Assembly: GCF_026616195.1 (NCBI RefSeq)
Contig: NZ_JANHDH010000001.1
Span: forward strand, 806,001-870,000
Length of the DNA stretch: 64,000 nucleotides
Source: Haloarchaeobius amylolyticus
GTDB lineage: Archaea > Halobacteriota > Halobacteria > Halobacteriales > Natrialbaceae
Reading direction: 5' to 3'
Part shown: piece by piece, positions 1 through 64,000 of the stretch
How positions within the stretch are numbered: the first letter of the stretch is position 1
Layout of the letters: every line of letters starts with the position of its first letter
Made by a program: the position numbers and the translations under genes
Notes under the pieces: model-generated
Database searches by the model: none
Told to the model about the DNA's origin: nothing
Seen by the model: only the letters and a program-made list of their open reading frames with translations

Positions 1-586
1 CGACCTCGCCGACCGCCTCGGCGTCAGTCGCCCCTCGGTCACCAGCATGTTCGAGGTGCTGGCCGACCGCGGCCTCATCGACCGCGAGCCGTACCGGCCG
101 GTCGTCCTCACCCCTGACGGTGAACGCGCAGCCCTCCGTATCGTCCGCAGACACCGCCTCGTCGAGACGCTGCTCACCGAGCACTTCGGCTTCGCCATCA
201 GCGAGGTCGACGCCGAGGCGGACGCGCTGGAACACCACATCAGCGACCGACTCTGCGAGGAGATCGACCGCGTGCTCGGCCACCCCGCGGTCGACCCCCA
301 CGGCGACCCCATCCCGGACGCGAGCCTCGAACTCCGCGGTGAGTCAGCGGCCGTCTCGCTGGTCGACGTCGCCGAGGGAACTGCCGCCGAGGTGACCCGC
401 ATCGGCACGCAGGACGAGGAGACCCTCTCGTACCTGGTCGCCGCCGGCATCGAACCGGGTGCCAGACTCACGGTCGCGGAGGTCGCCCCCTTCGGGATGG
501 TGACGGTCGACGTCGCTGGCGAGGAGGGAGCAGAGAGCCTCCCGGAACCCCTCGCGACGCAGGTCCTCGTTCGCGTCGACGAGTAG
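1..586 (+). CDS. DtxR/SirR-family metal-dependent transcriptional regulator (5' partial)
   Basis: The reading frame is open from the window edge (first full codon at position 2), so the start of the gene lies outside. The visible part begins in the recognition helix of a winged helix-turn-helix (GVSRPSVTSMF). It continues through a helical dimerisation domain with the DtxR-like His/Glu pattern EALEHHISDRLCEEI-type (here DALEHHISDRLCEEID) and HPAVDPHGDPIP, and ends in a FeoA/SH3-like C-terminal domain. DtxR-family proteins repress metal uptake or iron genes when loaded with Fe2+ or Mn2+. The C-terminal domain places it nearer the long DtxR/IdeR/SirR forms than the short MntR form. A DtxR-box-like palindrome occurs about 8 kb away, before a Rieske gene. 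Family assignment is firm; the metal is not known. Confidence 0.9.
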   Translation, partial: DLADRLGVSRPSVTSMFEVLADRGLIDREPYRPVVLTPDGERAALRIVRRHRLVETLLTEHFGFAISEVDAEADALEHHISDRLCEEIDRVLGHPAVDPHGDPIPDASLELRGESAAVSLVDVAEGTAAEVTRIGTQDEETLSYLVAAGIEPGARLTVAEVAPFGMVTVDVAGEEGAESLPEPLATQVLVRVDE

Positions 587-589
587 CGT

Positions 590-877
590 TCAGGTCACCC
601 GCGTCTCGACCGCCTCGAACAGCCGCGAGGCGACGTAGATGCAGGCGAGGAAGACGGCCACGCTGACGAGTACGACGGCGAGGAGCCCGACCGCGACCGC
701 TGGCGTGTCGACCTGCCCGGCGAACCGGGGACGGTTCGACAGGCGGACGAGGAACAGCAGTACCTCGAAGCCGGCCGCGAGTCCCGCGACCAGCGCCAGC
801 ACGACGGTCGCGACGCCGGTGACGACGCCGACGGCTTCGTGCGCCAGCGACCGCTCGTCGTCGCCATCGTCGGCCAT
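590..877 (-). CDS. small two-helix membrane protein, function unknown
   Basis: A 95-residue protein with an acidic N-terminus (MADDGDDERS) and two hydrophobic segments, roughly residues 15-45 and 60-88, separated by a short polar loop. It is convergent with the DtxR-type regulator, with only 3 bp between the stops. I recognise no named family. The length, acidic start and clean helix pattern suggest a real haloarchaeal inner-membrane protein rather than a chance frame. Confidence 0.65.
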   Translation of the reverse strand: MADDGDDERSLAHEAVGVVTGVATVVLALVAGLAAGFEVLLFLVRLSNRPRFAGQVDTPAVAVGLLAVVLVSVAVFLACIYVASRLFEAVETRVT

Positions 878-930
878 GGTGGCCTCTGTCGTGGGGTCGA
901 CAAAAACGTTGGCAGTCGCTGGCCGGCGGC

Positions 931-1170
931 TTACTCGGGGTCGTCCGTTCGCGCAGAGTCTGGCGTCTGCTCGCGGTCGGCGGGCTCGTCGTCCGCTTCG
1001 TCATCAGCCTCGACGACGACCGGGCCGCCACACTCCGGGCACTCGCCCTCGTGTTCGTAGAACCCTGCCTCGCACTCCGTACAGCGATACGTGGCGTGCG
1101 CCTCCTTCGCCTCGCGGGCCTCCTCGGTGAGACGGCCGACCCGCCGTCCGAACTTCCGGAACAGTCCCAT
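931..1170 (-). CDS. small zinc-ribbon protein
   Basis: A 79-residue protein with a basic N-terminal helix (residues 1-25), then a four-cysteine ribbon CTECEAGFYEHEGECPECGG at about residues 30-49, typical of rubredoxin-like or zinc-ribbon folds that bind one Zn2+. It ends in a very acidic disordered tail. A TATA-like TTATC on the minus strand lies near 1195-1200, about 27 bp before the ATG, fitting a leaderless transcript. Similar short CxxC...CxxC proteins are common in haloarchaea; no specific role can be assigned. Confidence 0.7.
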   Translation of the reverse strand: MGLFRKFGRRVGRLTEEAREAKEAHATYRCTECEAGFYEHEGECPECGGPVVVEADDEADDEPADREQTPDSARTDDPE

Positions 1171-1368
1171 GCATGGTCAGACGGGCGCTTCGCAGATAAG
1201 TGCAGGAGCACACCGGGGACGCCGAGACGATGTGTCGCTCCGGCATCGACCGACCCCCCAGCAGGCGCGAAAAATCCTTATTCGAGCCTGTCCCCTCCGC
1301 TCCTGTGAGGCACTGACACGCATGACCGGGGCGGTTGCTCCGGCCGGCAGGGTCCTCGAGGGGGAGAC

Positions 1369-1977
1369 ATGAGCCAAGAGCTACGACGGGAATGGTTCGA
1401 ATCGCACAGTCGCGTGAACGCCGGCGTCGCATGGGTCCTCACCGCCCTCCTGGTACTGGCGACGCTGTCCAGCCTGCTCCGGTTCAGGGTGGTCGACGTG
1501 GTCCTCGGGCTGAGTGCGGTGCTGATCGCGGTCGCGCCGGCACTCGTCTCGCGGTCGTGGACGACGACCGTCCCCTGGCCACTGCTGTTGCTCGCCGTGG
1601 TGCCACTGCTCGGCGGCGCGTTCGAGACGACCGCCTTCGTCGGGATGGTGGTCACCGGCGTCGGTATCGCCGGCCTCGGCATGCTGCTCGTCGCGACGCT
1701 CCAGCTGGTCACCACGGTCCGGATGACGGCCGCGGTCGCGGTCGCGTTCACCGTCCTCACGACGCTGGCGTTCGCCGGCTACTGGGCGGTCGGGTCGGCT
1801 CTCTCGGCGACCTACCTCGGGACCGGGTTCGTCGCGACCAACACCGAGCTGATGCAGGTGTTCACCGCGGCCCTGCTCGGCGGCGTCGTCGGTGGGCTCG
1901 TCTTCCGGTGGTACTTCCGCAGACAGCTCGGGCTCCCGGCCCCGGGCGCGACCCCCGCCGAGGGTGAGGTCGCATGA
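1369..1977 (+). CDS. multi-pass membrane protein, function unknown
   Basis: A 202-residue protein with about six hydrophobic segments and almost no soluble part. Its ATG follows the SD-like GGGGGAGA. The stop codon overlaps the start of the next gene (ATGA at 1974-1977), so the two are probably cotranscribed and translationally coupled. I see no catalytic or transport signature, so the function is unknown. Confidence 0.7.
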   Translation: MSQELRREWFESHSRVNAGVAWVLTALLVLATLSSLLRFRVVDVVLGLSAVLIAVAPALVSRSWTTTVPWPLLLLAVVPLLGGAFETTAFVGMVVTGVGIAGLGMLLVATLQLVTTVRMTAAVAVAFTVLTTLAFAGYWAVGSALSATYLGTGFVATNTELMQVFTAALLGGVVGGLVFRWYFRRQLGLPAPGATPAEGEVA

Positions 1978-2642
1978 GCGTCGCGCGCCGCGTCGGGCTC
2001 ACGCCGGAGCGACAGGGCACCCTCGTCCACACCCTGCAGGCGGTCATGTTCGGCATCCTGTCGGTCGGGGTGTGGCTCGGGAACGCCGGCGTCGTGGTCA
2101 ACGCCGCCGTCGGGCTCTGTGTGACCTTCCTCCCGGCGTACCTCGAACGCAACTACCGGTTCACGATGAGCGTCGGCCTCGTGCTGTGGATCACCGTCGC
2201 GATGTTCCTGCACGCGCTGGGGACCCTGCCACTGCCCGGCGCCGACCTCGCGACGCTGTACGGCTCGACGTGGTGGTGGGACCACATGACCCACGCGCTG
2301 TCGTCGTCGCTCGTCGCCGGGGTCGCCTACGCCGTGGCCCGGGCACTGGACGAACACGCCGAGGCCATCGTCCTGCCGCCACGGTTCCTGTTCGTCTACC
2401 TGCTCGTGTTCGTGATGGCCTTCGGTGTCGTGTGGGAACTCCTCGAGTTCTACATCAGCGTCCTCGCGGGGGCACTCGGGACCGGAACGGTCCTCACCCA
2501 GTACGGCCTCGACGACACCCTGCTCGACCTCGGGTACAACACGCTCGGTGGCCTCCTCGTCGCCCTGTTCGGGACGGCACACCTGACGGGCGTCGCGGCG
2601 GAACTCGCCGGGCGGTTGGGCGACCGCGCCGACGAGGGGTGA
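1974..2642 (+). CDS. DUF2238/YjdF-like integral membrane protein
   Basis: A 222-residue polytopic protein. Conserved polar residues sit inside or next to membrane helices: WWWDHMTHALSSS around residues 100-112, WELLEFY around 160, and LDDTLLDLGYNTLGG around 183-197. This pattern of D-H-H, W-E and D...D...N-G resembles the DUF2238 (YjdF) family, whose biochemical function is unknown. It overlaps the preceding membrane gene by 4 bp and lies 54 bp before the MscS-like gene, so the three may form one operon of envelope proteins. Confidence 0.7.
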   Translation: MSVARRVGLTPERQGTLVHTLQAVMFGILSVGVWLGNAGVVVNAAVGLCVTFLPAYLERNYRFTMSVGLVLWITVAMFLHALGTLPLPGADLATLYGSTWWWDHMTHALSSSLVAGVAYAVARALDEHAEAIVLPPRFLFVYLLVFVMAFGVVWELLEFYISVLAGALGTGTVLTQYGLDDTLLDLGYNTLGGLLVALFGTAHLTGVAAELAGRLGDRADEG

Positions 2643-2696
2643 CCGCCTACGTCCCGTCACCCAACCGTTTTGTCCGCGGCACTCGACGACCGGCCC

Positions 2697-3272
2697 ATGG
2701 CCGGTCCAGCCGACTTCCTGGTCGAACTCGTACAGGAGACCTTCACCACCTTCCAGGCGGGCGTCCTCGACGCGTTCCCCCGGCTCGTCATGGGGCTCGT
2801 CTTCCTCACCCTCTCCTACGTCGGCATCAAGATCGCACTGCGGATCACGCGCAGCGCCCTCGACGCCATCTACCCCGACGAGCAGGACCTCATCGTGAGC
2901 CTCGGCGTGACCGTCGCCGGCCTGTTCCTCTGGTTCGCCGCGGGGCTCGCCCTGCTCAAGATACTCGGGATGGGCGACGTGGCGGCCAGCCTCGGCACCG
3001 CGACCGGCTTCATCGCCCTCGGCGTCTCCTACGCCCTCTCGGGGATGATCGCCGACACGGTCGCCGGCGTCTACCTGCTGCGCGACCCCGACTTCAACCC
3101 CGGCTACCGGGTGACGACCGACGGGGTGACCGGCGAGGTCAGGAGCATCGGCCTGCGCAAGTCCCGCATCGAACTCGACGGCGGTGACGTGGTCGTGCTG
3201 GCGAACGGGGCCGTCGAGAAGAAGTGGACGAAGGAGGGCGAGGAACCGGCGGCAGTGCACGAGGACAGCTAG
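2697..3272 (+). CDS. MscS-like mechanosensitive ion channel-related protein
   Basis: 191 residues counted from the ATG at 2697. An in-frame TTG at 2670 exists, but the protein from MAGPADF is the natural size. Three hydrophobic segments are followed by the MscS pore-lining and beta-domain region: GFIALGVSYALSGMIADTVAGVYLL, then DPDFNPGYRV and a beta-rich end (VTGEVRSIGLRKSRIEL, VVVLANGAVEKKW). MscS channels release solutes during hypo-osmotic shock. At 191 residues it has only the core; the C-terminal cage of E. coli MscS is missing, as in many short archaeal forms. Confidence 0.8.
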   Translation: MAGPADFLVELVQETFTTFQAGVLDAFPRLVMGLVFLTLSYVGIKIALRITRSALDAIYPDEQDLIVSLGVTVAGLFLWFAAGLALLKILGMGDVAASLGTATGFIALGVSYALSGMIADTVAGVYLLRDPDFNPGYRVTTDGVTGEVRSIGLRKSRIELDGGDVVVLANGAVEKKWTKEGEEPAAVHEDS

Positions 3273-3313
3273 TCTCACGGCACAGCTATCGGTCGATACG
3301 TCGTATCTCGGGC

Positions 3314-3973
3314 ATGATACCGGACTCGCGTCCCCGCTGTTCCCGCAGGCGATGGCTCGCCACCGCGGGTGCCGGCGGCCTCCTCTCGCTCGCTGGCTGC
3401 CTGGGGAGCCGGAGCACCCGCCCGGAGACGACCATCGACTGGACGGGCGAGACCGTCGACCGCGACGGGATGGAGCGCCACCAGCTGTTCGGCGGCGAGG
3501 ACCTGCCGTTCGTACTGACGGTTCGACAGGTGACGCCGGTGCCCGCCGAGCCGACCGGGCAGCCCCGGATTCCGATGTTCGCCCTGTTCCACCACCGCAG
3601 GGGGCTCCGGACCGAGCGCATCGCCCTCAAACTTCGCGCCCCACCGAGCGACGGGAGCGCCCACGAAGCCGCGGTCTACGTCCGGCCGATGGTGGACGAC
3701 CGCTGGGACCCGCTCTCGGTCACGACCGACGCCGCGGGCTGGACGGTGGTGCGCGCCGCCGACCTCGGGCGACAGGTCCGTGGCCGCGCACCCGGCGACG
3801 CGAACCTGACGCTCGAGTTCGTCCTCGAACCGTCGCGCGTCCACCCCGTCGCCGAGCTGTTCCTCGACCTCGACGTCGTGCTCAGCGAGGACACCACGCT
3901 GGGGCGGCGGCGCTACCGGGTCCGCCGACAGGTCACGTTCCCGCTCGTCACCGAGACCACCCCGGTCGGGTGA
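3314..3973 (+). CDS. Tat-exported lipoprotein, function unknown
   Basis: 219 residues from the ATG at 3314. The N-terminus has paired arginines (SRRRWLATAGAGG) and a lipobox LSLAGC about residues 20-25, so it is probably exported folded by the Tat system and lipid-anchored at the cysteine. The mature part is a beta-rich domain with no recognised family. The extended frame reaching back to 3224 overlaps the MscS-like gene and lacks a sensible signal, which is why the later start is preferred. Confidence 0.7.
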   Translation: MIPDSRPRCSRRRWLATAGAGGLLSLAGCLGSRSTRPETTIDWTGETVDRDGMERHQLFGGEDLPFVLTVRQVTPVPAEPTGQPRIPMFALFHHRRGLRTERIALKLRAPPSDGSAHEAAVYVRPMVDDRWDPLSVTTDAAGWTVVRAADLGRQVRGRAPGDANLTLEFVLEPSRVHPVAELFLDLDVVLSEDTTLGRRRYRVRRQVTFPLVTETTPVG

Positions 3974-4124
3974 CGGGAGTACCGTCTCGACCGCGTGACC
4001 GGACCGGTCTCGCGCCGACCGTGCAGGTGGTGAACGATGTTCGAATGTGAACGGATGCAATCACGAATACGCATATTTTGGGCCGAGTAGGGACAGAAAC
4101 GTAACAGTTGCGCCGTCAGAACAC

Positions 4125-4140
4125 CAATCTTTTCAGATTG
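4125..4140. promoter_or_regulatory. perfect palindrome over the nhaC-like promoter
   Basis: CAATCT-TTTC-AGATTG is a perfect 6-bp inverted repeat with a 4-nt centre. It covers positions -34 to -19 relative to the antiporter ATG, just where the TATA box of a leaderless haloarchaeal gene should be. The position suggests an operator that would block TATA-binding protein when occupied. No regulator is known. Confidence 0.45.
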
Positions 4141-4158
4141 CCTTAGCAACTCCGGTTG

Positions 4159-5787
4159 ATGCCTGGAGAAACACACGGCGTCATCAGCCTGCTCCCGGCA
4201 CTGGTCGCCATCGGCCTGACCCTGAAGACGCGACAGGTGTTGCTGTCGCTGTTCGCGGGGATATGGCTCGGTGGAACCATCCTGACCGGCTACAACCCGA
4301 TCGCCGGTGCGGCCCGTGCCCTGGAGTTCGTGGTGAGCAACGTGACCGCAACGTGGAACATGAAACTGCTGCTGTTCACCTTCTTCGTCGGCGCGATGCT
4401 GGGGATGATATTCCTCTCCGGCGGGATGTCGGCGCTCGCGACCCGCATCGCCGAGCGCATCCAGACGCGCAAGCAGGCGGAGGTGGGCACCGCCACCCTG
4501 GGGATGCTCATCTTCGTCGACTCCTACGCGTCGACGATGATCACGGGGTCGGTGATGCGCCCCATCACCGACACGTTCGAGATCAGCCGCGAGAAACTGG
4601 CGTACATCCTCGACTCGACGACCTCGCCGACCGCGAGCGTCGCCGTGGTCTCGACCTGGCTCGGCTTCGAGGTCGGGCTCATCCGCCAGCAGTTCACGAA
4701 CCTCGGCATCCAGGCCGACCCGTTCGTGATGTTCCTGAAGAGCCTCCCGTTCCGCTTCTACAGCCTGCTGGCGATGGCGCTCGTCTTCATCGTCATCCTG
4801 ACCGACTGGGAGTTCGGTCCGATGAAGCGCGCCGAGCAGCGGGCCGAGCAGACGGGGAAGGTCCTGCGCGACGACGCCGACCCCCTCATCGAGACGCAGG
4901 AGGACGACATCGAGACGCCCGAGGACCTCGACCCGCGCTGGTGGTACTTCGCGGTGCCCATCGTCACGCTGGTGTTCATGACCGGGTTCAGCCTGCTGTT
5001 CACCGGCGGTCTGACCGTCGACGCGGTCGTCACGCCCCTGCTGGGCATGAACTTCGAGACGCTCGGGAACAACCTCGTACAGGCCATCTCGAACGCCTCG
5101 ACCGCGAACGCCATCCTGTGGGCGGCCTTCGCCGGGGCGGGGAGCATCCTCGCCATCCTCGTCGGCCACGCCCGCGTCGGCCTCGAACCGGTCTCCGACG
5201 CCATCTTCGAGGGCTTCAAGATGGTGATGTTCCCGGTCGCGGTGCTCTCGCTCGCGTGGTCCATCGGGGCGGTCTCGCAGACGCTCGGCGTCGGCCCCTT
5301 CATCGTCGGCATCTCCGAGGGCGTCATCACCGCCGCGATGCTGCCCGCCATCGTGTTCGTCTCCTCGATGCTCATCGCGTTCTCCATCGGCACCTCCTGG
5401 GGGACGATGGGTATCCTGTTCCCGGTCGCCGTCCCGCTGGCCTACCAGCTGGGCGCGCCGCTCCCGTCGGCCATCGGGGCCATCCTGACGGGCGCGCTGT
5501 TCGGTGACCACTGCTCGCCCATCTCGGACACGACCGTCCTCTCGTCGATGTTCGCGGCGAGCGACCACGTCGACCACGTCAACACGCAGATACCGTACGC
5601 GGTCCTCGCGGGGGTCATCGCGACCCTGCTCTTCCTCGCGAGTGGCTACGGACTGCCCGCGGTTCCCGCCCTGCTCATCGGCCTCGTCCTGCTGGTCGGG
5701 GGCGCCTACACGCTCTCCGAACACGTCGACGTCGGCCGGTTCACGGTCTACGACAACGACGCCGACCTCGGCGTCAGCGACGACTGA
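4159..5787 (+). CDS. NhaC-family Na+/H+ antiporter
   Basis: 542 residues from the ATG at 4159, about the usual length for haloarchaeal NhaC proteins. Around a dozen membrane segments are present. Family-typical motifs include GTSWGTMGILFPVAVPLA (about residues 415-432) and the strongly conserved GDHCSPISDTTVLSS (about 453-467), which lies in the ion-binding core. A hydrophilic loop near residues 225-260 (rich in D/E/R) is probably cytoplasmic. NhaC proteins exchange cytoplasmic Na+ for external H+ and fit a halophile. The alternative substrate pairs known in this family (for example malate-lactate) cannot be excluded. Confidence 0.88.
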   Translation: MPGETHGVISLLPALVAIGLTLKTRQVLLSLFAGIWLGGTILTGYNPIAGAARALEFVVSNVTATWNMKLLLFTFFVGAMLGMIFLSGGMSALATRIAERIQTRKQAEVGTATLGMLIFVDSYASTMITGSVMRPITDTFEISREKLAYILDSTTSPTASVAVVSTWLGFEVGLIRQQFTNLGIQADPFVMFLKSLPFRFYSLLAMALVFIVILTDWEFGPMKRAEQRAEQTGKVLRDDADPLIETQEDDIETPEDLDPRWWYFAVPIVTLVFMTGFSLLFTGGLTVDAVVTPLLGMNFETLGNNLVQAISNASTANAILWAAFAGAGSILAILVGHARVGLEPVSDAIFEGFKMVMFPVAVLSLAWSIGAVSQTLGVGPFIVGISEGVITAAMLPAIVFVSSMLIAFSIGTSWGTMGILFPVAVPLAYQLGAPLPSAIGAILTGALFGDHCSPISDTTVLSSMFAASDHVDHVNTQIPYAVLAGVIATLLFLASGYGLPAVPALLIGLVLLVGGAYTLSEHVDVGRFTVYDNDADLGVSDD

Positions 5788-5856
5788 CGACCGGCAGTCA
5801 CTCCAGGTCCCCGGCTGCCAGAGGACTCATCACTCACCTCCGCGATACTCTGGACG

Positions 5857-6261
5857 ATGACAGAGGAGGCTCCGCTCGACGACGCCGGTGCGACGCGGTA
5901 CGAGCGCCTGTTCCGGGGCTCGGAGGCCTTCTCGTCCCTGCTCGCCGAGGCGGCGGTCGACGTGGCCCCCGACGAACTCGAGCGCGTCTCGGTCGCCCGC
6001 CGGACGGGCCACGACGGCGAGGACGTCGTCGTGGTGCGCCTCCGTCGTGACGGGCCCGACGCAGCGCCCTGCCCCGCGTTCATCTACGACGGTTTCGAGG
6101 CCGCCGCCGACAGGACGGTCGACGTCGAGGCGACGTTCCGCGACGGCGACCTCGACGAGGCGTCGCTGACGACGGGCGACGAGGGCGGCGTGCTGGTCGG
6201 CCGTCGCCGGGTCTGGACCTACCGGGGCGGCATCGTCGCCGACGCCTCCTGGCTCTCCTGA
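5857..6261 (+). CDS. conserved-looking hypothetical soluble protein
   Basis: A 134-residue acidic, soluble protein with a regular pattern of short strands (VVVVRLRR, AFIYDGFE, GGVLVGRRRVWTYRGG). No domain is recognised. It follows the antiporter by about 70 bp on the same strand but has its own plausible start, so cotranscription is uncertain. The amino acid composition (high D/E, low K) is that of a real haloarchaeal protein. Confidence 0.55.
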   Translation: MTEEAPLDDAGATRYERLFRGSEAFSSLLAEAAVDVAPDELERVSVARRTGHDGEDVVVVRLRRDGPDAAPCPAFIYDGFEAAADRTVDVEATFRDGDLDEASLTTGDEGGVLVGRRRVWTYRGGIVADASWLS

Positions 6262-6646
6262 GGACGCTCCTGCGTGGGGTCGGGCCCGGTTCCCGCCCCG
6301 TGGTTTCGTCACCTGTCGGGAACTGGATCGGTTATCTTCGCGGCGCGCCTACGGTAGTGTGAGGGTGAGGTAATCACCCGACAGGGAGCATCGCACCGCC
6401 CCGAACGTCTGCCATACACTACCATGGGCGGGGCGAGTTCCTGTCTGCCAACCACAGTGCACGTCCTCGCCGGCGCGGCTGCCACCGCCGCCGGTACCTG
6501 TCGCCCGGTCCGGGTCTGCCACCCGACGGCCGCCATTCCTGCCATCTTCCACTATCCTCGCGAGCCCGCGGCGCGGCGCCAAAGGAACCGGTATCACAAG
6601 TACCATGCCACCCGGCGACGCAGTGGAGCGTACTCAGGTGGTTCAC
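6262..6646. other. 385-bp gene-free spacer with interleaved repeats
   Basis: No convincing protein gene: the open frames here are Arg/Pro/Cys-rich and lack an acidic bias. The spacer holds several repeats. Inverted pairs are CCTGTCGGG (6312-6320) with CCCGACAGG (6377-6385), GGTAGTGT (6353-6360) with ACACTACC (6416-6423), and GGGTGA (6363-6368) with TCACCC (6374-6379). GTCTGCCA occurs three times directly (6407, 6443, 6514) and ACCTGTCG twice (6311, 6496). The first two pairs interleave, as in a pseudoknot. It could be a long structured leader, a small RNA or a multi-operator control region for the aminotransferase gene that follows. Confidence 0.4.
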
Positions 6647-7759
6647 GTGACCGAGAAACGCGAGTATACCGACGACTATCCCGAGAAGACACTGTACATC
6701 CCCGGCCCGACCGAGGTGCGCGAGGACGTCATCGAGGCGATGGCCCAGCCGATGTTCGGCCACCGGATGGACCGGATGACCGACCTCTACACGACCATCG
6801 TCGAGGACACGAAGGACTTCCTCGGCACGACCAACGACGTCATCGTCCTCACGGCCTCCGGCACCGAGTTCTGGGAGGCCTCGACGCTCAACCTCGTCGA
6901 CGAGAACATCCTCGTCCCGACGTGTGGGAGCTTCAGCGAGCGCCACGCCAACGTCGCCGAGCGACTCGGGAAGAACGTCGACCGGCTGGAGTACGAGTGG
7001 GGCCAGGCCATCAAGCCCGAGGACATCCGCGAGACGCTCGAGGAGAGCGATAAGCACTACGACGTGGTCGCGACCGTGATGAACGAGTCCTCGACCGGCG
7101 TCCGCAACCCCATCGAGGAGATCGGCGACGTGGTCGCGGAGTACCCGGACACCTACTTCGTCGTGGACGCGGTCTCCGCCCTCGGCGGCGACTACGTCGA
7201 CATCGACGAGCACGACATCGACGTCATCTTCGCGTCCACCCAGAAGGCGTTCGCCATGCCGCCGGGGCTGGCGGTCTGCGTCGTCAGCGACGACGCCTAC
7301 GACCGCGAGGTCGGCAAGGACGAGGCGTCGTGGTACGGCGGTTTCCAGCGCTGTCTCGACTACTACGACCGCAAGGGCCAGACCCACTCCACGCCGGCGA
7401 TTCCGGTCATGCTCGCGTACCGGAAGCAGATGAAGCACATGCTGGCGGAGGGGCACGAGGGGCGCGACCAGCGCCACCGCGAGATGGCCGAGTACACCCG
7501 CGACTGGGCCCACGAGCACTTCGACATGTTCCCCGAGACGGGCTACGAGTCCCAGACCGTGAGCTGTATCGAGAACACCCAGGGCATCGACGTGGCCGCC
7601 ACCATCGAGGCAGTCTCCGAGCAGTACGACTACGTCTTCTCGAACGGGTACGGCTCCGCCCTCGGCGAGAAGACGTTCCGCATCGGGCACATGGGCGAAC
7701 ACGACCTCGAGTCCATCAAGGCTCTCACCGACGCCATCGAGGACGTCGCCGACCTGTAG
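6647..7759 (+). CDS. class V PLP aminotransferase (alanine/serine-glyoxylate aminotransferase-like)
   Basis: 370 residues from the GTG at 6647. That start is preceded at 5-nt spacing by AGGTGG, a good Shine-Dalgarno match, and gives the N-terminus MTEKREYTDDYPEKT. An upstream ATG at 6605 would add 14 poorly conserved-looking residues. The fold-type I PLP enzyme has IPGPTEV near the start, LTASGTEFWEAS for phosphate binding, VVDAVSALGG with the cofactor-pairing Asp, and the Schiff-base lysine in ASTQKAFAMPPG (about residue 202). Class V members of this group move amino groups between alanine, serine and glyoxylate. The exact substrate is not clear. Confidence 0.85.
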   Translation: MTEKREYTDDYPEKTLYIPGPTEVREDVIEAMAQPMFGHRMDRMTDLYTTIVEDTKDFLGTTNDVIVLTASGTEFWEASTLNLVDENILVPTCGSFSERHANVAERLGKNVDRLEYEWGQAIKPEDIRETLEESDKHYDVVATVMNESSTGVRNPIEEIGDVVAEYPDTYFVVDAVSALGGDYVDIDEHDIDVIFASTQKAFAMPPGLAVCVVSDDAYDREVGKDEASWYGGFQRCLDYYDRKGQTHSTPAIPVMLAYRKQMKHMLAEGHEGRDQRHREMAEYTRDWAHEHFDMFPETGYESQTVSCIENTQGIDVAATIEAVSEQYDYVFSNGYGSALGEKTFRIGHMGEHDLESIKALTDAIEDVADL

Positions 7760-7783
7760 GCCAGCCGACTCTGGACCCGTCTT

Positions 7784-8782
7784 CTACGTCTTCAGCACGC
7801 GGCCGGGAGCCACCGCGACGACCAGCAGGGCGGCGGGGCCGATGATGAACCCCGCCCAGGTGAGCAGCGCCAGCCCACCTGCGGCCGCGATACCGGCCCG
7901 ACGGCCCGCGGTGAGTTCGAGGTCGCCCCGGAGTGCGAGCCCGAGCGCCCAGCCGCCACAGAGCACCGGGACGACGACGAACAGACCCGTGACCACCGCC
8001 CCGGCGGTCGGCCCGGTCCGGAGCAGGGCGAACCCCATCTGGAGCGCCGTGTTCAGCCCACTACCGAGCACGAACAGCCCGCCACCCGCCAACAGGAGGC
8101 GGGCAGGGACGGACCCCCAGTCTTCCCGCCAGCGATTCCTGGTGAGACTCGCACCGGCCACCAGCGCGAGGAGCATCGGGCCGAGGACGACGAGGGGATG
8201 CTGGCCCGCCCAGAGGTGGGTCCGGACGAGGTCGAACGGGACCATCGCGTACTCGACCGGCGAGAACTGTTCGCTGTAGCCGAGTGCGACCCCGGCAGGG
8301 CCGCTCCGGTTCGCCGGTTCGTAGACCGCGACGAGGTACGTCGTCTCGGTCTCGACCTGCCTGCTGAACTCGGCCGTGTGGTAGTTCGCCGAGGGCGCGA
8401 ACGGTTCGTAGCTGGCCGACGCCGGGCGTTCACCCTCGACCACGACGGCGCCCATCCCCTCGGGGACCGTCACGCCCGCCGGCACGTCCCCGGTTCCCTC
8501 CAGTGAGGGACTCATCACGACCAGTGAGGGAGTGAACTCGCCGCCCCGGGGAGTGAACGTCCCGACCTGCAGGCGCTCGCCGGGCGACAGCGTGACCCGG
8601 TAGTACTTCGCGCCACCGTCCCCGAGTCTGTCGTAGAACGACCACGATTTCACCGCGTCCGGGACCTCGACGGCCTGCTCCGGGCTGGTGTTGTCCACCG
8701 GGAAGTTCGGAACGTGCGCGAGGACCGGCGCCGCGACCAGCAGGAGAACCACGAGCACGGTCAGGGTGCGGGTCGGTCGCAT
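7784..8782 (-). CDS. exported beta-domain protein with C-terminal membrane helices
   Basis: 332 residues. A Sec-type signal peptide (MRPTRTLTVLVVLLLVAAPVLA, about 1-22) is followed by an extracellular beta-rich domain of about 165 residues that looks like a PPC/jelly-roll fold (YYRVTLSPGERLQVG). Four or five transmembrane segments then fill the C-terminal half. The gene is convergent with the aminotransferase. I recognise no named family; a surface sensor or envelope role is possible but unsupported. Confidence 0.65.
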   Translation of the reverse strand: MRPTRTLTVLVVLLLVAAPVLAHVPNFPVDNTSPEQAVEVPDAVKSWSFYDRLGDGGAKYYRVTLSPGERLQVGTFTPRGGEFTPSLVVMSPSLEGTGDVPAGVTVPEGMGAVVVEGERPASASYEPFAPSANYHTAEFSRQVETETTYLVAVYEPANRSGPAGVALGYSEQFSPVEYAMVPFDLVRTHLWAGQHPLVVLGPMLLALVAGASLTRNRWREDWGSVPARLLLAGGGLFVLGSGLNTALQMGFALLRTGPTAGAVVTGLFVVVPVLCGGWALGLALRGDLELTAGRRAGIAAAGGLALLTWAGFIIGPAALLVVAVAPGRVLKT

Positions 8783-8908
8783 CGGTCGATACCAGGCGGC
8801 CGGCGGCTATCACGATAGGCCCTAACTGGTACTGCTCGCAGGGGGCCGGGCGCCGGCTGGTGTCCCGGTATCTCGCTCTGGTGACCCGTCAACGCGCCTC
8901 GACAACTC

Positions 8909-8926
8909 TTTTTAGGGCGGCCTAAA
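8909..8926. promoter_or_regulatory. TATA box fused to a DtxR-box-like palindrome before the Rieske gene
   Basis: TTTAGG-GCGG-CCTAAA (8911-8926) is a perfect 6-bp inverted repeat. Its left arm merges with a TTTTTA element centred about 27 bp before the ATG at 8938, the spacing of a leaderless haloarchaeal promoter. TTAGG...CCTAA half-sites resemble bacterial DtxR/IdeR operators. A weaker relative, ATAGG-C-CCTAA, lies at 8815-8825, upstream of the opposite gene. Confidence 0.55.
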
Positions 8927-8937
8927 TACGTCAGGGT

Positions 8938-9336
8938 ATGCGAGAGGAACACGGAATGGGCAACTCGCCCGGGCCACACCACATCGCCGCGTTCGAGGAG
9001 GTCCCGGCGAACGGGACGCTCCGGTTCGAGGTCACGGCGGGCGGGCACAGTCGCGAAGCACTCCTGTGCCGGAACGGGGACTCGGTCCTCGCCTGGGAGA
9101 ACTCCTGTCCCCACGAACCAGACGTGAAACTCGACAAGGGCCTCGGCGCCCTCGTCAGGGAGGGACAGATCGTCTGCCACAAGCACGGCGCACAGTTCAA
9201 CTGCGACGACGGGTTCTGCACCAGCGGCCCCTGTAGCGGCGACGAGTTGAACCCAATCGGCGTCGAACGCCGCGGCGACGCGGTCTACCTCGACGACGAC
9301 CGGTTCGACTCCTGCCAGCAACTCGGTCTCTTCTGA
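8938..9336 (+). CDS. Rieske [2Fe-2S] ferredoxin-like protein
   Basis: A 132-residue soluble protein with both Rieske ligand pairs: C57-P-H59 and C80-H-K-H83, which bind one [2Fe-2S] cluster through two Cys and two His. Extra cysteines (C89, C94, C99, C126) are visible in the second half. It has no signal peptide or membrane anchor, so it is more like a cytoplasmic Rieske ferredoxin (as in oxygenases or nitrite-reductase small subunits) than a bc1 subunit. It stands alone, with no oxygenase partner nearby. Its palindromic promoter suggests metal or iron control. Confidence 0.85.
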   Translation: MREEHGMGNSPGPHHIAAFEEVPANGTLRFEVTAGGHSREALLCRNGDSVLAWENSCPHEPDVKLDKGLGALVREGQIVCHKHGAQFNCDDGFCTSGPCSGDELNPIGVERRGDAVYLDDDRFDSCQQLGLF

Positions 9337-9457
9337 GCGCTCACGGCTCCCCTGCGACCCGCGGCGCCGGCCCGGTACTCGTCGTCAGCTCCACGACGGC
9401 GACCCGGCGACGTCGACTCGACGAGCGCTGCGAAACCGGCTTACAGATTCGGGGCGG

Positions 9458-10186
9458 TCACAGCGGGACCACGCCGACGATGACGGCCAGGACCGCGAGG
9501 GCGGCCAGCCCGAGTACCAGCGAGAGTGCGGCCGCACCCGCGGACCGTCGCATCGCCTGTCGTTGCCCGGTGTCGGAGACGTACATGCCGCGCCCGGAGA
9601 GCTGGACGCCGACGCGTTCCACGTCGAGGCGCGGGTCGTCGCTGGGGCGGACGCCGGCCTGCACGACGACGGTCTCGCCCTCGTCGATTCGCGCCTCGTA
9701 GTACTGGCGAGGCCCGTCGAAGTCGACCCCGGGCAGGGTGCCGGCGCGACGCCCAACCGGGTCGTCGACGGGGTCGACGACGTGCTCCTCCTGCAATCGG
9801 AGCGCCGCCCCGTCCGGGTCCACGACGACGCTTCCGGTCGGGTCGTGGAGCCGGAACCGGACGGCCTTCCGGCCCGTGCCGAGCTGGTGGTAGGACTGTT
9901 CTATCCGACCGTCGAACCCGCGGGTCGTCTGGACCCCGAGGACGCGCCAGGCGTACCCCAGACAGTCCGTGCCGGTCAGCGGCGCCCGCACCGTCTCGTC
10001 GAGTCGTTCGACGGTCCCGGAGACCGTGACGGTCCCCGCGGCCTCGTCGAGTCCTCCGATGGGGACCGGTCGGATGCGCCACAGCCGGAACGCGAGATAG
10101 GCCTCGCGGAGGCCCGCGCCGACCAGGAACAGCCCGATACCGCCGAAGATGAGCGCCGCGACGAGGAGGTCCGTGCCGGTTGCCAT
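9458..10186 (-). CDS. GIDE-domain (E3 ligase-like) membrane protein
   Basis: 242 residues. There is one N-terminal membrane segment (about 8-28), a soluble beta-rich domain of about 180 residues and a C-terminal membrane segment (about 218-240). The soluble part shows the GIDE/Mulan-type pattern: GTVTVSGTVERLDETVRAPLTG, then CLGYAW, and a late GETVVVQAG. In eukaryotes this domain occurs in mitochondrial E3 ubiquitin ligases with a RING finger. No RING is present here, so ligase activity should not be assumed. A TATA-like ACTTACC lies about 27 bp upstream of the start. Confidence 0.6.
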   Translation of the reverse strand: MATGTDLLVAALIFGGIGLFLVGAGLREAYLAFRLWRIRPVPIGGLDEAAGTVTVSGTVERLDETVRAPLTGTDCLGYAWRVLGVQTTRGFDGRIEQSYHQLGTGRKAVRFRLHDPTGSVVVDPDGAALRLQEEHVVDPVDDPVGRRAGTLPGVDFDGPRQYYEARIDEGETVVVQAGVRPSDDPRLDVERVGVQLSGRGMYVSDTGQRQAMRRSAGAAALSLVLGLAALAVLAVIVGVVPL

Positions 10187-10235
10187 GTGCCTTCTTCACA
10201 CCCTCGTGAGGTAAGTGTTGGACCCGCCCACGAGG

Positions 10236-11402
10236 TCAGGCTCGCAGTGCGAACACGGCCTCGCGGGTCCCGACGTAGAGCGTCGACCCCGCGGCCGCGA
10301 ACCGGCGCGGGCCACCCAGGTCCAGCTCCCAGAGCCGGTCGCCCGTCTGGGCGTCGAGCGCGGTCAGGGGGAACCCCGTGAACACCGTGCCGTCGGCGGC
10401 GATCGGGGTGGCGCCTCCGACCGCATCGGTTCGCCAGCGCCGGCTCCCGTCTGGGGCCAGCGCGAGCAGGCCGCTCCAGTCGCCCGTCGTCGTCGGCTCC
10501 AGGAGTAGCCCATCACCGGTCCAAGTCAGGTGTGGCGGTCCCTCGTCGAACGTGACCCCGAGTCGCTTCTCGCCGGCCGGGTCGTACGCTACCACGCCCT
10601 CACCGTCGCCAGAGAAGTCCTGTCGTGGCACGTACACTCGCTCACCCACGACGACGGGGCGCCCGTGGGTCCCCACGGCGTCACTCCGTGCTCGCCACCG
10701 CTGCGCGAGGGTCCGTCCGTCGACGTCGTACCGGACGAGGGACCCACCGTAGGTCGCGTACACCGCGTCACCCGCCGAAGCCACGTACCGGACCCACTGG
10801 TCTCGCGCCCGGACGACAGCCCCGGTGTCGGCGTGCAGCGTCCAGTACCTGTCCCTCGCCGTGACGAACACGTAGCCGTCCTGTTCGTGCACGTCGCGAA
10901 GTTGCCCGGGGAGGGTCGTGCGCCACCGTTCGGTTCCGTCGGACGCCCACGCCACGACGTCGGACTCGGGCGTGTCCCAGTTCAGCTGGTAGAGGCGGCC
11001 GTCGACGTACTTGAGCTGGCACGGGGCGTCGAGGGGGTGCTCCCACCGGAGCGTCCCGTCAGTGGCGTCCAGAGCCAGCAGGTGGGTATCGGTCGCCAGG
11101 AAGACCCTCCCATCGGCGACCACGATATCGCCGTCGTACGACCCGTCGAGGTCGTGCCGCCAGGCGATTGCCGGTTCCTCTCGCGGGGGCGTCGCGTGAG
11201 GACTGTGCTTCGTGTTCGCCGGGCCGTGGCCGCGTTCGGCCCACGTCCCCGGTCCGGGCCGCCAGTCCGGCGCGACGCGGCGGTCCGGGGACTCGCGCCG
11301 GAGGTCGCCGAGGCGTTCCCGGACACCGGTGCAGCCGGCCAGTCCGACGCTGGCGACGCTGCCCGCGCCGAGCAGGAACCGACGGCGATTCGGGGAGGAC
11401 AT
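10236..11402 (-). CDS. Tat lipoprotein with PQQ/BamB-like beta-propeller
   Basis: 388 residues. The signal NRRRFLLGAGSVASVGLAGC has a twin arginine followed by a lipobox (LAGC, Cys24), so it is a predicted Tat-exported lipoprotein. The mature protein is built of repeats of the form GxVFxATDxxLxALDAxxGxxRWE, seen at about residues 100-130 and recurring to the C-terminus (ALDAQTGDRLWELDL). This is the PQQ-like propeller found in BamB and quinoprotein dehydrogenases. Catalytic PQQ-binding residues are not evident, so a scaffold or binding role is more likely than an enzyme. Confidence 0.8.
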   Translation of the reverse strand: MSSPNRRRFLLGAGSVASVGLAGCTGVRERLGDLRRESPDRRVAPDWRPGPGTWAERGHGPANTKHSPHATPPREEPAIAWRHDLDGSYDGDIVVADGRVFLATDTHLLALDATDGTLRWEHPLDAPCQLKYVDGRLYQLNWDTPESDVVAWASDGTERWRTTLPGQLRDVHEQDGYVFVTARDRYWTLHADTGAVVRARDQWVRYVASAGDAVYATYGGSLVRYDVDGRTLAQRWRARSDAVGTHGRPVVVGERVYVPRQDFSGDGEGVVAYDPAGEKRLGVTFDEGPPHLTWTGDGLLLEPTTTGDWSGLLALAPDGSRRWRTDAVGGATPIAADGTVFTGFPLTALDAQTGDRLWELDLGGPRRFAAAGSTLYVGTREAVFALRA

Positions 11403-11475
11403 ACCCGATGGTCGCGGCCGTGCGGCAAAGTTGTATCGGAGAACTGAGCATTGGCGGCGGGTCCACCGGCACGGG

Positions 11476-12267
11476 CTACCGCGCCGCCTTCCGGACGAGA
11501 TAGCAGTACTGCGTGACGGTGAAGAACGTCCCGCCGGCCTCGTCCTGCTCGCGGAGGTCCGCGACCCACGCGGCCGCCTCGTCCGGGCCGATGGCCTCGT
11601 GGTCGGCCGCGTAGTCCTCGATGAACGCCATGAGGTGGTAGGCGAACCGGCCCGGGTCGAGACGGGTGTTCAGCATCGTGTTCGGCTCGACGCGCTCGAT
11701 ACGGAACCCGGCGTCGCGCAGGTACGGGGCCAGCGCCGAGCCGAGCCGGGGGCGGGGGCAGTGGTCGTCGAACGCGTCGAGGACGCGAGCCATGCGCTCG
11801 TCGTCCGCGGACCGCCACACCAGCGAGTCGAAGTCGGTGTCACAGACGACGGCGCGGCCGCCGGGGCGCAGCACCCGTGCCAGTTCCGCGAGCGCGTCGG
11901 CGGGGTCGTCGAGGTACTCGTACACCTGCACCGCGGTCGCCGCGTCGACCGCCCCGTCGGGCACGGGCAGGGACCGGGCGTCCGCCTTCGAGAGCGTCAC
12001 CTGCGGCTGGCCGTCGCAACGCCGGGCCGCCAGCGACAGCATCGCGTCGCTCCGGTCGATCCCGAGGACCTGGCCGGTCGCCCCGACGGCCCGGCCGAGT
12101 TCGAGCGGTTCGAACCCGGGGCCACAGCCGATGGCGCAGACGCGCTCGCCGGGGTCGAGCGCGAGCAGGTCCCTGACCCGCTTCCGTCGGGCCGCCGCCG
12201 CGGGCGTCCGGTAGATGGCCTCCTCCCGGCGCGCCTCCGCCTCGTCGTACTCCAGTGTCCCGCCCAT
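11476..12267 (-). CDS. SAM-dependent methyltransferase (UbiE/class I type)
   Basis: 263 residues from the ATG at 12267; a GTG 24 bp upstream is also possible. Motif I is slightly changed, VCAIGCGPGFEPLEL (about residues 41-55), followed by the acidic motif II loop LGIDRSDAMLSLA, then KADARSLPVPDGAVDAA and the post-motif ELARVLRPGGRAVVCDTD. This is a standard class I Rossmann methyltransferase of the UbiE/Methyltransf_11 group. The substrate is unknown. The 3' end faces away from the lipoprotein gene, with about 70 bp between. Confidence 0.8.
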   Translation of the reverse strand: MGGTLEYDEAEARREEAIYRTPAAAARRKRVRDLLALDPGERVCAIGCGPGFEPLELGRAVGATGQVLGIDRSDAMLSLAARRCDGQPQVTLSKADARSLPVPDGAVDAATAVQVYEYLDDPADALAELARVLRPGGRAVVCDTDFDSLVWRSADDERMARVLDAFDDHCPRPRLGSALAPYLRDAGFRIERVEPNTMLNTRLDPGRFAYHLMAFIEDYAADHEAIGPDEAAAWVADLREQDEAGGTFFTVTQYCYLVRKAAR

Positions 12268-12319
12268 ACGTGGTACTCGTCGGCGGTTCACCCGCGACCG
12301 TAGAAAAGTTTCGCCCGAC

Positions 12320-13117
12320 CTACTCGTCGACCCAGATGGCCAGCTGGACCTCGTCGACCAGCTCGCCGTCGATGAGGTAGTGGCCGTCGCGGGCGGACTC
12401 GGCGGTCCAGCCCGCCTCCTCGAGGAACCGGATCGCCTGCTCGTTCGTCGCCGGCATGTTCTGGTACACCTTCCGGTAGCCCTGCGAGCGCGCCCAGCCG
12501 AGGCCGCGCTCCATCAGCGTTGACCCGAGGCCGTGGCCGCGGTAGTCCTCCAGGATGCCCACGGTCAACTCGGCGGTGTGGTCCATCATCGGCAGTTGCA
12601 CCGCCTCGACGTGGAGCCAGCCGACGGGCTCGTCGTCGACGGTCGCGACGAAGAAGACGCGGTTCTCGCTCCGGTTGTGCCGCCTGAGCACCTCGTCGTG
12701 GCTCACCGTCTGTGCGAGGCGCTTCGCGACGACGTACTCGTCCCTGGCCGCGATGGCCTCGATGACGTCGACGATGCCCGCGATGTCCTCCTGCCGGGCC
12801 GGCCGGACGGTGGCCTCGGCCTCGGGAAGCTCGACCGTCGCCTCCTCGTCCTCGACGGGGAGCGCGACCCGGAGCTTGCCCGCGCGCTCTTCGAGGTAGC
12901 CGTCGCCGACGAGTGCGGCGACGTGCCTGTCGAACTCCTCGGCCGGCATCGGGACCGAGGGGTCAAGCTCGGGGCCGGACCGCGCCGGCTTCGACGCGCT
13001 CTCCGGCCGCACCAGGACGTTCTGGCGCGCCTCCTCGCGCTCGACCGCACCGCGACGTTCGACGTACTGGTATATCTGCCGCCGTCGCTCGTGCCCGAAC
13101 TGCTCGAACCGGCTCAT
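12320..13117 (-). CDS. GNAT-family N-acetyltransferase with N-terminal winged-helix-like domain
   Basis: 265 residues from the ATG at 13117. An AATTATG element lies about 27 bp upstream, supporting this leaderless start over the more distal in-frame ATG at 13144. Residues 1-95 form a helical region (FGHERRRQIYQYVERRG, EEFDRHVAALVGDGYLEERAGKLRV) that looks like a winged helix. The acetyltransferase domain follows, with the acetyl-CoA loop YRGHGLGSTLMERGL and the late motif NEQAIRFLEEAGW. GNATs transfer acetyl groups to amines or protein N-termini. The pairing with a DNA-binding-like domain is recurrent in haloarchaea; the substrate is unknown. Confidence 0.8.
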   Translation of the reverse strand: MSRFEQFGHERRRQIYQYVERRGAVEREEARQNVLVRPESASKPARSGPELDPSVPMPAEEFDRHVAALVGDGYLEERAGKLRVALPVEDEEATVELPEAEATVRPARQEDIAGIVDVIEAIAARDEYVVAKRLAQTVSHDEVLRRHNRSENRVFFVATVDDEPVGWLHVEAVQLPMMDHTAELTVGILEDYRGHGLGSTLMERGLGWARSQGYRKVYQNMPATNEQAIRFLEEAGWTAESARDGHYLIDGELVDEVQLAIWVDE

Positions 13118-13203
13118 GGGGGACGCTTCCGCCGGTACGTTCATAATTCTTCGTGTAAGTTCCGGTTCCGGCACTGTCCATCGCGAGTGAAGGCGCCCCG
13201 CGC

Positions 13204-14886
13204 TCACCGGAACTCCGTCGGCGACACGTCGAACCGCTTGAGGAACCGCTGGACCGCCTCGTCGGACCCGACGATGGTCATCCGCTCGTCGCCGGTGAAC
13301 TCCCGCCCCGGGTCGACCGGCACCGTCTGGCCGGCCGCGTCCTCGATGGCGATGACCCGGCAGCCGGTCTGCTCGTAGATGTTCGAGCCCGCGAGCGTCG
13401 ACCCGGCGAAGGGACTGGTCGGCACGCGGACGAGCCGGATCTGGCTCGCCGGGGCCAGCACGTCCTCGCCGCGGAGCTCCTTCGCGACCATCCTGGCGCT
13501 CACCCGCGGCACCGACAGGACGTAGTCGGCACCGGCGGTGAACGCCTTCTGGGTGGTGTCCGCGTCGCTGACGCGCACCAGCACCTCGATATCGGGGTTG
13601 AGCGACTGTGCGAGGACCGTCGTGAGGAGCGCGGCCGAATCGTCCGGGACGCCGACGATGATAGCCCCGGCCTCCTCGACGCCCGCCTCCCGGAGGACCG
13701 CCCGGGACCCGCCGTCACCGACCACGTCCACCTCGGGCCGGTCCGCCACGTCGACCGTGACGACCTCGCCGCCGGCCTCCTGGATGACCGACCTGGCGGC
13801 GTGACCCACCTCGCCCAGCCCGACGAGGACGAACCGCTCGTGCTCCGTGAACGACCGTGGCGGGCGGATGAACTCGCTCAGTTGCTCGAGGGCCCGCTCC
13901 TCGCCCGACACCAGCAGGACGGTGTTCTGCTTGACGACCGCGTCCGGGCTCGGCGGGAGCTGTAACTCGCCGTCGATCCAGGCCCCGACGATGGTGGCGC
14001 CGGTCCGTTCCCTGACCCTCGCCTCGCGTATCTTGCGGCCGACCAGTTCGCTGGTGTCCGAGACCGGCAGCTCCATCAGCCGCGTGTCGCCGCCGATCTC
14101 GATGGTGTCCCGGAGGTCGGCACTGAACGTCGCGACAGCCTTCTCCGCGAGGCGGTGTCCCAGCACGCCGTGTGGCGACAGCACGGTGTCCGCACCGACC
14201 GCCCGCAGGACGTCCGCCATCTCGCTGTCGTCGGTCAGCGCGATGACCTCGACCTCGGGGCGGACCGACTTGACGGTGAGTATCGTGTTGACGTTCGCGT
14301 CGCCGGCGTCGGTGATGACCGCCCGCGCGGTGTCGATGCTGGCTCGCTCGAACGTCTCCGTCTCCTGCGGGGAGCCGTGGATGGCGGCGTACCCGCGGTT
14401 CGAGAGCTCCTCCGCGTTCTCCCGCGAGGAGGAGATGAGGACGTAGTCGATGCCGAGTTCACGGAGTTCGTCGAGCAACACCGCGGAGTCGCGGCGGTAC
14501 TCGCAGATGACGACGTGGTCGTTCTTGCGGCTGAGCCGGTCGTCGAGGTTGACCTCGGCCCCGGTGAACAGCGGGATGATGATGAGCCGGAGCGTGAAGA
14601 AGCCGATGGCGATACCCGAGAGCTGTATCGCGGCGACGAACAGGAACATCAGTGGGTGGCTCCAGAGGTCCGAGTCCTGCCCGTACCCGGTGGTCGTCAT
14701 CGTCTGGATGACGAACTCGAACGACGCGAAGATGGACTGGTCGACGCCCTCCAGGCGTGCCAGCGCGTAGTTGTACGCCAGGGTGTACAGCAACACGAGC
14801 GCCACGAGGCCGGTGAGGTAGTAGATGACGTGGCGGATGCGGCGGCTCGGGTCCAGTCTGCGAAGCGGTTCTGGGAGCGAGACCAT
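13204..14886 (-). CDS. potassium channel with two cytoplasmic RCK (TrkA-N/TrkA-C) units
   Basis: 560 residues. Two membrane helices flank a pore loop with the K+ filter TTTGYGQ (about residues 64-70). Two TrkA-type units follow in tandem: a Rossmann domain beginning HVVICEYRRDS (about 124) with a TrkA-C domain, then a second Rossmann domain beginning FVLVGLGEVGHAA (about 350) with another TrkA-C domain. This is the MthK/GsuK-like two-TM channel layout, with both RCK halves covalently joined so a tetramer makes the full gating ring. The first Rossmann domain lacks a clean GxGxxG, while the second has GLGEVG. It conducts K+ across the membrane, gated by nucleotide or ion binding. Confidence 0.88.
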   Translation of the reverse strand: MVSLPEPLRRLDPSRRIRHVIYYLTGLVALVLLYTLAYNYALARLEGVDQSIFASFEFVIQTMTTTGYGQDSDLWSHPLMFLFVAAIQLSGIAIGFFTLRLIIIPLFTGAEVNLDDRLSRKNDHVVICEYRRDSAVLLDELRELGIDYVLISSSRENAEELSNRGYAAIHGSPQETETFERASIDTARAVITDAGDANVNTILTVKSVRPEVEVIALTDDSEMADVLRAVGADTVLSPHGVLGHRLAEKAVATFSADLRDTIEIGGDTRLMELPVSDTSELVGRKIREARVRERTGATIVGAWIDGELQLPPSPDAVVKQNTVLLVSGEERALEQLSEFIRPPRSFTEHERFVLVGLGEVGHAARSVIQEAGGEVVTVDVADRPEVDVVGDGGSRAVLREAGVEEAGAIIVGVPDDSAALLTTVLAQSLNPDIEVLVRVSDADTTQKAFTAGADYVLSVPRVSARMVAKELRGEDVLAPASQIRLVRVPTSPFAGSTLAGSNIYEQTGCRVIAIEDAAGQTVPVDPGREFTGDERMTIVGSDEAVQRFLKRFDVSPTEFR

Positions 14887-14988
14887 CGTCGGATGCTCGA
14901 TGGTTCCCCCGAGACGGACAAAAGAGTACGTCTCCCGGACAGGTCGGCAGCCGCCACGTCCGGGGCCGGTTCTCTGCCCCCGTCTCCC

Positions 14989-15876
14989 TCACCCGTCGTC
15001 GTACCGCCGGTCGAACGCGGCCGCCAGTCGGTCGGGGGAGAGGGCGGGGTTGGCGAGGTCCCACGACTCGACCGCGAGGCCGCCCGCGAGCGTCCCGAGC
15101 CGCATGCAGGTCTCGACGGACTCGCCCTGGGCGTGGCCGTAGCAGAACCCGGCGACGTAGGCGTCGCCCGCGCCGTTCGTGTCCACGACCTCGAACTCCC
15201 CGGCGGGGACCTCGACCCACTCGCCGTCGCCGGTGTGCGCGATGGAGCCGTCGCCACCCCGGGTGCAGACGACGAGGTCGGTCCCGGCGGCGACCTGTTC
15301 GCGCATGAACTCGCGGGGGTCGGCCAGCCCCGCGTCGCTCAGGAACAGGCGGTCCGCGGCCGCGACGAACTCGTCGAAGTGCGGGTCCTCGCCGTCGTAG
15401 TCGTGGACGTCGCACCAGACGGGCGTGTCGTGGCGCTCGGCCGCCGCGAGCAGCGGTCGGGTGTAGTCGACGGGGTTGACGATGGCCACGTCGCTCCGGG
15501 CGACCTGGTCCTCGAGCCGGTCGTAGTCGATGTCCGGGTCCGGCGTCGGCTCCACCACGAAGATGCTGATACGCTCCCCGTCGGCGTCCATCAGGTTCAC
15601 GTGGCGCTCGGTCCCGTTCGGGTCCCCGTCGGAGAGGAAGGTCACCGGCTCGTCGACGAAGGTCTCCGCGATGGCTTCCCCGTACCGGTCGTCGCCGACC
15701 AGCCCGTGGAACGTCACGTCCACGCCGAGGCGCCCGAGGTTCAGCGACTTGCCGACGCCGGTCGAGCCGACGGTCTCCTGGAAGCCACGGGCGGTTCGGG
15801 TCCCCGGGCTCCGGGGGAACTCCTCGAGGTAGACGATGGTGTCGTACGAGCAGCCGCCGGCGACGAAGACGTCCAT
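14989..15876 (-). CDS. PfkB-family carbohydrate kinase
   Basis: 295 residues from ATG 15876; an in-frame ATG at 15885 adds three residues. The ribokinase fold is clear: an N-terminal VAGGCSYDTIVYLEEFP, a GGVGKS-like sugar-binding loop changed to GSTGVGKSLNLGRLG, and the C-terminal signature VDTNGAGDAYVAGF (about residues 228-241), whose Asp is the catalytic base. It should phosphorylate a sugar or nucleoside using ATP. The usual paired glycines before the substrate are altered (VGSTGVGKS), so the substrate cannot be guessed. Confidence 0.82.
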   Translation of the reverse strand: MDVFVAGGCSYDTIVYLEEFPRSPGTRTARGFQETVGSTGVGKSLNLGRLGVDVTFHGLVGDDRYGEAIAETFVDEPVTFLSDGDPNGTERHVNLMDADGERISIFVVEPTPDPDIDYDRLEDQVARSDVAIVNPVDYTRPLLAAAERHDTPVWCDVHDYDGEDPHFDEFVAAADRLFLSDAGLADPREFMREQVAAGTDLVVCTRGGDGSIAHTGDGEWVEVPAGEFEVVDTNGAGDAYVAGFCYGHAQGESVETCMRLGTLAGGLAVESWDLANPALSPDRLAAAFDRRYDDG

Positions 15877-15957
15877 GCCCCGCATATCTCGCAGGACCCG
15901 ATTAACGGTGCTGGTACGGGGCAAGCGTGGCGGCTCCCACGGCGACGTCGCCGGCAC

Positions 15958-16626
15958 TCAGCACCGACAGCCCGCCCTCGCTCCCTCGCCGTCCAGTCCG
16001 CCCGCCTCGCGCGCCAGCGCGGCGAGTTCGCGGGCCGTGTTGACGTTGGTCGTCGCCCTGGCGAGCGAGCACCCGGCCGGTTCGTCGGCCGGCGAGACGT
16101 GCTGGACGGTCAGCGCGTCCAGCACCTCCCGGAGACTCGCGTCGCCACCGACCGGGGGGTCGGCGAGGACCGCCGCGTCGTAGAGCCCGAGGAGTGGCTG
16201 ACTCGTGCCGGTCTCGTCCCGGGGAACCACGGCGTCGACCGCAGCCGGACATCGGTGCCAGACCCGGGTGAGCCACCGGAGCGGTCCCGGCGAGACGAGT
16301 GGCATATCGCAGGCGGACACGACGACCGTCGGCGTCCGGACCGTGCGAGCCGCGGCGACGAGCCCCGCGAGAGGGCCGCCGAACCCCGGCGGGTCGGTGA
16401 CGAACGTGACGGGCGCGTCGATAGCTGGCGCGAGTCGGTCGCACTTCGCGGGGGAGCCGCCGGCGACGACCACCCGGTGGCCGGTCGCCTCGTGGTGCGC
16501 CGCGACGGCGTGGTCGACCATCGCCCGCCCGGCGACCGTCGCCGTCGCCTTCTCGGCCTGCCCGAACCGGGTGCTGTCGCCGCCGGCGAGGACGACCCCG
16601 GTGGTCGTGGCCCCGTCCCGGCTCAC
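15958..16626 (-). CDS. mobA: molybdenum cofactor guanylyltransferase MobA
   Basis: 222 residues, starting at GTG 16626, which overlaps the stop of the upstream mrp-like gene by 4 bp. The nucleotidyltransferase signature GVVLAGGDSTRFGQAEKA is at residues 10-27, and the Mg-binding SACDMPLVSP is near 106. MobA adds GMP to molybdopterin to make the (bis-)MGD cofactor. It is the last gene of the respiratory operon that encodes an MGD enzyme, so local cofactor supply is the obvious role. Other MobA-like transferases share the fold. Confidence 0.82.
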   Translation of the reverse strand: MSRDGATTTGVVLAGGDSTRFGQAEKATATVAGRAMVDHAVAAHHEATGHRVVVAGGSPAKCDRLAPAIDAPVTFVTDPPGFGGPLAGLVAAARTVRTPTVVVSACDMPLVSPGPLRWLTRVWHRCPAAVDAVVPRDETGTSQPLLGLYDAAVLADPPVGGDASLREVLDALTVQHVSPADEPAGCSLARATTNVNTARELAALAREAGGLDGEGARAGCRC

Positions 16627-17705
16627 GGCGTCACCTCGGGCGGGTCGGCGACGTTCTTCATCCGGCGGTGGCGCCGGAGCAGGCTCACCTGGTCGGCGAT
16701 ACGGGCCGTGAGGTCCCGGAAGGGCTCGGCCGACTCGCCCTCGCCGAGGACGACCGGCGTCCCGTCGTCGCCGCCCTCGCGGACCGCCGGGTCGAGCGGG
16801 AGCGACCCGAGGTAGGGCAGGTCGGTCGCGTCCGCGAGGGACTCGCCGCCACCCGACCCGAACACGTCGTGGGCGCTCCCGCAGTCCGGGCAGACGAACG
16901 TCCGCATGTTCTCGACCACGCCGAGGACCGGCGTGTCGAACTCGCCGAAGGCCCGCATGCTCCGCCGGGTGTCGTCGGTGGCGACCGACTGGGGGGTCGT
17001 CACGACGACGGCGCCCGTCACGGGGAGGCTCTGCAGCACCGAGAGCTGGGCGTCGCCGGTCCCCGGCGGCAGGTCCACGACGAGGTAGTCGAGGCGGCCC
17101 CAGGCCACGTCGTCGAGCAGGTCGGTCAGGGCGCTGTGGGCCATCGGCCCGCGCCAGATGACGGGCTCGTCGTCGCCGACCAGCGAGCCGACGCTGGCGA
17201 CCGTCACGCCGTGGTTCTCGGGCGGGACGAGGCGTCGCTCGCCGTCGACCGTCTCGACCTCTGGCGTCGCGTCCGTCCCGAGCATCCGGGGCGCGTTCGG
17301 GCCGTACACGTCGGCGTCGAACAGCCCGACGCTGGCCCCGCGGTCCGCGAGCCCGGCCGCGAGGTTCGAGGCGACGGTCGACTTCCCGACGCCGCCCTTG
17401 CCGGAGGCGACCGCGATGACGGCGTCGACCCCGGGCAGCACCGAGTCCGCGCCGGGTGCGCGCTCGGGCGTCGCCGTCAGGTGTGGCTCCAGCCCGGCCT
17501 CGCGGACGACCCCGCGGACCTCGTCGGCGAGGCGCTGGTCGGTCGGCGCGTGGACGGCCCCGAGTGCGAGGTCGAGGTGGGCCGTGTCGTCCTCGACGGT
17601 CACCTCGCGGACGAGGCCGGTCGTCAGCACGTCGGCGTCGAGGTCGGGGTCCGCGACGCGACGGAGGCTGTCCCGCAGGTCGGAAGCGGTTGCGTCGTCA
17701 CTCAT
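16623..17705 (-). CDS. Mrp/ApbC-type P-loop iron-sulfur carrier ATPase
   Basis: 360 residues from the ATG at 17705, overlapping the torD-like stop by 8 bp. An N-terminal MIP18/DUF59 domain (residues 1-90) is followed by a ParA/Mrp P-loop domain with the deviant Walker A GKGGVGKST (about residues 115-123), FDADVYGPN, and VVDLPPGTGD. A CPDCG pair near residue 285 matches the Mrp cysteines that hold a bridging 4Fe-4S cluster. Mrp proteins deliver Fe-S clusters. Its place between the chaperone and mobA suggests it helps mature the 4Fe-4S-rich reductase of this operon. Confidence 0.85.
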   Translation of the reverse strand: MSDDATASDLRDSLRRVADPDLDADVLTTGLVREVTVEDDTAHLDLALGAVHAPTDQRLADEVRGVVREAGLEPHLTATPERAPGADSVLPGVDAVIAVASGKGGVGKSTVASNLAAGLADRGASVGLFDADVYGPNAPRMLGTDATPEVETVDGERRLVPPENHGVTVASVGSLVGDDEPVIWRGPMAHSALTDLLDDVAWGRLDYLVVDLPPGTGDAQLSVLQSLPVTGAVVVTTPQSVATDDTRRSMRAFGEFDTPVLGVVENMRTFVCPDCGSAHDVFGSGGGESLADATDLPYLGSLPLDPAVREGGDDGTPVVLGEGESAEPFRDLTARIADQVSLLRRHRRMKNVADPPEVTP

Positions 17706-18441
17706 GGGAATCGTGTCGGCTGTCGACTGCTGCGGTCGGTTCGGGCTCGTCTGCGGCACCGACGCCGGCCCGGGCGTCCCACGCCGCGAAGGTCCGGGCG
17801 ACGCCGACGAGCCGGGCGAAGGTGCCCTCGACGCTGTCCGCCTCGCGGACCTGCTCGTGGAAGGTGTCGAGCCAGCCGAGCCGGTCGAGCGCGAGGCGCT
17901 GGAGCTGACGCAGGCCGTCTGCGTCCTCGCGCCGGCCCGCCTCGCGCCGGTCGGCTTCGGTCGCCGCGAGTGCGGCGAGGAACTCGAACACGGCCGCGAC
18001 GTGGTCGGGGATGGCGTCCCCCCGGGTCGGCTCGAAGCCCGCGGCGGTGTACAGCCGGGCGACCGCCTCGGCGGGGTCGCCGAGCAGCTCCCCGCCCGCG
18101 TCGCCGGCGTGGTAGGCCGAATCGGACTCGTAGTCGGCCGACGGGTCCGTGGCGTGTGCCGAGGCGAACGGCGGGACGTAGTGCGGCCCCGGCACGACGA
18201 ACAGGTTGTCGTAGCCGACCGCGAGCGCGTCGCGGTCGGGATTCTCGTCGAAGTCGGGGGCGAGGTCGACCGGGAGCGCGGCCGAGAGCCGGGCGAAGTC
18301 GCCGTCCTCGATGGCACCCGCGAGGACGTCGACGTCACCGTCGAGGCAGGCCGCGAGCAGGTCGTAGGTCCGGGCGCGCGCCCGGAGCACCTGTGGGTCG
18401 GTCGCCGGCAGGTCGTCGCCGGGGGCGGTGACCGCGCTCAT
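17698..18441 (-). CDS. TorD/DmsD-family redox-enzyme maturation chaperone
   Basis: 247 residues, mostly helical. The TorD-family features are an N-terminal RARARTYDLLAACLDGD, a central DYDNLFVVPGPHYVPPFASAH-type motif (here YDNLFVVPGP...PPFASA) and the PDHVAAVFEFLAAL helix. These chaperones bind the Tat signal of molybdoenzymes and hold them until the cofactor is inserted. Its start overlaps the stop of the catalytic-subunit gene, and that subunit has a Tat signal, which fits. The C-terminal tail is acidic and probably disordered. Confidence 0.85.
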   Translation of the reverse strand: MSAVTAPGDDLPATDPQVLRARARTYDLLAACLDGDVDVLAGAIEDGDFARLSAALPVDLAPDFDENPDRDALAVGYDNLFVVPGPHYVPPFASAHATDPSADYESDSAYHAGDAGGELLGDPAEAVARLYTAAGFEPTRGDAIPDHVAAVFEFLAALAATEADRREAGRREDADGLRQLQRLALDRLGWLDTFHEQVREADSVEGTFARLVGVARTFAAWDARAGVGAADEPEPTAAVDSRHDSHE

Positions 18442-21400
18442 TCGCCGTCACCTCGCTTCCGGACCTCGACGAATGCGTCGTACTGGGCGTTGCTCCCGCC
18501 GATGAGGTCGCTCATGCCGATGTCGCCCAGCTCCGCGTCGAGGGGCTGCAGGTGGTTGATGGCGAAGCCGGCGTCGCGACCCTTCGCGTAGCCGGCGTCC
18601 TCGTGCATCGGCTCGGCGAACCGGTAGGGCGTCGTGCCGTCGCGGCCCGCCGGCTCGCGGGTCTCGCCGTCGACGGTCTCCGCGACCGCGCCGTCGCCCT
18701 CGCGGCCCCAGCCCCACATCGCGCCGACGACGCCGGGCCGGATACCGCTCGTGACCATCGCGACGCCCTCGACGGTGCGCCGACCCGCGTCGATCTCGAT
18801 GTGGTCGCCGTTCTCGATGTCGCGCTCCGTGGCGTCCGCGGGGTTCAGCCAGAGGGGGTTCTCCGGCCGGGTCTCGCGGAGCCACGGGCTGTTCTGCGTG
18901 CGGTGCATCCCCTGGGTCCGGGGCTTCCAGTTGATGAGCCGGAGCGGGCGGTCCGGCTCCTCGTCGGAGACCACGCCGGCCTGCACCGAGCCGTCGTAGT
19001 GGCGCACGTCCGCGACCCGGGGCAGTGGGTCGAAGCGCTCGCCGGTGTAGGCGTGCTTGCCCTTCGGGACGACCTCGCTGTAGAAGTCGGCCCGGGCACC
19101 GAGTTTGTACCGCATGTGCTCGCCGTCGTAGGCGTTCGAGCGGTCGTCGTAGCGGTCGGCGTAGTCGTAGTCGAACCCGTGCTCGGCGAAGGCGTCGCCG
19201 TAGTCCTCGACGGGCGCCTCGAACCGGCCGCCGCGGTTGAGGACCGTCACGACCTTGCGCCACTCGTCGGGTTCGACCGCCTGCTTCCAGCGGTCGAGGT
19301 CGAAGTAGTCGCCGAGGCCCTTCTCGTGGGCCGTCCGGAAGGTCTCCAGTTCGGCGTCGGTCGCGTCGGCCACCGGCTCGCGGTCGTACGCGATGTTCGC
19401 CACGAGCTTGAGGTAGAAGTCCTCGGCCTGGTGGAGCGGCCACAGGTCGCCCTCGGCGTCCGGGATGGCGTCCTCGCCGACGCCGGGCAGGTCGAGTTCC
19501 TTCCAGATGTCCACGAGCACGTCCTCGAACGGCCGGGCGTCGGGGACGACCCGGACCGTCGGCTGGCTGATCTTCTCGTCGGCGAGGCGCTTGTTCGGGT
19601 AGGTGCCGAAGTTCTCCCAGCGTTCGAGGTAGGTCGGCTCGGGCAGGATGTAGTCGGCGTACTTGCTGGTCTCGCCGATGACGGTGTCGCTGGCGACCAC
19701 CAGCGGGATGGCGTCCGTGTCCTCGAGCACGGCCGGAATCTGGTCGCCGCCGGCCGCCGCCATCACGTGGTTGTTGGAGTACGGCCGGATGAACAGTGCC
19801 TCGATGGGGTACGGGTACTCGTCCGTCGCGCTCCCGTAGACCTCCTGGGCGGCGTACGGCGGCGCGACGGGGAACCACGGCCGCTTCGCCGGGTAGCCGT
19901 CGTCGCGCTCGAACAGCGACGTGTCCTCGTAGTTGACGCCGCCGCGGAGCAGGGGGATGCCCCACGGGCTGTGACCGTCGGGGACCGCCCCGAGCTGGTA
20001 CCGGCCGCTCATCGTACTGTAGCCGGCGTAGGGCGTTATCTGGCCGCCCTTCCAGTCGTAGTTCCCGATGAGGTGCTGGAGGGTGGCGATGGCGCGCTGG
20101 TTGTGGAAGCCGTTGCTGTGCTTGGCCGGGCCGCGGTAGGCCATGATGGCCGCGCGCTTCCCGTGACTGGTGAACTCGTCGGCCACCTCGGCGATGGTGT
20201 CGGGCTCGACGCCCGCCATCTCGGCGTACTCCTCGACGGTGTGCTCGAACACGCGCTCGCGGTAGAGCGACCAGGCGCTCCGGACGCGCTCGCCGTCGAC
20301 TTCGAGGTCGACGTCGAGGACGCCCGCCTCGGCCTCGCTGGCGGGCACCGGCTCGCCCGTCTCGGCGTCGACGACCACGAACTCGTCCGCGGTCTCGGCG
20401 TCGGAATCGACCAGCCCGAGGTCGGCTGCTCGCGCCTTCGGGCCGGCCTCGGCGTCCACCCGGACGAGGTGGGTCGCGTCGCTCCAGGTCGGTTCGTCGT
20501 CGGCCGCGGCCGCCGGCTTCGACGGGTTCCGCAGGTACTCGACGTCGTGGCGGTCGTGCTCCAGTATCCAGCGGGCCATCCCCATCGCGAGGGCGCCGTC
20601 CGCGCCGGGTTCGACCGGGACCCACGTCTCCGCCTTCTCCGCGGTCTTCGAGAGTCGCGGGTCGACCACGTCCATCCGCATGCCGTCCTGGATGGCGTTG
20701 GTCAGTTTCGGGGCGAGCCACGTCGGGCCCTTGTTCGCGACCATCGGGTTGGTGCCCCAGACGAGCAGGTACTCGCAGTTCTCGATGTCGGCGAACTGGC
20801 GTTTCTTCTTGCCGCCGAACGACCGGACGTTCCCCATCACGCTGGAGAAGCCACAGGTGCCGGCGTGGTGGATGCTGTTGACCGAGCCCAGCCCCTGCTT
20901 CCAGAGGCGGGCGCGGATGAAGTTGCGCCGGAAGCCGCCGACGTCGACGATCTGGTTCGCCTTCGGCCCGAGGTCGGGGTGGTCCGTGTCGATGAGCACG
21001 TCGCCCCACTTCTCGTCGAAGTCGGCCTTGGCCATCTCGTCGTTCTGGACCGCCTCCCAGTCGCGCATGACCTCCTCCTTCGGCGCGAAGGCCCACATGT
21101 CGCGCAGCCCCGGGTGGCCGAGGTCGTCGTCGCCCTCGACGATCTCCTCGATCGCCTGCTCCCACGAGATGGTCCGCCACTCGCCGGAGCCACGCGGACC
21201 GACGCGTTTCATCGGCTTGCGGACGCGGTAGGCGTCGAACGCGGTCTGGATGCCGGCCTGGCCCTTGAGGCACATCCGGCCGCCGGAGACCGACCAGCGG
21301 TCGGTGTCGACGTCGCCGGTCCCCTCGAGGTCGCCGGTGGCGACCGCCTCGGGGTCGCTCTCGTAGGGCACCTGCGCGAACGGCTGGGTGTTGAGGAACG

Positions 21401-21722
21401 AGTACGGGTTGCCCGCGAGCTTGCGGACCAGCGAGCTGTACTCGCCCGTCTCGCTCCCGTCGGCCAGCCGGACCTTGATGGGGCAGAAGGTGTTGCACTG
21501 CCCGCAGGTGGTGTAGAGCACGTCGTCGGCGCCGTAGTCGCCGAAGTCGTCACCGACGTAGTGCTCGGCGTCGTCGGTCCAGAGGTCGGTCGTGTCGAGG
21601 TTCACGGACGCGGTCGCGCCGGCCGCGACGGCGCCGATACCGCCGGCGACCTTCACGAAGTCGCGCCGCGTGAGCGATGCGTCTGCGTCGGGGTCGGTGT
21701 CCGGGTCGTCGGTCGAACTCAT
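18438..21722 (-). CDS. molybdopterin (bis-MGD) oxidoreductase, catalytic subunit of the Psr/Ttr/Arr type
   Basis: 1094 residues. A Tat signal has TRRDFVKVAGG (R19-R20). A 4Fe-4S site is formed by C73-x2-C76-x3-C80 and C151 (GGRMCLKGQAG). C290, in HAGTCGFSS, sits where the molybdenum ligand lies, and a cysteine there is typical of polysulfide, thiosulfate, tetrathionate and arsenate reductases, unlike the serine of DMSO reductase. The C-terminal MGD-binding barrel includes TQGMHRTQNSPWLRE and NPADATERDIENGD. The length (about 1100) is nearest to tetrathionate-reductase-like enzymes. The acceptor is not provable from sequence. It faces the outside of the membrane and pairs with the two upstream gene products. 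Confidence 0.85.
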   Translation of the reverse strand: MSSTDDPDTDPDADASLTRRDFVKVAGGIGAVAAGATASVNLDTTDLWTDDAEHYVGDDFGDYGADDVLYTTCGQCNTFCPIKVRLADGSETGEYSSLVRKLAGNPYSFLNTQPFAQVPYESDPEAVATGDLEGTGDVDTDRWSVSGGRMCLKGQAGIQTAFDAYRVRKPMKRVGPRGSGEWRTISWEQAIEEIVEGDDDLGHPGLRDMWAFAPKEEVMRDWEAVQNDEMAKADFDEKWGDVLIDTDHPDLGPKANQIVDVGGFRRNFIRARLWKQGLGSVNSIHHAGTCGFSSVMGNVRSFGGKKKRQFADIENCEYLLVWGTNPMVANKGPTWLAPKLTNAIQDGMRMDVVDPRLSKTAEKAETWVPVEPGADGALAMGMARWILEHDRHDVEYLRNPSKPAAAADDEPTWSDATHLVRVDAEAGPKARAADLGLVDSDAETADEFVVVDAETGEPVPASEAEAGVLDVDLEVDGERVRSAWSLYRERVFEHTVEEYAEMAGVEPDTIAEVADEFTSHGKRAAIMAYRGPAKHSNGFHNQRAIATLQHLIGNYDWKGGQITPYAGYSTMSGRYQLGAVPDGHSPWGIPLLRGGVNYEDTSLFERDDGYPAKRPWFPVAPPYAAQEVYGSATDEYPYPIEALFIRPYSNNHVMAAAGGDQIPAVLEDTDAIPLVVASDTVIGETSKYADYILPEPTYLERWENFGTYPNKRLADEKISQPTVRVVPDARPFEDVLVDIWKELDLPGVGEDAIPDAEGDLWPLHQAEDFYLKLVANIAYDREPVADATDAELETFRTAHEKGLGDYFDLDRWKQAVEPDEWRKVVTVLNRGGRFEAPVEDYGDAFAEHGFDYDYADRYDDRSNAYDGEHMRYKLGARADFYSEVVPKGKHAYTGERFDPLPRVADVRHYDGSVQAGVVSDEEPDRPLRLINWKPRTQGMHRTQNSPWLRETRPENPLWLNPADATERDIENGDHIEIDAGRRTVEGVAMVTSGIRPGVVGAMWGWGREGDGAVAETVDGETREPAGRDGTTPYRFAEPMHEDAGYAKGRDAGFAINHLQPLDAELGDIGMSDLIGGSNAQYDAFVEVRKRGDGE

Positions 21723-23056
21723 CTGTCGTCACCTCCGTGGTCGGAGACGCCGCCGTCGGTGGCGGCGGTCGGCTGGTCGGCGGTCGATGCATCCTGCGAG
21801 CCCACACCGTCGAGAGGCCGGAGCGGGAGCACCTCGGCCCCGAGCGAGTACAGCAGCAGGCCGACGGCGATCATCCCCGCCGAGGTCAGCCACTCGACCG
21901 CACTCGGGAAGTACTCGCCGTGTGGCAGCCCCTCCATGACGGGCAGTATCTGTGGCGGCACGACGATGTTGAACCGCACCGCGACGATGCCGACGACGAC
22001 GCTCAGGCCCGAGAGCGTCAGTGGCAGGGCGGAGCGTCGCCAGGCGCGCTTGCTCAGCACCACCAGCGGGACGACCCAGCCGAAGCCGACCATGAACACC
22101 CAGAACGACCACGACATCTCGCCGAACAGGACGATGAGCCAGGTCTCGACCTCGTGGGGGTGCAGGCTGTTGAGCGCGATGAGCGCGTCGATGGCCGTGA
22201 AGGCCGCATCGGCGAGGACGAACGCCCCGAGCAGCTGGCCGAGGCGGTCCATCAGGTCGCGGTCGAGGGCCTCGCCGGTGAGGAGCTTCGCCCGGAGGAC
22301 GTACAGCGCCGCGACCAGGGCGGTCCCGGACACCACCGCCGAGATGACGAAGATGACCGGGAACAGGCCGCTGTTCCAGTAGGGGCGGGCCTTCGCGACC
22401 GCGAACAGCACGCCGGTCCCGCCGTGGACCATGAAGATGGCCAGCGGGATGCCGACCAGGCCGGCGCGCTTGAGCCAGCGTTCGTCGGTCTCGTGGGACG
22501 CCTCGGAGGTGTCGCGCCGGCCGAGCGTGAGCAGGCCACAGAGTCTCGCCCGCCAGCCCTCGGCGTGCGCGGCGACCCGGGCGAGGTCGATGCGCATCGA
22601 GAAGTACAGCTCCGTCACGAGGACGCCGATGTAGGCGACGTAGGCGTGGACCTCCCACGAGAGCGCGGAGGTCGGCTGCCGCCAGATGAAGGGGTGGTAC
22701 ATGCGGTCCATCCGGCCGAGGTCGGTCCAGACGAACAGCAGCGCGACGACCATGCTGATGATGGCCGCGAACAGCGCGTCGCGGTCGATCCTCTCCAGTC
22801 CCTCCACCTCGAAGACGTTCGCCAGCGTGCTGACGAGGAACGCCCCCGCCGAGAGGCCGACGAAGTAGATGTAGAACGCGACCCACGCGCCCCACGGCGC
22901 GATGCTCGACAGGTTCGTACTCGCCATGCCGACGCTGATGCGGCGCCACGTGGCCCACGCGCCGACCGCCAGCAGGACGGCCAGCAGGGCGTACCACGCG
23001 ACGCGGAACCGTCCGTTCCGGAAACCGGGGTCGTAGTCGAGTTCGGTCGTTGCCAT
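21719..23056 (-). CDS. NrfD/PsrC-like membrane anchor and quinol-oxidising subunit
   Basis: 445 residues from the ATG at 23056. About nine or ten membrane segments are present. Typical NrfD/PsrC features include WGAWVAFYIYFVGLSAGAFLVS (residues about 49-70) and later WNSGLFPVIFVISAVVSGTAL. Such subunits take electrons from menaquinol and pass them to the Fe-S subunit. The gene begins 4 bp after the ferredoxin gene and overlaps the catalytic gene by 4 bp. A frame extended to 23224 runs antisense-like through the ferredoxin gene and is Arg/Ser/Thr-rich, so it was not used. Confidence 0.85.
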   Translation of the reverse strand: MATTELDYDPGFRNGRFRVAWYALLAVLLAVGAWATWRRISVGMASTNLSSIAPWGAWVAFYIYFVGLSAGAFLVSTLANVFEVEGLERIDRDALFAAIISMVVALLFVWTDLGRMDRMYHPFIWRQPTSALSWEVHAYVAYIGVLVTELYFSMRIDLARVAAHAEGWRARLCGLLTLGRRDTSEASHETDERWLKRAGLVGIPLAIFMVHGGTGVLFAVAKARPYWNSGLFPVIFVISAVVSGTALVAALYVLRAKLLTGEALDRDLMDRLGQLLGAFVLADAAFTAIDALIALNSLHPHEVETWLIVLFGEMSWSFWVFMVGFGWVVPLVVLSKRAWRRSALPLTLSGLSVVVGIVAVRFNIVVPPQILPVMEGLPHGEYFPSAVEWLTSAGMIAVGLLLYSLGAEVLPLRPLDGVGSQDASTADQPTAATDGGVSDHGGDDR

Positions 23057-23060
23057 GGTC

Positions 23061-24083
23061 CTACTTGAGGTAGTAGACGTTGGGGTCGGTCCCCTCGGAC
23101 TCCTTGAGCTGGAACGAGCGGGTCGAGTCGGCCAGTTCGGCGACCTCGCTCTCGGGGTCGTCCAGGTCGCCCGCGTTGCGGGCGTCGCCCACGCACGTCT
23201 CGACGCAGGCTGGTTCCTCGCCACGGTTCAGCCGGTGCATGCACATGCTGCACTTCCGGACGTTGCCGACCGGGGACTTGCCGTCCTCGCGGGGGCCACG
23301 GTCGACGCCGTACTCCGGACTCGTCACCTCGCCGCTGCCGTCGACCTCGTCGTCGTAGTTCTCGCCGAAGTCGAAGTACCGCGCCCCGTACGGGCAGGCG
23401 ATCATGCAGTAGCGACAGCCGATGCAGCGGTCGTAGTCCACGTTGACGACCCCGTTGTCCATCTTGTAGGTCGCCGAGACGGGACAGACCTGCACGCAGG
23501 GCGGGTTCTCACACTGCATGCACGGGCGGGGGACGTTCGTCCGGGTGACGTTCGGGAACTCGCCGTGTTCCTCCTCCATCACGACGTTGTAGGAGACCCC
23601 CGGAGGCGTGCGGTTCTCGGCCTTGCACGCGACCGTACAGGAGTCACAGCCGACGCACTTCTGCAGGTCGATGACCATGCCCCACGTCTCGTCGCCGTCC
23701 GGGCCGTCCTCGCCCGGCTGTTCGAGCGATTCCGCGACGGAGGCCATCGAGCCGACCGAACAGCCCAGTCGGTCGGCCGTCTCGCGCGAGACGGTCTGGC
23801 CGTCGCCGTCGATGGCCGGGTTCGGCGTCGCGCGGTAGTCGTCCCCGAACTCGGCCTCTGCGGCCGCGTCGTACTTCTCCCAGTAGGCGTCCCCGGAGAG
23901 CTCGCCCCGGGAGACGCGTTTCGCGTCCTCGGCCATCGCCACGCCGAGGTCGGTGCTGTAGTCGGTCTTCGCGAGTTCTTCCGCTGGGTCGGCCGTCTCC
24001 GCGTCGACCATCCGGTCGAGCGTCGGCGTGTCCGGGACCGAGGGCCGCCGGGTCGAGTCGGCCCGGTCGTCGGCCCCACTCAT
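23061..24083 (-). CDS. four-cluster [4Fe-4S] ferredoxin subunit (PsrB/TtrB-like) with long N-terminal extension
   Basis: 340 residues. From C143 on there are four cysteine groups: CVGCDSCTVAC, CMQCENPPCVQVC, CIGCRYCMIACPYGARYF and CSMCMHRLNRGEEPACVETC, the standard set for four 4Fe-4S clusters carrying electrons between the membrane subunit and the molybdoenzyme. About 135 residues precede the first cluster, far more than usual. They are acidic with a Trp/Tyr patch (GDAYWEKYD) and contain no clear Tat signal. An SD-like GAGGTGG lies 6 nt before the ATG. It is the first gene of the operon. Confidence 0.88.
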   Translation of the reverse strand: MSGADDRADSTRRPSVPDTPTLDRMVDAETADPAEELAKTDYSTDLGVAMAEDAKRVSRGELSGDAYWEKYDAAAEAEFGDDYRATPNPAIDGDGQTVSRETADRLGCSVGSMASVAESLEQPGEDGPDGDETWGMVIDLQKCVGCDSCTVACKAENRTPPGVSYNVVMEEEHGEFPNVTRTNVPRPCMQCENPPCVQVCPVSATYKMDNGVVNVDYDRCIGCRYCMIACPYGARYFDFGENYDDEVDGSGEVTSPEYGVDRGPREDGKSPVGNVRKCSMCMHRLNRGEEPACVETCVGDARNAGDLDDPESEVAELADSTRSFQLKESEGTDPNVYYLK

Positions 24084-24425
24084 CGCCGACCACCTCTCGG
24101 CACCCGTCCGTACCGCGGCTGGTTCGGGTTCATCACGTGTAGACAGACACGCCCCAGGGGGCTGAGCGTACTACCGATACTGTTGGACCCTCGAGACGGG
24201 GACGAGACACCCCCATCTTCGGGTACCCATACTGTTTGGGCCCGGGAACTCGCCGGGCGCCACCGCCAGCGAGGGGTCGCGCCAGATACCGCCGGAACCG
24301 GCCGCGAGGTGGCGCTCCCGACCGATTCCAGCCTCGTGAAAACGCGGGTCCCGGTTTTACCGCGTGGCGACCGGACACTCGACCATGCACCGCACTCGCC
24401 CGAACACTGGACGGAGGTGGGCCCC
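24084..24425. promoter_or_regulatory. divergent control region between the respiratory operon and its Bat-type regulator
   Basis: This 342-bp region has no gene. It holds two directly repeated boxes, ATACTGTTGGACCC (24177-24190) and ATACTGTTTGGGCCC (24229-24243), 52 bp apart. A GGTTTTACC element (24353-24361) is a likely TATA box for the rightward gene. A Shine-Dalgarno GGAGGTG (24413-24419) lies 6 nt before GTG 24426. The repeated boxes lie between the two transcription units, so they are candidates for activator binding. Confidence 0.5.
24177..24243. repeat. two direct ATACTGTT boxes in the divergent respiratory control region
   Basis: ATACTGTTGGACCC (24177-24190) and ATACTGTTTGGGCCC (24229-24243) share ATACTGTT and a GG/CCC tail, 52 bp (about five helical turns) apart. 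The first is preceded by CTACCG and the second by GGGTACCC. They sit between the Bat-type gene and the molybdoenzyme operon and are likely binding sites for that regulator or another one. Confidence 0.45.
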
Positions 24426-26327
24426 GTGGCCGTGAACTCGATACTGGCCGCCTCCATCGCGCTCCGGCTCGGGGGCGTCGGCTACTCGCTCGCGCTCCTC
24501 TACCGGAGCCGGGACCGCCGGTTCGGGTTCCTGACGCTCATGCTCGCGCTGATGGCGGCGCGCCAGACCTGGACCGCGCTGTCGACGACGGTGACCGGGC
24601 TCTCCGAACTCCCCGGGCTCGTCGTCAGCGGGCTCGCGGTCGCGACCGTCCACTACCTCTCGAAGTACGTCGAGGAGGAGGACCGCATCAAGACCCGGCT
24701 CCGCGAGACCAACGAGGAGCTCCGGAGCTTCCGGAAGGCGGTCGAACACGCCGGCCACGCCATCTTCCTGACCGACACCGACGGGACCATCGAGTACGCG
24801 AACCCGGCCGTCGAGTCGGTCACGGGGTTCGCCCCGGAGGAGGTCGTCGGCGAGGACCCGAGCCTCTGGAGGTCGGGCGAACACGACGACGCCTTCTACG
24901 CCGACCTCTGGGGCACCATCACCGACGGCGAGGTCTGGGACGGCGAGATCATCAACGAGCGCCGCGACGGGAGCTTCTGCTGGGTCGACATGACCGTCGC
25001 CCCCATCACGGACGAGACCGGCGCGGTCGACCGGTTCGTCGCCGTCGACACCGACGTGACCGAGCGCAAGGAGCGCGAACTCCGCATCAGGGCCCAGAAG
25101 GAGCGCCTCGAACACCTCAACGAGACCAACGAGGTGCTCCGGGAGGTGAACCGCCGGCTCGTGCAGGCCGACGACCGCGACGACGTCGAGCGCGCGGCCT
25201 GCGAGCAGTTCGCCGCGACCGGCCCCTACGACGCCGCCTGGGTCGCGACCCGGAACATGGTCAACGACGCGGTGCGAGAGCGCACCCACGCCGGCATCGA
25301 CCGCGGCGACCTCGACGCGGTCGTCGACGCCCTGAACGAGGCGTCGGCCGAGACCCCGGTCGACCGGGCCCTCTCGGAGGGCGTGACCGCGGTCGCCGGA
25401 ACCGGCGAGGACACCGCGTTCGCGCCGGCAGGGTCGGCCGCGACGCTGGCCGTCCCGCTCACCTACCGGGACGTCTCCTACGGCGCCCTCGTCGTCCACG
25501 CGGCCGACGCCGACGCGCTCGACGCGGTGGACCCGTCCGTCCTCGACGAGCTGGGCGAGACCATCGCCTACGCCATCGACGCCGCCGAGCGCAAGCAGTC
25601 GCTCGTCGCCGACCGCGTGACCGAACTCACGTTCCGGCTGGACGGCGACGCCGACGGCGGGCCGCTGTTCGACCTCGCGGCCGCCCTCGACTGCACGGTC
25701 GACCTCGACCGGCTCTCGGTCGCCCCCGAGGGCGACCCGGTGGAGTACGTCACGGTCCGGGACGCGGCGGCCGAAGCCGTCTGCGACTACGCCGCGGACC
25801 ACGCCGGGTTCGAGGCGGCGCAGGTCCTCTCGGAGGGCCCGGACGAGACCGTCGTCCGGTTCGTCGTCGGCGACGACTCCGTCGTGACGACGCTGGCCGA
25901 CCGGGGGTGTGTGGTGGACTCGCTCACCGCCGACGCCGCCGGCGGGCGCGTCACCGCCGAACTGCCCCAGAGTGCGCCCGTCGGCAGCGTCGTCGAGGCG
26001 GTCTGCGCCCAGCACTCCGGGGCCGCCCTCGTCGCCCAGCGCGAGCGCGAGCGGTCGACGGAGACCCGCGGCGAGTTCCGGGCCGCTCTGGAGGACGCCC
26101 TCACCGACCGGCAACTCGAAGCCCTCCAGACGGCGCACTTCGCCGGCTACTTCGAGTGGCCCCGGGAGACCAGCGGCGAGGAGACCGCCGCCCTGATGGA
26201 CATCTCGCAGTCGACGTTCATGCAGCACCTCCGGGCCGGCGAGCGCAAGCTCTGTGCGCGGCTGTTCGACGAGGAGACGGACCGGCCGCCCCGTGGCGCG
26301 GCCGCGGCAGCCGAGGCGGAGCGGTGA
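24426..26327 (+). CDS. Bat-type sensor-regulator: two TM helices, PAS, GAF, HTH-10
   Basis: 633 residues from GTG 24426, chosen because GGAGGTG precedes it by 6 nt. There are two N-terminal membrane segments (about 5-60), then a PAS domain (AGHAIFLTDTDGTIEYANPAVESVTGF, about 105-220), a GAF-like domain (about 240-385), a bacterio-opsin-activator domain and a C-terminal HTH-10 helix-turn-helix (LTDRQLEALQTAHFAGYFEWPRE, SQSTFMQHLRAGERK). Proteins of this type (Bat, DmsR) activate oxygen- or acceptor-controlled haloarchaeal genes. Being divergent from the molybdoenzyme operon, it probably controls it. The membrane anchor is less usual for DmsR-like regulators. Confidence 0.85.
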   Translation: MAVNSILAASIALRLGGVGYSLALLYRSRDRRFGFLTLMLALMAARQTWTALSTTVTGLSELPGLVVSGLAVATVHYLSKYVEEEDRIKTRLRETNEELRSFRKAVEHAGHAIFLTDTDGTIEYANPAVESVTGFAPEEVVGEDPSLWRSGEHDDAFYADLWGTITDGEVWDGEIINERRDGSFCWVDMTVAPITDETGAVDRFVAVDTDVTERKERELRIRAQKERLEHLNETNEVLREVNRRLVQADDRDDVERAACEQFAATGPYDAAWVATRNMVNDAVRERTHAGIDRGDLDAVVDALNEASAETPVDRALSEGVTAVAGTGEDTAFAPAGSAATLAVPLTYRDVSYGALVVHAADADALDAVDPSVLDELGETIAYAIDAAERKQSLVADRVTELTFRLDGDADGGPLFDLAAALDCTVDLDRLSVAPEGDPVEYVTVRDAAAEAVCDYAADHAGFEAAQVLSEGPDETVVRFVVGDDSVVTTLADRGCVVDSLTADAAGGRVTAELPQSAPVGSVVEAVCAQHSGAALVAQRERERSTETRGEFRAALEDALTDRQLEALQTAHFAGYFEWPRETSGEETAALMDISQSTFMQHLRAGERKLCARLFDEETDRPPRGAAAAAEAER

Positions 26328-26364
26328 GGAATCGAGGGGTGGCCGAAACCCGGACGCTGGCGGG

Positions 26365-28557
26365 TCAGAAGACCCAGCGTTCGAGCACCCGGCGGGCGAA
26401 CGACGGCCGCCGCGCGGCCCGCGGGTAGACGGTCAGGGTCGTACAGCCCGGCCGCGGAACCGCCGGCCGACGGTCGAGCAGCGCGCTCCGGAGCCGGGGG
26501 TCGGCGCCGGTTCGCACCAGCAGGTCCGGGTTCGCCAGCCGACCGCCGTCGGCGCGGACCGGCTCGGTCGACATGGGGACCGAGAGCACGTCCGCGAGGC
26601 CGGCGCGGTAGGCACCGCCGGTGTCCGGCCGGTCGTCCGTGCTGCCGTGGTCGTCCGGGTCCGCCGAATCGACCGGCTCCCAGAGCGCGATGCGGCCATC
26701 GTTGGCCCTGGCCACCGCCTCGGCGAGGCTCACCTCCAGCGCCGTGTACGGGCGCCCGTCGCCCGCCAGCGCGACCCGTTCCGGGCTGTCGTATCCGACG
26801 TTATCCACGAGGAGCACGTCGCAGGGGGCGTGGCGGACGACCCAGTCGACCGGGTCGCCGAACAGCCGCGACCGGAGCCGGAGCGGTTCGTGCTCGGTCA
26901 GGATGGCGTCGACGCCGCTGTGTTCGGCGACGTTGACGATGGCGTGTTTCGTGTCGTGACTGACGATCTCGTCGGCCTCGACCGCGACGCCGAACTCGTC
27001 GGCGAGGGCCTCCACCCGCGTCTCGAAGGAGAGGTCCGACGAGGACTGGACGGTCACCTCGTCGGTGAGGGGCGCCTGGTCCGGGACCTCCTCGAACCGG
27101 ACCACGACCACCCGGCCGTCGCGTTCTCTGACGAGGTCGGCCGCCAGCGCGACGAGTGCGCGCTCGCGGTGCTCGCCAACTGCCTTCGTGACGGCGACGA
27201 GGACCTCGTGGGTCTGGTCGTCGTCGGCCTCGATGTCGGTGAGGGCACCCTTGCCGACCTGTCGCCGGATGGCGGCCGTCGCGACGCCCTCGCGGCCGAC
27301 GCGGGGGCGGACGTAGGCGAGGTACCAGAGGACGCTCCCGAGCGTGATGACGGCCGCGCCGGCGAGCGCGATGGGTCCCATCTGGGTCAGGAGGCCGACC
27401 CCGGCGACCGCGCCGAAGCCCTGCACCCACGGGTACAGTGGCGACCGGAACGTCGGTGCGTACTCGGTCTCGCCCTCGCGGAACGCGACCACGGCGACGT
27501 TGATGAGCACGAACACCATGATCTGGAAGGCGCTGGCCAGTTTGGCGATCTCGAGGATGGGGACGAACGCGATGAGCGCGAGCAGCACCGCGCCCGTGAG
27601 CGTGATGGAGGTGACGGGCGTCCCGAAGCGCTCGCTGATGGTCGAGAGCGACGGCGGCGCCAGCGCGTCCCGGCTCATCGCGAACGGGTAGCGCGACGAC
27701 GAGAGGATGCCGGCGTTGGCCGTCGAGACGAGCGCGAGGATGGCCGCGAGGATGACCGCGACGACGCCCGCCTGCCCGAGGGTCACCTCGGCGGCGACGG
27801 CGACCGGCGTCAGCGACCCGGCGACGCTGCCGGGTTCGGTGATGCCGACGAGGACGGCCACGATGGCCACGTACAGCAGGGTCGTGAACGCCAGCGATCC
27901 GAGGATGCCGAGCGGGATGTTCCGGCTCGGGTTCTCGACCTCCTCGGCGATGCTCGCGACCTTGGTGACGCCCGCGTAGGAGACGAACACCAGGCCCGTG
28001 GCGGCCAGCAGGCCGCCGACCCCCGCGTCGAAGAAGTTCCCGTAGTTGGCCGACTGGACGCTCGTGGCGCTCCCGGCGGCGAACCAGCCGAGGGCGGCCA
28101 GCATGACCACGACGATGGCCAGCTGGAGGCGCCCGGTCTGTTTCGCGCCGACGAGGTTCACCAGGATGAGCAGCGCCGCGAGGCCGATGGCGACCGGCTT
28201 CAGCGGCAGGTCGAACAGGAGCAACAGGTACGGCACGCCCCCGACGAGGGCGAGTGCGCCCTTGAACGAGAGCGAGAACCACGTCCCGACGCCCGCGATG
28301 GTGCCCAGCAGGGGCCCCATCCCGCGTTCGATGTAGATGTAGGTCCCGCCGGCCTCTGGCATCGCGGTGGCCATCTCGGACTTCGAGAGTGCGGCCGGGA
28401 CCACGAGCAGCCCGGCGAGCAGGTAGGCGACGATGACGGCCGGGCCGGCGATCTCGAGGGCGAGTGCCGGCAGGATGAAGATGCCGCTGCCGATCATCGC
28501 GCCGATGCTGATGGCGAACACCGAGGGGAGGCCGAGGTCGCGTTCGAGTTCCTTCAT
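26365..28557 (-). CDS. APC-superfamily amino acid permease fused to universal-stress-protein domains
   Basis: 730 residues. Residues 1-425 are a 12-helix APC transporter with the typical start ISIGAMIGSGIFILPA and AGGTYIYIERGMG. Residues about 440-730 carry USP-like alpha/beta segments (EVLVAVTKAVGEHRERALVALA; SGVDAILTEHEPLRLRSRLFGDPVDWVVRHAPCDVLLVD). This permease-USP fusion is common in haloarchaea. It probably imports an amino acid or polyamine. Its start codon overlaps the stop of a 45-codon frame (28554-28691), and an Lrp-type regulator lies divergently upstream. Confidence 0.85.
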   Translation of the reverse strand: MKELERDLGLPSVFAISIGAMIGSGIFILPALALEIAGPAVIVAYLLAGLLVVPAALSKSEMATAMPEAGGTYIYIERGMGPLLGTIAGVGTWFSLSFKGALALVGGVPYLLLLFDLPLKPVAIGLAALLILVNLVGAKQTGRLQLAIVVVMLAALGWFAAGSATSVQSANYGNFFDAGVGGLLAATGLVFVSYAGVTKVASIAEEVENPSRNIPLGILGSLAFTTLLYVAIVAVLVGITEPGSVAGSLTPVAVAAEVTLGQAGVVAVILAAILALVSTANAGILSSSRYPFAMSRDALAPPSLSTISERFGTPVTSITLTGAVLLALIAFVPILEIAKLASAFQIMVFVLINVAVVAFREGETEYAPTFRSPLYPWVQGFGAVAGVGLLTQMGPIALAGAAVITLGSVLWYLAYVRPRVGREGVATAAIRRQVGKGALTDIEADDDQTHEVLVAVTKAVGEHRERALVALAADLVRERDGRVVVVRFEEVPDQAPLTDEVTVQSSSDLSFETRVEALADEFGVAVEADEIVSHDTKHAIVNVAEHSGVDAILTEHEPLRLRSRLFGDPVDWVVRHAPCDVLLVDNVGYDSPERVALAGDGRPYTALEVSLAEAVARANDGRIALWEPVDSADPDDHGSTDDRPDTGGAYRAGLADVLSVPMSTEPVRADGGRLANPDLLVRTGADPRLRSALLDRRPAVPRPGCTTLTVYPRAARRPSFARRVLERWVF

Positions 28558-28691
28558 GGACCGTGGCCCGGGCCGGGCGTCACCTCCTCGCGGTCGCGTC
28601 CCGGGATGGAACGGGCGAACTCCGTACGGTCGTGGCTCGGTTGGTCGTCGGTCGGTTCATGGGGTCTCGGTACCGTCGGTTGCTGTTGCAT
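28554..28691 (-). CDS. possible small leader ORF coupled to the permease
   Basis: A 45-codon frame starting MQQQPTVPRPHEP, polar and without a hydrophobic segment, whose TGA overlaps the permease ATG (ATGA). The nearest good TATA (TTTATACT on the minus strand, about 28764-28771) would start transcripts near 28740, so this frame lies in the leader. Coding potential is weak; it could act as a leader peptide or be accidental. Confidence 0.25.
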   Translation of the reverse strand: MQQQPTVPRPHEPTDDQPSHDRTEFARSIPGRDREEVTPGPGHGP

Positions 28692-28963
28692 GGATGTGGC
28701 ACGTGTGCCCGGCCTCTCGACGACGACCGGACACGGGGTCGTACCACATCCTAAATCACGGATTAGTATAAAGTCATGCATTCCATCGACGAATCGTCAA
28801 AATCTACCCGGTTAATATCTACTGTCGTCATCGGAATGGTGCGCATACGACCGACAGGGGAAACCGGACACGCGTGCGAGGGCCCACGCGCCGGCAGTGA
28901 CGGGCCACTACACCGACGGCGATGGAACACTGCTAAGACACGCCGCGACGAAGCCCCGCCAGC
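28558..28963. promoter_or_regulatory. divergent promoter region, permease / Lrp-type regulator
   Basis: The 406-bp spacer has an AT-rich core (28750-28825) with TTTATACT on the minus strand and GGTTAATATCT on the plus strand, both far from the annotated starts (about 200 and 145 bp), so both genes may have long leaders. Near the expected start of the leftward transcript an 8-bp inverted repeat, GGATGTGG (28692-28699) with CCACATCC (28744-28751), could fold the leader. Inside it lies GGCAC-GT-GTGCC (28698-28709). Confidence 0.4.
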
Positions 28964-29470
28964 ATGAAAGACGGCGAACTGGATTCCGTCGACAGGGCCA
29001 TCCTCTACCACCTCCAGCAGGACGCTCGTCGGACCTCCTCGAACGACATCGCCGAGCAACTCGACCTCTCCCCGAGCACGGTCCGGACGCGGCTCAACAA
29101 GCTCGAGGAGAGCGGTATCATCCGCGGCTACCACGTCGACATCGACTACGACCTGGCCGGCTACCCGCTCTACACGAAGATCATCTGCACCGCGCCGGTG
29201 CCCGAGCGCGACACCCTCGCCACGAAGGCCCGGGAGGTCCACGGTGTGACGGCGGTCCGCGAGATCATGACCGGGAAGCGCAACGTCTACGTCAACGCCA
29301 TCGGCAAGACCCACGACGACCTCAACCGCATCGCCAGCGAACTCGACGAGCTGGGCCTCGACATCGTCGACGAGCAGATAATCCGGGACGAGTACGTCTG
29401 CCCCTACCACGGGTTCCTGGAGACCGACGAGGCACCGGACGGCGACGAGAGCGACGAGGAGAGCGAGTAG
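28964..29470 (+). CDS. Lrp/AsnC-family transcriptional regulator
   Basis: 168 residues. An AsnC-type helix-turn-helix is at 5-55 (LDSVDRAILYHLQQDARRTSSNDIAEQLDLSPSTVRTRL), followed by an Lrp-like alpha/beta ligand and oligomerisation domain (YPLYTKIICTAP, VREIMTGKRNVYVNAIGKT). The end has a conserved-looking CPYHGFLE and an acidic tail. Haloarchaeal regulators of this type often sit next to the transporter they control. Here the APC permease lies on one side and a PiT transporter on the other, so either may be the target. Confidence 0.88.
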   Translation: MKDGELDSVDRAILYHLQQDARRTSSNDIAEQLDLSPSTVRTRLNKLEESGIIRGYHVDIDYDLAGYPLYTKIICTAPVPERDTLATKAREVHGVTAVREIMTGKRNVYVNAIGKTHDDLNRIASELDELGLDIVDEQIIRDEYVCPYHGFLETDEAPDGDESDEESE

Positions 29471-29595
29471 GGCCGTCGCCGACACCCTCGGTCACGTCGG
29501 AGAGTCGAACGCGGATGCGCCAGGAGGCGTCGTCCTCCCGAACTGTCCTGCCGCCAGCGCGAACGCTTTTGCCCCGACGGGGAGAAGCCCGTACG

Positions 29596-29772
29596 ATGCA
29601 TCACCCGAGGTCGGACAGGTCCAGACTCGTCGGAAACGAGAGCGTACAGACTGGCCAGCAGTCGGTTCGTCCCGCCGGCGGCCGCGCCGACCTCCAGACG
29701 GGGCTCCCCGCACGGACCGGTACCCCGATTGTCGGTCCCGAACCCGACCGCGGTCGCTCACACCGACGATGA
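29596..29772 (+). CDS. possible 58-codon leader ORF coupled to the phosphate transporter
   Basis: The frame opens at ATG 29596, 28 bp after a GCTTTTGCC element (about 29564-29572), the right distance for a leaderless mRNA. Its TGA overlaps the ATG of the PiT gene (ATGA at 29769-29772). The product would be basic (Arg-rich, begins MHHPRSDRSRL), unlike normal acidic haloarchaeal proteins, so it may be a regulatory upstream ORF rather than a working protein. Confidence 0.25.
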   Translation: MHHPRSDRSRLVGNESVQTGQQSVRPAGGRADLQTGLPARTGTPIVGPEPDRGRSHRR

Positions 29773-30974
29773 CGGGGCTCGTGTTCTGGGTCCTCGTCGC
29801 GCTCGCGACCGTCACCAGTTTCGCCACGGCGTGGGCGCTCGGTGCGAACAGCAACTCGCCGCCGTTCGCCCCGGCCATCGGCGCGAACGCCGTCTCGACG
29901 ATGCGCGCCGCCTTCCTCATCGGTATCCTCGCCGCACTGGGTGCGCTCACGCAGGGCGGGAGCATCTCGGAGACCGTCGGGTCGGGGCTCATCGACGGCA
30001 TCGCGTTCACGTCGCTGGCGGCGACCACCGGCCTCCTGACCGCCACCGCCTTCATGGCGTTCGGTGTCTACACCGGCTACCCGGTGCCGGCCGCGTTCGC
30101 GACCACGGGGGCGATGGTCGGCGTCGGGCTGTCGCTCGGTGGGGCACCCGCGTTCGACACGTACCGGCGCATCGCGCTGTTCTGGGCGCTCGTGCCGCCC
30201 GTCTCCGGTGGGCTCGCGTACCTCACGGCCAAGATGTTGCGTCGTGACGACATCCCGGAGACGGTGGCGATTCCCCTGCTCGCGGGCGTCGTCGGCGGCA
30301 TCGTCGCGAACATCCAGCTGAGCATCATCCCGTCTCCGACGGGTGCGTCACAGGAGTCGGTGGCCGGGTTCGTCTCGGGCGTCGTCCCGGTCCTGACCGT
30401 CGGGGGCGTCGAGGTGGCCACCGTCGTCGTGACGCTGGCCTTCGCCGCCGTGAGCTTCCACCTCATCCGCCGACGAACCCAGACCTCCGTCGACAGGGGG
30501 GTCAAGACCTTCCTCATCGTGCTCGGGAGCGTCGTCGCGTTCTCCAGCGGCGGCAGCCAGGTGGGACTGGCGACCGGGCCGCTGGAGAACCTCTACCGCG
30601 GCGAACTGGGACTGCCGGTCATCGGGCTGCTGGCGCTCGGGTCGACTGGCATCCTCACCGGGGCGTGGATGGGCGCGCCACGACTGCTGCAGGCCACGTC
30701 CCGCGAGTACGCACAGCTCGGCATCCGACGCTCCATCGCCGCGCTGGTGCCCGGGTTCGTCATCGCACAGGTCGCCATCGCGCTCGGCATCCCCATCTCG
30801 TTCAACAACATCATCATCTCCGGCGTGATCGGTGGCGGGCTCGCCGGTGGCTCCGCCGGCGTCTCCCGCCGGAAGATCGGTCTCACCGTCGGGTTCTGGT
30901 TCTTCACGCTCGGGACGTCGATAGTGATAGGCTTCGGGCTCTACCGGGCCTTCGCCACGGTGCTCGGCGTGTGA
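29769..30974 (+). CDS. PiT-family inorganic phosphate transporter
   Basis: 401 residues with about ten membrane segments. The two PHO-4 family repeats are visible: an N-terminal ALGANSNSPPFAPAIGANAVSTMRAAF (about 24-50), with the GANxxxxxxAxAIGA core, and a second half with VAFSSGGSQVGLATGPLENL (about 257-276). PiT proteins take up phosphate with H+ or Na+. In typical PiT the second signature is GANDVANAxGP; the SSGGSQVGLATGP version is usual in haloarchaeal members. The gene is preceded by a coupled small frame. Confidence 0.85.
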   Translation: MTGLVFWVLVALATVTSFATAWALGANSNSPPFAPAIGANAVSTMRAAFLIGILAALGALTQGGSISETVGSGLIDGIAFTSLAATTGLLTATAFMAFGVYTGYPVPAAFATTGAMVGVGLSLGGAPAFDTYRRIALFWALVPPVSGGLAYLTAKMLRRDDIPETVAIPLLAGVVGGIVANIQLSIIPSPTGASQESVAGFVSGVVPVLTVGGVEVATVVVTLAFAAVSFHLIRRRTQTSVDRGVKTFLIVLGSVVAFSSGGSQVGLATGPLENLYRGELGLPVIGLLALGSTGILTGAWMGAPRLLQATSREYAQLGIRRSIAALVPGFVIAQVAIALGIPISFNNIIISGVIGGGLAGGSAGVSRRKIGLTVGFWFFTLGTSIVIGFGLYRAFATVLGV

Positions 30975-31406
30975 TCACTTGATGACCGTCACCGGGACGG
31001 GGGATTCGCCGACGACGGTCGACGCGACGGTCCCGAGGAGACGACGGGTGAGTGCGTTGCGTTCCCCGCCGTGGCCGCCCATCACGACGTGGTCGACATC
31101 GTGGTCGCTGACGTACGCGAGGATGGTCTCCGCCGGGTCGCCGGTCTCGACCGCGGTGTCTACGGTCTGGCCCGCCGCCTCGACCCGGCGTTTCGCGTCC
31201 GCGATGAGGGACTCGGCCCGTTCCTGCGCGGTCGTCTCCCGTGACGAGTCCACCTCGATGACACCTCCCTCGCTCATGCCGCTATCGAGCGGCGTCACCA
31301 CGTTCAAGACCGTCACCGGACAGTCGAAGACGGCGAGTGCGTGTGCCAGCGCGTCGTCTGCGAGTGGCGACCCGTCCAGCGGGACGAGGACGTGGGATGG
31401 TTGCAT
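30975..31406 (-). CDS. universal stress protein (UspA family)
   Basis: 143 residues from ATG 31406; a TATA-like ACATACTT lies about 27 bp upstream, giving a leaderless start at MQPSHVLVPLDGSPLADDAL. The ATP-binding motif of the family is present as VMGGHGGERNALTRRLLGTVASTVVGESPVPVTVI (GxGGxx(9)GS/T pattern). It is convergent with the phosphate transporter, the two stop codons being adjacent. USPs bind ATP or act in stress survival; no specific partner is apparent. Confidence 0.85.
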   Translation of the reverse strand: MQPSHVLVPLDGSPLADDALAHALAVFDCPVTVLNVVTPLDSGMSEGGVIEVDSSRETTAQERAESLIADAKRRVEAAGQTVDTAVETGDPAETILAYVSDHDVDHVVMGGHGGERNALTRRLLGTVASTVVGESPVPVTVIK

Positions 31407-31504
31407 ACGTCCACTCCGGGACCGAGACACAAGTATGTCGACGGTGGTTCACGGTGCGTGCCGACACTGCTGGTGTTCGAGAGGTGTCTCTGTGAGGAAG
31501 TGAC

Positions 31505-31521
31505 TGTCGCCCGGAACACTA
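31505..31521. repeat. 17-bp direct repeat, left copy (flanks hicBA)
   Basis: TGTCGCCCGGAACACTA is found here and again, identical and in the same orientation, at 32234-32250. The two copies lie 729 bp apart and bracket the hicBA module and its lower-GC surroundings. It may be an attachment-site or duplication scar. Confidence 0.7.
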
Positions 31522-31584
31522 CCAATCGACAAACGACTAGTAGATTCAGACAGAGATCGAGTTCTCCGCATTCACAGCCAAGGG

Positions 31585-31803
31585 CTACGAATTACGGTCG
31601 AGCCACTCACAGAACTCCTCGAAGTCTCTCGCACCAGCACTGTCGGCGATACCACGAAGCGTCCCTGTTCGGAGTTCGTCGTGTAGTGGAACCGTGACTC
31701 GCCGCCTGTCGTCTTCGTTCGTGGGATGTTCGTAGTACAATCGGGCGTGGTCACCAGTCGTTCGACGCCACTCGAATCCGCCGACGTTGACCAGCACTTT
31801 CAC
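31585..31803 (-). CDS. hicA: HicA-family toxin, apparently frameshifted near its N-terminus
   Basis: The intact part encodes 72 residues from an internal GTG at 31803: MKVLVNVGGFEWRRTTGDHAR onward, with the dsRBD-like HicA fold and the conserved catalytic-type His in TTGDHARL, ending DFEEFCEWLDRNS. HicA toxins are mRNA interferases. The expected start is the ATG at 31837, 3 bp after the hicB stop. It reads MGRRT and then leaves frame; dropping one G around 31822-31824 would give MGRRTFSGREVVKVLVN, a typical haloarchaeal HicA start. So the toxin is either 5'-truncated or dead. Confidence 0.7.
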   Translation of the reverse strand: MKVLVNVGGFEWRRTTGDHARLYYEHPTNEDDRRRVTVPLHDELRTGTLRGIADSAGARDFEEFCEWLDRNS

Positions 31804-31840
31804 GACTTCCCGGCCGGAGAACCGTTCTCCTCCCCATCGA

Positions 31841-32110
31841 CTATTCGAGAACGTCCGGCGGCTCCTGTTCACCAGTCGCGTTGTCCGCAGGGTCGATACC
31901 CATCTCACGGAGTTCTTCGTCGGTCGGTTCTCTGCCGACCTCGTCGTTGTGGAGTGCAACTGCCTCGTCGAGGTTCGCCAGTGCGGCCTCGCGGGACTCC
32001 CCCTGTGTGGTGACACCTGACTCGACGTCTTCGGCGACCCACCAGCTATCCTCGCGCCACAGACGGATCTCGTCGTCGTGTGGCGACCCATCTCGCGTCG
32101 AACTGGCCAT
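31841..32110 (-). CDS. hicB: HicB-family antitoxin
   Basis: 89 residues from ATG 32110. The HicB partial-RNase-H-like fold is visible as EIRLWREDSWWVAEDVESGVTTQGESREAALANLDEAVALH, followed by an acidic tail, DEVGREPTDEELREMGI. HicB binds and neutralises HicA and may repress the operon. Order is hicB then hicA, with the toxin start 3 bp after the antitoxin stop. The module has lower GC than its neighbours and lies between 17-bp direct repeats. Confidence 0.8.
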   Translation of the reverse strand: MASSTRDGSPHDDEIRLWREDSWWVAEDVESGVTTQGESREAALANLDEAVALHNDEVGREPTDEELREMGIDPADNATGEQEPPDVLE

Positions 32111-32480
32111 GGTGGTCTGAGATAGTAGGACGTCCCCGATAAGGATTCGGTCGCGCGAGACGAGTCGTACACGGAAGGCACCAGCGATGCGAGAACACGT
32201 CCACAGCGGAGCTACCGCTGGTGAACTCGGAGTTGTCGCCCGGAACACTAACGACCGGTATCATCCCTGGCGGCGTGCCGCGTCAACCGGGAAACCCTCG
32301 TGCCGGGCGGGTCGCTTGCCGCGACCAGCAGTTACGATGTCGCGTACCTGGGTTCTCCGCTTCGTCATCGCTGCCGAGATGGGTTCGCTTGGAGCGGGGA
32401 CTTGTGGCACGCAGGCGTGAGTAGCCGGCGACCGGGGTAAGGTCTTGCGACTCGGTGCGGGCCGGGAAGACTCGCCCCGG
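32111..32480. other. 370-bp gene-free spacer upstream of hicBA
   Basis: No credible gene was seen; the longest frames are short and Arg-rich. It contains the right copy of the 17-bp direct repeat (32234-32250). An AT-richer stretch at 32110-32150 may hold the hicBA promoter. The part from 32251 to 32480 returns to normal GC and shows no structure that I can support. Confidence 0.5.
32234..32250. repeat. 17-bp direct repeat, right copy (flanks hicBA)
   Basis: Identical to the copy at 31505-31521, same orientation. The sequences just outside the repeats do not match each other, so the identity is confined to these 17 bases, apart from an adjacent partial match. Confidence 0.7.
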
Positions 32481-33743
32481 TCACGTCGCGCCCGGGATGT
32501 GCTTGTACTCCCAGTCGTCGGTGTAGGCGCGGTAGAGCCGGGTCCGCATCGTCTCGTTCTGGAGCAGGCCCGCGAGCAGTTTCGGGCGACGCGCCAGTCG
32601 GAGGAACGCCTTCTTCGGGTTGCGGTCGACCTCCTCCACGTCGATGCCCGAGACGGCGTCCATCACGCCACCGAGGAGGTCCGGGCGGCCGTCCTCCAGG
32701 GCACCCCGGACGATGTAGGCGAGGCGGTACTCGTTGCGCAGGCGCCGGTAGAGGTGCTGCGGGTAGTCGACGAGCTTGTCCTCGGCGGCGAGTTTCGCCA
32801 TCAGGTACGAGGATTCGACGGCCTGCGAGATGCCCTTGCCGGTGAAACGGTTCGCGATGCCGGCAGCGTCGCCCACCCGGACGACGCGCTTCTCGGGCAG
32901 GTAGGTGCGCCGGGGGTCGAGCGAGGGGCCGCGCGGGATGGTGTAGACGTTGGCCTCCTCGCGGGTGGGGACGGGCCAGTCGTTGCGCTCGCAGGCGCGC
33001 TCGAAGGCGGCCATGTAGTCGTCGGGCTTCTTGTCCTGTGCCCAACCGATGCCGACGTTGGCTCTCGTCTTCGACTTCGGGAACGCCCACGAATACCCCA
33101 GATAGTTCTCGAAGATGATGAGCGAGTCGGGGTAGAGGTCCGAGAAGTCGCCCTCCACGTCGGCGTTGAGGGCGGTCATCGCGCCGGCGTACTCCCCGGT
33201 CGTGCCCTCGACCTTGCTCGCCATCGAGGGCTGGCCGGTCGCGTCGACGACGATGTCGTGTTCGGCCTGCAGGGACTCGAACTCGGCCTTCGAGACGCCG
33301 TGGTTCTCGACCACGTCGACACCCCGGTCGTCGAGCTGTCTCGCCCACGTCCGCTCGACGAGGTTCCGGTCCGTGACGTAGCCGTGTTCCGACGGGAACC
33401 GGCCCTTGCCCGCGAGCTGGCGGGCACCGGTGTCGCCGGTGTAGACCTCCACGTCGAAGGCGGGCGTGTGGTTCGCGAAGCCGTTCGTCCGGGTCTTCGC
33501 CATCGGGAGCATCGAGACGTTCGTCATCGCCTCGCCGCAGTTCACCCGTTTCTCGTCGTAGGACTGGCGTTCGTAGAGCGTCACGTCGTACTCGAGCGTC
33601 CGCAGGGCGTGGGCGGCGGCGAGGCCGGCCATCGCACCGCCGACGACCGCGGCCGACCGCCCCGAGCGGTCGAAGCGGTCCGGGAGCCGGTAGGTGCCGA
33701 GGTAGGAGAGGAACGGGTCCGTCTCGGCGTCGGGTCGCGTCAT
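32481..33743 (-). CDS. geranylgeranyl-reductase-family FAD protein (I)
   Basis: 420 residues from ATG 33743. An N-terminal FAD-binding segment AAVVGGAMAGLAAAHAL has GGAMAG in place of the classic GxGxxG. Family motifs are NCGEAM (about residue 74), YSWAFPKSKTRANVGIGW (about 226-243) and GDAAGIANRFTGKGISQAVES (about 289-309). Proteins of this group reduce isoprenoid double bonds, including those of archaeal membrane lipids. A second, more divergent relative lies 70 bp upstream on the same strand. Whether this is the main lipid reductase cannot be told. Confidence 0.78.
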   Translation of the reverse strand: MTRPDAETDPFLSYLGTYRLPDRFDRSGRSAAVVGGAMAGLAAAHALRTLEYDVTLYERQSYDEKRVNCGEAMTNVSMLPMAKTRTNGFANHTPAFDVEVYTGDTGARQLAGKGRFPSEHGYVTDRNLVERTWARQLDDRGVDVVENHGVSKAEFESLQAEHDIVVDATGQPSMASKVEGTTGEYAGAMTALNADVEGDFSDLYPDSLIIFENYLGYSWAFPKSKTRANVGIGWAQDKKPDDYMAAFERACERNDWPVPTREEANVYTIPRGPSLDPRRTYLPEKRVVRVGDAAGIANRFTGKGISQAVESSYLMAKLAAEDKLVDYPQHLYRRLRNEYRLAYIVRGALEDGRPDLLGGVMDAVSGIDVEEVDRNPKKAFLRLARRPKLLAGLLQNETMRTRLYRAYTDDWEYKHIPGAT

Positions 33744-33813
33744 GGCCCTGTCTTCGACTGCCAGCACAAAAACACGTCGTCAGGCGACGCCGGCTGCCGG
33801 AAAGGGCGCCGGG

Positions 33814-35187
33814 TCAGACCGCGTAGTCGTCCTCGGTGAGCTGGACGTAGCCGTTCTTGCGGAGCGAGCGCTTGGTGCGCTTGTACGTCGCGAGGAGTTT
33901 CAGCCCGGAGATGCCACCGGAGAGGCGGCTCTTGATGAGCGAGCCGTCGCTGCCGTCGCTGAGCAGTTTGTTCGTCATCTGGAACGTCTCGTCCCAGTCG
34001 TCGGGGCCGTACTCGGCGACGATGTCGGCGAAGGTGACGTTCCGGACCAGTTCGTCGCCGACGGCCTTCCGCCAGACGTCGTTGTACCGGTCGAGCGAGT
34101 CGACGGCGGCGAGCCGGCCGGCGATCTTGCCGGTCCGGCAGGCGACGTGGTAGCCGCCCTCGTGGAACGCCGAGGTGGTGCCCATGGCGCCGCCGGCGAC
34201 CGCGATGCCGGCCGCGGTCGGGGACTCGATGGGCTTCGTCGAGGAGATGGGGTAGGTCTCGGTACCGCCCGATTTCCCGCGGTCCTCGACGAGGGGGAAG
34301 TCCTCCTCGATGTCGTACTCGTCGCCGTACTCGATCTCCAGCAGCCGGCGGATGTACTCGCCGGCGCGGGGGAGCGACTCGTCGTCGGGGTCGAGCAGGC
34401 GGTACGCCTCGGGGTTCTCCACGTCGTCGAGCGTCATCCCGATGGGCATCGTCAGGCCGATGCGGGCGACGTTGCCGTCGTTCGGGAAGATCCACGGGTA
34501 GGCGGTCTCGCCGGGCATCCAGCCCCACCAGAACTTCAGGCGGTCCTCCTCGAACAGTTCCTCGGGCACCTCGCGGTGCTCCTGGTAGGCGATGTGGTTC
34601 GCCGTCGGCGGGCTCAACACGTCGGAGACGCTCTTGCCCGCGGGCATGAACTGGTCCAGCGTCGGGATGGTGACGGTGCGCTGGGGGCCGTCGGCGAGCA
34701 CGAGGTAGCGCGCCTCGACGTCCTCGCCGTCGGCGAGGTGGACGGTGTGGCGGTACTCGGCGTCGAGGTCCGAGTCGACGCTCCTGACGGAGACGCCGAC
34801 CTCGTAGGTCGCGCCCTCCTCCTCGGCCTGCTCGCGGAGCCAGTCGTCCATCCGGGCCCGCTGGAAGGTGTAGCCGAACTCGTCGTAGGAGGAGTCGATG
34901 CCGGTGCTGTGGAGGGTCGTCGTCTCGGTCGGGCCGACGAAGTCGACCGCGTCGAGCTCCTGCAGGACGATGCCGTCGGGGAACTCGTCGGGGTCGAAGT
35001 CCATGATGTCGACCCAGTAGTCGAGCATCCCGGCCGCGTCCGTCGAGTCGGGGCCGAGGCCCTCTCGGTCGGCGCGGGGCACCCCCTTCTCCAGGACGAG
35101 GGCGTCCGCACCGTGATAGGCCGCTTCCATGGCGGCACATGTGCCGGCCGGCCCGCCGCCGACGATGGCCACGTCAACGCGCTTCAT
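33814..35187 (-). CDS. geranylgeranyl-reductase-family FAD protein (II)
   Basis: 457 residues. A clean Rossmann motif VDVAIVGGGPAGTCAAMEAA is at residues 4-23. The middle has FWWGWMPGETAYPWIFPNDGNVARIG, where YPWIFP is the family's YxWxFP motif. VAGGAMGTTSAFHEGGYHVACRTGKIAG is the FAD-binding C-terminal motif. It may act in tandem with the neighbouring homologue on isoprenoid chains or quinones. A TATA-like CTTTATTTG about 27 bp upstream suggests its own leaderless promoter; the enoyl-CoA hydratase gene is divergent. Confidence 0.8.
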   Translation of the reverse strand: MKRVDVAIVGGGPAGTCAAMEAAYHGADALVLEKGVPRADREGLGPDSTDAAGMLDYWVDIMDFDPDEFPDGIVLQELDAVDFVGPTETTTLHSTGIDSSYDEFGYTFQRARMDDWLREQAEEEGATYEVGVSVRSVDSDLDAEYRHTVHLADGEDVEARYLVLADGPQRTVTIPTLDQFMPAGKSVSDVLSPPTANHIAYQEHREVPEELFEEDRLKFWWGWMPGETAYPWIFPNDGNVARIGLTMPIGMTLDDVENPEAYRLLDPDDESLPRAGEYIRRLLEIEYGDEYDIEEDFPLVEDRGKSGGTETYPISSTKPIESPTAAGIAVAGGAMGTTSAFHEGGYHVACRTGKIAGRLAAVDSLDRYNDVWRKAVGDELVRNVTFADIVAEYGPDDWDETFQMTNKLLSDGSDGSLIKSRLSGGISGLKLLATYKRTKRSLRKNGYVQLTEDDYAV

Positions 35188-35270
35188 ACCTCGTTCCCTC
35201 TCGGCAGTCCCAAATAAAGCCCCCGAACCGCCTCGGCGGCTTTTTGTCGCCTCCCTGCGCAGGCCGGGAC

Positions 35271-36059
35271 ATGAGCGACTACGACCACGTGACCGTCGAG
35301 CGAACCGACGGCGTCGGCCGCATCGTCATCGACCGCCCGGAGAAGTACAACTCGCTGGCGCCGGAGACCGCCGCGGACCTCCGCGATGCGGCCGACGACC
35401 TCGCCGGTGACGACGACGTCCGGTGTCTCACCCTCACGGGCGCCGGCCCGGCGTTCTGTACCGGGGCCGACCTCACGACGTTCGAGGGCGACAGCACCGA
35501 CTCGAAGCGCCTCGACACCCTCGCGGGACGGCTCCACGGCGCGGTCGAGACGCTGGCGACCGCGCCCAAGCCGACCATCACGGCCGTCAACGGGGTCGCC
35601 GCGGGTGGCGGCCTCGGCCTCGCGCTCGCGGGCGACGTGGTGCTCGCCCACGAGGACTCGCGCTTCGAGTTCACCTACCCCCGCATCGGCCTGTCGGGCG
35701 ACGGCGGCTCGACGTGGTTCCTGCCGCGCCTCGTCGGCTACCGGAAGGCCCGCGAGATCGCCCTGCTCGACGAACCCATCCCGGCCGAACAGGCCGTCGA
35801 GGACGGGCTCGCGACCGAGGTCGTCGCGGACGAGGACTGGCCGGACCGGGTGGACGCGGTCGCGACCGACCTCGCCGGTGGCCCGACGAAGGCCTTCGGG
35901 ACGGTCAAGCGCCTGCTGGACAAGTCCGACGAACGGACCCTCTCGGCACAGCTCTCGGCCGAGAAGGACGCCATCTCGCGGCTGGCCAACTCCGGCGACT
36001 ACGAGCGCGGCTACGCGGCGTTCTTCGGCGACGAGGAGGCCGAGTTCGAGGGGAACTGA
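35271..36059 (+). CDS. enoyl-CoA hydratase/isomerase family protein
   Basis: 262 residues from ATG 35271. The crotonase fold is clear: IVIDRPEKYNSLAPE, the oxyanion-hole segments FCTGADLTTFEG (about 62-73) and AVNGVAAGGGLGLALAGDVVLA (about 101-122), and the region of the catalytic glutamates, FEFTYPRIGLSGDGGSTWFLPRLVG. One catalytic Glu position reads Gly-Asp-Gly-Gly (LSGDGG), so isomerase or other crotonase chemistry rather than simple hydration is possible. It probably acts on acyl-CoAs in fatty or branched acid breakdown. Confidence 0.82.
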   Translation: MSDYDHVTVERTDGVGRIVIDRPEKYNSLAPETAADLRDAADDLAGDDDVRCLTLTGAGPAFCTGADLTTFEGDSTDSKRLDTLAGRLHGAVETLATAPKPTITAVNGVAAGGGLGLALAGDVVLAHEDSRFEFTYPRIGLSGDGGSTWFLPRLVGYRKAREIALLDEPIPAEQAVEDGLATEVVADEDWPDRVDAVATDLAGGPTKAFGTVKRLLDKSDERTLSAQLSAEKDAISRLANSGDYERGYAAFFGDEEAEFEGN

Positions 36060-36072
36060 GCGTGGGTCGGCG

Positions 36073-37275
36073 TCAGTAGAGCGCGACGTCCCAGAGCCAG
36101 TCGGTCACCGTCCCGCCCCCGCTCTTCTCCGTCTCCGGCATGGCACCGGGTTTCGCGTTCGCGTCCGTGCCGGCGGGCTCGATACTGGCACCTCCATCGC
36201 CGTCCAGTCGGTCCAGGTCGGTCGGCGTCTCGACGCCGGGGTCACCCGTCCCACCGACGTCGGCCACCCGGACCGCCCCCGCGCTCGTCACGAGCAACAC
36301 GAACACGAGCACCTTCGCGAGCGTCCGCGGTTTGTCCGTCAGCACGGGCAGTTCCTCGGCCGTCACCGACCGGACCGGCGCGGCCTCGGCGGGCGCCAGC
36401 CGGCAGACCGTCGGCGAGACGGTGTACTCGAAGAACGAGAGGTGGAACGCCCGGGTGTAGGCCGCGACGAACCCGCCCAGGACGACGAAGACGAACCCGG
36501 CCAGGGGGAGCGCGAGCGGCCCGGGAAGCGCCTCGACGGTGAGCCAGAAGACGACGGCGAAGGCGGCCGTAGGCGGGAAGACGCCGACGGCGTACCGGAG
36601 CAGTTTCTCGGGGCGGACAAGCGCGAAGCGCAGGCTCGTCGCCCAGGCGCGGCTCGGGCGCTCGGCGGCGAACAGCGAGACGGTGTCGAAGAAGCGAACC
36701 GGGAGGCCGCCGGTGACGTGTGCGCCGGCGACGACCAGCAGGGCGAGGATGCCGTAGTCCACCGGGTCGACCCAGGGGAGCGCGAGCGGGGTGTGGTACC
36801 CGAGGAACTGGAGGGGGGTGAGCGCGACGAGCAGGAGGCCGAAGACGACGAACGAGGCGAGGAGGGTCGCGACGAGGCGGACGAGGAGGTGCCAGCCGGC
36901 GGCCGCGAGCAGTTCGGTGTAGTACGCCCGTACTGCGTTTACGGCGTGACGGGCCTCCGCGGGGAGGTCGTCCCCGCGTGTCCCGTAGACGAGGGTCTCG
37001 CGGCCGAGGTGGTAGATGGCGGCGAGGGCCGCCGGCGCGAGCAGGCCCCAGACCGCCGAACCGGCGACGATACCCGCAGCCAGTGCACCCAGGCTCTCGC
37101 CCAGGGTCGCACTCACGACCGCCGGCGCGAGCGAGAGGCCCAGCGCGGTGGCGACGGTCCAGCCCACGAGGAGGGCGATGCCCTGTGCCACCGCCAGCCC
37201 GAACCCACCCAGCAGCACCGCCGGCCGTCGGTTCACGACCGTGATGGCTCGCCTGGCGGTGCGAAACATACCCAT
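36073..37275 (-). CDS. multi-pass membrane protein (DUF4013-like layout), function unknown
   Basis: About 400 residues; ATG 37275 or 37269, with a TATA-like GTTTATG about 25 bp upstream. It has six to seven hydrophobic segments over residues 10-300, with paired long helices and a stretch of small residues, and a C-terminal soluble tail of about 80 residues that is Gly/Asp-rich. The alternating helix pairs resemble haloarchaeal DUF4013-type proteins, but I cannot confirm this. It is convergent with the enoyl-CoA hydratase gene. Confidence 0.6.
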   Translation of the reverse strand: MGMFRTARRAITVVNRRPAVLLGGFGLAVAQGIALLVGWTVATALGLSLAPAVVSATLGESLGALAAGIVAGSAVWGLLAPAALAAIYHLGRETLVYGTRGDDLPAEARHAVNAVRAYYTELLAAAGWHLLVRLVATLLASFVVFGLLLVALTPLQFLGYHTPLALPWVDPVDYGILALLVVAGAHVTGGLPVRFFDTVSLFAAERPSRAWATSLRFALVRPEKLLRYAVGVFPPTAAFAVVFWLTVEALPGPLALPLAGFVFVVLGGFVAAYTRAFHLSFFEYTVSPTVCRLAPAEAAPVRSVTAEELPVLTDKPRTLAKVLVFVLLVTSAGAVRVADVGGTGDPGVETPTDLDRLDGDGGASIEPAGTDANAKPGAMPETEKSGGGTVTDWLWDVALY

Positions 37276-37407
37276 GCCAAAGTCGCAGTCCGTCATAAAC
37301 GATTTGGCAGCCAACAGGTCTGTCACACCCTGCCCGGCCGCTGCGAGTTCCGGCAAGCCCCGCCCCATCCCGTAACCCGTTAGCCCGCGGCCCTCCTTCG
37401 GCCAGCC

Positions 37408-38376
37408 ATGAGCGACGCCCCAGCCGTGCTGGTGCTTCGAAAAGGCGCACACGGAATCCCCATCGAGCAGTACGCCGAGGCCCTGCGCGACCGCCTGCCG
37501 GACCACGACGTCACCCTCGCCCGCACCCCGAAAGAAGAGCGCGAGGGTATCGAGGACGCCGAGATCGTCACCGGCATGTGGCTCACCGACGAGTTGCTGG
37601 ATCACGCGGAGAACCTCGAACTGTTCGCCTGCGCCTACGCCGGGACCGGGCACCTCCCCCGGGACCGTCTGGCCGAGCAGGGCGTCACCCTCACGAACGC
37701 CTCGGGCGTCCACGGCCCGAACATCGGTGAGCACGTCCTCGGGGCCATCCTGACGTTCTCGCGGCGGTTCCACGAGGGCTTCCGGCGTCAGCGCGAGCGC
37801 GAGTGGCGGAGCTACGAGACCCACGAGCTGGAGGGCTCGACCGTCACCATCGTCGGCCTGGGTGCGCTCGGGCAGGCGACCGCGAAGCGCCTGGAGGGCT
37901 TCGGCGTCGAGACAGTCGGCGTCCGCTACTCGCCGGACAAGGGCGGCCCGACCGACGAGGTCATCGGCTTCGACGAGGACGCCCTCCACGACGCCCTCGC
38001 CCGCACCGACTACCTCGTCCTCGCGTGTCCCCTGACCGACCTGACCGAGGGCCTCGTCGGCACCTCCGAACTCGTCACGCTTCCGCCGGAGGCGGTCGTC
38101 GTCAACGTCGCCCGCGGGCCGGTCGTCGAGACCGACGCGCTGCTCAACGCGCTCCGGAGCCGGTGGATCCGCGGCGCGTCACTGGACGTGACCGACCCCG
38201 AGCCGCTGCCCTCCGACCACGACCTCTGGAACCTCGGCAACGTCCAGATCACCCCGCACAACGCCGGGCACACCCCGCACTACTACGAGCGACTCGCCGA
38301 CATCGTGGCCTCGAACGTCCGCCACGTCACCGAGACGGGCGAGTACGAGGGCCTGGAGAACCAGGTGCAGGTGTAG
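37408..38376 (+). CDS. D-2-hydroxyacid dehydrogenase (NAD(P)-dependent)
   Basis: 322 residues. The NAD-binding loop VTIVGLGALGQATAKRL (about 148-164), the catalytic Arg in VVVNVARGPVVETDAL (about 232-247), the Glu in DVTDPEPLPSDHDLW and the catalytic His in ITPHNAGHTP (about 289-298) are all present. It belongs with glyoxylate/hydroxypyruvate reductases and phosphoglycerate-dehydrogenase-like enzymes without a regulatory domain. The exact substrate is unknown. It is followed 47 bp later by the cytochrome P450 gene on the same strand, but a separate P450 promoter is likely. Confidence 0.85.
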   Translation: MSDAPAVLVLRKGAHGIPIEQYAEALRDRLPDHDVTLARTPKEEREGIEDAEIVTGMWLTDELLDHAENLELFACAYAGTGHLPRDRLAEQGVTLTNASGVHGPNIGEHVLGAILTFSRRFHEGFRRQREREWRSYETHELEGSTVTIVGLGALGQATAKRLEGFGVETVGVRYSPDKGGPTDEVIGFDEDALHDALARTDYLVLACPLTDLTEGLVGTSELVTLPPEAVVVNVARGPVVETDALLNALRSRWIRGASLDVTDPEPLPSDHDLWNLGNVQITPHNAGHTPHYYERLADIVASNVRHVTETGEYEGLENQVQV

Positions 38377-38423
38377 GCCCGCCGTCGTGCGTTTCATAGC
38401 CGGAGGGGTCCAAGGGGCGACAC

Positions 38424-39770
38424 ATGCCCCAGCAGACGACGGACTGGCGGCCGCCGGGTCCCCGCGGCCTCCCCGTCCTCGGCAGTACCCTCGACTTCCA
38501 GCGCGACCCCTTCGGCTTCCGGACGAAGGTCGCCCGGACCTACGGCCCGGTGGCGAGTTTCGACGTGCTCACCGAGACGTTCTACCTCCTGACCGGCCCC
38601 GAGCATATCGAGCGCGTCCTCGTCCACGAGAACGAGAAGTTCATCAAGGGCGATATCTTCCAGACGTTGCTCTCGCCGGTGGTCGGCCAGGGCCTGCTCA
38701 CCAGCGAGGGCGAGCAGTGGCGCAAACAGCGCCACCGCATCCAGCCCGCCTTCGCCCCCGACGCCCTCACGCACTACGCCGACATCATGGTCGAGGAGAC
38801 CGAGGACGAACTGGCGACCTGGACCCCCGGCGAGGTCCGCAACGTCCACGAGGACATGCTGGCCCTGACCGGCGAGATCGTCGCGCGGTCGCTGTTCGGC
38901 GTGGACGTGAGCGACCGGACCGAGGTCGTCGCCGAGGCGCTGGACGTGGTGATGGGCTACGCGGAGTCGCTCTCCTCGTCGATGGTCCCGAACTGGGTGC
39001 CGACCCCGGGGAAGCGACGGTTCGACGAGGCGATGCAGGTGCTCGAGGCGGTCGTCGAGGACATCATCGAGGAGCGCCGCGCCGACCCCGGCGACGACGT
39101 CATCTCCGCGCTCCTCGCGGCCGAGGACGAGGACGGCCGGACGATGAGCGACGAGCAGCTCCGCGACGAGGTGATGACGCTGTTCCTCGCCGGCCACGAG
39201 ACGACCGCGCTCTCGCTGTCGTTCACCCTGTTCGTGCTCGCCCAGCACCCAGACATCGAGGACCGACTGGTGACGGAACTCGACGAGAATCTCGATGGCG
39301 CGACCCCGACCGTGGCCGACCTCGGGGACCTGCCCTACCTCGAACGCGTCGTGAAGGAGTCGATGCGGCTCTACCCGCCGGTCCACGCCATCATCCGGGA
39401 ACCGACCGAGGACGTGGTGTTCGACGGGTACCGGATTCCGGCCGGCTCGCCCGTCTCGATGCCCCAGTGGACGGTCCACCGCGACCCGGCACACTACGAC
39501 GACCCGATGGCGTTCCGGCCCGACCGCTGGACCGACGACTTCGAGGCCGAACTGCCCAGATACGCCTACTTCCCGTTCGGTGGCGGGCCCCGGCGGTGCA
39601 TCGGCGACCGGTTCGCCATGATGGAAGCGCGGCTGGTGCTCGCCAGCATCCTGCAGACGTACCACCTCGAACTCGTCTCGGACCCGTCGCTGGACCTCGC
39701 CGCGAGCATCACGACGCGGCCGACCTCGCCCATCGAGATGCGGGTCCACGAGCGGTATGACAGCCCCTGA
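38424..39770 (+). CDS. cytochrome P450
   Basis: 448 residues, full length. The heme-binding loop FPFGGGPRRCIGDRF gives the axial thiolate C392; the I-helix oxygen-activation motif AGHETT is at 256-261; the ExxR pair is KESMR (312-315); and WxxxR is WRKQRHR. A TATA-like GTTTCATAG about 27 bp upstream indicates a leaderless transcript. It should hydroxylate or otherwise oxidise a hydrophobic substrate with electrons from a ferredoxin. No dedicated redox partner is adjacent. The sequence resembles CYP102-heme-domain/CYP4-like class P450s more than small bacterial ones. Confidence 0.9.
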   Translation: MPQQTTDWRPPGPRGLPVLGSTLDFQRDPFGFRTKVARTYGPVASFDVLTETFYLLTGPEHIERVLVHENEKFIKGDIFQTLLSPVVGQGLLTSEGEQWRKQRHRIQPAFAPDALTHYADIMVEETEDELATWTPGEVRNVHEDMLALTGEIVARSLFGVDVSDRTEVVAEALDVVMGYAESLSSSMVPNWVPTPGKRRFDEAMQVLEAVVEDIIEERRADPGDDVISALLAAEDEDGRTMSDEQLRDEVMTLFLAGHETTALSLSFTLFVLAQHPDIEDRLVTELDENLDGATPTVADLGDLPYLERVVKESMRLYPPVHAIIREPTEDVVFDGYRIPAGSPVSMPQWTVHRDPAHYDDPMAFRPDRWTDDFEAELPRYAYFPFGGGPRRCIGDRFAMMEARLVLASILQTYHLELVSDPSLDLAASITTRPTSPIEMRVHERYDSP

Positions 39771-39852
39771 CATATACGGTAGGTGATTTATTCGGGTTCC
39801 GCTGGTTATCACCGTCGTCGCGCCGGCCGGAGTGCCCGTCGCGGCGACACCC

Positions 39853-41067
39853 ATGACCTTCGACAACGACGACTGTGACTGTGGCACCGGCATCGACCGA
39901 CGCGGGTTCCTCCGCGGCTGTGGCGCGGTGTTCGCGATGGCCGCCGCGGCGACACCGACGGCGGCCGAGGGCGGCCCGACGCCCGGCGACCTCTCCGCCC
40001 TCCTCGACGGCCTCCCCACGAACTGGGGGCGCTGGGGCGAGGACGACGAACGCGGCGCGCTCAACTTCCTCGGCAGCGCCGAGGCCTTCGACGGGATGCA
40101 GGCCGCGGTCAGCGGCGGACGGAAGCGCATCGAGCGGTTCACGCTGCAACTCTCCGTGACGGGCGAGGCGGCACAGGACCCCCTGTTCGTCGGTCGCTTC
40201 CCGGCCCGGAAGGACAACACGCTCGACGCCCGGTTCGACGGCGTCGAGGGCAGTCCCATCCCGCTTCCGGGCGGCCTGAAGTACGCCGACGACGCGTTCG
40301 CGACCCGGCTGTTCCTGCAGGGGACGACCCACATGGACGCCCTGGGCCACGCCTGGTACGGCGAGCACCTCTACAACGGCTATCCGCAGGCGAGCACGGC
40401 GACCCCGACCACCTACGACGACCCCGTCACCGGCCTCAGGGACGCGGATTTCGACGGCGACCTCGAGACCTACGACACCACGACGACCTACGGGCTCGGA
40501 CAGGCCGACGTGACCGCGGCCGCGGGTGCCGGCGTCGCGGGCCGGGGCGTCCTCCTCGACGTGGGCCGGCAGTTCGGCGACGAGGACGGCCGGCTCGCGC
40601 CCGACTTCGGTATCGGCCTCGACGAGTTGCGCGCGACCGCAGAGGCACAGGGCGTCGAGGTGCAGGAACACGACATCGTCCTGGTCCGCACGGGCTCGGT
40701 CGAGCGCGCCCGTGACCCGGACGCCGAGTACGACCCACTGACCGAACCGGGACTGGTCTACAGCGAGGAGCTGGTGCGCTGGTTCCACGAGCTGGAGACG
40801 CCCGTCGTCGGGGCGGACAACGTCGCCATCGAGCGCGCCGCCCAGGTCGTCGACGGGGAGCTGTACTTCGCACCCCTGCACGGCGCGCTCCTGCGGAACC
40901 TCGGCATCACGCTGCTGGAGATACTGGACCTGTCGGCACTCGGAGCGGCCTGTGCCGCCGACGGAATCTACGAGTTCCTGTTCACCGGCGCGCCGTTGAA
41001 CGTGCCCGGTGGCTCGGGTGCGCCGGTCAACCCGGTCGTGCTGAAGGCGACCGACGAGAAGGCGTAG
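39853..41067 (+). CDS. Tat-exported cyclase-family (kynurenine formamidase-like) hydrolase
   Basis: 404 residues from ATG 39853. The N-terminus has a Tat signal (DRRGFLRGCGAVFAMAAAA, R about 16-17) preceded by a CDCGTG patch. The metal-binding motif of the cyclase family (HxGTHxDxPxH) is partly present: LQGTTHMDALGHAWYG, with His and Asp conserved. A second part, GVLLDV...LDELRATAEAQGVEV and DIVLVRTG, matches the family. Members hydrolyse amides or esters such as formylkynurenine using Mn2+ or Zn2+. Loss of the first motif His (it is Gln-Gly-Thr-Thr-His) is worth noting. Substrate unknown. Confidence 0.78.
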   Translation: MTFDNDDCDCGTGIDRRGFLRGCGAVFAMAAAATPTAAEGGPTPGDLSALLDGLPTNWGRWGEDDERGALNFLGSAEAFDGMQAAVSGGRKRIERFTLQLSVTGEAAQDPLFVGRFPARKDNTLDARFDGVEGSPIPLPGGLKYADDAFATRLFLQGTTHMDALGHAWYGEHLYNGYPQASTATPTTYDDPVTGLRDADFDGDLETYDTTTTYGLGQADVTAAAGAGVAGRGVLLDVGRQFGDEDGRLAPDFGIGLDELRATAEAQGVEVQEHDIVLVRTGSVERARDPDAEYDPLTEPGLVYSEELVRWFHELETPVVGADNVAIERAAQVVDGELYFAPLHGALLRNLGITLLEILDLSALGAACAADGIYEFLFTGAPLNVPGGSGAPVNPVVLKATDEKA

Positions 41068-41085
41068 CGAGAATCGAGGGCTGCC

Positions 41086-42126
41086 CTACAGGTAGCCTTC
41101 CGAGAGCAGCAGTTCGCCGTTCAGGACGCTCGCACCCGCGGCGCCGCGGATGGTGTTGTGCGAGAGGCAGTTGTACTGGAGACCGAGCCCGGTCTGCTTG
41201 AAGCCGCCGGCAGCCACGGCCATGCCGCCGCCGAGGGTGCGGTCGAGGCGGGGCTGCGGGCGGTCCGGCTCGTCGAAGACGTGGATGAGCGGCTCCGGCG
41301 AGGAGGGCAGGTCGAGGCTCGGGTACTCGCGCATCGCCGCGGCGGCGTCCTCGGGGGTGAGCTCCTCGGCGGCGCCGACGAAGACGTTCTCGAGGTGGCC
41401 GTCGAGCGTCGGAATGCGGTTACAGGAGGCCGCGACCTCGAAGTCCTCCTGTTCGATGCTCGCGCCGTCGAACGACCCCAGGAGCTTGCGGGACTCGGTC
41501 TCGAGCTTGTCCTCCTCGCCGCCGATGTACGGGATGGCGTTGTCGATGATCTCCATCGAGGTGACGCCGTCGTAGCCCGCGCCGGAGACGGCCTGCAGGG
41601 TCGAGACGTGGACGGTCTCGAGCTCGTAGCCGGCGTCGGCGAGCGCGGCGAGCGTCGGGACGAAGGTGATGGTCGAGCAGTTGGGGTTCTTCACGAGCGC
41701 GCCGTCCCAACCGCGCTCCTCGCGCTGGACCTCCAGCATGTCGAGGTGGTCCGCGTTCACTTCGGGGATGACGAGGGGTACGTCCGCTGCCATCCGGGCG
41801 TTCGAGGAGTTCGAGGAGACGACGTAGCCCGCCTCACAGAAGGCGGGTTCGACGGCCTCGCCGACCGAGGACGGGAGCGAGGAGAACAGCAGGTCGACGT
41901 CGTCGGGGACCTCGTCGGGGTCGGTCGCGGTGACGGTCTGCTCTGCGACGCTCTCCGGGATGGGCGAGTCGACGCGCCACTTCGCGGCCTCGCGGTAGGT
42001 CTTCCCCGCGCTGGAGTCACTGGCCGTGAGTGCGGCGATTTCGAAGTCGTCGTGTGGTTCGAGGAGCTGGATGAGTCGCTGTCCGACGGCACCGGTCGCG
42101 CCGAGGACGCCAACACGTACAGTCAT
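41086..42126 (-). CDS. asd: aspartate-semialdehyde dehydrogenase
   Basis: 346 residues. The NADP loop VGVLGATGAVGQRLIQLL is at residues 5-22; the catalytic cysteine is C150 in KNPNCST; substrate residues appear in STLQAVSGAGYDG and the conserved His in the C-terminal half. It makes aspartate semialdehyde from aspartyl phosphate, the branch point to threonine, methionine and lysine. The length and the SNSSNAR motif match archaeal and fungal-type ASADH. A palindrome overlaps the promoter and a strong hairpin lies further upstream, suggesting regulation. Confidence 0.92.
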   Translation of the reverse strand: MTVRVGVLGATGAVGQRLIQLLEPHDDFEIAALTASDSSAGKTYREAAKWRVDSPIPESVAEQTVTATDPDEVPDDVDLLFSSLPSSVGEAVEPAFCEAGYVVSSNSSNARMAADVPLVIPEVNADHLDMLEVQREERGWDGALVKNPNCSTITFVPTLAALADAGYELETVHVSTLQAVSGAGYDGVTSMEIIDNAIPYIGGEEDKLETESRKLLGSFDGASIEQEDFEVAASCNRIPTLDGHLENVFVGAAEELTPEDAAAAMREYPSLDLPSSPEPLIHVFDEPDRPQPRLDRTLGGGMAVAAGGFKQTGLGLQYNCLSHNTIRGAAGASVLNGELLLSEGYL

Positions 42127-42153
42127 TATTGACGGAAAACCCCTGCCACAGCA

Positions 42154-42210
42154 AAACGCTTCGGGTGGGGTCAGCGTTTGCTGCGGTCGTCACCGCGGCC
42201 CGACCGCAGC
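42154..42210. promoter_or_regulatory. two inverted repeats upstream of asd
   Basis: The first pair, AAACGCT (42154-42160) with AGCGTTT (42173-42179), covers the expected TATA position of asd (minus strand), about 27 bp from its ATG at 42126. Directly beyond it is a 10-bp perfect inverted repeat, GCTGCGGTCG (42180-42189) with CGACCGCAGC (42201-42210), loop 11 nt. Both lie in the divergent spacer between asd and the small gene at 42324. Confidence 0.5.
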
Positions 42211-42323
42211 CCGCGGCCCGAACCGGCCAGCCGCAACTGGTTTACCCGCTCCCGCAGAATGTCAGGCCAGCCAACGGGCCGGCCCAGCCTCCCCCGCGCC
42301 GGTCCCGCGTCGACGTGATTCGC

Positions 42324-42770
42324 ATGGACGAGACACCTTCGACTCCGACCGAACCGACCGACGCAGACGACGAGCGCGACGGCTCGTTCCCGATGCACCG
42401 CCGCGAACTCCTCCTCTCGGGCGCCTCCTACGCCACGGTCGGCATCGCCGCCCCCGACGTACCCCTCGTCTCGCTCGCCCAGGTCCGCCGCGCCGCACGG
42501 TCCGCGACGTCGCGCGAAGCCGCCGAGGCCGTGGCCCGGAGCGCCCGCGTCAAGGGCAACCCGGTCGCCACCGCGGCGGCCTCGAACGCCGTCTCGTCGG
42601 CGGTGATGGAACGACGCGAGGAGATCGTCGAGGAACTGGAGGAGGAGACGGACGCGGTCGGGGATGCGGACGACGAGGACGCCGCCGAAGCGACCGACGT
42701 GACGACTGCCGAGGAACCAGCCGGCACGGAGGACGCACCGGAGACCGAGTCCCGGCCGGCAGACGAGTAA
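42324..42770 (+). CDS. acidic hypothetical protein with a possible signal segment
   Basis: 148 residues from ATG 42324. After an acidic start there is MHRRELLLSGASYATVGIAA (about 26-45), resembling a weak Tat-type signal or a membrane-associating segment. Next comes a helix-rich region (AVARSARVKGNPVATAAASNAVSSAVMERREEIVEELEEE) and a very acidic disordered tail. No family was recognised. It is convergent with the aldo/keto reductase gene, about 85 bp apart. The larger frame back to 42129 has Arg/Pro-rich sequence and was not used. Confidence 0.55.
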   Translation: MDETPSTPTEPTDADDERDGSFPMHRRELLLSGASYATVGIAAPDVPLVSLAQVRRAARSATSREAAEAVARSARVKGNPVATAAASNAVSSAVMERREEIVEELEEETDAVGDADDEDAAEATDVTTAEEPAGTEDAPETESRPADE

Positions 42771-42855
42771 CGCCCTTCTTCTCAGGCCTGGTCGCCCAGC
42801 CCGTTCCCGGCGACGGTGTTCGCGCTCGGCGACCGCAAGCGAGTCTCCGACCGCC

Positions 42856-43839
42856 TCACCAGCGATGGTGGACGTACTGGCGAACGCGCTCGTCGTACAC
42901 CGCCTCGACCAGCCGGTGGTCCTCCGGCGATGGCGCCGGGAGGCTGGCCGCCGCGACGTTGTCCGCGATGTGGTCCGGGGAGGTGGAGCCCGGGATGACG
43001 GTCGAGACGGCGTCGAACGAGAGGATCCAGCGCAGCACGAACTGCGCCATCGTCGCGTTCTCCGGGACCGCCGGCCGGAGCGCCTCGGCGGCCTCGACGC
43101 CCTCGGCCAGCGGGACGCCGGCGAACGTCTCGCCGATGTCGAACGCCTCGCCCTCGCGGTTGAAGTTCCGGTGGTCGTTCTCGGGGAACTCGGCGTCGGC
43201 GTCGAGTTTCCCGGTGAGCAGGCCCGAGGCCAGCGGGACCCGGACGATGACGCCCACGTCCTCGGCCTGGGCCGCCTCGAAGAACCGCTCGGCGGGGCGC
43301 TGGCGGAACGGGTTGAAGATTATCTGGACCGTCTCGACGCCGGGGTACTCGATGGCCTTCATCGCCTCCTCGACGCGCTCGACCGAGACGCCGTAGTGGG
43401 CGAGCTTGCCCGCGTCTTTCAGGGCGTCCATCGCGTCGAACGTCTCGGGCTGGTAGTACGCGTCGGTCGGCGGGCAGTGCAACTGTACGAGGTCGAGGGT
43501 GTCCACGTCGAGGTTCTCCCGGCTCCGGTCCACGAAGCGTTCGAGGTTCTCGTGGTTGTACCGCTCTGTCTCGTGCGGGTCGAGCCGGCGGCCCGCCTTC
43601 GTCGCCACGAAGGGCTCCTCGTCGCGCTCGTCGAGGACCTCCCGGATGAGTCGTTCGCTCCGGCCGTCGCCGTACACGTCGGCCGTGTCGAGGAACCTGA
43701 TTCCCTCGTCGAGTGCCGCGTGGACCGCCGCCTTCCCGTCCTCCTCGGAGACGTCGCCCCAGGCGCCACCGATCTGCCAGCAGCCGAGGCCGACCTCCGT
43801 GACCTGTGCGCCAGTCGAGCCGAGTCGTCGCTCGTTCAT
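42856..43839 (-). CDS. aldo/keto reductase
   Basis: 327 residues, a full (alpha/beta)8 barrel. The catalytic tetrad is readable: Asp and Tyr in FLDTADVYG (about 49-57), Lys in VATKAG (about 80) and His in DLVQLHCPP (about 117-121). The C-terminal NADPH site is VIPGSTSPDHIADN. It reduces aldehydes or ketones with NADPH. The physiological substrate is unknown. It begins with MNERRLGSTGAQVTEVGLG, the usual N-terminus for this family. Confidence 0.88.
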   Translation of the reverse strand: MNERRLGSTGAQVTEVGLGCWQIGGAWGDVSEEDGKAAVHAALDEGIRFLDTADVYGDGRSERLIREVLDERDEEPFVATKAGRRLDPHETERYNHENLERFVDRSRENLDVDTLDLVQLHCPPTDAYYQPETFDAMDALKDAGKLAHYGVSVERVEEAMKAIEYPGVETVQIIFNPFRQRPAERFFEAAQAEDVGVIVRVPLASGLLTGKLDADAEFPENDHRNFNREGEAFDIGETFAGVPLAEGVEAAEALRPAVPENATMAQFVLRWILSFDAVSTVIPGSTSPDHIADNVAAASLPAPSPEDHRLVEAVYDERVRQYVHHRW

Positions 43840-44003
43840 GGCCGAGGCGAAGAGCGTCCGGATGAAAGGGGTTCGGGTCGGGGCAGGCTGGCGACCCGGC
43901 GGCGGGCCGGTCGTCCCATCCCGCCCTCTCGTCCTTCCACCCGCCCGGACGTGTTGGACAGCGAACAGACATGTTCAAGGCCCACGGACGATTCGCACCC
44001 AGT

Positions 44004-45293
44004 ATGCCCTCCTCACAGTCACCCGATACGTCGACCGACCGCCGGGGTGACGGCTCGCCGCCCTCGGGCGGCGATGCCAGCGACGCCGCCAGCAGGAAGC
44101 GGTGGCTCCGCCGGGACGTCATCGGGACCACAGTGCTCGGCGGAGCCGTCCTCGGCGGCGGCGCACTCGCCCTGCAGGACGGCCCGCTGTTCGGTTCGAC
44201 CCGCAGCCGGTTCGAGGCCGTCGTCCGGGACGGGGACCGGCTCCTCGTCGTCGGACACGAGTTCGACACGGACGGGAACCGGACCCACCGCATCGTCCTG
44301 AGTCTGGACGAGGGCGGCGACCCGGTCTGGCAGGTCGTCAGTCGAATCCGGGACGAGCAACCGCACGTCCAGGCCGCCATCCGCCGCGGGCAGGAGAGCC
44401 TCATCACTCTCGAGGAGGTGTTCGCCCCGGCGTCGCGCGACGAGACGACCCGCCGGCCTGCCGAACTCAGGGGCTACGAGGAGGGTCGACTCGCGGCCTC
44501 GGTCCGGTTCCCGCCGGCGGCCGACCTGGAGGGTGCGCTGGCCATCGACGGTCGGCGGGGCTTCGCCGTCGGGCGACGGCCGGTCGAGGGCGCCACCGAC
44601 GGGTACGAGAGCGTCCTCTGGGGGTTCAGGACGGACCTCGTGGACGACCCGGTCGCACTCGCGACCAGTTCGACGATACACCTGAACGGGGTCGCCGTCG
44701 AGGGAGACGAGCGAATCCTCACCGGCAGCGACGACGACGGCGTCGTCCAGCAGTGGACCGGGACCTTCGCCCGTGGGGAGGGCCCACTGGAGGACAGCTG
44801 GCGGTCCTGGAATGGTGGCGACCCGCCGGACCCGCTCGACCTCGCCTCGGCCGTCACCGGTCGGACACACGACCCCGGCACCGTCGGCAGCGTCGTCTCG
44901 ACGCGGGACGGCTACGTGGCCGGGGCGGGTGGGTCCACGGTCTCCGGCGTCCGGGGACTGACGGCGGCAGGCGAGACGCGCTGGCAGAGCGACACGCGCT
45001 TCGTCTCGGTCGACGCGCTCGCGGCCCGGAACGGGCGGGGCTGGGCACTCGTCGGTGAGGGCGGCGACCACGAAACCGTCCTCCAGACCGGTGACGGCGA
45101 CGGCCGGCAGTACTGGCGAACCGACCTCACCGGGCGACTGGAGACGGCCGACATCGCGGCGGCACCCGGCGGCGGCATCGTCGCGGTCGGCCAGGACGCC
45201 GGCGACACCGCGAGCGGCCGGGTCCTCTGTCTCGGGGCACACGCCGACGAACAGTGGGCACACCGCTACTCGCCGGGAGACAGCGACGCCTGA
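44004..45293 (+). CDS. membrane-anchored beta-propeller-like protein
   Basis: 429 residues from ATG 44004; an ATG at 43971 would add 11. After about 30 disordered polar residues there is RKRWLRRDVIGTTVLGGAVLGGG, a twin-arginine-like signal or anchor (about 32-55). The rest consists of repeats of about 50 residues with the form GxxxLVVGHExDxDGNxxxRIVLSLDxxGxPVW, seen several times and probably a propeller of the kind seen in PQQ/SMP-30-like surface proteins. No catalytic site is recognised. Confidence 0.65.
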   Translation: MPSSQSPDTSTDRRGDGSPPSGGDASDAASRKRWLRRDVIGTTVLGGAVLGGGALALQDGPLFGSTRSRFEAVVRDGDRLLVVGHEFDTDGNRTHRIVLSLDEGGDPVWQVVSRIRDEQPHVQAAIRRGQESLITLEEVFAPASRDETTRRPAELRGYEEGRLAASVRFPPAADLEGALAIDGRRGFAVGRRPVEGATDGYESVLWGFRTDLVDDPVALATSSTIHLNGVAVEGDERILTGSDDDGVVQQWTGTFARGEGPLEDSWRSWNGGDPPDPLDLASAVTGRTHDPGTVGSVVSTRDGYVAGAGGSTVSGVRGLTAAGETRWQSDTRFVSVDALAARNGRGWALVGEGGDHETVLQTGDGDGRQYWRTDLTGRLETADIAAAPGGGIVAVGQDAGDTASGRVLCLGAHADEQWAHRYSPGDSDA

Positions 45294-45341
45294 GTCGTCA
45301 CTCGACACGAGGAGAGACTGCAGAACTCAGTGAGAACCGCG

Positions 45342-45533
45342 TTACTCCTGTTCGCCGGAGCTCTTCTTGCGCGTGACGTAGCCGGCGATGCGGTTTCGGA
45401 CGCCCTTGGACTCGATGTTGGTGAGCTTCGAGACGCTCTTCTTGTTCGTCTCGAAGTCCGTGGTGAACGCCTTCGGGTACCGTTCGAGCAGGATTGTGCC
45501 CGTCTTCTTGACGTAGTCGGGTTTGATTGCCAT
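45342..45533 (-). CDS. rps17e: 30S ribosomal protein S17e
   Basis: 63 residues: MAIKPDYVKKTGTILLERYP, then FETNKKSVSKL and GVRNRIAGYVTRKK. This matches archaeal S17e in length and sequence. It binds the small ribosomal subunit. A TCCTTTTAGG box on the minus strand (about 45557-45567), overlapping the stop of the DUF447 gene, sits about 27 bp from the ATG, so it has its own leaderless promoter although it follows the F420 cluster. Confidence 0.95.
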   Translation of the reverse strand: MAIKPDYVKKTGTILLERYPKAFTTDFETNKKSVSKLTNIESKGVRNRIAGYVTRKKSSGEQE

Positions 45534-45557
45534 ACCGGTTGATTCCTCGGTCGGCCC

Positions 45558-46166
45558 CTAAAAGGATTCGTTCTGCGTCTTCCAGTCCGTGAGTACGGCG
45601 ATTCGGTCCATCGCCTCGCGCTCGCGCTCGCCGCCGCAGCGGTCGACCACGGCCTCGAAGTACGAGAGCCGCTGGCGGAGCGTCGTGGTGTCGTAACTCG
45701 GCACGTCCAGCCGGGAGGCCGCGACGGTCGCCTCGATGACCGCTCCGACGGCGCGATTGACCGGCACCACGGACTCGCGCTCGACCACCGATTCGGTGGG
45801 ATACAGCCGCCACTCCGCCCAGTCGGTGGTGCCGTCGTCGCCGGTCGTGACGTGCTCCACGTCGACCCGGGCCCAGGCGTCGGCGCTGTCGAGCACGGGC
45901 TCGTCGCGCTCGAAGACGTTCAGGGCCGCCTCGGTGAAGTGAACCGGGTCGCGGGTGAACTGGACGACGGCCTCGCCCCGGCGGTCGAAGTTGATGCGGG
46001 TCCGGGTCCGGCCCCACGTCCGGGCGGTCACCGGGTCGCCGGCGTGCAGGCCCAGCGCCGCGAGGTTCCAGCGACCGTTCGGCCCCTTCGTCGCGACCAC
46101 GGACTCGGTGACGCCGTGGAGGTCGGCCGGCCAGTCCGCAGTCCCGACGCCGTCGTCGCCACTCAT
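45558..46166 (-). CDS. DUF447-family FMN-binding split-barrel-like protein
   Basis: 202 residues from ATG 46166. The first part, LHGVTESVVATKGPNGRWNLAALGLH, and GRTRTRINFDRRGEAVVQFTRDPVHFTEAALN match the DUF447 family, whose known structures are FMN-binding split barrels. The function is unknown; members recur next to methanopterin, F420 and C1-carrier genes in methanogens and haloarchaea. It overlaps the CitG-like gene by 4 bp and is the last gene of this cluster before rps17e. Confidence 0.78.
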   Translation of the reverse strand: MSGDDGVGTADWPADLHGVTESVVATKGPNGRWNLAALGLHAGDPVTARTWGRTRTRINFDRRGEAVVQFTRDPVHFTEAALNVFERDEPVLDSADAWARVDVEHVTTGDDGTTDWAEWRLYPTESVVERESVVPVNRAVGAVIEATVAASRLDVPSYDTTTLRQRLSYFEAVVDRCGGEREREAMDRIAVLTDWKTQNESF

Positions 46167-47008
46167 ACGACCACCTCGTCGCGCTCCAGCGCCACGAACG
46201 TCCCGGCCGCGACGATGTCGGCGGTGGTGCCGGGGTTCACGCCGCGCTCGACGAGGTCGTCCCCGAAGGCGTCGACCGCCTCCGCCGGTGCCTCGTCGTC
46301 GAGGAGGGCCGCAGCCCGCGAAGCGACTTCGTCGGCCACCTCGCGCCCGTGCTGTTTCGCCACCAGCGAGTCGGGGTGTTCGGCGAGTTGCGCGAGGAAG
46401 GCGTCGGCGATGCGGTCGGGGACCGGCCCGGTCCCGGCGGCGACCGACTCCGCGACCGCGAACGTCCGGGGGAAGCCGGTCGTCCACTCCACGGCGTTGT
46501 CGTCCTCGGGGGCGCTCAGCTCCATCAGGTCGGACAGGGTCAGCCCGCGCTCCTCGACCGCCGGAATCGCGTCGCTCCCCCGGCGAGCGTCGAGGTCGTC
46601 GGCGTCCGCGGGCGGGTCGTCGACGAACACGTCGACGTGGTCGAACGCCCGGTAGAAGCCGGCGGCGTCGGCGACCGTCGTGTCCGCGACGACCGACTCG
46701 ACACCGGCGGGTGTCAGAGCATCCTCGCCGGCCGCCCGGACCAGCGGGACGAGCAACAGCAGCGCGCCGAACTGGGTGTTGCCGCCGCGCTGGTCGGCCA
46801 TCCCGGCGACCGCGGTCTCGAACGCGTCGCCGACCCCGCCACCACCCTCGGCGGCTCGCAGGCCCTCGCTCGCGCCCACCGCCCCCGCGAGGAAGTGCTC
46901 GAACCGGAGGTCGTCGAAGTCACGGTGGCGGTCGACGTTCCCCGGCTTCGGCGTCCCCGCGACCTCCAGCAGGAGGGCGAGTTCCGCGTTCTGTGCTGGT
47001 GTTCGCAT
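46163..47008 (-). CDS. triphosphoribosyl-dephospho-CoA synthase-like (CitG/MdcB family) protein
   Basis: 281 residues from ATG 47008. CitG-family motifs are visible: EVAGTPKPGNVDRHRDFDDLRFEHFLAG (about 15-42), GGNTQFGALLLLVPL (about 75-89) and a later RGVNPGTTADIVAAG. In bacteria CitG makes the citrate-lyase prosthetic group. Haloarchaea lack citrate lyase, so this archaeal branch probably has another, undefined substrate, perhaps in cofactor synthesis given its partners (CofD, DUF447). Function is inference. Confidence 0.8.
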   Translation of the reverse strand: MRTPAQNAELALLLEVAGTPKPGNVDRHRDFDDLRFEHFLAGAVGASEGLRAAEGGGGVGDAFETAVAGMADQRGGNTQFGALLLLVPLVRAAGEDALTPAGVESVVADTTVADAAGFYRAFDHVDVFVDDPPADADDLDARRGSDAIPAVEERGLTLSDLMELSAPEDDNAVEWTTGFPRTFAVAESVAAGTGPVPDRIADAFLAQLAEHPDSLVAKQHGREVADEVASRAAALLDDEAPAEAVDAFGDDLVERGVNPGTTADIVAAGTFVALERDEVVV

Positions 47009-47066
47009 ACCCGCGGTTCGTCGCCCGCGTTCAAGAAAGAAGCGCCACCGGCGAATCCGCGGCTGG

Positions 47067-47819
47067 TCAGTCCCCCGCCGCGAACCACGCCTCGGTCGCC
47101 TCGCAGACCCGTGCCATGACCCGCGGGTCGTCGCTCGGCCGGCCGACGCTGACGGCGTCGGCGCCGTAGCCGAGGTACTCGTGGACCGTCTCGCGGTCCC
47201 TGACACCGTTGTTCGCGACGACCACGCAGTCACAGGCGTCGACCACGTCGCGGACGACGGGTTCGGAGTCCATCGCGTCGACGTGGAGCATCGACGCCCC
47301 GGCCGAATCCAGCCGGGACGCGGTCGCCGGGAGGTCGACGCCGGGCACCTCGGCGCGGACCTTCACGCTGACCGTCGCGCCCACCTCGGCCGCCGTCGCG
47401 ACGTACTCGCAGAGCCGGTCGGTGTCCCGGAGCAGCGACTCGCCACAGCCGACCGCACAGAGTTCGTCCTGCCGGCAGTGGGCGTTGACCTCCAGAATCG
47501 CGTCGTGGGCGGCGCACACGCGGGCCGCCTCCCCCACCGGGTCGACCGTCGCGCTCCGGACGTTGAACCCGGCGCGGATCGGTGCGTCGGCGAGGGCTGT
47601 GAGTTGCTCGTCGACGAACGCGACCGGGTCCTCCGGGAGGAACTCGTTCCGGTCGCGGGCGACCAGCTCGCGGGCCGCCTCGCGGGACCGGTCGTCCAGC
47701 GCGATACCGCCGAGGAACGCCAGTCCGGCGTACTCGCTGGCGGCGCGTGCCCACTCGGCGTCGGCCTCGCCACTCAGGCTGGCGAGTGCGACGCGGGGCG
47801 AGAACTCGACCGCGGTCAT
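47067..47819 (-). CDS. NifR3/Dus-related TIM-barrel protein (archaeal subfamily)
   Basis: 250 residues from ATG 47819. It looks like the archaeal NifR3-related TIM barrel: [19 protein letters not shown] near the start, [34 protein letters not shown] (cysteine-rich where Dus enzymes have the catalytic Cys region), [12 protein letters not shown] and a late [28 protein letters not shown]. Those are FMN-barrel features. It may be a flavoenzyme, though tRNA-dihydrouridine activity is not shown. It overlaps cofD by 4 bp, so a role near F420 or a related cofactor is suspected. Confidence 0.72.
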
Positions 47820-48808
47820 TCGGCGGCGTCGATGGCCCGGGCGACGGCCTTGCACACCCGCCCGGCGTCCTGGCGGTCGTCGATGCGGATGTCCGTCCGG
47901 ACGGTCGGCGCGTCGAAGTCCACGTCGTCGGACTCGTCGACGACGAACGCGTCGGCGAACGGATACGCGACGCGCAGGCCGCTCGTGCTCGGCTCCCCGC
48001 CCACTGCGTTCATCAACTTCGCCGCCGGCCCGGAGAACGCCTCGTCGCCCAGGAACGGCGAGACCACGACGACGGTCGTCTCGCTGAGCGCCTGCCCGAA
48101 CTCCGGAATCGAGAGCATCGGCCCGATGCTCGTCACGGGGTTCGACGGGCCGATGACGACCGTGTCCTCCAGTGCGTCGAGCACGCCCGGCGCGGGCTCG
48201 GCCTTCGAGGAGCCCCGGAACTCGACGTTCTCGACGTCGGGTTCCGCCCGGTGGGCGACCCAGTACTCCTGGAAGTGCATCAACCCCTCGTCGGTGTGGA
48301 TGAGGCTCGCGACCGGGTCGTCGGTCATCGGCAGGATGTCGATGCTCAGGCCGAAACCCGAGGCGAGTTTCTCCGTCACCTCCGACAGGGTGTGGCCCTC
48401 GTCGAGCAGGCTCGTCCGGGTGATGTGGACCGCGCGGTCGCGGTCACCGATCTCCATGAACTCCGCGACCCCCGAGAAGCGCCGCCAGCGCGCGAGGTCC
48501 CGCCCCGCGGTCTGTCGCTCCGGCGGCAGGAACTTCGGGCCCGCCGGCAGCCCGACCGCGTTCGCGATGTCGGAGAGGGCGTCGTGGGTCCGGGTGGTGT
48601 CCCCGCGGATGCCCCACCACGTCTCGCGGTCGAGGATACCACCACCCTGGAAGAGCAACGTGTCGATGTCGGGGCAGACGAACAGCCCGCCGAGTTCGAT
48701 GTCGTCCCCGGTGTTGGCGATAACTGTCGTCTCGTCCGGCGAGAAGGCGGCAGCGGCACCGTCCAAGAGTTTGGGTGTCCCGGTGCCACCGGAGAGGAAC
48801 GTCACCAT
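47816..48808 (-). CDS. cofD: 2-phospho-L-lactate transferase CofD (coenzyme F420 synthesis)
   Basis: 330 residues from ATG 48808. [17 protein letters not shown] at the N-terminus, [22 protein letters not shown] (about 33-54) and [15 protein letters not shown] (about 218-232) are CofD hallmarks. It joins the phospholactyl (or enolpyruvyl) moiety from a guanylylated donor to Fo, giving F420-0. It is the first gene of a four-gene overlapping cluster. A TATA-like TTATAG (minus strand, 48832-48837) overlaps the stop of the upstream gene. Confidence 0.93.
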
Positions 48809-48810
48809 GT

Positions 48811-48832
48811 GCCCCCGTTTCAGCGTGGGGGC
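48811..48832. promoter_or_regulatory. inverted repeat between the cofD TATA box and its start codon
   Basis: GCCCCC (48811-48816) and GGGGGC (48827-48832) form a perfect 6-bp inverted repeat with a 10-nt spacer, lying between the TATA element (48832-48837) and the cofD ATG. It covers the expected transcription start, so it could be an operator at the initiation site or a very short 5' hairpin. Confidence 0.4.
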
Positions 48833-48837
48833 TATAA

Positions 48838-50400
48838 TCAGTTCCGGCCTTGCCGGAGCCAGTCGGCGAAGGTACCGTCCAGCAGGGTCTGTCGCTGGTT
48901 CGAGACGTACTCGCGCTGGGTCGCGTGGACCGCGTCGGCGAAGTCGGTCCCGTCCGCGACGGCCTCGGCGACGCGCTCGTGCTTCCAGCTCGCCGGGGTG
49001 GTCCCCTGCCGGACCCGCGTCCGGAGCGGGTAGAGGTAGTGTGCGGCCTCGTCGTCGTCCAGGCCGCGGTTCTTCAGGCCCGCCTCGGCGTGGTCGAAGA
49101 TGTCCGCGAAGATATCGGTCGTGTCCTTGGTCTCCTTCCCGTCGTTCGTGATCCAGGTGAACTCGGCGTCCAGCCCGTCGCGCATGGCCTGGTAGAAGTT
49201 GTCGTGGGCGAGCTCCCAGTCGAGGTCCAGCACCGGGTGTTCGAGCCGCGGCAGGCTGTCCATCAGGCCGGCGTAGACGGCCTGGAAGGCGACCGAGTCG
49301 GTCACCGTCGGCTGGGCCGGGATGGGCCGGAACTCGATGCGGGCGTTCGCCGACGAGCGCGTCGGGCCGCCGAACACCGGCCGGACCCACCGCCAGTACG
49401 TGCCGTGTTTCGTCCGGAAGTGCGCGAAGGCGTCGTCGAAGCGGTCCGACTCCTCGACCGGCATCGGCACGAACGTGTCGTCCTGGGCGATGCGGTCGAC
49501 GGCCTGCTCGACGTCGTCGAGGTCGCGGGGGAACCGGACCTTCCCGACCGTGTCCTCGGCGGCGTTGAGCACCGTCTCGAACACGCTGATGCGGTGCTCC
49601 ATCCACGCGTCCTCGAGTATCTCTTCGGGGGTGGCGTCGTCGTTGTAGAGGTCCGGCGGGAAGAACGGCGCGTTCGTCCCCAGCGCGAGGAGGGGCCCGG
49701 CGATGCGCACGGCGTAGTTGAAGTACGTCGGCAGGTCGGCCGCGTGGGGCACCTGGTAGTGGGGCTGGATCGAGGTGATGAGGCTCTCCGGGAAGACGGT
49801 GTCCGCCTGGAGGTCGACGTGTGGGGCGTCGAGGCGCATCCCGGCGGCGGTCGCCCGGTCGGTGTTCGCCATCGCGTGGTACCGGGCGCTGTCGCTCATG
49901 TTGGTGGCGATGCGGATGCCCCGGTCCTCGACGCTGTCGGTGAGGTACTCGCGGGCGGTCTCTCCCTCCGGCGGGATGGTCCACATCCCGTCGCTCACCA
50001 GTCGCATCCCCTCAGACCGGGTGCAATCGAGCGCGGTCTGGAGCCGCGCGAGCACCTCGTGCTCCTGGGCGAGCAGACCGTGACGGTTGAACGGCTGGGG
50101 GCTGGTCGACATCTCGGCGTTGTGCAGGCCGAGTTCCTTCTCGAACCCGATGAACTCGAGGAGTCGACGCGGGACGCGGGTCAGGGCGAACTCGTCCGAT
50201 TCGCCCTGGGTGTCCTCGTCGGACTCGGCGACCGCGTAGAACTCGTACTCGAACCCCAAGATGGCCTGGGGGTTGTCGAACGTCCCTGCCGCCAGTTCCT
50301 CCTTGATGACCTCCGCGTCCTCCTCGACCTGCGTCTGGAACGCCTCGGGGTCGACGGCGAGCACCTCCTCGACTGCTGCGGCGAGGTCGTCCTCCGGCAT
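48838..50400 (-). CDS. glutamate-cysteine-ligase-like (GCS2/carboxylate-amine ligase fold) protein, 520 aa
   Basis: 520 residues. GCS2-like features include [12 protein letters not shown] near residue 48, [17 protein letters not shown] (metal/glutamate site type), [15 protein letters not shown] and [23 protein letters not shown], the arginine-containing motif typical for this fold. It is much longer than the YbdK-type GshA of haloarchaea (about 360). It should ligate a carboxylate to an amine with ATP. The partner is not known; the neighbours are cofD and ligA. Its stop overlaps the cofD TATA box. Confidence 0.72.
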
Positions 50401-50499
50401 ACCTCCGAATCAGGCCGGGGCCGTCTTCAAACCCGCGGGTACTCAGGGTTGGCCGCGCGTTCGAGGCAGCGATTGCTGACAGGCGACACCGCAGCGACG

Positions 50500-50539
50500 C
50501 GCCGACGGGTGGTGTCGCACACCCGCACTCCCGTCGGCG
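50500..50539. repeat. 10-bp perfect inverted repeat in the ligA / ligase-like divergent spacer
   Basis: CGCCGACGGG (50500-50509) and CCCGTCGGCG (50530-50539) with a 20-nt loop. An alternative inner stem GGGTG/CACCC exists in the loop region. The element is in the middle of a 273-bp divergent spacer and is about 135 bp from the ligA start, so a terminator is unlikely. Confidence 0.5.
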
Positions 50540-50673
50540 GTGACTCGTCAGAGCACGCCGGGTCTGGGTTCGGCTTCGCGTATGAACCCTCGGGGACAGA
50601 TGGCGAACTCGCTACCCAGCGTGCATCGCGAGATTCGGGTCGCTTATACCGGCGTCGGGCGGAGTGTCCGGCA

Positions 50674-52329
50674 ATGGAGTTCGCCGCCTTCGCCGACCGC
50701 GCGGCCGACATCGAGGCAGAGCCGGCCGACCTGGAGACCGTCTCGCTCGTCTGCGACCTGTTCCGCGACGCCGGGGACGACCTCCCCATCGTGGCCCGGT
50801 TCGTCCAGGGCCGGGTCTTCCCGGCGTGGGACGAGCGGAAACTCGACGTCGGGCCGAACACGGTGTACGCCGCAATCGCCCGCGCCGCGGGCCAGAACGT
50901 GACCGCCGACGACGTGGAGGCGCGACTGGCAGACGTGGGCGAGATCGGCGCGGTCGCCGCGAGCTACGACCTCGGCGGCCAGCAGGGACTCGCCGCGTTC
51001 GGCGCCGGCGGCGGCGAGGACCTGACGGTCGCCTCGCTGTACGACGACTTCGAGCGCCTCGCCGCCACCGAGGGCGACGGCAGCCAGGACACGAAGCTCG
51101 ACCTGCTGTTCGGGCTGTTCAACCGGTCGAGTCCCGACGAGGCACGCTACCTCGCCCGACTCGTCCTCTCGGAGATGCGCATCGGCGTGGGTGAGGGGGC
51201 CGTCCGCGACGCCATCGCGGAGGCGTTCGATGTGCCGGTTTCGGCCGTCGAGCGTGCCGTCCAGGTGACGAACGACTACGGTTTGGTGGCCGAAACCGCC
51301 CGCGAGGAGGGCGAGGACGGCCTCGCCGAGCACACCCTGACGGTCGGGCGCCCGGTCCAGGCGATGCTCGCACAGGCCGGGACCGCCGCCGACGTGCTCG
51401 ACTCCTGGGCGGAAGCCGCGGTCGAGACGAAGTTCGACGGTGCCCGCGTCCAGGTCCACTGGGACGGCGAGACCGTCTCGGTCTTCTCCCGGAACATGGA
51501 GGACGTGACCGACGCGCTCCCCGAGGTCGTGGAGTTCGTCGAGTCCGCCTGCGACGCGCCCGCCATCCTCGACGGGGAGGTCGTCGCCATCGACGACTCG
51601 GGCGACCCGCTCCCCTTCCAGCAGGTGCTCCGGCGCTTCCGCCGGAAGCACGACGTGGCGAAGGCCCGCGAGGACGTGACCGTCGAACTCCGGGCGTTCG
51701 ACTGCCTGCACGCCGACGGCGAGGACCTCCTCGACGCGCCCCTGCGTGACCGGCACGACCGCCTCGGGACGGTCCTCGATGCGAACGTCGCCGACCTGAC
51801 GCTGACCGCCGACGCCGAGACCGTCGCGTCGGTCGAGGAGGCGGCACTCGAAGCGGGTCACGAGGGTATCATGCTGAAGGACCCCGACTCGACGTACAGC
51901 CCCGGGAAACGCGGCCAGCAGTGGCTGAAGCGCAAACCCGACGTCGAGACCCTCGACTGTGTCGTCACGGGCGCTGAGTGGGGCGAGGGGCGGCGCGCGG
52001 AACTGCTCGGCACCTTCGAGCTATCGGTCCGCGACGCCGACGCCGGCGCGTTCGAGACCATCGGCAAGGTCGCCACCGGCATCACCGACGAGGAGCTCGC
52101 GGAGCTGACCGACCTGCTCGAACCACACGTCCAGTCGCAGGTCGGCCAGACTGTCACGCTCTCCCCGGCGGTCGTCTTCGAGGTCGGATACGAGGAGATA
52201 CAGGCGTCGCCGACGTACTCCTCCGGCTACGCGCTCCGCTTCCCCCGGTTCGTGACGGTCAGGGACGACAAGGAACCCGGCACTGCGGACTCGCTGGAAC
52301 GGGTCGAACGGCTGGCCGAGGAACAGTGA
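50674..52329 (+). CDS. ligA: ATP-dependent DNA ligase
   Basis: 551 residues from ATG 50674. A CTTATA box (50642-50647) lies about 27 bp upstream, so the mRNA is probably leaderless. An N-terminal helical DNA-binding domain (1-200) is followed by the nucleotidyltransferase motif I ETKFDGARVQVH with the AMP-accepting K253, then DGEVVAID (motif III), EGIMLKDPDSTYSPGKRGQQWLKRKP (motifs IV-V) and an OB-fold C-terminus. It seals nicks in replication and repair. Length and motifs match archaeal LigI-type enzymes. Frames running further upstream are spurious. Confidence 0.93.
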   Translation: MEFAAFADRAADIEAEPADLETVSLVCDLFRDAGDDLPIVARFVQGRVFPAWDERKLDVGPNTVYAAIARAAGQNVTADDVEARLADVGEIGAVAASYDLGGQQGLAAFGAGGGEDLTVASLYDDFERLAATEGDGSQDTKLDLLFGLFNRSSPDEARYLARLVLSEMRIGVGEGAVRDAIAEAFDVPVSAVERAVQVTNDYGLVAETAREEGEDGLAEHTLTVGRPVQAMLAQAGTAADVLDSWAEAAVETKFDGARVQVHWDGETVSVFSRNMEDVTDALPEVVEFVESACDAPAILDGEVVAIDDSGDPLPFQQVLRRFRRKHDVAKAREDVTVELRAFDCLHADGEDLLDAPLRDRHDRLGTVLDANVADLTLTADAETVASVEEAALEAGHEGIMLKDPDSTYSPGKRGQQWLKRKPDVETLDCVVTGAEWGEGRRAELLGTFELSVRDADAGAFETIGKVATGITDEELAELTDLLEPHVQSQVGQTVTLSPAVVFEVGYEEIQASPTYSSGYALRFPRFVTVRDDKEPGTADSLERVERLAEEQ

Positions 52330-52338
52330 CCACCGGGC

Positions 52339-52989
52339 TCAGAGCGTCATCCAGTTCGTCGTCCGTTCGCCCGGTGGGACGTGCCAGCGCTGCTGTGCCC
52401 GGTTCCCCGTCTCTCTGAGTTCGATCCAGCCGTCGAAGAGGTTGACCACGTCGTCCGACACCTCGTCCGTCCCGAGGTGGACGTAACCCATGCCGCGACA
52501 CCCCCGGACGACGGTTCCCAGCCCGCGCAGGAAGTGTTCTCGACTCTCGGCGTCGCTCCCGGCGAGCAACGACTCCGCACCCGGTGCGAGGAGCCGCAAC
52601 TGGCCGGGCTCCAGCCCGTCCTCGCGACTGTCGTACCGGACGACCGATTCGAGGACCGCCCCCCGGATACCGGACAGGCTGCGGTACTCGTCACCCCGAT
52701 GGACCCGGACGTCCGGGTCGGTCGGCGACACACCCTCCGGGAGGTACGGGACGGGGTCCCGCTCGGACCCCGGCGTGACGACCACCCGTTTCCGGTCCGC
52801 GTCCGCCGCCCCACCGAGCAGTCGGAACGCTCGTGCGACGGTCGCTGCGCTCACGGCACCGGTGACCAGCATCGCACACCCGTGCTTCTTGTAGTCGGCG
52901 AGGATCGACGAGAAATCCGTCTCGACGCTACTGTCCCGGAACTGTGCACCCGACAGTTCTCGCTCGAAGACGATTCGGTCGGCGTCCAT
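52339..52989 (-). CDS. haloarchaeal protein of the DUF7504-like type, function unknown
   Basis: 216 residues from ATG 52989. The pattern CAMLVTGAVSAATVARAFRLLGG followed by DRKRVVVTPGSERDP resembles degenerate RecA/KaiC-like proteins that haloarchaea carry in many copies (DUF7504-type), in which the P-loop is degraded. The C-terminal part has LRGLGTVVRGCRGMGYVHLGTD. It lies 41 bp after a winged-helix regulator on the same strand and is convergent with ligA. Assignment by resemblance only. Confidence 0.55.
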   Translation of the reverse strand: MDADRIVFERELSGAQFRDSSVETDFSSILADYKKHGCAMLVTGAVSAATVARAFRLLGGAADADRKRVVVTPGSERDPVPYLPEGVSPTDPDVRVHRGDEYRSLSGIRGAVLESVVRYDSREDGLEPGQLRLLAPGAESLLAGSDAESREHFLRGLGTVVRGCRGMGYVHLGTDEVSDDVVNLFDGWIELRETGNRAQQRWHVPPGERTTNWMTL

Positions 52990-53030
52990 TCGGAGGTTCC
53001 TACCAGCCGCACTATCAAAACGCTTCTTGC

Positions 53031-53369
53031 TCACTCGACGAACTCCTCGACCGACGCCGCGTAATCCTCTCGTTCGGCGTATACCCGGCTCAGCGTCGCG
53101 TTCAGTTCTGCCAGCTGTGCCGTCTGGTCGGTGTCGGCGAGCGAATACGACGGGTACCCCTCCCCGTCGTGTTTCTCCAGCAGCCCCAGGTCGATGAGTT
53201 CCTCCCGGTGGTCGTGGAAGGTACTCGGCGAGAGGTTCGCCTCGGAGGCGATCTCGCTCGCTCCGAGGCGCTCGTCCGGGCGCTCGACGACGACTCCCAG
53301 GATCGCGACCCTGGCAGGATAGGCGAGCGCCCGCGTCAACGGTGGTTCGAACGACCGTGGGGTGCCCAT
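53031..53369 (-). CDS. winged-helix transcriptional regulator (ArsR-like)
   Basis: 112 residues from ATG 53369. LTRALAYPARVAILGVVVERP, then LGASEIASEANLSPSTFHDHREELIDLGLLEKH is a clear winged-helix DNA-binding domain (about residues 10-65). It is followed by a beta hairpin (GYPSYSLADT) and a C-terminal helix. An AAATATACTTG box lies about 30 bp before the start. It may regulate the DUF7504-like gene downstream or the divergent 172-aa gene. Confidence 0.78.
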   Translation of the reverse strand: MGTPRSFEPPLTRALAYPARVAILGVVVERPDERLGASEIASEANLSPSTFHDHREELIDLGLLEKHDGEGYPSYSLADTDQTAQLAELNATLSRVYAEREDYAASVEEFVE

Positions 53370-53541
53370 CGGTGGACACGTCGAACTATGAGGACAAGTA
53401 TATTTTGAAGACGACTCTTTGGCCAAGCGAGACGAGAGTATCGAACAGGTGTTGAATATATCGGCCTATTAACTACAATACTTTGAAAATATTGGTTCTC
53501 AAGCCAACATCTTTTACCATGTGGGGTGTGCTTTGTGCCGT
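53370..53541. promoter_or_regulatory. AT-rich divergent promoter region
   Basis: These 172 bp are strikingly AT-rich for this genome. Leftward, AAATATACTTG near 53395-53405 is a TATA for the winged-helix gene. Rightward, CTTTTACC near 53510-53518 is about 27 bp before ATG 53542. Between them are short inverted repeats: CAATA...TATTG (about 53479-53497) and TTGG-TTCTCAAG-CCAA (about 53495-53510). A regulator-binding role is plausible. Confidence 0.5.
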
Positions 53542-54060
53542 ATGAGCTTCGGCATCCCTCCCGGTGGTGTTCGGGAGGACCAGACGGAATGGGTACTCGA
53601 GCGTGCGACAGAACTGGACGTGCCGCCAGCAGTCGTGTGGGATTACGTCGAGCGGAACACCGAGGGCGACGTCGTGGTCGCAGACGAAGACCGGGCCCGC
53701 CTCACCCGGTTCCTCGACTCCCACCTCGCCCGACCGATGGTCTCCGACCACACCCGCGTGCGCCTCTACGACGGCCCGGAAGGCCGCTACGACTACATCA
53801 AGGGCGTCCACTACGCCCAGGACGTCGAAGGCGACGTCCGCCGGATGGTCCACGCCGTCGCCGCCGACCAGCAGATGACGGTCGAGGTCGACGGCGACTG
53901 CGGTATCGCCGTCCGCTTCCACGAACCGGTCGCCTCCGCCGACGCCTACGTCGCCGCCGAGATACTGCGCCGTGCCTTCGACGAACCGCTCGAAGCCGTC
54001 GACGACATCATCGAAATCGTCGACTACGACACGCAGCGGTCGTGGAACGAACTGGACTGA
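53542..54060 (+). CDS. 172-aa hypothetical protein
   Basis: From ATG 53542, 172 residues, soluble and acidic. An N-terminal helical half (DQTEWVLERATELDVPPAVVWDYVERN, LTRFLDSHLARPMVSD) is followed by an alpha/beta half (RVRLYDGPEGRYDYIKGVHYAQD, MTVEVDGDCGIAVRFHEPV, AEILRRAFDEPLEAVDDIIEIVDYD). No family was recognised. Its stop is 27 bp from the stop of the convergent CHAT-domain gene. Unlike that gene it has normal GC content. Confidence 0.65.
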   Translation: MSFGIPPGGVREDQTEWVLERATELDVPPAVVWDYVERNTEGDVVVADEDRARLTRFLDSHLARPMVSDHTRVRLYDGPEGRYDYIKGVHYAQDVEGDVRRMVHAVAADQQMTVEVDGDCGIAVRFHEPVASADAYVAAEILRRAFDEPLEAVDDIIEIVDYDTQRSWNELD

Positions 54061-54087
54061 CACCTCCTGGTTCACCGAAGAGTCACC

Positions 54088-56205
54088 CTACTCCTTGAGC
54101 AGGCGCTCGACGTCTGATTCTGACTCTGGCCAGTGGAGCTCACCGGCCACCCAGAGCGGGGGTCCCGTCTCCGAGTCGCCGAACTCCATGACGGCCTTCG
54201 GTAGGCGAACACGGTCGATTGTATATGTAGAGGTCTCTCCCGGATCGAATATCGTGTCCATCCACTCTGTCTCTGTCTCGTCTTCCGCGTAGACACAGTT
54301 CATCGTCACCGTTCCGACCTTGTGTGGTTCCCAGAGGTACGTCTTCACCGAAAGTACCGCCGAATCTTCGTCTCGTAAATTGACGGTCACCACAGTTGGT
54401 GTCACATCTCCACGGATAGAGAACCTTGAAAGACCGTCACCGACCACGAGATACTGAGATCTCGAGTCGAGATGCATCGTCGCCTGCTCGACGGCTGCAC
54501 TCATGGAGAACCCCTCACTGAGCAACCGGGAGATGTTCCGGCCGATGATGTTCGCATCTCGGTTGGCGACACGCGAGTGCGTCGTGACACCGGCGACAGC
54601 GCCTTGTTCGACCAGAGATCTCGCCTGGTGGTACGTCTCACAGGCGTTCAGGACGAACAGGTCCGGTCCGACACGGGCGAGGTCACCGACGTCCAGTACT
54701 CCATCTCGACAGTGGAGTCCTGCCCGATTCGCATGTCCGATGAAATGGAGTAAGTCGTATTGGTCGTCAGCCAGTACCGACCTCAGTTTCGCCCGGTCCG
54801 GGTCGAAGAGACGAACGATTTCCCGGTTGATGCCTCTGTCTTTGTCGTAGAGATCGTCGAGTGCATCGCGCGCTGGCAGCATCGATTCGTCGGTACACAC
54901 CATCGCCACCTTGATCGAATCTTTCTCGTTATCGATATCTAGACCGTGTTCGAGACTCGCTTGCGTCGCTTTACTCGCATTCGTCGGAATGCCCGGGCCG
55001 AACCAGGCCTGCGTCACTGCATCATCCGGAGCTGACAGTTCGACGTATGACTGGTCCTGGATATCGTTTACAGTTCCACTGCTGAATGGGGATTCGAAAT
55101 CCCGCGTGAAGGCAGATATCGTCGATGAGACAGGCTTGGTGGGGCGCCCTCTAGCAGGGCGAACAGCTCCGAGCCGGTGTAGCACGTGAGGGAGAACGGT
55201 CACAGACTCTGGTCGTGGGGGTAGGTGAGCGACCATCGGAATCCTCGGCATGTCGGCTTCTATATCCGTGAATTCTACTTGGAGATACGCTTGTAACCGC
55301 TCGGCAGGCGTGGCGTCATAGGCCCAATCCAGGTCGAAGGGCAGTTCCGAAATCGTCGCTTCGTCGAGTATGGGGTCGTGCTGGTAAACACCGATGGACC
55401 GGACGACACAATCGAGGAAGAACATCTGTCGCTGCAACCTGACGAGGTCGTCTTCGAGTGATCGTTCGACCCCGATGTCGACGTGCTCATCACCGGCAAC
55501 TATGGCTGGTTCCGGTCCAGATCGAAGCCTCCCCGAGAGGTAGTACGTTAGTGGCGCCGCGGTGAACAATGCCCCGTATCGCGGGGGAACGATGACGTCG
55601 ATATCGGTCTCTCTTGTTTCTATTTCGTCCGGAATCGAGAGTGTTGGTCCGAGCTCGAGCTTCGGTGGGTAATCACGGAGTCCGGCCCAGGATCGGTCCG
55701 GTGAGGTTGTAGAGAACGACCCCCCGAGTGCGCTTATAGCCGTGGCCATGTCCTCGGGTCGGTCCGGTGTCTGAATCGTCGCCATCGGCTCGGAGTGGTT
55801 CGACCGGAACCCGATTACGACCTGTCGACGGTCCTGAAATTCGACCCGTGTATAACCGACTCCACCTCGGATATCTGGTTGACCGGTCACCATCAAGTAC
55901 ATCTTCACAGGGCTCGGGAAATTGATCACATAGGTACCGAAAGGTAATGTGAACTGTTCCTTCCCGAACCGCTGTCGCAGTTGTTCCATCTCCTCGTTGA
56001 ACACATGCAGAACAAACTGGCTAGAGAACTCGACGTGGTCCGTCTCCAGTTCGATGGTCTCGTCGACGAGGTCCCAGAACGGGACGTCCGTCGGGCCTGG
56101 TGAGAACTGGTTCCCGGACGTCTCGAACTGCACACTGACCTGTGCCAGCGGGTCCAGCACCTCGATCCCACACGGGTCGGTCGTCTGTCGGTACTCCAGG
56201 GCCAT
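54088..56205 (-). CDS. CHAT-domain (caspase-like) putative cysteine protease
   Basis: 705 residues. The C-terminal third is a CHAT domain: DLLHFIGHANRAGLHCRDG gives the catalytic His (H491, in GHA) and DLFVLNACETYHQARSL the catalytic Cys (C522 in NACET); GAVAGVTTHSRVANRDA and FSMSAAVEQA follow as usual. The first 430 residues are beta-rich and unassigned, and a beta-rich tail of about 110 residues follows the protease. The gene has clearly lower GC than its surroundings, suggesting transfer. CHAT proteases act in regulated proteolysis and some prokaryotic immune systems; substrate and partner here are unknown. Confidence 0.82.
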   Translation of the reverse strand: MALEYRQTTDPCGIEVLDPLAQVSVQFETSGNQFSPGPTDVPFWDLVDETIELETDHVEFSSQFVLHVFNEEMEQLRQRFGKEQFTLPFGTYVINFPSPVKMYLMVTGQPDIRGGVGYTRVEFQDRRQVVIGFRSNHSEPMATIQTPDRPEDMATAISALGGSFSTTSPDRSWAGLRDYPPKLELGPTLSIPDEIETRETDIDVIVPPRYGALFTAAPLTYYLSGRLRSGPEPAIVAGDEHVDIGVERSLEDDLVRLQRQMFFLDCVVRSIGVYQHDPILDEATISELPFDLDWAYDATPAERLQAYLQVEFTDIEADMPRIPMVAHLPPRPESVTVLPHVLHRLGAVRPARGRPTKPVSSTISAFTRDFESPFSSGTVNDIQDQSYVELSAPDDAVTQAWFGPGIPTNASKATQASLEHGLDIDNEKDSIKVAMVCTDESMLPARDALDDLYDKDRGINREIVRLFDPDRAKLRSVLADDQYDLLHFIGHANRAGLHCRDGVLDVGDLARVGPDLFVLNACETYHQARSLVEQGAVAGVTTHSRVANRDANIIGRNISRLLSEGFSMSAAVEQATMHLDSRSQYLVVGDGLSRFSIRGDVTPTVVTVNLRDEDSAVLSVKTYLWEPHKVGTVTMNCVYAEDETETEWMDTIFDPGETSTYTIDRVRLPKAVMEFGDSETGPPLWVAGELHWPESESDVERLLKE

Positions 56206-56289
56206 CTACTACCACCGCGTTCGCCCCGGGAGTACGTAGTCGTTTCCGCCGACGGGAGGCTTTTCCGCGGTGGCGGCCAAGCGCCCCAC

Positions 56290-57042
56290 ATGACGATTCG
56301 ACACGACGGCCTGCTGGTCGACTGGCTCGGCTACGCGACGACGCGCATCGAGGCCCCGGACGGGACCGTCGTCTACCTCGACCCCGGCCGGTACGGCGTG
56401 CTCTCGGGGGAGTGGGAGCCCCCGGGCGGGCAGGACCTCCCGCATCCCGAACCGCAGGACGAGTACCCGAAGGACGGCGACGTGGTCTGTATCACGCACG
56501 ACCACCACTACGATTCGGACGCCCTGACGCGGGTCGCGGACAGCGAGGCGACGGTCGTGGTGTACGAGGCGGTCGACGCGAGCAACATCGACCGCGACGT
56601 GACACCGGTCGACGAACTCCCCTACGAGGTCGTCCGGGTCGACGACGAGGCCCACGTGAGCGCGGCCGGGGTGGACGTGTGGTCGGTCCCGGCGTACAAC
56701 GAGCCGGATGGCCCGCACGCGAAGGCCGACGGGAGCGTCTCGCACCCGGAGGGCTTCGGCTGTGGGTTCAAGGTCGGTATCGGCGGCGTCTCGGTGTTCT
56801 GGCCGGGTGATTCGGACGCGCTCGACGGGTTCGCAGAACTCGATGTGTCGCTGTTCCTCGCGAACATCGGCGGGAGCGTGGTGTCGGACCGCCACGAGTC
56901 GGCCGCCCTCGCCGAGGCGATGGACCCGGACCTCGTCCTGCCGGTCCACTACAACACCATCGACATCCTCACCACGGACTCGGGCGAGTTCGCGAAGGAC
57001 GTGGCACGGCGGGGTATCCCGGTCGTACTCGACGAGTTGTGA
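56290..57042 (+). CDS. metallo-beta-lactamase-fold hydrolase (UlaG/L-ascorbate-6-phosphate lactonase-like)
   Basis: 250 residues. The metal site HxHxDH appears as THDHHYDSDAL (about 75-85); a second His/Asp is in VFWPGDSDALDG (about 174-185) and the last His in LVLPVHYNTID (about 217-227). The start (DGLLVDWLGYATTRIEAPDGTVVYLDPG) resembles UlaG-type MBL proteins. It hydrolyses some ester, lactone or phosphodiester using bound metal. Its gene is divergent from the CHAT gene, about 85 bp apart, and is of normal GC. Confidence 0.82.
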   Translation: MTIRHDGLLVDWLGYATTRIEAPDGTVVYLDPGRYGVLSGEWEPPGGQDLPHPEPQDEYPKDGDVVCITHDHHYDSDALTRVADSEATVVVYEAVDASNIDRDVTPVDELPYEVVRVDDEAHVSAAGVDVWSVPAYNEPDGPHAKADGSVSHPEGFGCGFKVGIGGVSVFWPGDSDALDGFAELDVSLFLANIGGSVVSDRHESAALAEAMDPDLVLPVHYNTIDILTTDSGEFAKDVARRGIPVVLDEL

Positions 57043-57079
57043 GAACGCTGGAGACGGCGAAAACGGTGAGATTCGGGGT

Positions 57080-57787
57080 TCAGTTCTTCTCGTAGCTGAC
57101 GAGCGTCATCTCCATCGAGAGGGTACCGTCCTCGTTGTAGTACGCGCTGTAGGGTGCGAGGCCGAGTTGCGGCGCGAAGCAGCCCGCGTGGAGGACCTGC
57201 CCGTCGACGGTCATCTCGGAGGCGTAGCACTCGACGTTGGCGTAGGTGTCGGTCCCGGTGACCGCGAAGGAGGCCGAGCCATCCTGGGTGGTGTAGGACC
57301 ACTTGGTGCCCTCGCTGAGGTCCTGGCCGGCGTACCAGGTCGCGGGCGTGAACATGGTCGTCACGAGGAGGATGCCGGCGGGGTTGGTGTAGAGCTGGCT
57401 CTGGACGGTCTCTTTCGTCCCGGTGACCGTCGACTCGAAGCGCTCGCCGGCGACGTCGTAGACCATCCGGACGGTGACGGTGTCGCCGTCGACGCTCTGG
57501 ACGTCCCAGACGAGCTGGCCGTCACCCTCGCCCTCCATGTAGACGTCGTAGGTGTACGTCGCCGGCTCGTCGAAGTCGAAGACGGTCCACTCGCCCGGCT
57601 GGAGCGACGAGACGGGGCCACCATCGCCCGACCCGTCACCGGCGCCATCGCCCGAACCGTCGCCGCCCCCGCCGGAGCCAGCGGTCGTGGGTGTCGTCGT
57701 CACGTCGGCGCCGGTGTCCCCCGAGAGGCACCCTGCGCTCAGGACGGTCAGTGCCAGTACCACTGCGAGTACCAGTCGTCCATTCAT
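57080..57787 (-). CDS. exported lipoprotein, function unknown
   Basis: 235 residues from ATG 57787. The signal LVLAVVLALTVLSAGC (Cys19) is a Sec-type lipobox. Then comes a low-complexity Thr/Gly/Asp linker (about 28-58, GSGDG repeats), followed by a beta-rich domain (EWTVFDFDEPATYTYDVYMEG ... GTLSMEMTLVSYEKN). A CTTATCG box about 27 bp upstream indicates a leaderless start. The mature domain is not recognised. It is convergent with the MBL-fold gene. Confidence 0.7.
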   Translation of the reverse strand: MNGRLVLAVVLALTVLSAGCLSGDTGADVTTTPTTAGSGGGGDGSGDGAGDGSGDGGPVSSLQPGEWTVFDFDEPATYTYDVYMEGEGDGQLVWDVQSVDGDTVTVRMVYDVAGERFESTVTGTKETVQSQLYTNPAGILLVTTMFTPATWYAGQDLSEGTKWSYTTQDGSASFAVTGTDTYANVECYASEMTVDGQVLHAGCFAPQLGLAPYSAYYNEDGTLSMEMTLVSYEKN

Positions 57788-57965
57788 GTGGGTGATAGGA
57801 TTGGCGATACGATAAGAGTGCGTGTGAGCAGGCCCAGCACGCGTCTCATGTCGTGGTTCGGTACTGTCCCTACCGGACCAAGCGCTGGAGTACAGACAGC
57901 TCGTACCATTGTTTCGACACCGCCGCGACCAAAACGATTTACCGCGCTCGTCACTATGTTGACGT

Positions 57966-59069
57966 ATGGACGCCGGTAGTCCCCGCGACGACGAGGGCAC
58001 GGCCGCCCCACCGTTCTGTTCCCGGTGTGGGTCCCGGCTCGGGGCCGATGCACGGTTCTGTCCCCAGTGTGGCTCTCGCGTGACGCCCCTCCACGAGAGC
58101 GACGCCGACAGCGGTCGGCGAGCACAGACCCGGCGCGAACGACGTCGAGACGACCGACCGCGAGAGTCCGAGCGACGGGGAGACGAGAACCGACGGAACA
58201 GGACCGAGAACCAGCGCGAAGACGGCCAGCGCCGGGAGGACGACCGACGCGAGGAGCGCCAGCGCGAAGACGGCCAGTACAGCGAGGAAAGCCGACGCGA
58301 CGACCGTCGCCGCCACGGCCCGGCCCTCCGCGAGCGCGTCGACGCCCGGCTCGTCGAGGGGTGGGAGGTCGAGGAGGACTACGGTGACCGGGTGGTGCTC
58401 GTCGACCGGTCGTACGGGAGCGCCGGGATGCACGTCATCATCGCGCTCGCGACCATCTGGTGGACGTCCGGGCTCGGGAACGCCGCCTACGCCGCCTACA
58501 AGTACTACGCCGACGCCGAGCGCCTGATCTTGACCCGTCGCGAGGGCCCGAACGGTCCGGTCGTGACCGAGTCCCACGAGGGCTCGCGGTCCAGCGGGAC
58601 CGCGGCCGTCGTCGCCGGGCTCATCCTCGGCTTCCTGGGGCTCATGCTGTTCCTGCCCCTGCTGTTCGGGCTGGCGCTGATCTTCCAGGAGGTCGCGGTC
58701 GTCCTGGCCATCGGCGCGCTGTTGCTCGCCGGGGGCGTCGCCGCCTCGAAGGCCTCGGGGTCCGACCACTCCATCACCGACTTCGGCCGCACGAAGGACG
58801 TGACCGAGCGCGTGGTCTACGAGCCGGACCTGCCGTGTACGGCCTGCCTGTCGCCCATCGAGGCCGGGGTCGAGCGCCGCTACGCCGACCAGTTCCTCGT
58901 GGCCGGTCTCCCGGTCAAGACCTACGAGTCCGGCTCGAACCACTACTGCCGGTCCTGCGCCGACGGGGAGACGGACACGGAACTTCCCGATGCAGACGAG
59001 GAGGAGTCCGAGAGTGAGACGACCGCCGATTCCGACGACGGCGGCTTCGAGTTCGAGCACGACTTCTGA
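57966..59069 (+). CDS. zinc-ribbon membrane protein with a long charged linker
   Basis: 367 residues. An N-terminal double zinc ribbon FCSRCGSRLGADARFCPQCGSRV (residues 17-39) is followed by a very charged Arg/Glu/Asp linker (about 48-120), a domain with several hydrophobic segments (about 150-255) and a second four-Cys zinc motif CTACLSPIE...YCRSCADGE (about 288-331), then an acidic tail. A GATTTACC box lies about 27 bp before the ATG. It may be a membrane-bound scaffold; function is unknown. Confidence 0.7.
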   Translation: MDAGSPRDDEGTAAPPFCSRCGSRLGADARFCPQCGSRVTPLHESDADSGRRAQTRRERRRDDRPRESERRGDENRRNRTENQREDGQRREDDRREERQREDGQYSEESRRDDRRRHGPALRERVDARLVEGWEVEEDYGDRVVLVDRSYGSAGMHVIIALATIWWTSGLGNAAYAAYKYYADAERLILTRREGPNGPVVTESHEGSRSSGTAAVVAGLILGFLGLMLFLPLLFGLALIFQEVAVVLAIGALLLAGGVAASKASGSDHSITDFGRTKDVTERVVYEPDLPCTACLSPIEAGVERRYADQFLVAGLPVKTYESGSNHYCRSCADGETDTELPDADEEESESETTADSDDGGFEFEHDF

Positions 59070-59147
59070 CGGGTGCCGTCGCTCTCGGGACCTGAGCCGC
59101 CAGAATCGGTCGGACTGGCTGCCGACCCGGACGGTGGTGACCCGTCC

Positions 59148-60239
59148 TCAGATGATGCCCATCTCGTCGAGGCGCTCGGGCAGGTAGGTGTCGGTCACGA
59201 AGTCGAGGCCGCGAGCCGCGAGTGCCTGCTGTTCTGCCTTCTTCTCGATGTCGAGCTGGAGTTCGATCTGCTCGGTCCAGAACTCGGACTGGAAGCGCGG
59301 GTCCTCCAGTTCGGACTCCAGTGCGTTGATGTCGGAGTCCGAGAGCGGGTCGGTCGGCAGGTCGTACTCGACGATGTCCTGTGGCCGGATGCCGACGTAC
59401 CGGGCCTCCGGCGTGGCGAGGTACTCCGAGAGGTGTGCGGACTTGATGGAGCCGTAGGCGACCGACCCGAAGATGCGGTACGACCACGGGTCGCCGTCAG
59501 TGAAGACCACGACCGGGAGGCCGAGTTCGTCGTGCAGGCGCTTGGTGATGCGACGGGTCGCTCGCGCGGGCTGCCCCTTGAGGTGGACGACGAGTGCGTT
59601 GTGGTCCTCGTCGAAGCCGTTCTCGACGAGACGGTCGCGCATACCACCGGTCTCCACGCACATCACGAAGTCGATGTCGTGGTCGAGGAACTCGACGGTG
59701 TCGGGGTTGTTCGGGATCTGGTAGCCGCCCTCGCCGACGTCCTTCTGGCAGTGGATCTCGCGCTCGCCGCGACGGGTCTGCTCGCGGATCTTCAGCGGGC
59801 CGATGAGGGTCGCACCCGACTCCTCCGGCCGCATGTGGAAGTCCTCGCGTTTGACCTCGCTGACGATCTCTAAGTCCTCGACGAGTTTGTTCGACTCGTC
59901 CTGCCCGTTGAACTGCGCCTCCTCGTTGTCCCACGACTCGGAGAGGTAGTACAGCTCACGCAGGGTGGACGAGCGGTCCTCGTCGAGTTGCTGGGCGAGG
60001 AAGTCGATGGTGTAGACCGCCTTCAGCAGTTTTCGTGCGCCCCGGACCGAGTTGGCCGAGCGCGTCGAGGTGCGGTCCCCGTACACCCACACGTTCTTGT
60101 CCTCGTCGTACTCGATGTTGGACTTCGTGCGGGTCGGGAGGGTCATGCGGGGAATCTCGCCCCCCTCGAACTGGTCGTAGAACTCTGCGGCGAGGTCGAT
60201 GAGTTTCTGCCGGGCCTCGGCGTCTGTGTCGGTGCTCAT
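59148..60239 (-). CDS. top6A: DNA topoisomerase VI subunit A (Spo11-like)
   Basis: 363 residues. The CAP-like winged-helix domain has the catalytic tyrosine in [12 protein letters not shown] (Y97-Y98), and the Toprim domain has VETGGM (acidic catalytic Glu) and [15 protein letters not shown] (DxD). It forms the DNA-cutting part of the A2B2 topoisomerase VI that decatenates and relaxes DNA. Its start overlaps the stop of top6B (ATGA), the usual coupled arrangement. Confidence 0.94.
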
Positions 60240-62665
60240 TGGTTGACGGTGAGTTTCGCTGCCTCGACCTCGCTCACGCTGAGGTCGAACGATGCGTCCG
60301 CGGCGACGGTGTACTCGAGGATGGCCTCGTCACCGCTCTTGACGTCAGGCGTCCACTTGACGAACCACTCGCCGTCCATCTCGACGACGGTCGCACCGTC
60401 GGAGACGTCCTGCGGTTCGGCGGTGACGATGTCCGTCACGTCGGGAGACTCGTTCCTGCTGGAGTGGTTCTCGACGAGGACCCGGACGGTCTGGCTGTCG
60501 CCGTTGGCCTCGGTCTCGCGCTCGACGAGCACGTTGTTCATGATGCGCGCCATCGCGTCGTCGATGTTGGGCTGGGGGCGCCCCGTGACGTGGGCGACCT
60601 TCTCGGCCATCTGCGGGAGGATCTCCGCGAGGACGTTCTGTTTCTTCTGGCGCTTGCGCATCGAGCGCTGCTTCTTCAGGTAGGACTTGAGTTCGCGGGC
60701 GGCCTCGCGGATGGCGAGTTCGATCTCGTCCTGGATGACCTCGACGGAGGCGACCGCGTCCTTCGATTCGCTGGTGAAGGGGACGTTGGTCGAGGCGACG
60801 TGGACCATGATGACGACCGGGCCGTTCGGGATGCCCGAGCCGCCGGGCTGGTCGAGGTTGTAGTTGCGCCAGCCGATGCCCTTGACCACGTCGGTGATGG
60901 CACAGCCACCGCGCTTGTAGACCAGCGGGACGCGGTTGGCGAACCGGAGCAGGTCGGCCTGTCCCTCGGCAGCCAACTCGCCGCCGTAGGCGATGCCGGC
61001 CTCGGCGATGAACGGGTCGCCGGCGTGGACCTCGGCGTCGCGCGTCGCGGAGGCGTAGAACTCGGCGTCGTACACCTTCTTCAGGCCGGCCTCGACGAGG
61101 TCGTCGGTGATGGGCGAGAGACACGACGTGGGTGGGGCCATGATGTCGGTGACGCGCATGGCCGACACGAGGTCGCTCGCGCCGTCGCGGTCGTCCGCGA
61201 GGTCTTTGACGCTCGGCGGGTCGTCCGGGACCGTCACCATGCCGCCCCAGACCGCCTCGACCACGTTCTCGCGGGCGGTGTCGCCGAAGGTCGCCTCCTC
61301 GCGCTCTTCGGTCATGTCCGCGGCGCGGTCGACGTAGTCCCGCAGTTGCTTGCGGGTGAGGCGGTTCCGGACGTCGTCGTCTTCCTCCTCGGGGACGAAC
61401 TTGGCGGCGAGGCGGTCGGCGAACGCGACGACGATGGCGTCGTCCTTCTGGACGCTCGTCGCCTCGTCGGCGTAGCCCCGGACGTCGTCGCGCAGTCGGT
61501 CGGGCTCCTCCTCGAGCCCGAAGCCCGTGATGGTCCGCCAGACCGCCTCGACCACGTTCTCGCAGACGGTGCTGCCGAAGGTGGTCCCGAGGTCGTCGGC
61601 GCTGGCGGCGTCGTTCACTGCCTCGGCGACCTGGTGGTGGGCGACGCGCCCGTCGGTCGCGGCGTCGTGGAGGTTCGCGACGACGGCGTCGGCGAAGGTC
61701 GCCTTCGCGTCCGCCGGCTTGTTGTTCACCGCGTCGTCGATGGCCCCCTGGAGGGCCTCGTCGTCGGGCAGGGTCCACGCCATCTCGCGGCCGTAGTAGC
61801 GGTCGCGGAACGCGTCGATGATGTTGTTCGAGGTCTTGCGGCCGACGCGGGTGAACTCGGACTGGAGGAAGCCCGAGACGGAGTGCGAATCGCTCGCCTT
61901 CAGCATCTTCAGGACGTTCCCGAGTTCGACCCCGTGCGGGTGCGGGCGGATCTCCTCGGTCTCCTTCGGGAGTTCGTCGGTCGCGCGCTCGTACTTGAAG
62001 TGCTCCTGCGGTTCCTTCAGCTCGATGCGGGCGTGGGGGTTGACGACCGCGGTGTGCTGGATGTAGTCGTGGAGCTGCTGGCGCGCCCGCATGTTCGCCT
62101 CCATCTCCAGCTCGATGCGCGTGCCGTGGGGGCGGTCCCACGAGGTGGTCGACTCCGCGCGGATCTCTGGCTCGTTGTCGTCCGTGTCGATGATGAGCTC
62201 GTAGTAGTTCGCCTCGGCGGCGCCCTCGGTTCTGGAGGTTATCTTTGCGGGTTTGCCGCTGGTCAGCTGGGAGTAGAGGACGGCCGCGGAGATACCGATA
62301 CCCTGCTGCCCGCGGGACTGTTCGCGCGAGTGAAAGCGACTCCCGTAGAGCAGTTTCCCGAAGACCTTCGGGAGCGATTCCTTGGTGATGCCCGGCCCGT
62401 TGTCCTCGACGATGAGGCGGTAGTAGTCACCAGCCTCCTGTATCTCGACGTAGACGTCGGGGAGGATTCCGGCCTCTTCGGCGGCGTCGAGGGCGTTGTC
62501 TACGGCTTCCTTGACCGCAGTGACGAGCCCTCGCGCGCCACTGTTGAAGCCGAGCATCTGTTTGTTCTTCTCGAAGAACTCGGCGATGGAGATGGCCCGC
62601 TGGCTCTCGGCCAACTCCTCGGCGATGCCTGCCTCCTCGCCGAGTGTCGACTGGAAGGACGTCAT
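60236..62665 (-). CDS. top6B: DNA topoisomerase VI subunit B
   Basis: 809 residues from ATG 62665. The GHKL ATPase (about 1-230) shows [21 protein letters not shown] and [15 protein letters not shown]. Instead of a single H2TH, the middle (about 295-530) holds repeated segments: [15 protein letters not shown] and [15 protein letters not shown] are almost the same, and 25 bases are identical at 61248-61272 and 61539-61563. The transducer domain follows with SLIG-like conserved [13 protein letters not shown]. It is far longer than the about 530-residue Sulfolobus enzyme, as usual in haloarchaea. A CTTTTAACC TATA sits about 27 bp upstream. Confidence 0.94.
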
Positions 62666-62700
62666 TCTGTGGCGCAACGTTTCGCCCGCGGGGTTAAAAG

Positions 62701-62716
62701 CCGTGCGCAAGCACGG
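62701..62716. repeat. hairpin with GCAA loop beside the top6B promoter
   Basis: CCGTGC-GCAA-GCACGG is a perfect 6-bp stem with a GNRA-type loop. It lies directly upstream of the TATA element of top6B (about 62690-62699, minus strand) in the divergent 114-bp spacer. It may be an operator; no function is known. Confidence 0.4.
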
Positions 62717-62779
62717 TGAAAGTGAAGCACCCCGGCCAGTACAATCATATGGGGGCCTCTCGTACGAACGTGTCAAGAG

Positions 62780-63112
62780 ATGCCAATACTCGGACCCACC
62801 GGAACCGACTACACGCTCGTGGTCGTCGCCGTCTCGCTCGCGGCCCTGTTGGTCTCGACGGCGACGCTCCTGACGCTCCGGAACAGCCCGTGGTCCGTCG
62901 ACGAGACGCCGCTGTGGTTCCTCGCGGGCATCGCGTTCTCGGCGGTCAACGCCGTGTTGCTCGCCGCGCTCGCGCTCTACACGATGACGACCGGGCACGA
63001 GGCGTCGACCGTGATGCTGCTCGGCGCGTTCGGCGTGTTCTTCGCCGTCGTCGGTGGGTACCAGCAGACCCGGACCGAGCTGCTCGGGACGTACGACATC
63101 GAGGATATCTGA
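62780..63112 (+). CDS. small three-helix membrane protein between top6B and gyrB
   Basis: 110 residues with three hydrophobic segments (about 10-32, 45-67 and 75-95) and a short acidic C-terminus. The promoter includes an AATCATATG stretch about 30 bp upstream. It lies between top6B (divergent) and gyrB (same strand, 169 bp downstream). Function is not known; I find no recognisable motif. Confidence 0.65.
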
Positions 63113-63281
63113 GGCTTCGTTCTCACCTGCTGACTGCACTGCCGTGAGCGACCGCATCGGCCCCAGATGACGGTTCCTCGCGCCGGGCGTCGCCGTGGTG
63201 CCGTCTGTGAATTCGGCTCACGCGCGCGAGCGCACACGTGACTTTTATTAGCCCCGGCAATCTACCCGGATACAGGTTTTC

Positions 63282-64000
63282 ATGTCCGAAGAAAGTGAAT
63301 ACAGCGCCGGTCAGATCCAGGTCCTCGAAGGCCTGGAGGCCGTACGAAAGCGGCCGGCGATGTATATCGGCTCTACCGACTCTCGGGGTCTCCACCATCT
63401 CGTCTACGAGGTGGTCGACAACTCCATCGACGAGGCCCTCGCCGGCTACTGTGACGACATCACCGTCACGGTGCACGAGGACAACTCCATCAGCGTCGAG
63501 GACGACGGGCGCGGCATCCCCGTCGACACCCACGCCGAGTACGACAAACCCGCCGTCGAGGTCATCATGACCGTCCTGCACGCGGGTGGGAAGTTCGACA
63601 ACAAGTCCTACCAGGTCTCGGGTGGGCTCCACGGCGTCGGTGTGAGCGTCGTGAACGCGCTCTCCGAGCGCCTCGAGGTCGAGGTGACACGTGACGGTGC
63701 CGTGTGGAAGCAAGCCTTCGAGCGGGGTGTCCCCCAGGGTGAACTCGACCGGGTCCGCGACATGGAGCCGGACGAGGAGAACGGGACGCGAATCCACTTC
63801 TGGCCCGACCAGGAGATCTTCGAGTCCGACGACTACTCCTACACCACGCTCGCGAACCGGCTGCGCGAGCTGGCGTTCCTCAACTCGGGCGTGAACATCT
63901 CGCTCGTCGACGAGCGCGACGGCAAGTCCGAGACGTTCCACTACGAGGGTGGTATCCGGGCGTTCGTCCGCTATCTCAACGAGACCAAGACCGCGCTCCA
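63282..64000 (+). CDS. gyrB: DNA gyrase subunit B (3' partial)
   Basis: The first 239 residues are present; the gene runs off the window. The GHKL ATPase motifs are intact: [16 protein letters not shown] (about 43-58), [10 protein letters not shown] (about 73-82) and [27 protein letters not shown] (about 104-130). GyrB supplies ATP for negative supercoiling together with GyrA, probably encoded next outside the window. A TTTTATTA TATA element is at 63243-63250, about 35 bp before the ATG, so a short leader is likely. Confidence 0.95.

Follow-up and report, generated by a model that had tools for sequence, protein, structure and literature searches.

A predicted CHAT-type protease of Haloarchaeobius amylolyticus and its paralogous haloarchaeal relatives

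Described systems and the protease of the window

Archaea are said to lack caspase homologues, and extracts of haloarchaea display very high caspase-like activity; in Haloferax volcanii, strong activity of this kind has been measured with no caspase homologue known (PMC3615174). The described proteins with which the protease reported here is best compared are SAVED-CHAT of a type III CRISPR system (PDB 8tl0), Csx29 (the TPR-CHAT protein of Craspase), separase and the gingipains (peptidase C25). A recurring neighbour of its family resembles in architecture the HalOD1-iKaiC proteins, which are part of haloarchaeal signal transduction (PMC5847659) and for which no connection with a protease was found in the searchable literature. 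The fold and the catalytic dyad are already known. No description of the family, of its architecture or of its pairing with DUF7504 came up in the literature: a search conducted mostly without subscription journals returned no paper that joins CHAT domains with haloarchaea or that names DUF7504.

The window analysed is a stretch of 64,000 nucleotides of the Haloarchaeobius amylolyticus genome. On its minus strand, positions 54088–56205 form a reading frame that is open from an ATG and encodes 705 amino acids, as an earlier note on this DNA had stated. The sole Pfam match of the protein is CHAT (PF12770), at residues 470–579 (E 7e-5); the score, 22.8 bits by hmmscan and 24.5 bits in a six-frame search, lies on either side of the curated cut-off of 24. 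No match was obtained in NCBIfam or in PADLOC. The two catalytic residues proposed in the earlier note are present, His491 (codon 54733–54735, minus strand) in the motif HFIGHA and Cys522 (codon 54640–54642, minus strand) in LNACET.

An AlphaFold model computed from 54 family sequences (pLDDT 89.1, pTM 0.88) divides the protein, read along the minus strand, into an N-terminal beta domain (residues 1–146; 55768–56205), an alpha/beta domain (residues 147–424; 54934–55767), a catalytic caspase/CHAT domain also delimited by Pfam and fold matches (residues ~425–600; 54406–54933) and a C-terminal beta-sandwich-like tail (residues 601–705; 54091–54405). By its His-Cys dyad in a predicted caspase-hemoglobinase fold, the protein would belong to the CHAT class, and the earlier assignment, to a protease of the CHAT/caspase fold whose dyad is complete, is supported. 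The beta tail previously described is recovered at residues 604–691; the approximately 430 residues ahead of the catalytic site, previously called unknown and beta-rich, are beta-rich at residues 1–146 but mixed alpha/beta at ~147–424. The latter domain contains the family motif SALKTTSPERSxPTLRGHPPxxE (residues 158–184) and the invariant arginines of the family. A structure prediction of the N-terminal part, which the earlier note had proposed, gave these two domains (pLDDT 90.8 when folded alone) and no significant Foldseek match (best E 6e-3). Two candidate folds were rejected as too weak to name: a clostridial cell-wall protein for residues 139–412 (the best fold row, Z 8.4), and a galactose-mutarotase-like or YidC beta sandwich for residues 1–137 (Z ~7, non-specific).

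The catalytic part is closely matched by known folds, with Z scores of 19 for gingipain R, 18.3 for SAVED-CHAT (8tl0; rmsd 2.4 over 172 residues), ~18 for separase and ~14 for Csx29. SAVED-CHAT, which shares the CHAT fold and the His-Cys dyad, is the closest structure by Foldseek and the sole relevant match of a profile search of the PDB, a weak one (E 0.15). It differs from the window protein in that the latter has a beta plus alpha/beta N-terminus, a family in which DUF7504 is the recurring neighbour, and no recognised CRISPR gene at its locus. No SAVED domain was matched by Pfam in the window protein, and the 8tl0 alignment spans the CHAT domain only, a fold list being a weak test of this point. 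The alignments with separase, gingipain and Csx29 start near residue 321, ahead of the catalytic domain. Csx29 shares the protease fold from there into the catalytic domain, whereas the window N-terminus lacks TPR helices in the model and any TPR match in Pfam; no cas gene, Cas7-11 included, was seen among the neighbours in six genomes of the genus or among the recurring neighbours of the relatives. Separase likewise aligns over residues ahead of the catalytic domain, but the window protein is archaeal and has no long helical arm. Gingipain gives the longest structural overlap (residues 321–634, reaching into part of the beta tail) at ~10% identity; unlike a secreted C25 peptidase, the window protein appears to be intracellular, its N-terminus (MALEYRQTTDPCGIEV) reading as free of a hydrophobic leader. 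Residues 147–424 are possibly a non-catalytic caspase-like half such as those of separase, gingipain and Csx29, which is put forward as a suggestion because the N-terminal fold matches are too weak.

Conservation and distribution of the family

The window protease is not an isolated new effector but belongs to a paralogous haloarchaeal family that is as yet uncharacterised. Both dyad residues are present in 124 of 129 aligned family proteins, and in the other five both are lost, never just one. Cys499 (codon 54709–54711, minus strand), in a CxDG motif, is invariant in all 129, dyad-less proteins included, as are R177, R269 and G589; R171, P181 and G535 are nearly so. The five dyad-less proteins, which fall into about four lineages, keep the rest of these residues, including C499, R177 and R269. 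Such natural pseudo-proteases, with their paired loss of the dyad, represent natural controls for catalytic function. Four of the loci with dyad-less relatives are L039:4824-9637, L035:4982-6931, L185:4916-7093 and L181:6040-8100, and two of these proteins are encoded in tandem.

Family members were detected in 54 of 61 related genomes, with 1–11 copies per genome; of the good-quality genomes, 46 of 50 had a match. The genome of the window carries three copies. Among 148 genomes sampled from the phylum, the only matches outside the order were in four genomes of one family, probably Methanocella to judge from the DnaG/rRNA surroundings of the genes. Each of these four has a single copy (L181, L182, L183 and L184), whose conserved position is close to DnaG and to a gene resembling dihydroorotase; one of the four proteins lacks the dyad. 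A contig collection searched with a single protein gave no close relatives, whereas an alignment query recovered at least 526 candidate stretches encoding relatives, the best 80 of which are all haloarchaeal. One haloarchaeal genome with nine matches overall carries three family genes head to tail (L186:4318-11309). Relatives also occur on plasmids; phage records contained none, a result that says nothing either way on counter-defence.

The family is almost universal in haloarchaea and is missed by Pfam and NCBIfam: PF12770 matches 5 of 54 members and PF01364 one of 54, and PADLOC matched none. A PF12770 control search brought up nothing from H. volcanii, an uninformative outcome because this model also misses most of the family.

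Selection on the window protein was assessed against its sole orthologue among the six genomes of the genus, that of G002. The two proteins are 69–70% identical, whereas identity at the ligase, MBL and top6A genes nearby is 88–97%. The dN/dS of ~0.16 between the two, obtained at a high and rough dS of 1.29, indicates that the protein is under constraint; in the same genome pair, dN/dS is 0.22 for the DUF7504 gene of the locus and 0.06–0.19 for neighbouring core genes.

Recurring loci, empty sites and base composition

The neighbourhood survey of homologues suggested in the earlier note revealed a recurring neighbour and candidate partner, DUF7504 (PF24336), together with two recurring loci, glp and TbsP. 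Among 124 family genes, a set that includes the best-scoring 80 named loci and is not an unbiased sample, 37 lie behind glpC (the last gene of glpABC) on the same strand, 2 more beside AglB, 8 beside TbsP and 38 beside DUF7504, while 39 have none of these contexts. A DUF7504 gene stands directly upstream of the protease, on the same strand and within 500 bp, for at least 22 of the 142 copies listed from 16 genomes, compared with ~0.1 expected by a simple rate. Little sequence separates the two genes, and in two pairs they overlap by 4 bp; gene coordinates place DUF7504 upstream of the protease at L122, L123, L128, L141 and L161, and the named genomes that carry the pair include those of ten Haloferax species. 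On four plasmids, DUF7504 is directly upstream of the protease, as a HalOD1-DUF7504 fusion in three and alone in one, and in one of these pairs the reading frames overlap by 4 bp; one plasmid copy has a DUF5821 (TbsP-like) gene as its neighbour. Many of the relatives are not accompanied by DUF7504. The gap from glpC to the protease is typically at least 250 bp and that from TbsP ~400 bp.

From the architecture, DUF7504 would correspond to the inactivated KaiC domain (iKaiC) described previously (PMC5847659), an identity that a profile search of the PDB, in which DUF7504 matched no solved structure, did not confirm. No match was obtained between the profiles of DUF7504 and TbsP, so these contexts are not established as variants of one partner. 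DUF7504 is itself a large paralogous family, with 12 copies in the genome of the window (e.g., G000:C1:266234-266755) and members in 59 of 61 related genomes.

At the window locus, a DUF7504 protein of 216 amino acids, degenerate KaiC-like and a likely partner of the protease, is encoded at 52339–52989 on the minus strand (Pfam E 2.5e-23), and an ArsR/IclR-like winged-helix regulator from the same insertion at 53031–53426, also on the minus strand. The earlier note had seen neither a CRISPR partner nor an obvious gasdermin; a candidate partner is nevertheless visible, since DUF7504 recurs directly upstream of the relatives and at this locus is present only with the CHAT gene. Four of the six genus genomes (G001, G003, G004 and G005) have an empty CHAT site with the flanking genes adjacent, and in G004 ~50 bp stand in place of the 2.2-kb stretch that carries the gene (54070–56288). 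The same four congeners have neither gene of the stretch 52330–53520, which holds DUF7504 and the regulator, at its place, and they retain the gene order ligase, 179-aa protein, MBL, top6A without either insertion. Both insertions, one gene apart, are carried by the window's genome (G000) and G002, the only two genus genomes with the window CHAT gene and with an orthologue of its DUF7504 gene. These genomes are sisters on the glp-linked subtree; therefore, the co-occurrence of CHAT and DUF7504 counts as one event and is not replicated. On sequence grounds, the presence of both insertions would most simply reflect a single event, either a gain on one branch or a loss on the other. With 12 DUF7504 copies in the window's genome, the chance of one lying within 2 kb is ~1%. 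Against a single operon, the window DUF7504 gene lies downstream of the CHAT gene and behind the opposite-strand gene for the 179-aa protein.

This protein (53521–54060, plus strand) has no Pfam, NCBIfam or PADLOC match and occurs in the genus only (6 of 12 genomes tested). It is fast-evolving, with ~55% identity to the four congeners compared with 82% for the neighbouring MBL, and in two genomes its gene has insertions on both sides. As to a gasdermin, no obvious example of which had been seen, this adjacent protein is without a Pfam match and is found also where the protease is absent. The remaining neighbours, named by reading of their sequences, are ligase, glutamate-cysteine-ligase-like and topoisomerase VI genes; no defence-like gene is near the window copy, and PADLOC found only generic winged-helix similarity among its neighbours.

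Each of the six genus genomes carries both the glp-linked and the TbsP-linked copy. In the family tree, the window gene and its orthologue form a long-branched sister to the glp-linked clade and lie outside the DUF7504-linked clade. The drop in GC content reported in the earlier note is real (0.576, with GC3 0.664, compared with 0.69–0.71 and 0.92 in the ligase and MBL genes), but its use as evidence of transfer does not hold: within this genome, the paralogue whose position behind glpC is fixed has an even lower value (0.515), and low GC was rejected as proof of transfer. All glp-linked copies measured in the genus lie 6–13 points below their flanks, and low GC is therefore partly a trait of the glp-linked clade. 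The window gene is considered accessory because its sites are empty, not from its GC content, and in this respect the earlier reading stands. Universal genes at a fixed locus, the picture against which that reading had been set, are largely what is found for the family, though not for the window copy.

Possible roles of the protease

The observations are best accounted for by a signal-gated intracellular caspase-fold protease (clan CD) with a KaiC-like partner, a reading that we regard as evenly poised between right and wrong. The catalytic domain (residues ~425–600) would cut proteins via His491 and Cys522, and the beta and alpha/beta N-terminal domains would probably keep the protease latent and present its substrate, a task that in separase and Csx29 falls to the non-catalytic half. 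DUF7504, elsewhere often fused to HalOD1, would probably relay a signal, whether as an activator, an inhibitor or a cleaved substrate. The window copy would be a third, rapidly evolving paralogue that one Haloarchaeobius branch either acquired or retained along with its DUF7504 and the winged-helix regulator, presumably in a single event.

The recurring loci also fit a housekeeping protease, whose glp-linked and TbsP-linked core would cleave an enzyme or regulator of glycerol or glucose metabolism, with the window copy as a diverged duplicate in a related job. The 37 same-strand copies behind glpC, the 8 beside TbsP, the occurrence of both types throughout the genus and the sister position of the window gene all agree with this. 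However, the wide gaps behind glpC and TbsP make co-transcription doubtful, the window copy is at neither locus, and 1–11 copies with tandem arrays would be unusual for a single metabolic role; we consider the proposal doubtful. The family members that have lost the dyad yet keep C499, R177 and R269 invite the different view that the proteins are scaffolds or sensors retaining only the fold, but the window copy and 124 of 129 proteins keep both catalytic residues, which is unexpected without selection on catalysis, and this view is improbable.

An anti-virus effector, in which the caspase-like protease, accessory and low in GC, would kill infected cells or arrest them by abortive infection, as do the CHAT proteases linked to type III CRISPR systems, would explain the accessory single-gene insertion, the fast evolution relative to the neighbours, the plasmid-borne relatives and the closest Foldseek match. 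It is nevertheless unlikely: PADLOC recognised neither the family nor, beyond the generic winged-helix similarity, the protein and its neighbours, the window neighbours are housekeeping genes, and most relatives reside at recurring core loci.

A signal-gated protease of this family may bear on the caspase-like activity of haloarchaea, given that the DUF7504-protease pair occurs in ten Haloferax species. That the family is the missing gene basis of the activity in H. volcanii, and forms with its partners a KaiC-like/HalOD1-gated switch for stress or cell death older than the haloarchaea, is improbable on present evidence. For that activity, the proteasome is an evident alternative source. A caspase-fold family with an intact dyad and a paired signalling protein would nonetheless make the question of caspase activity testable by gene deletion in a tractable genus.
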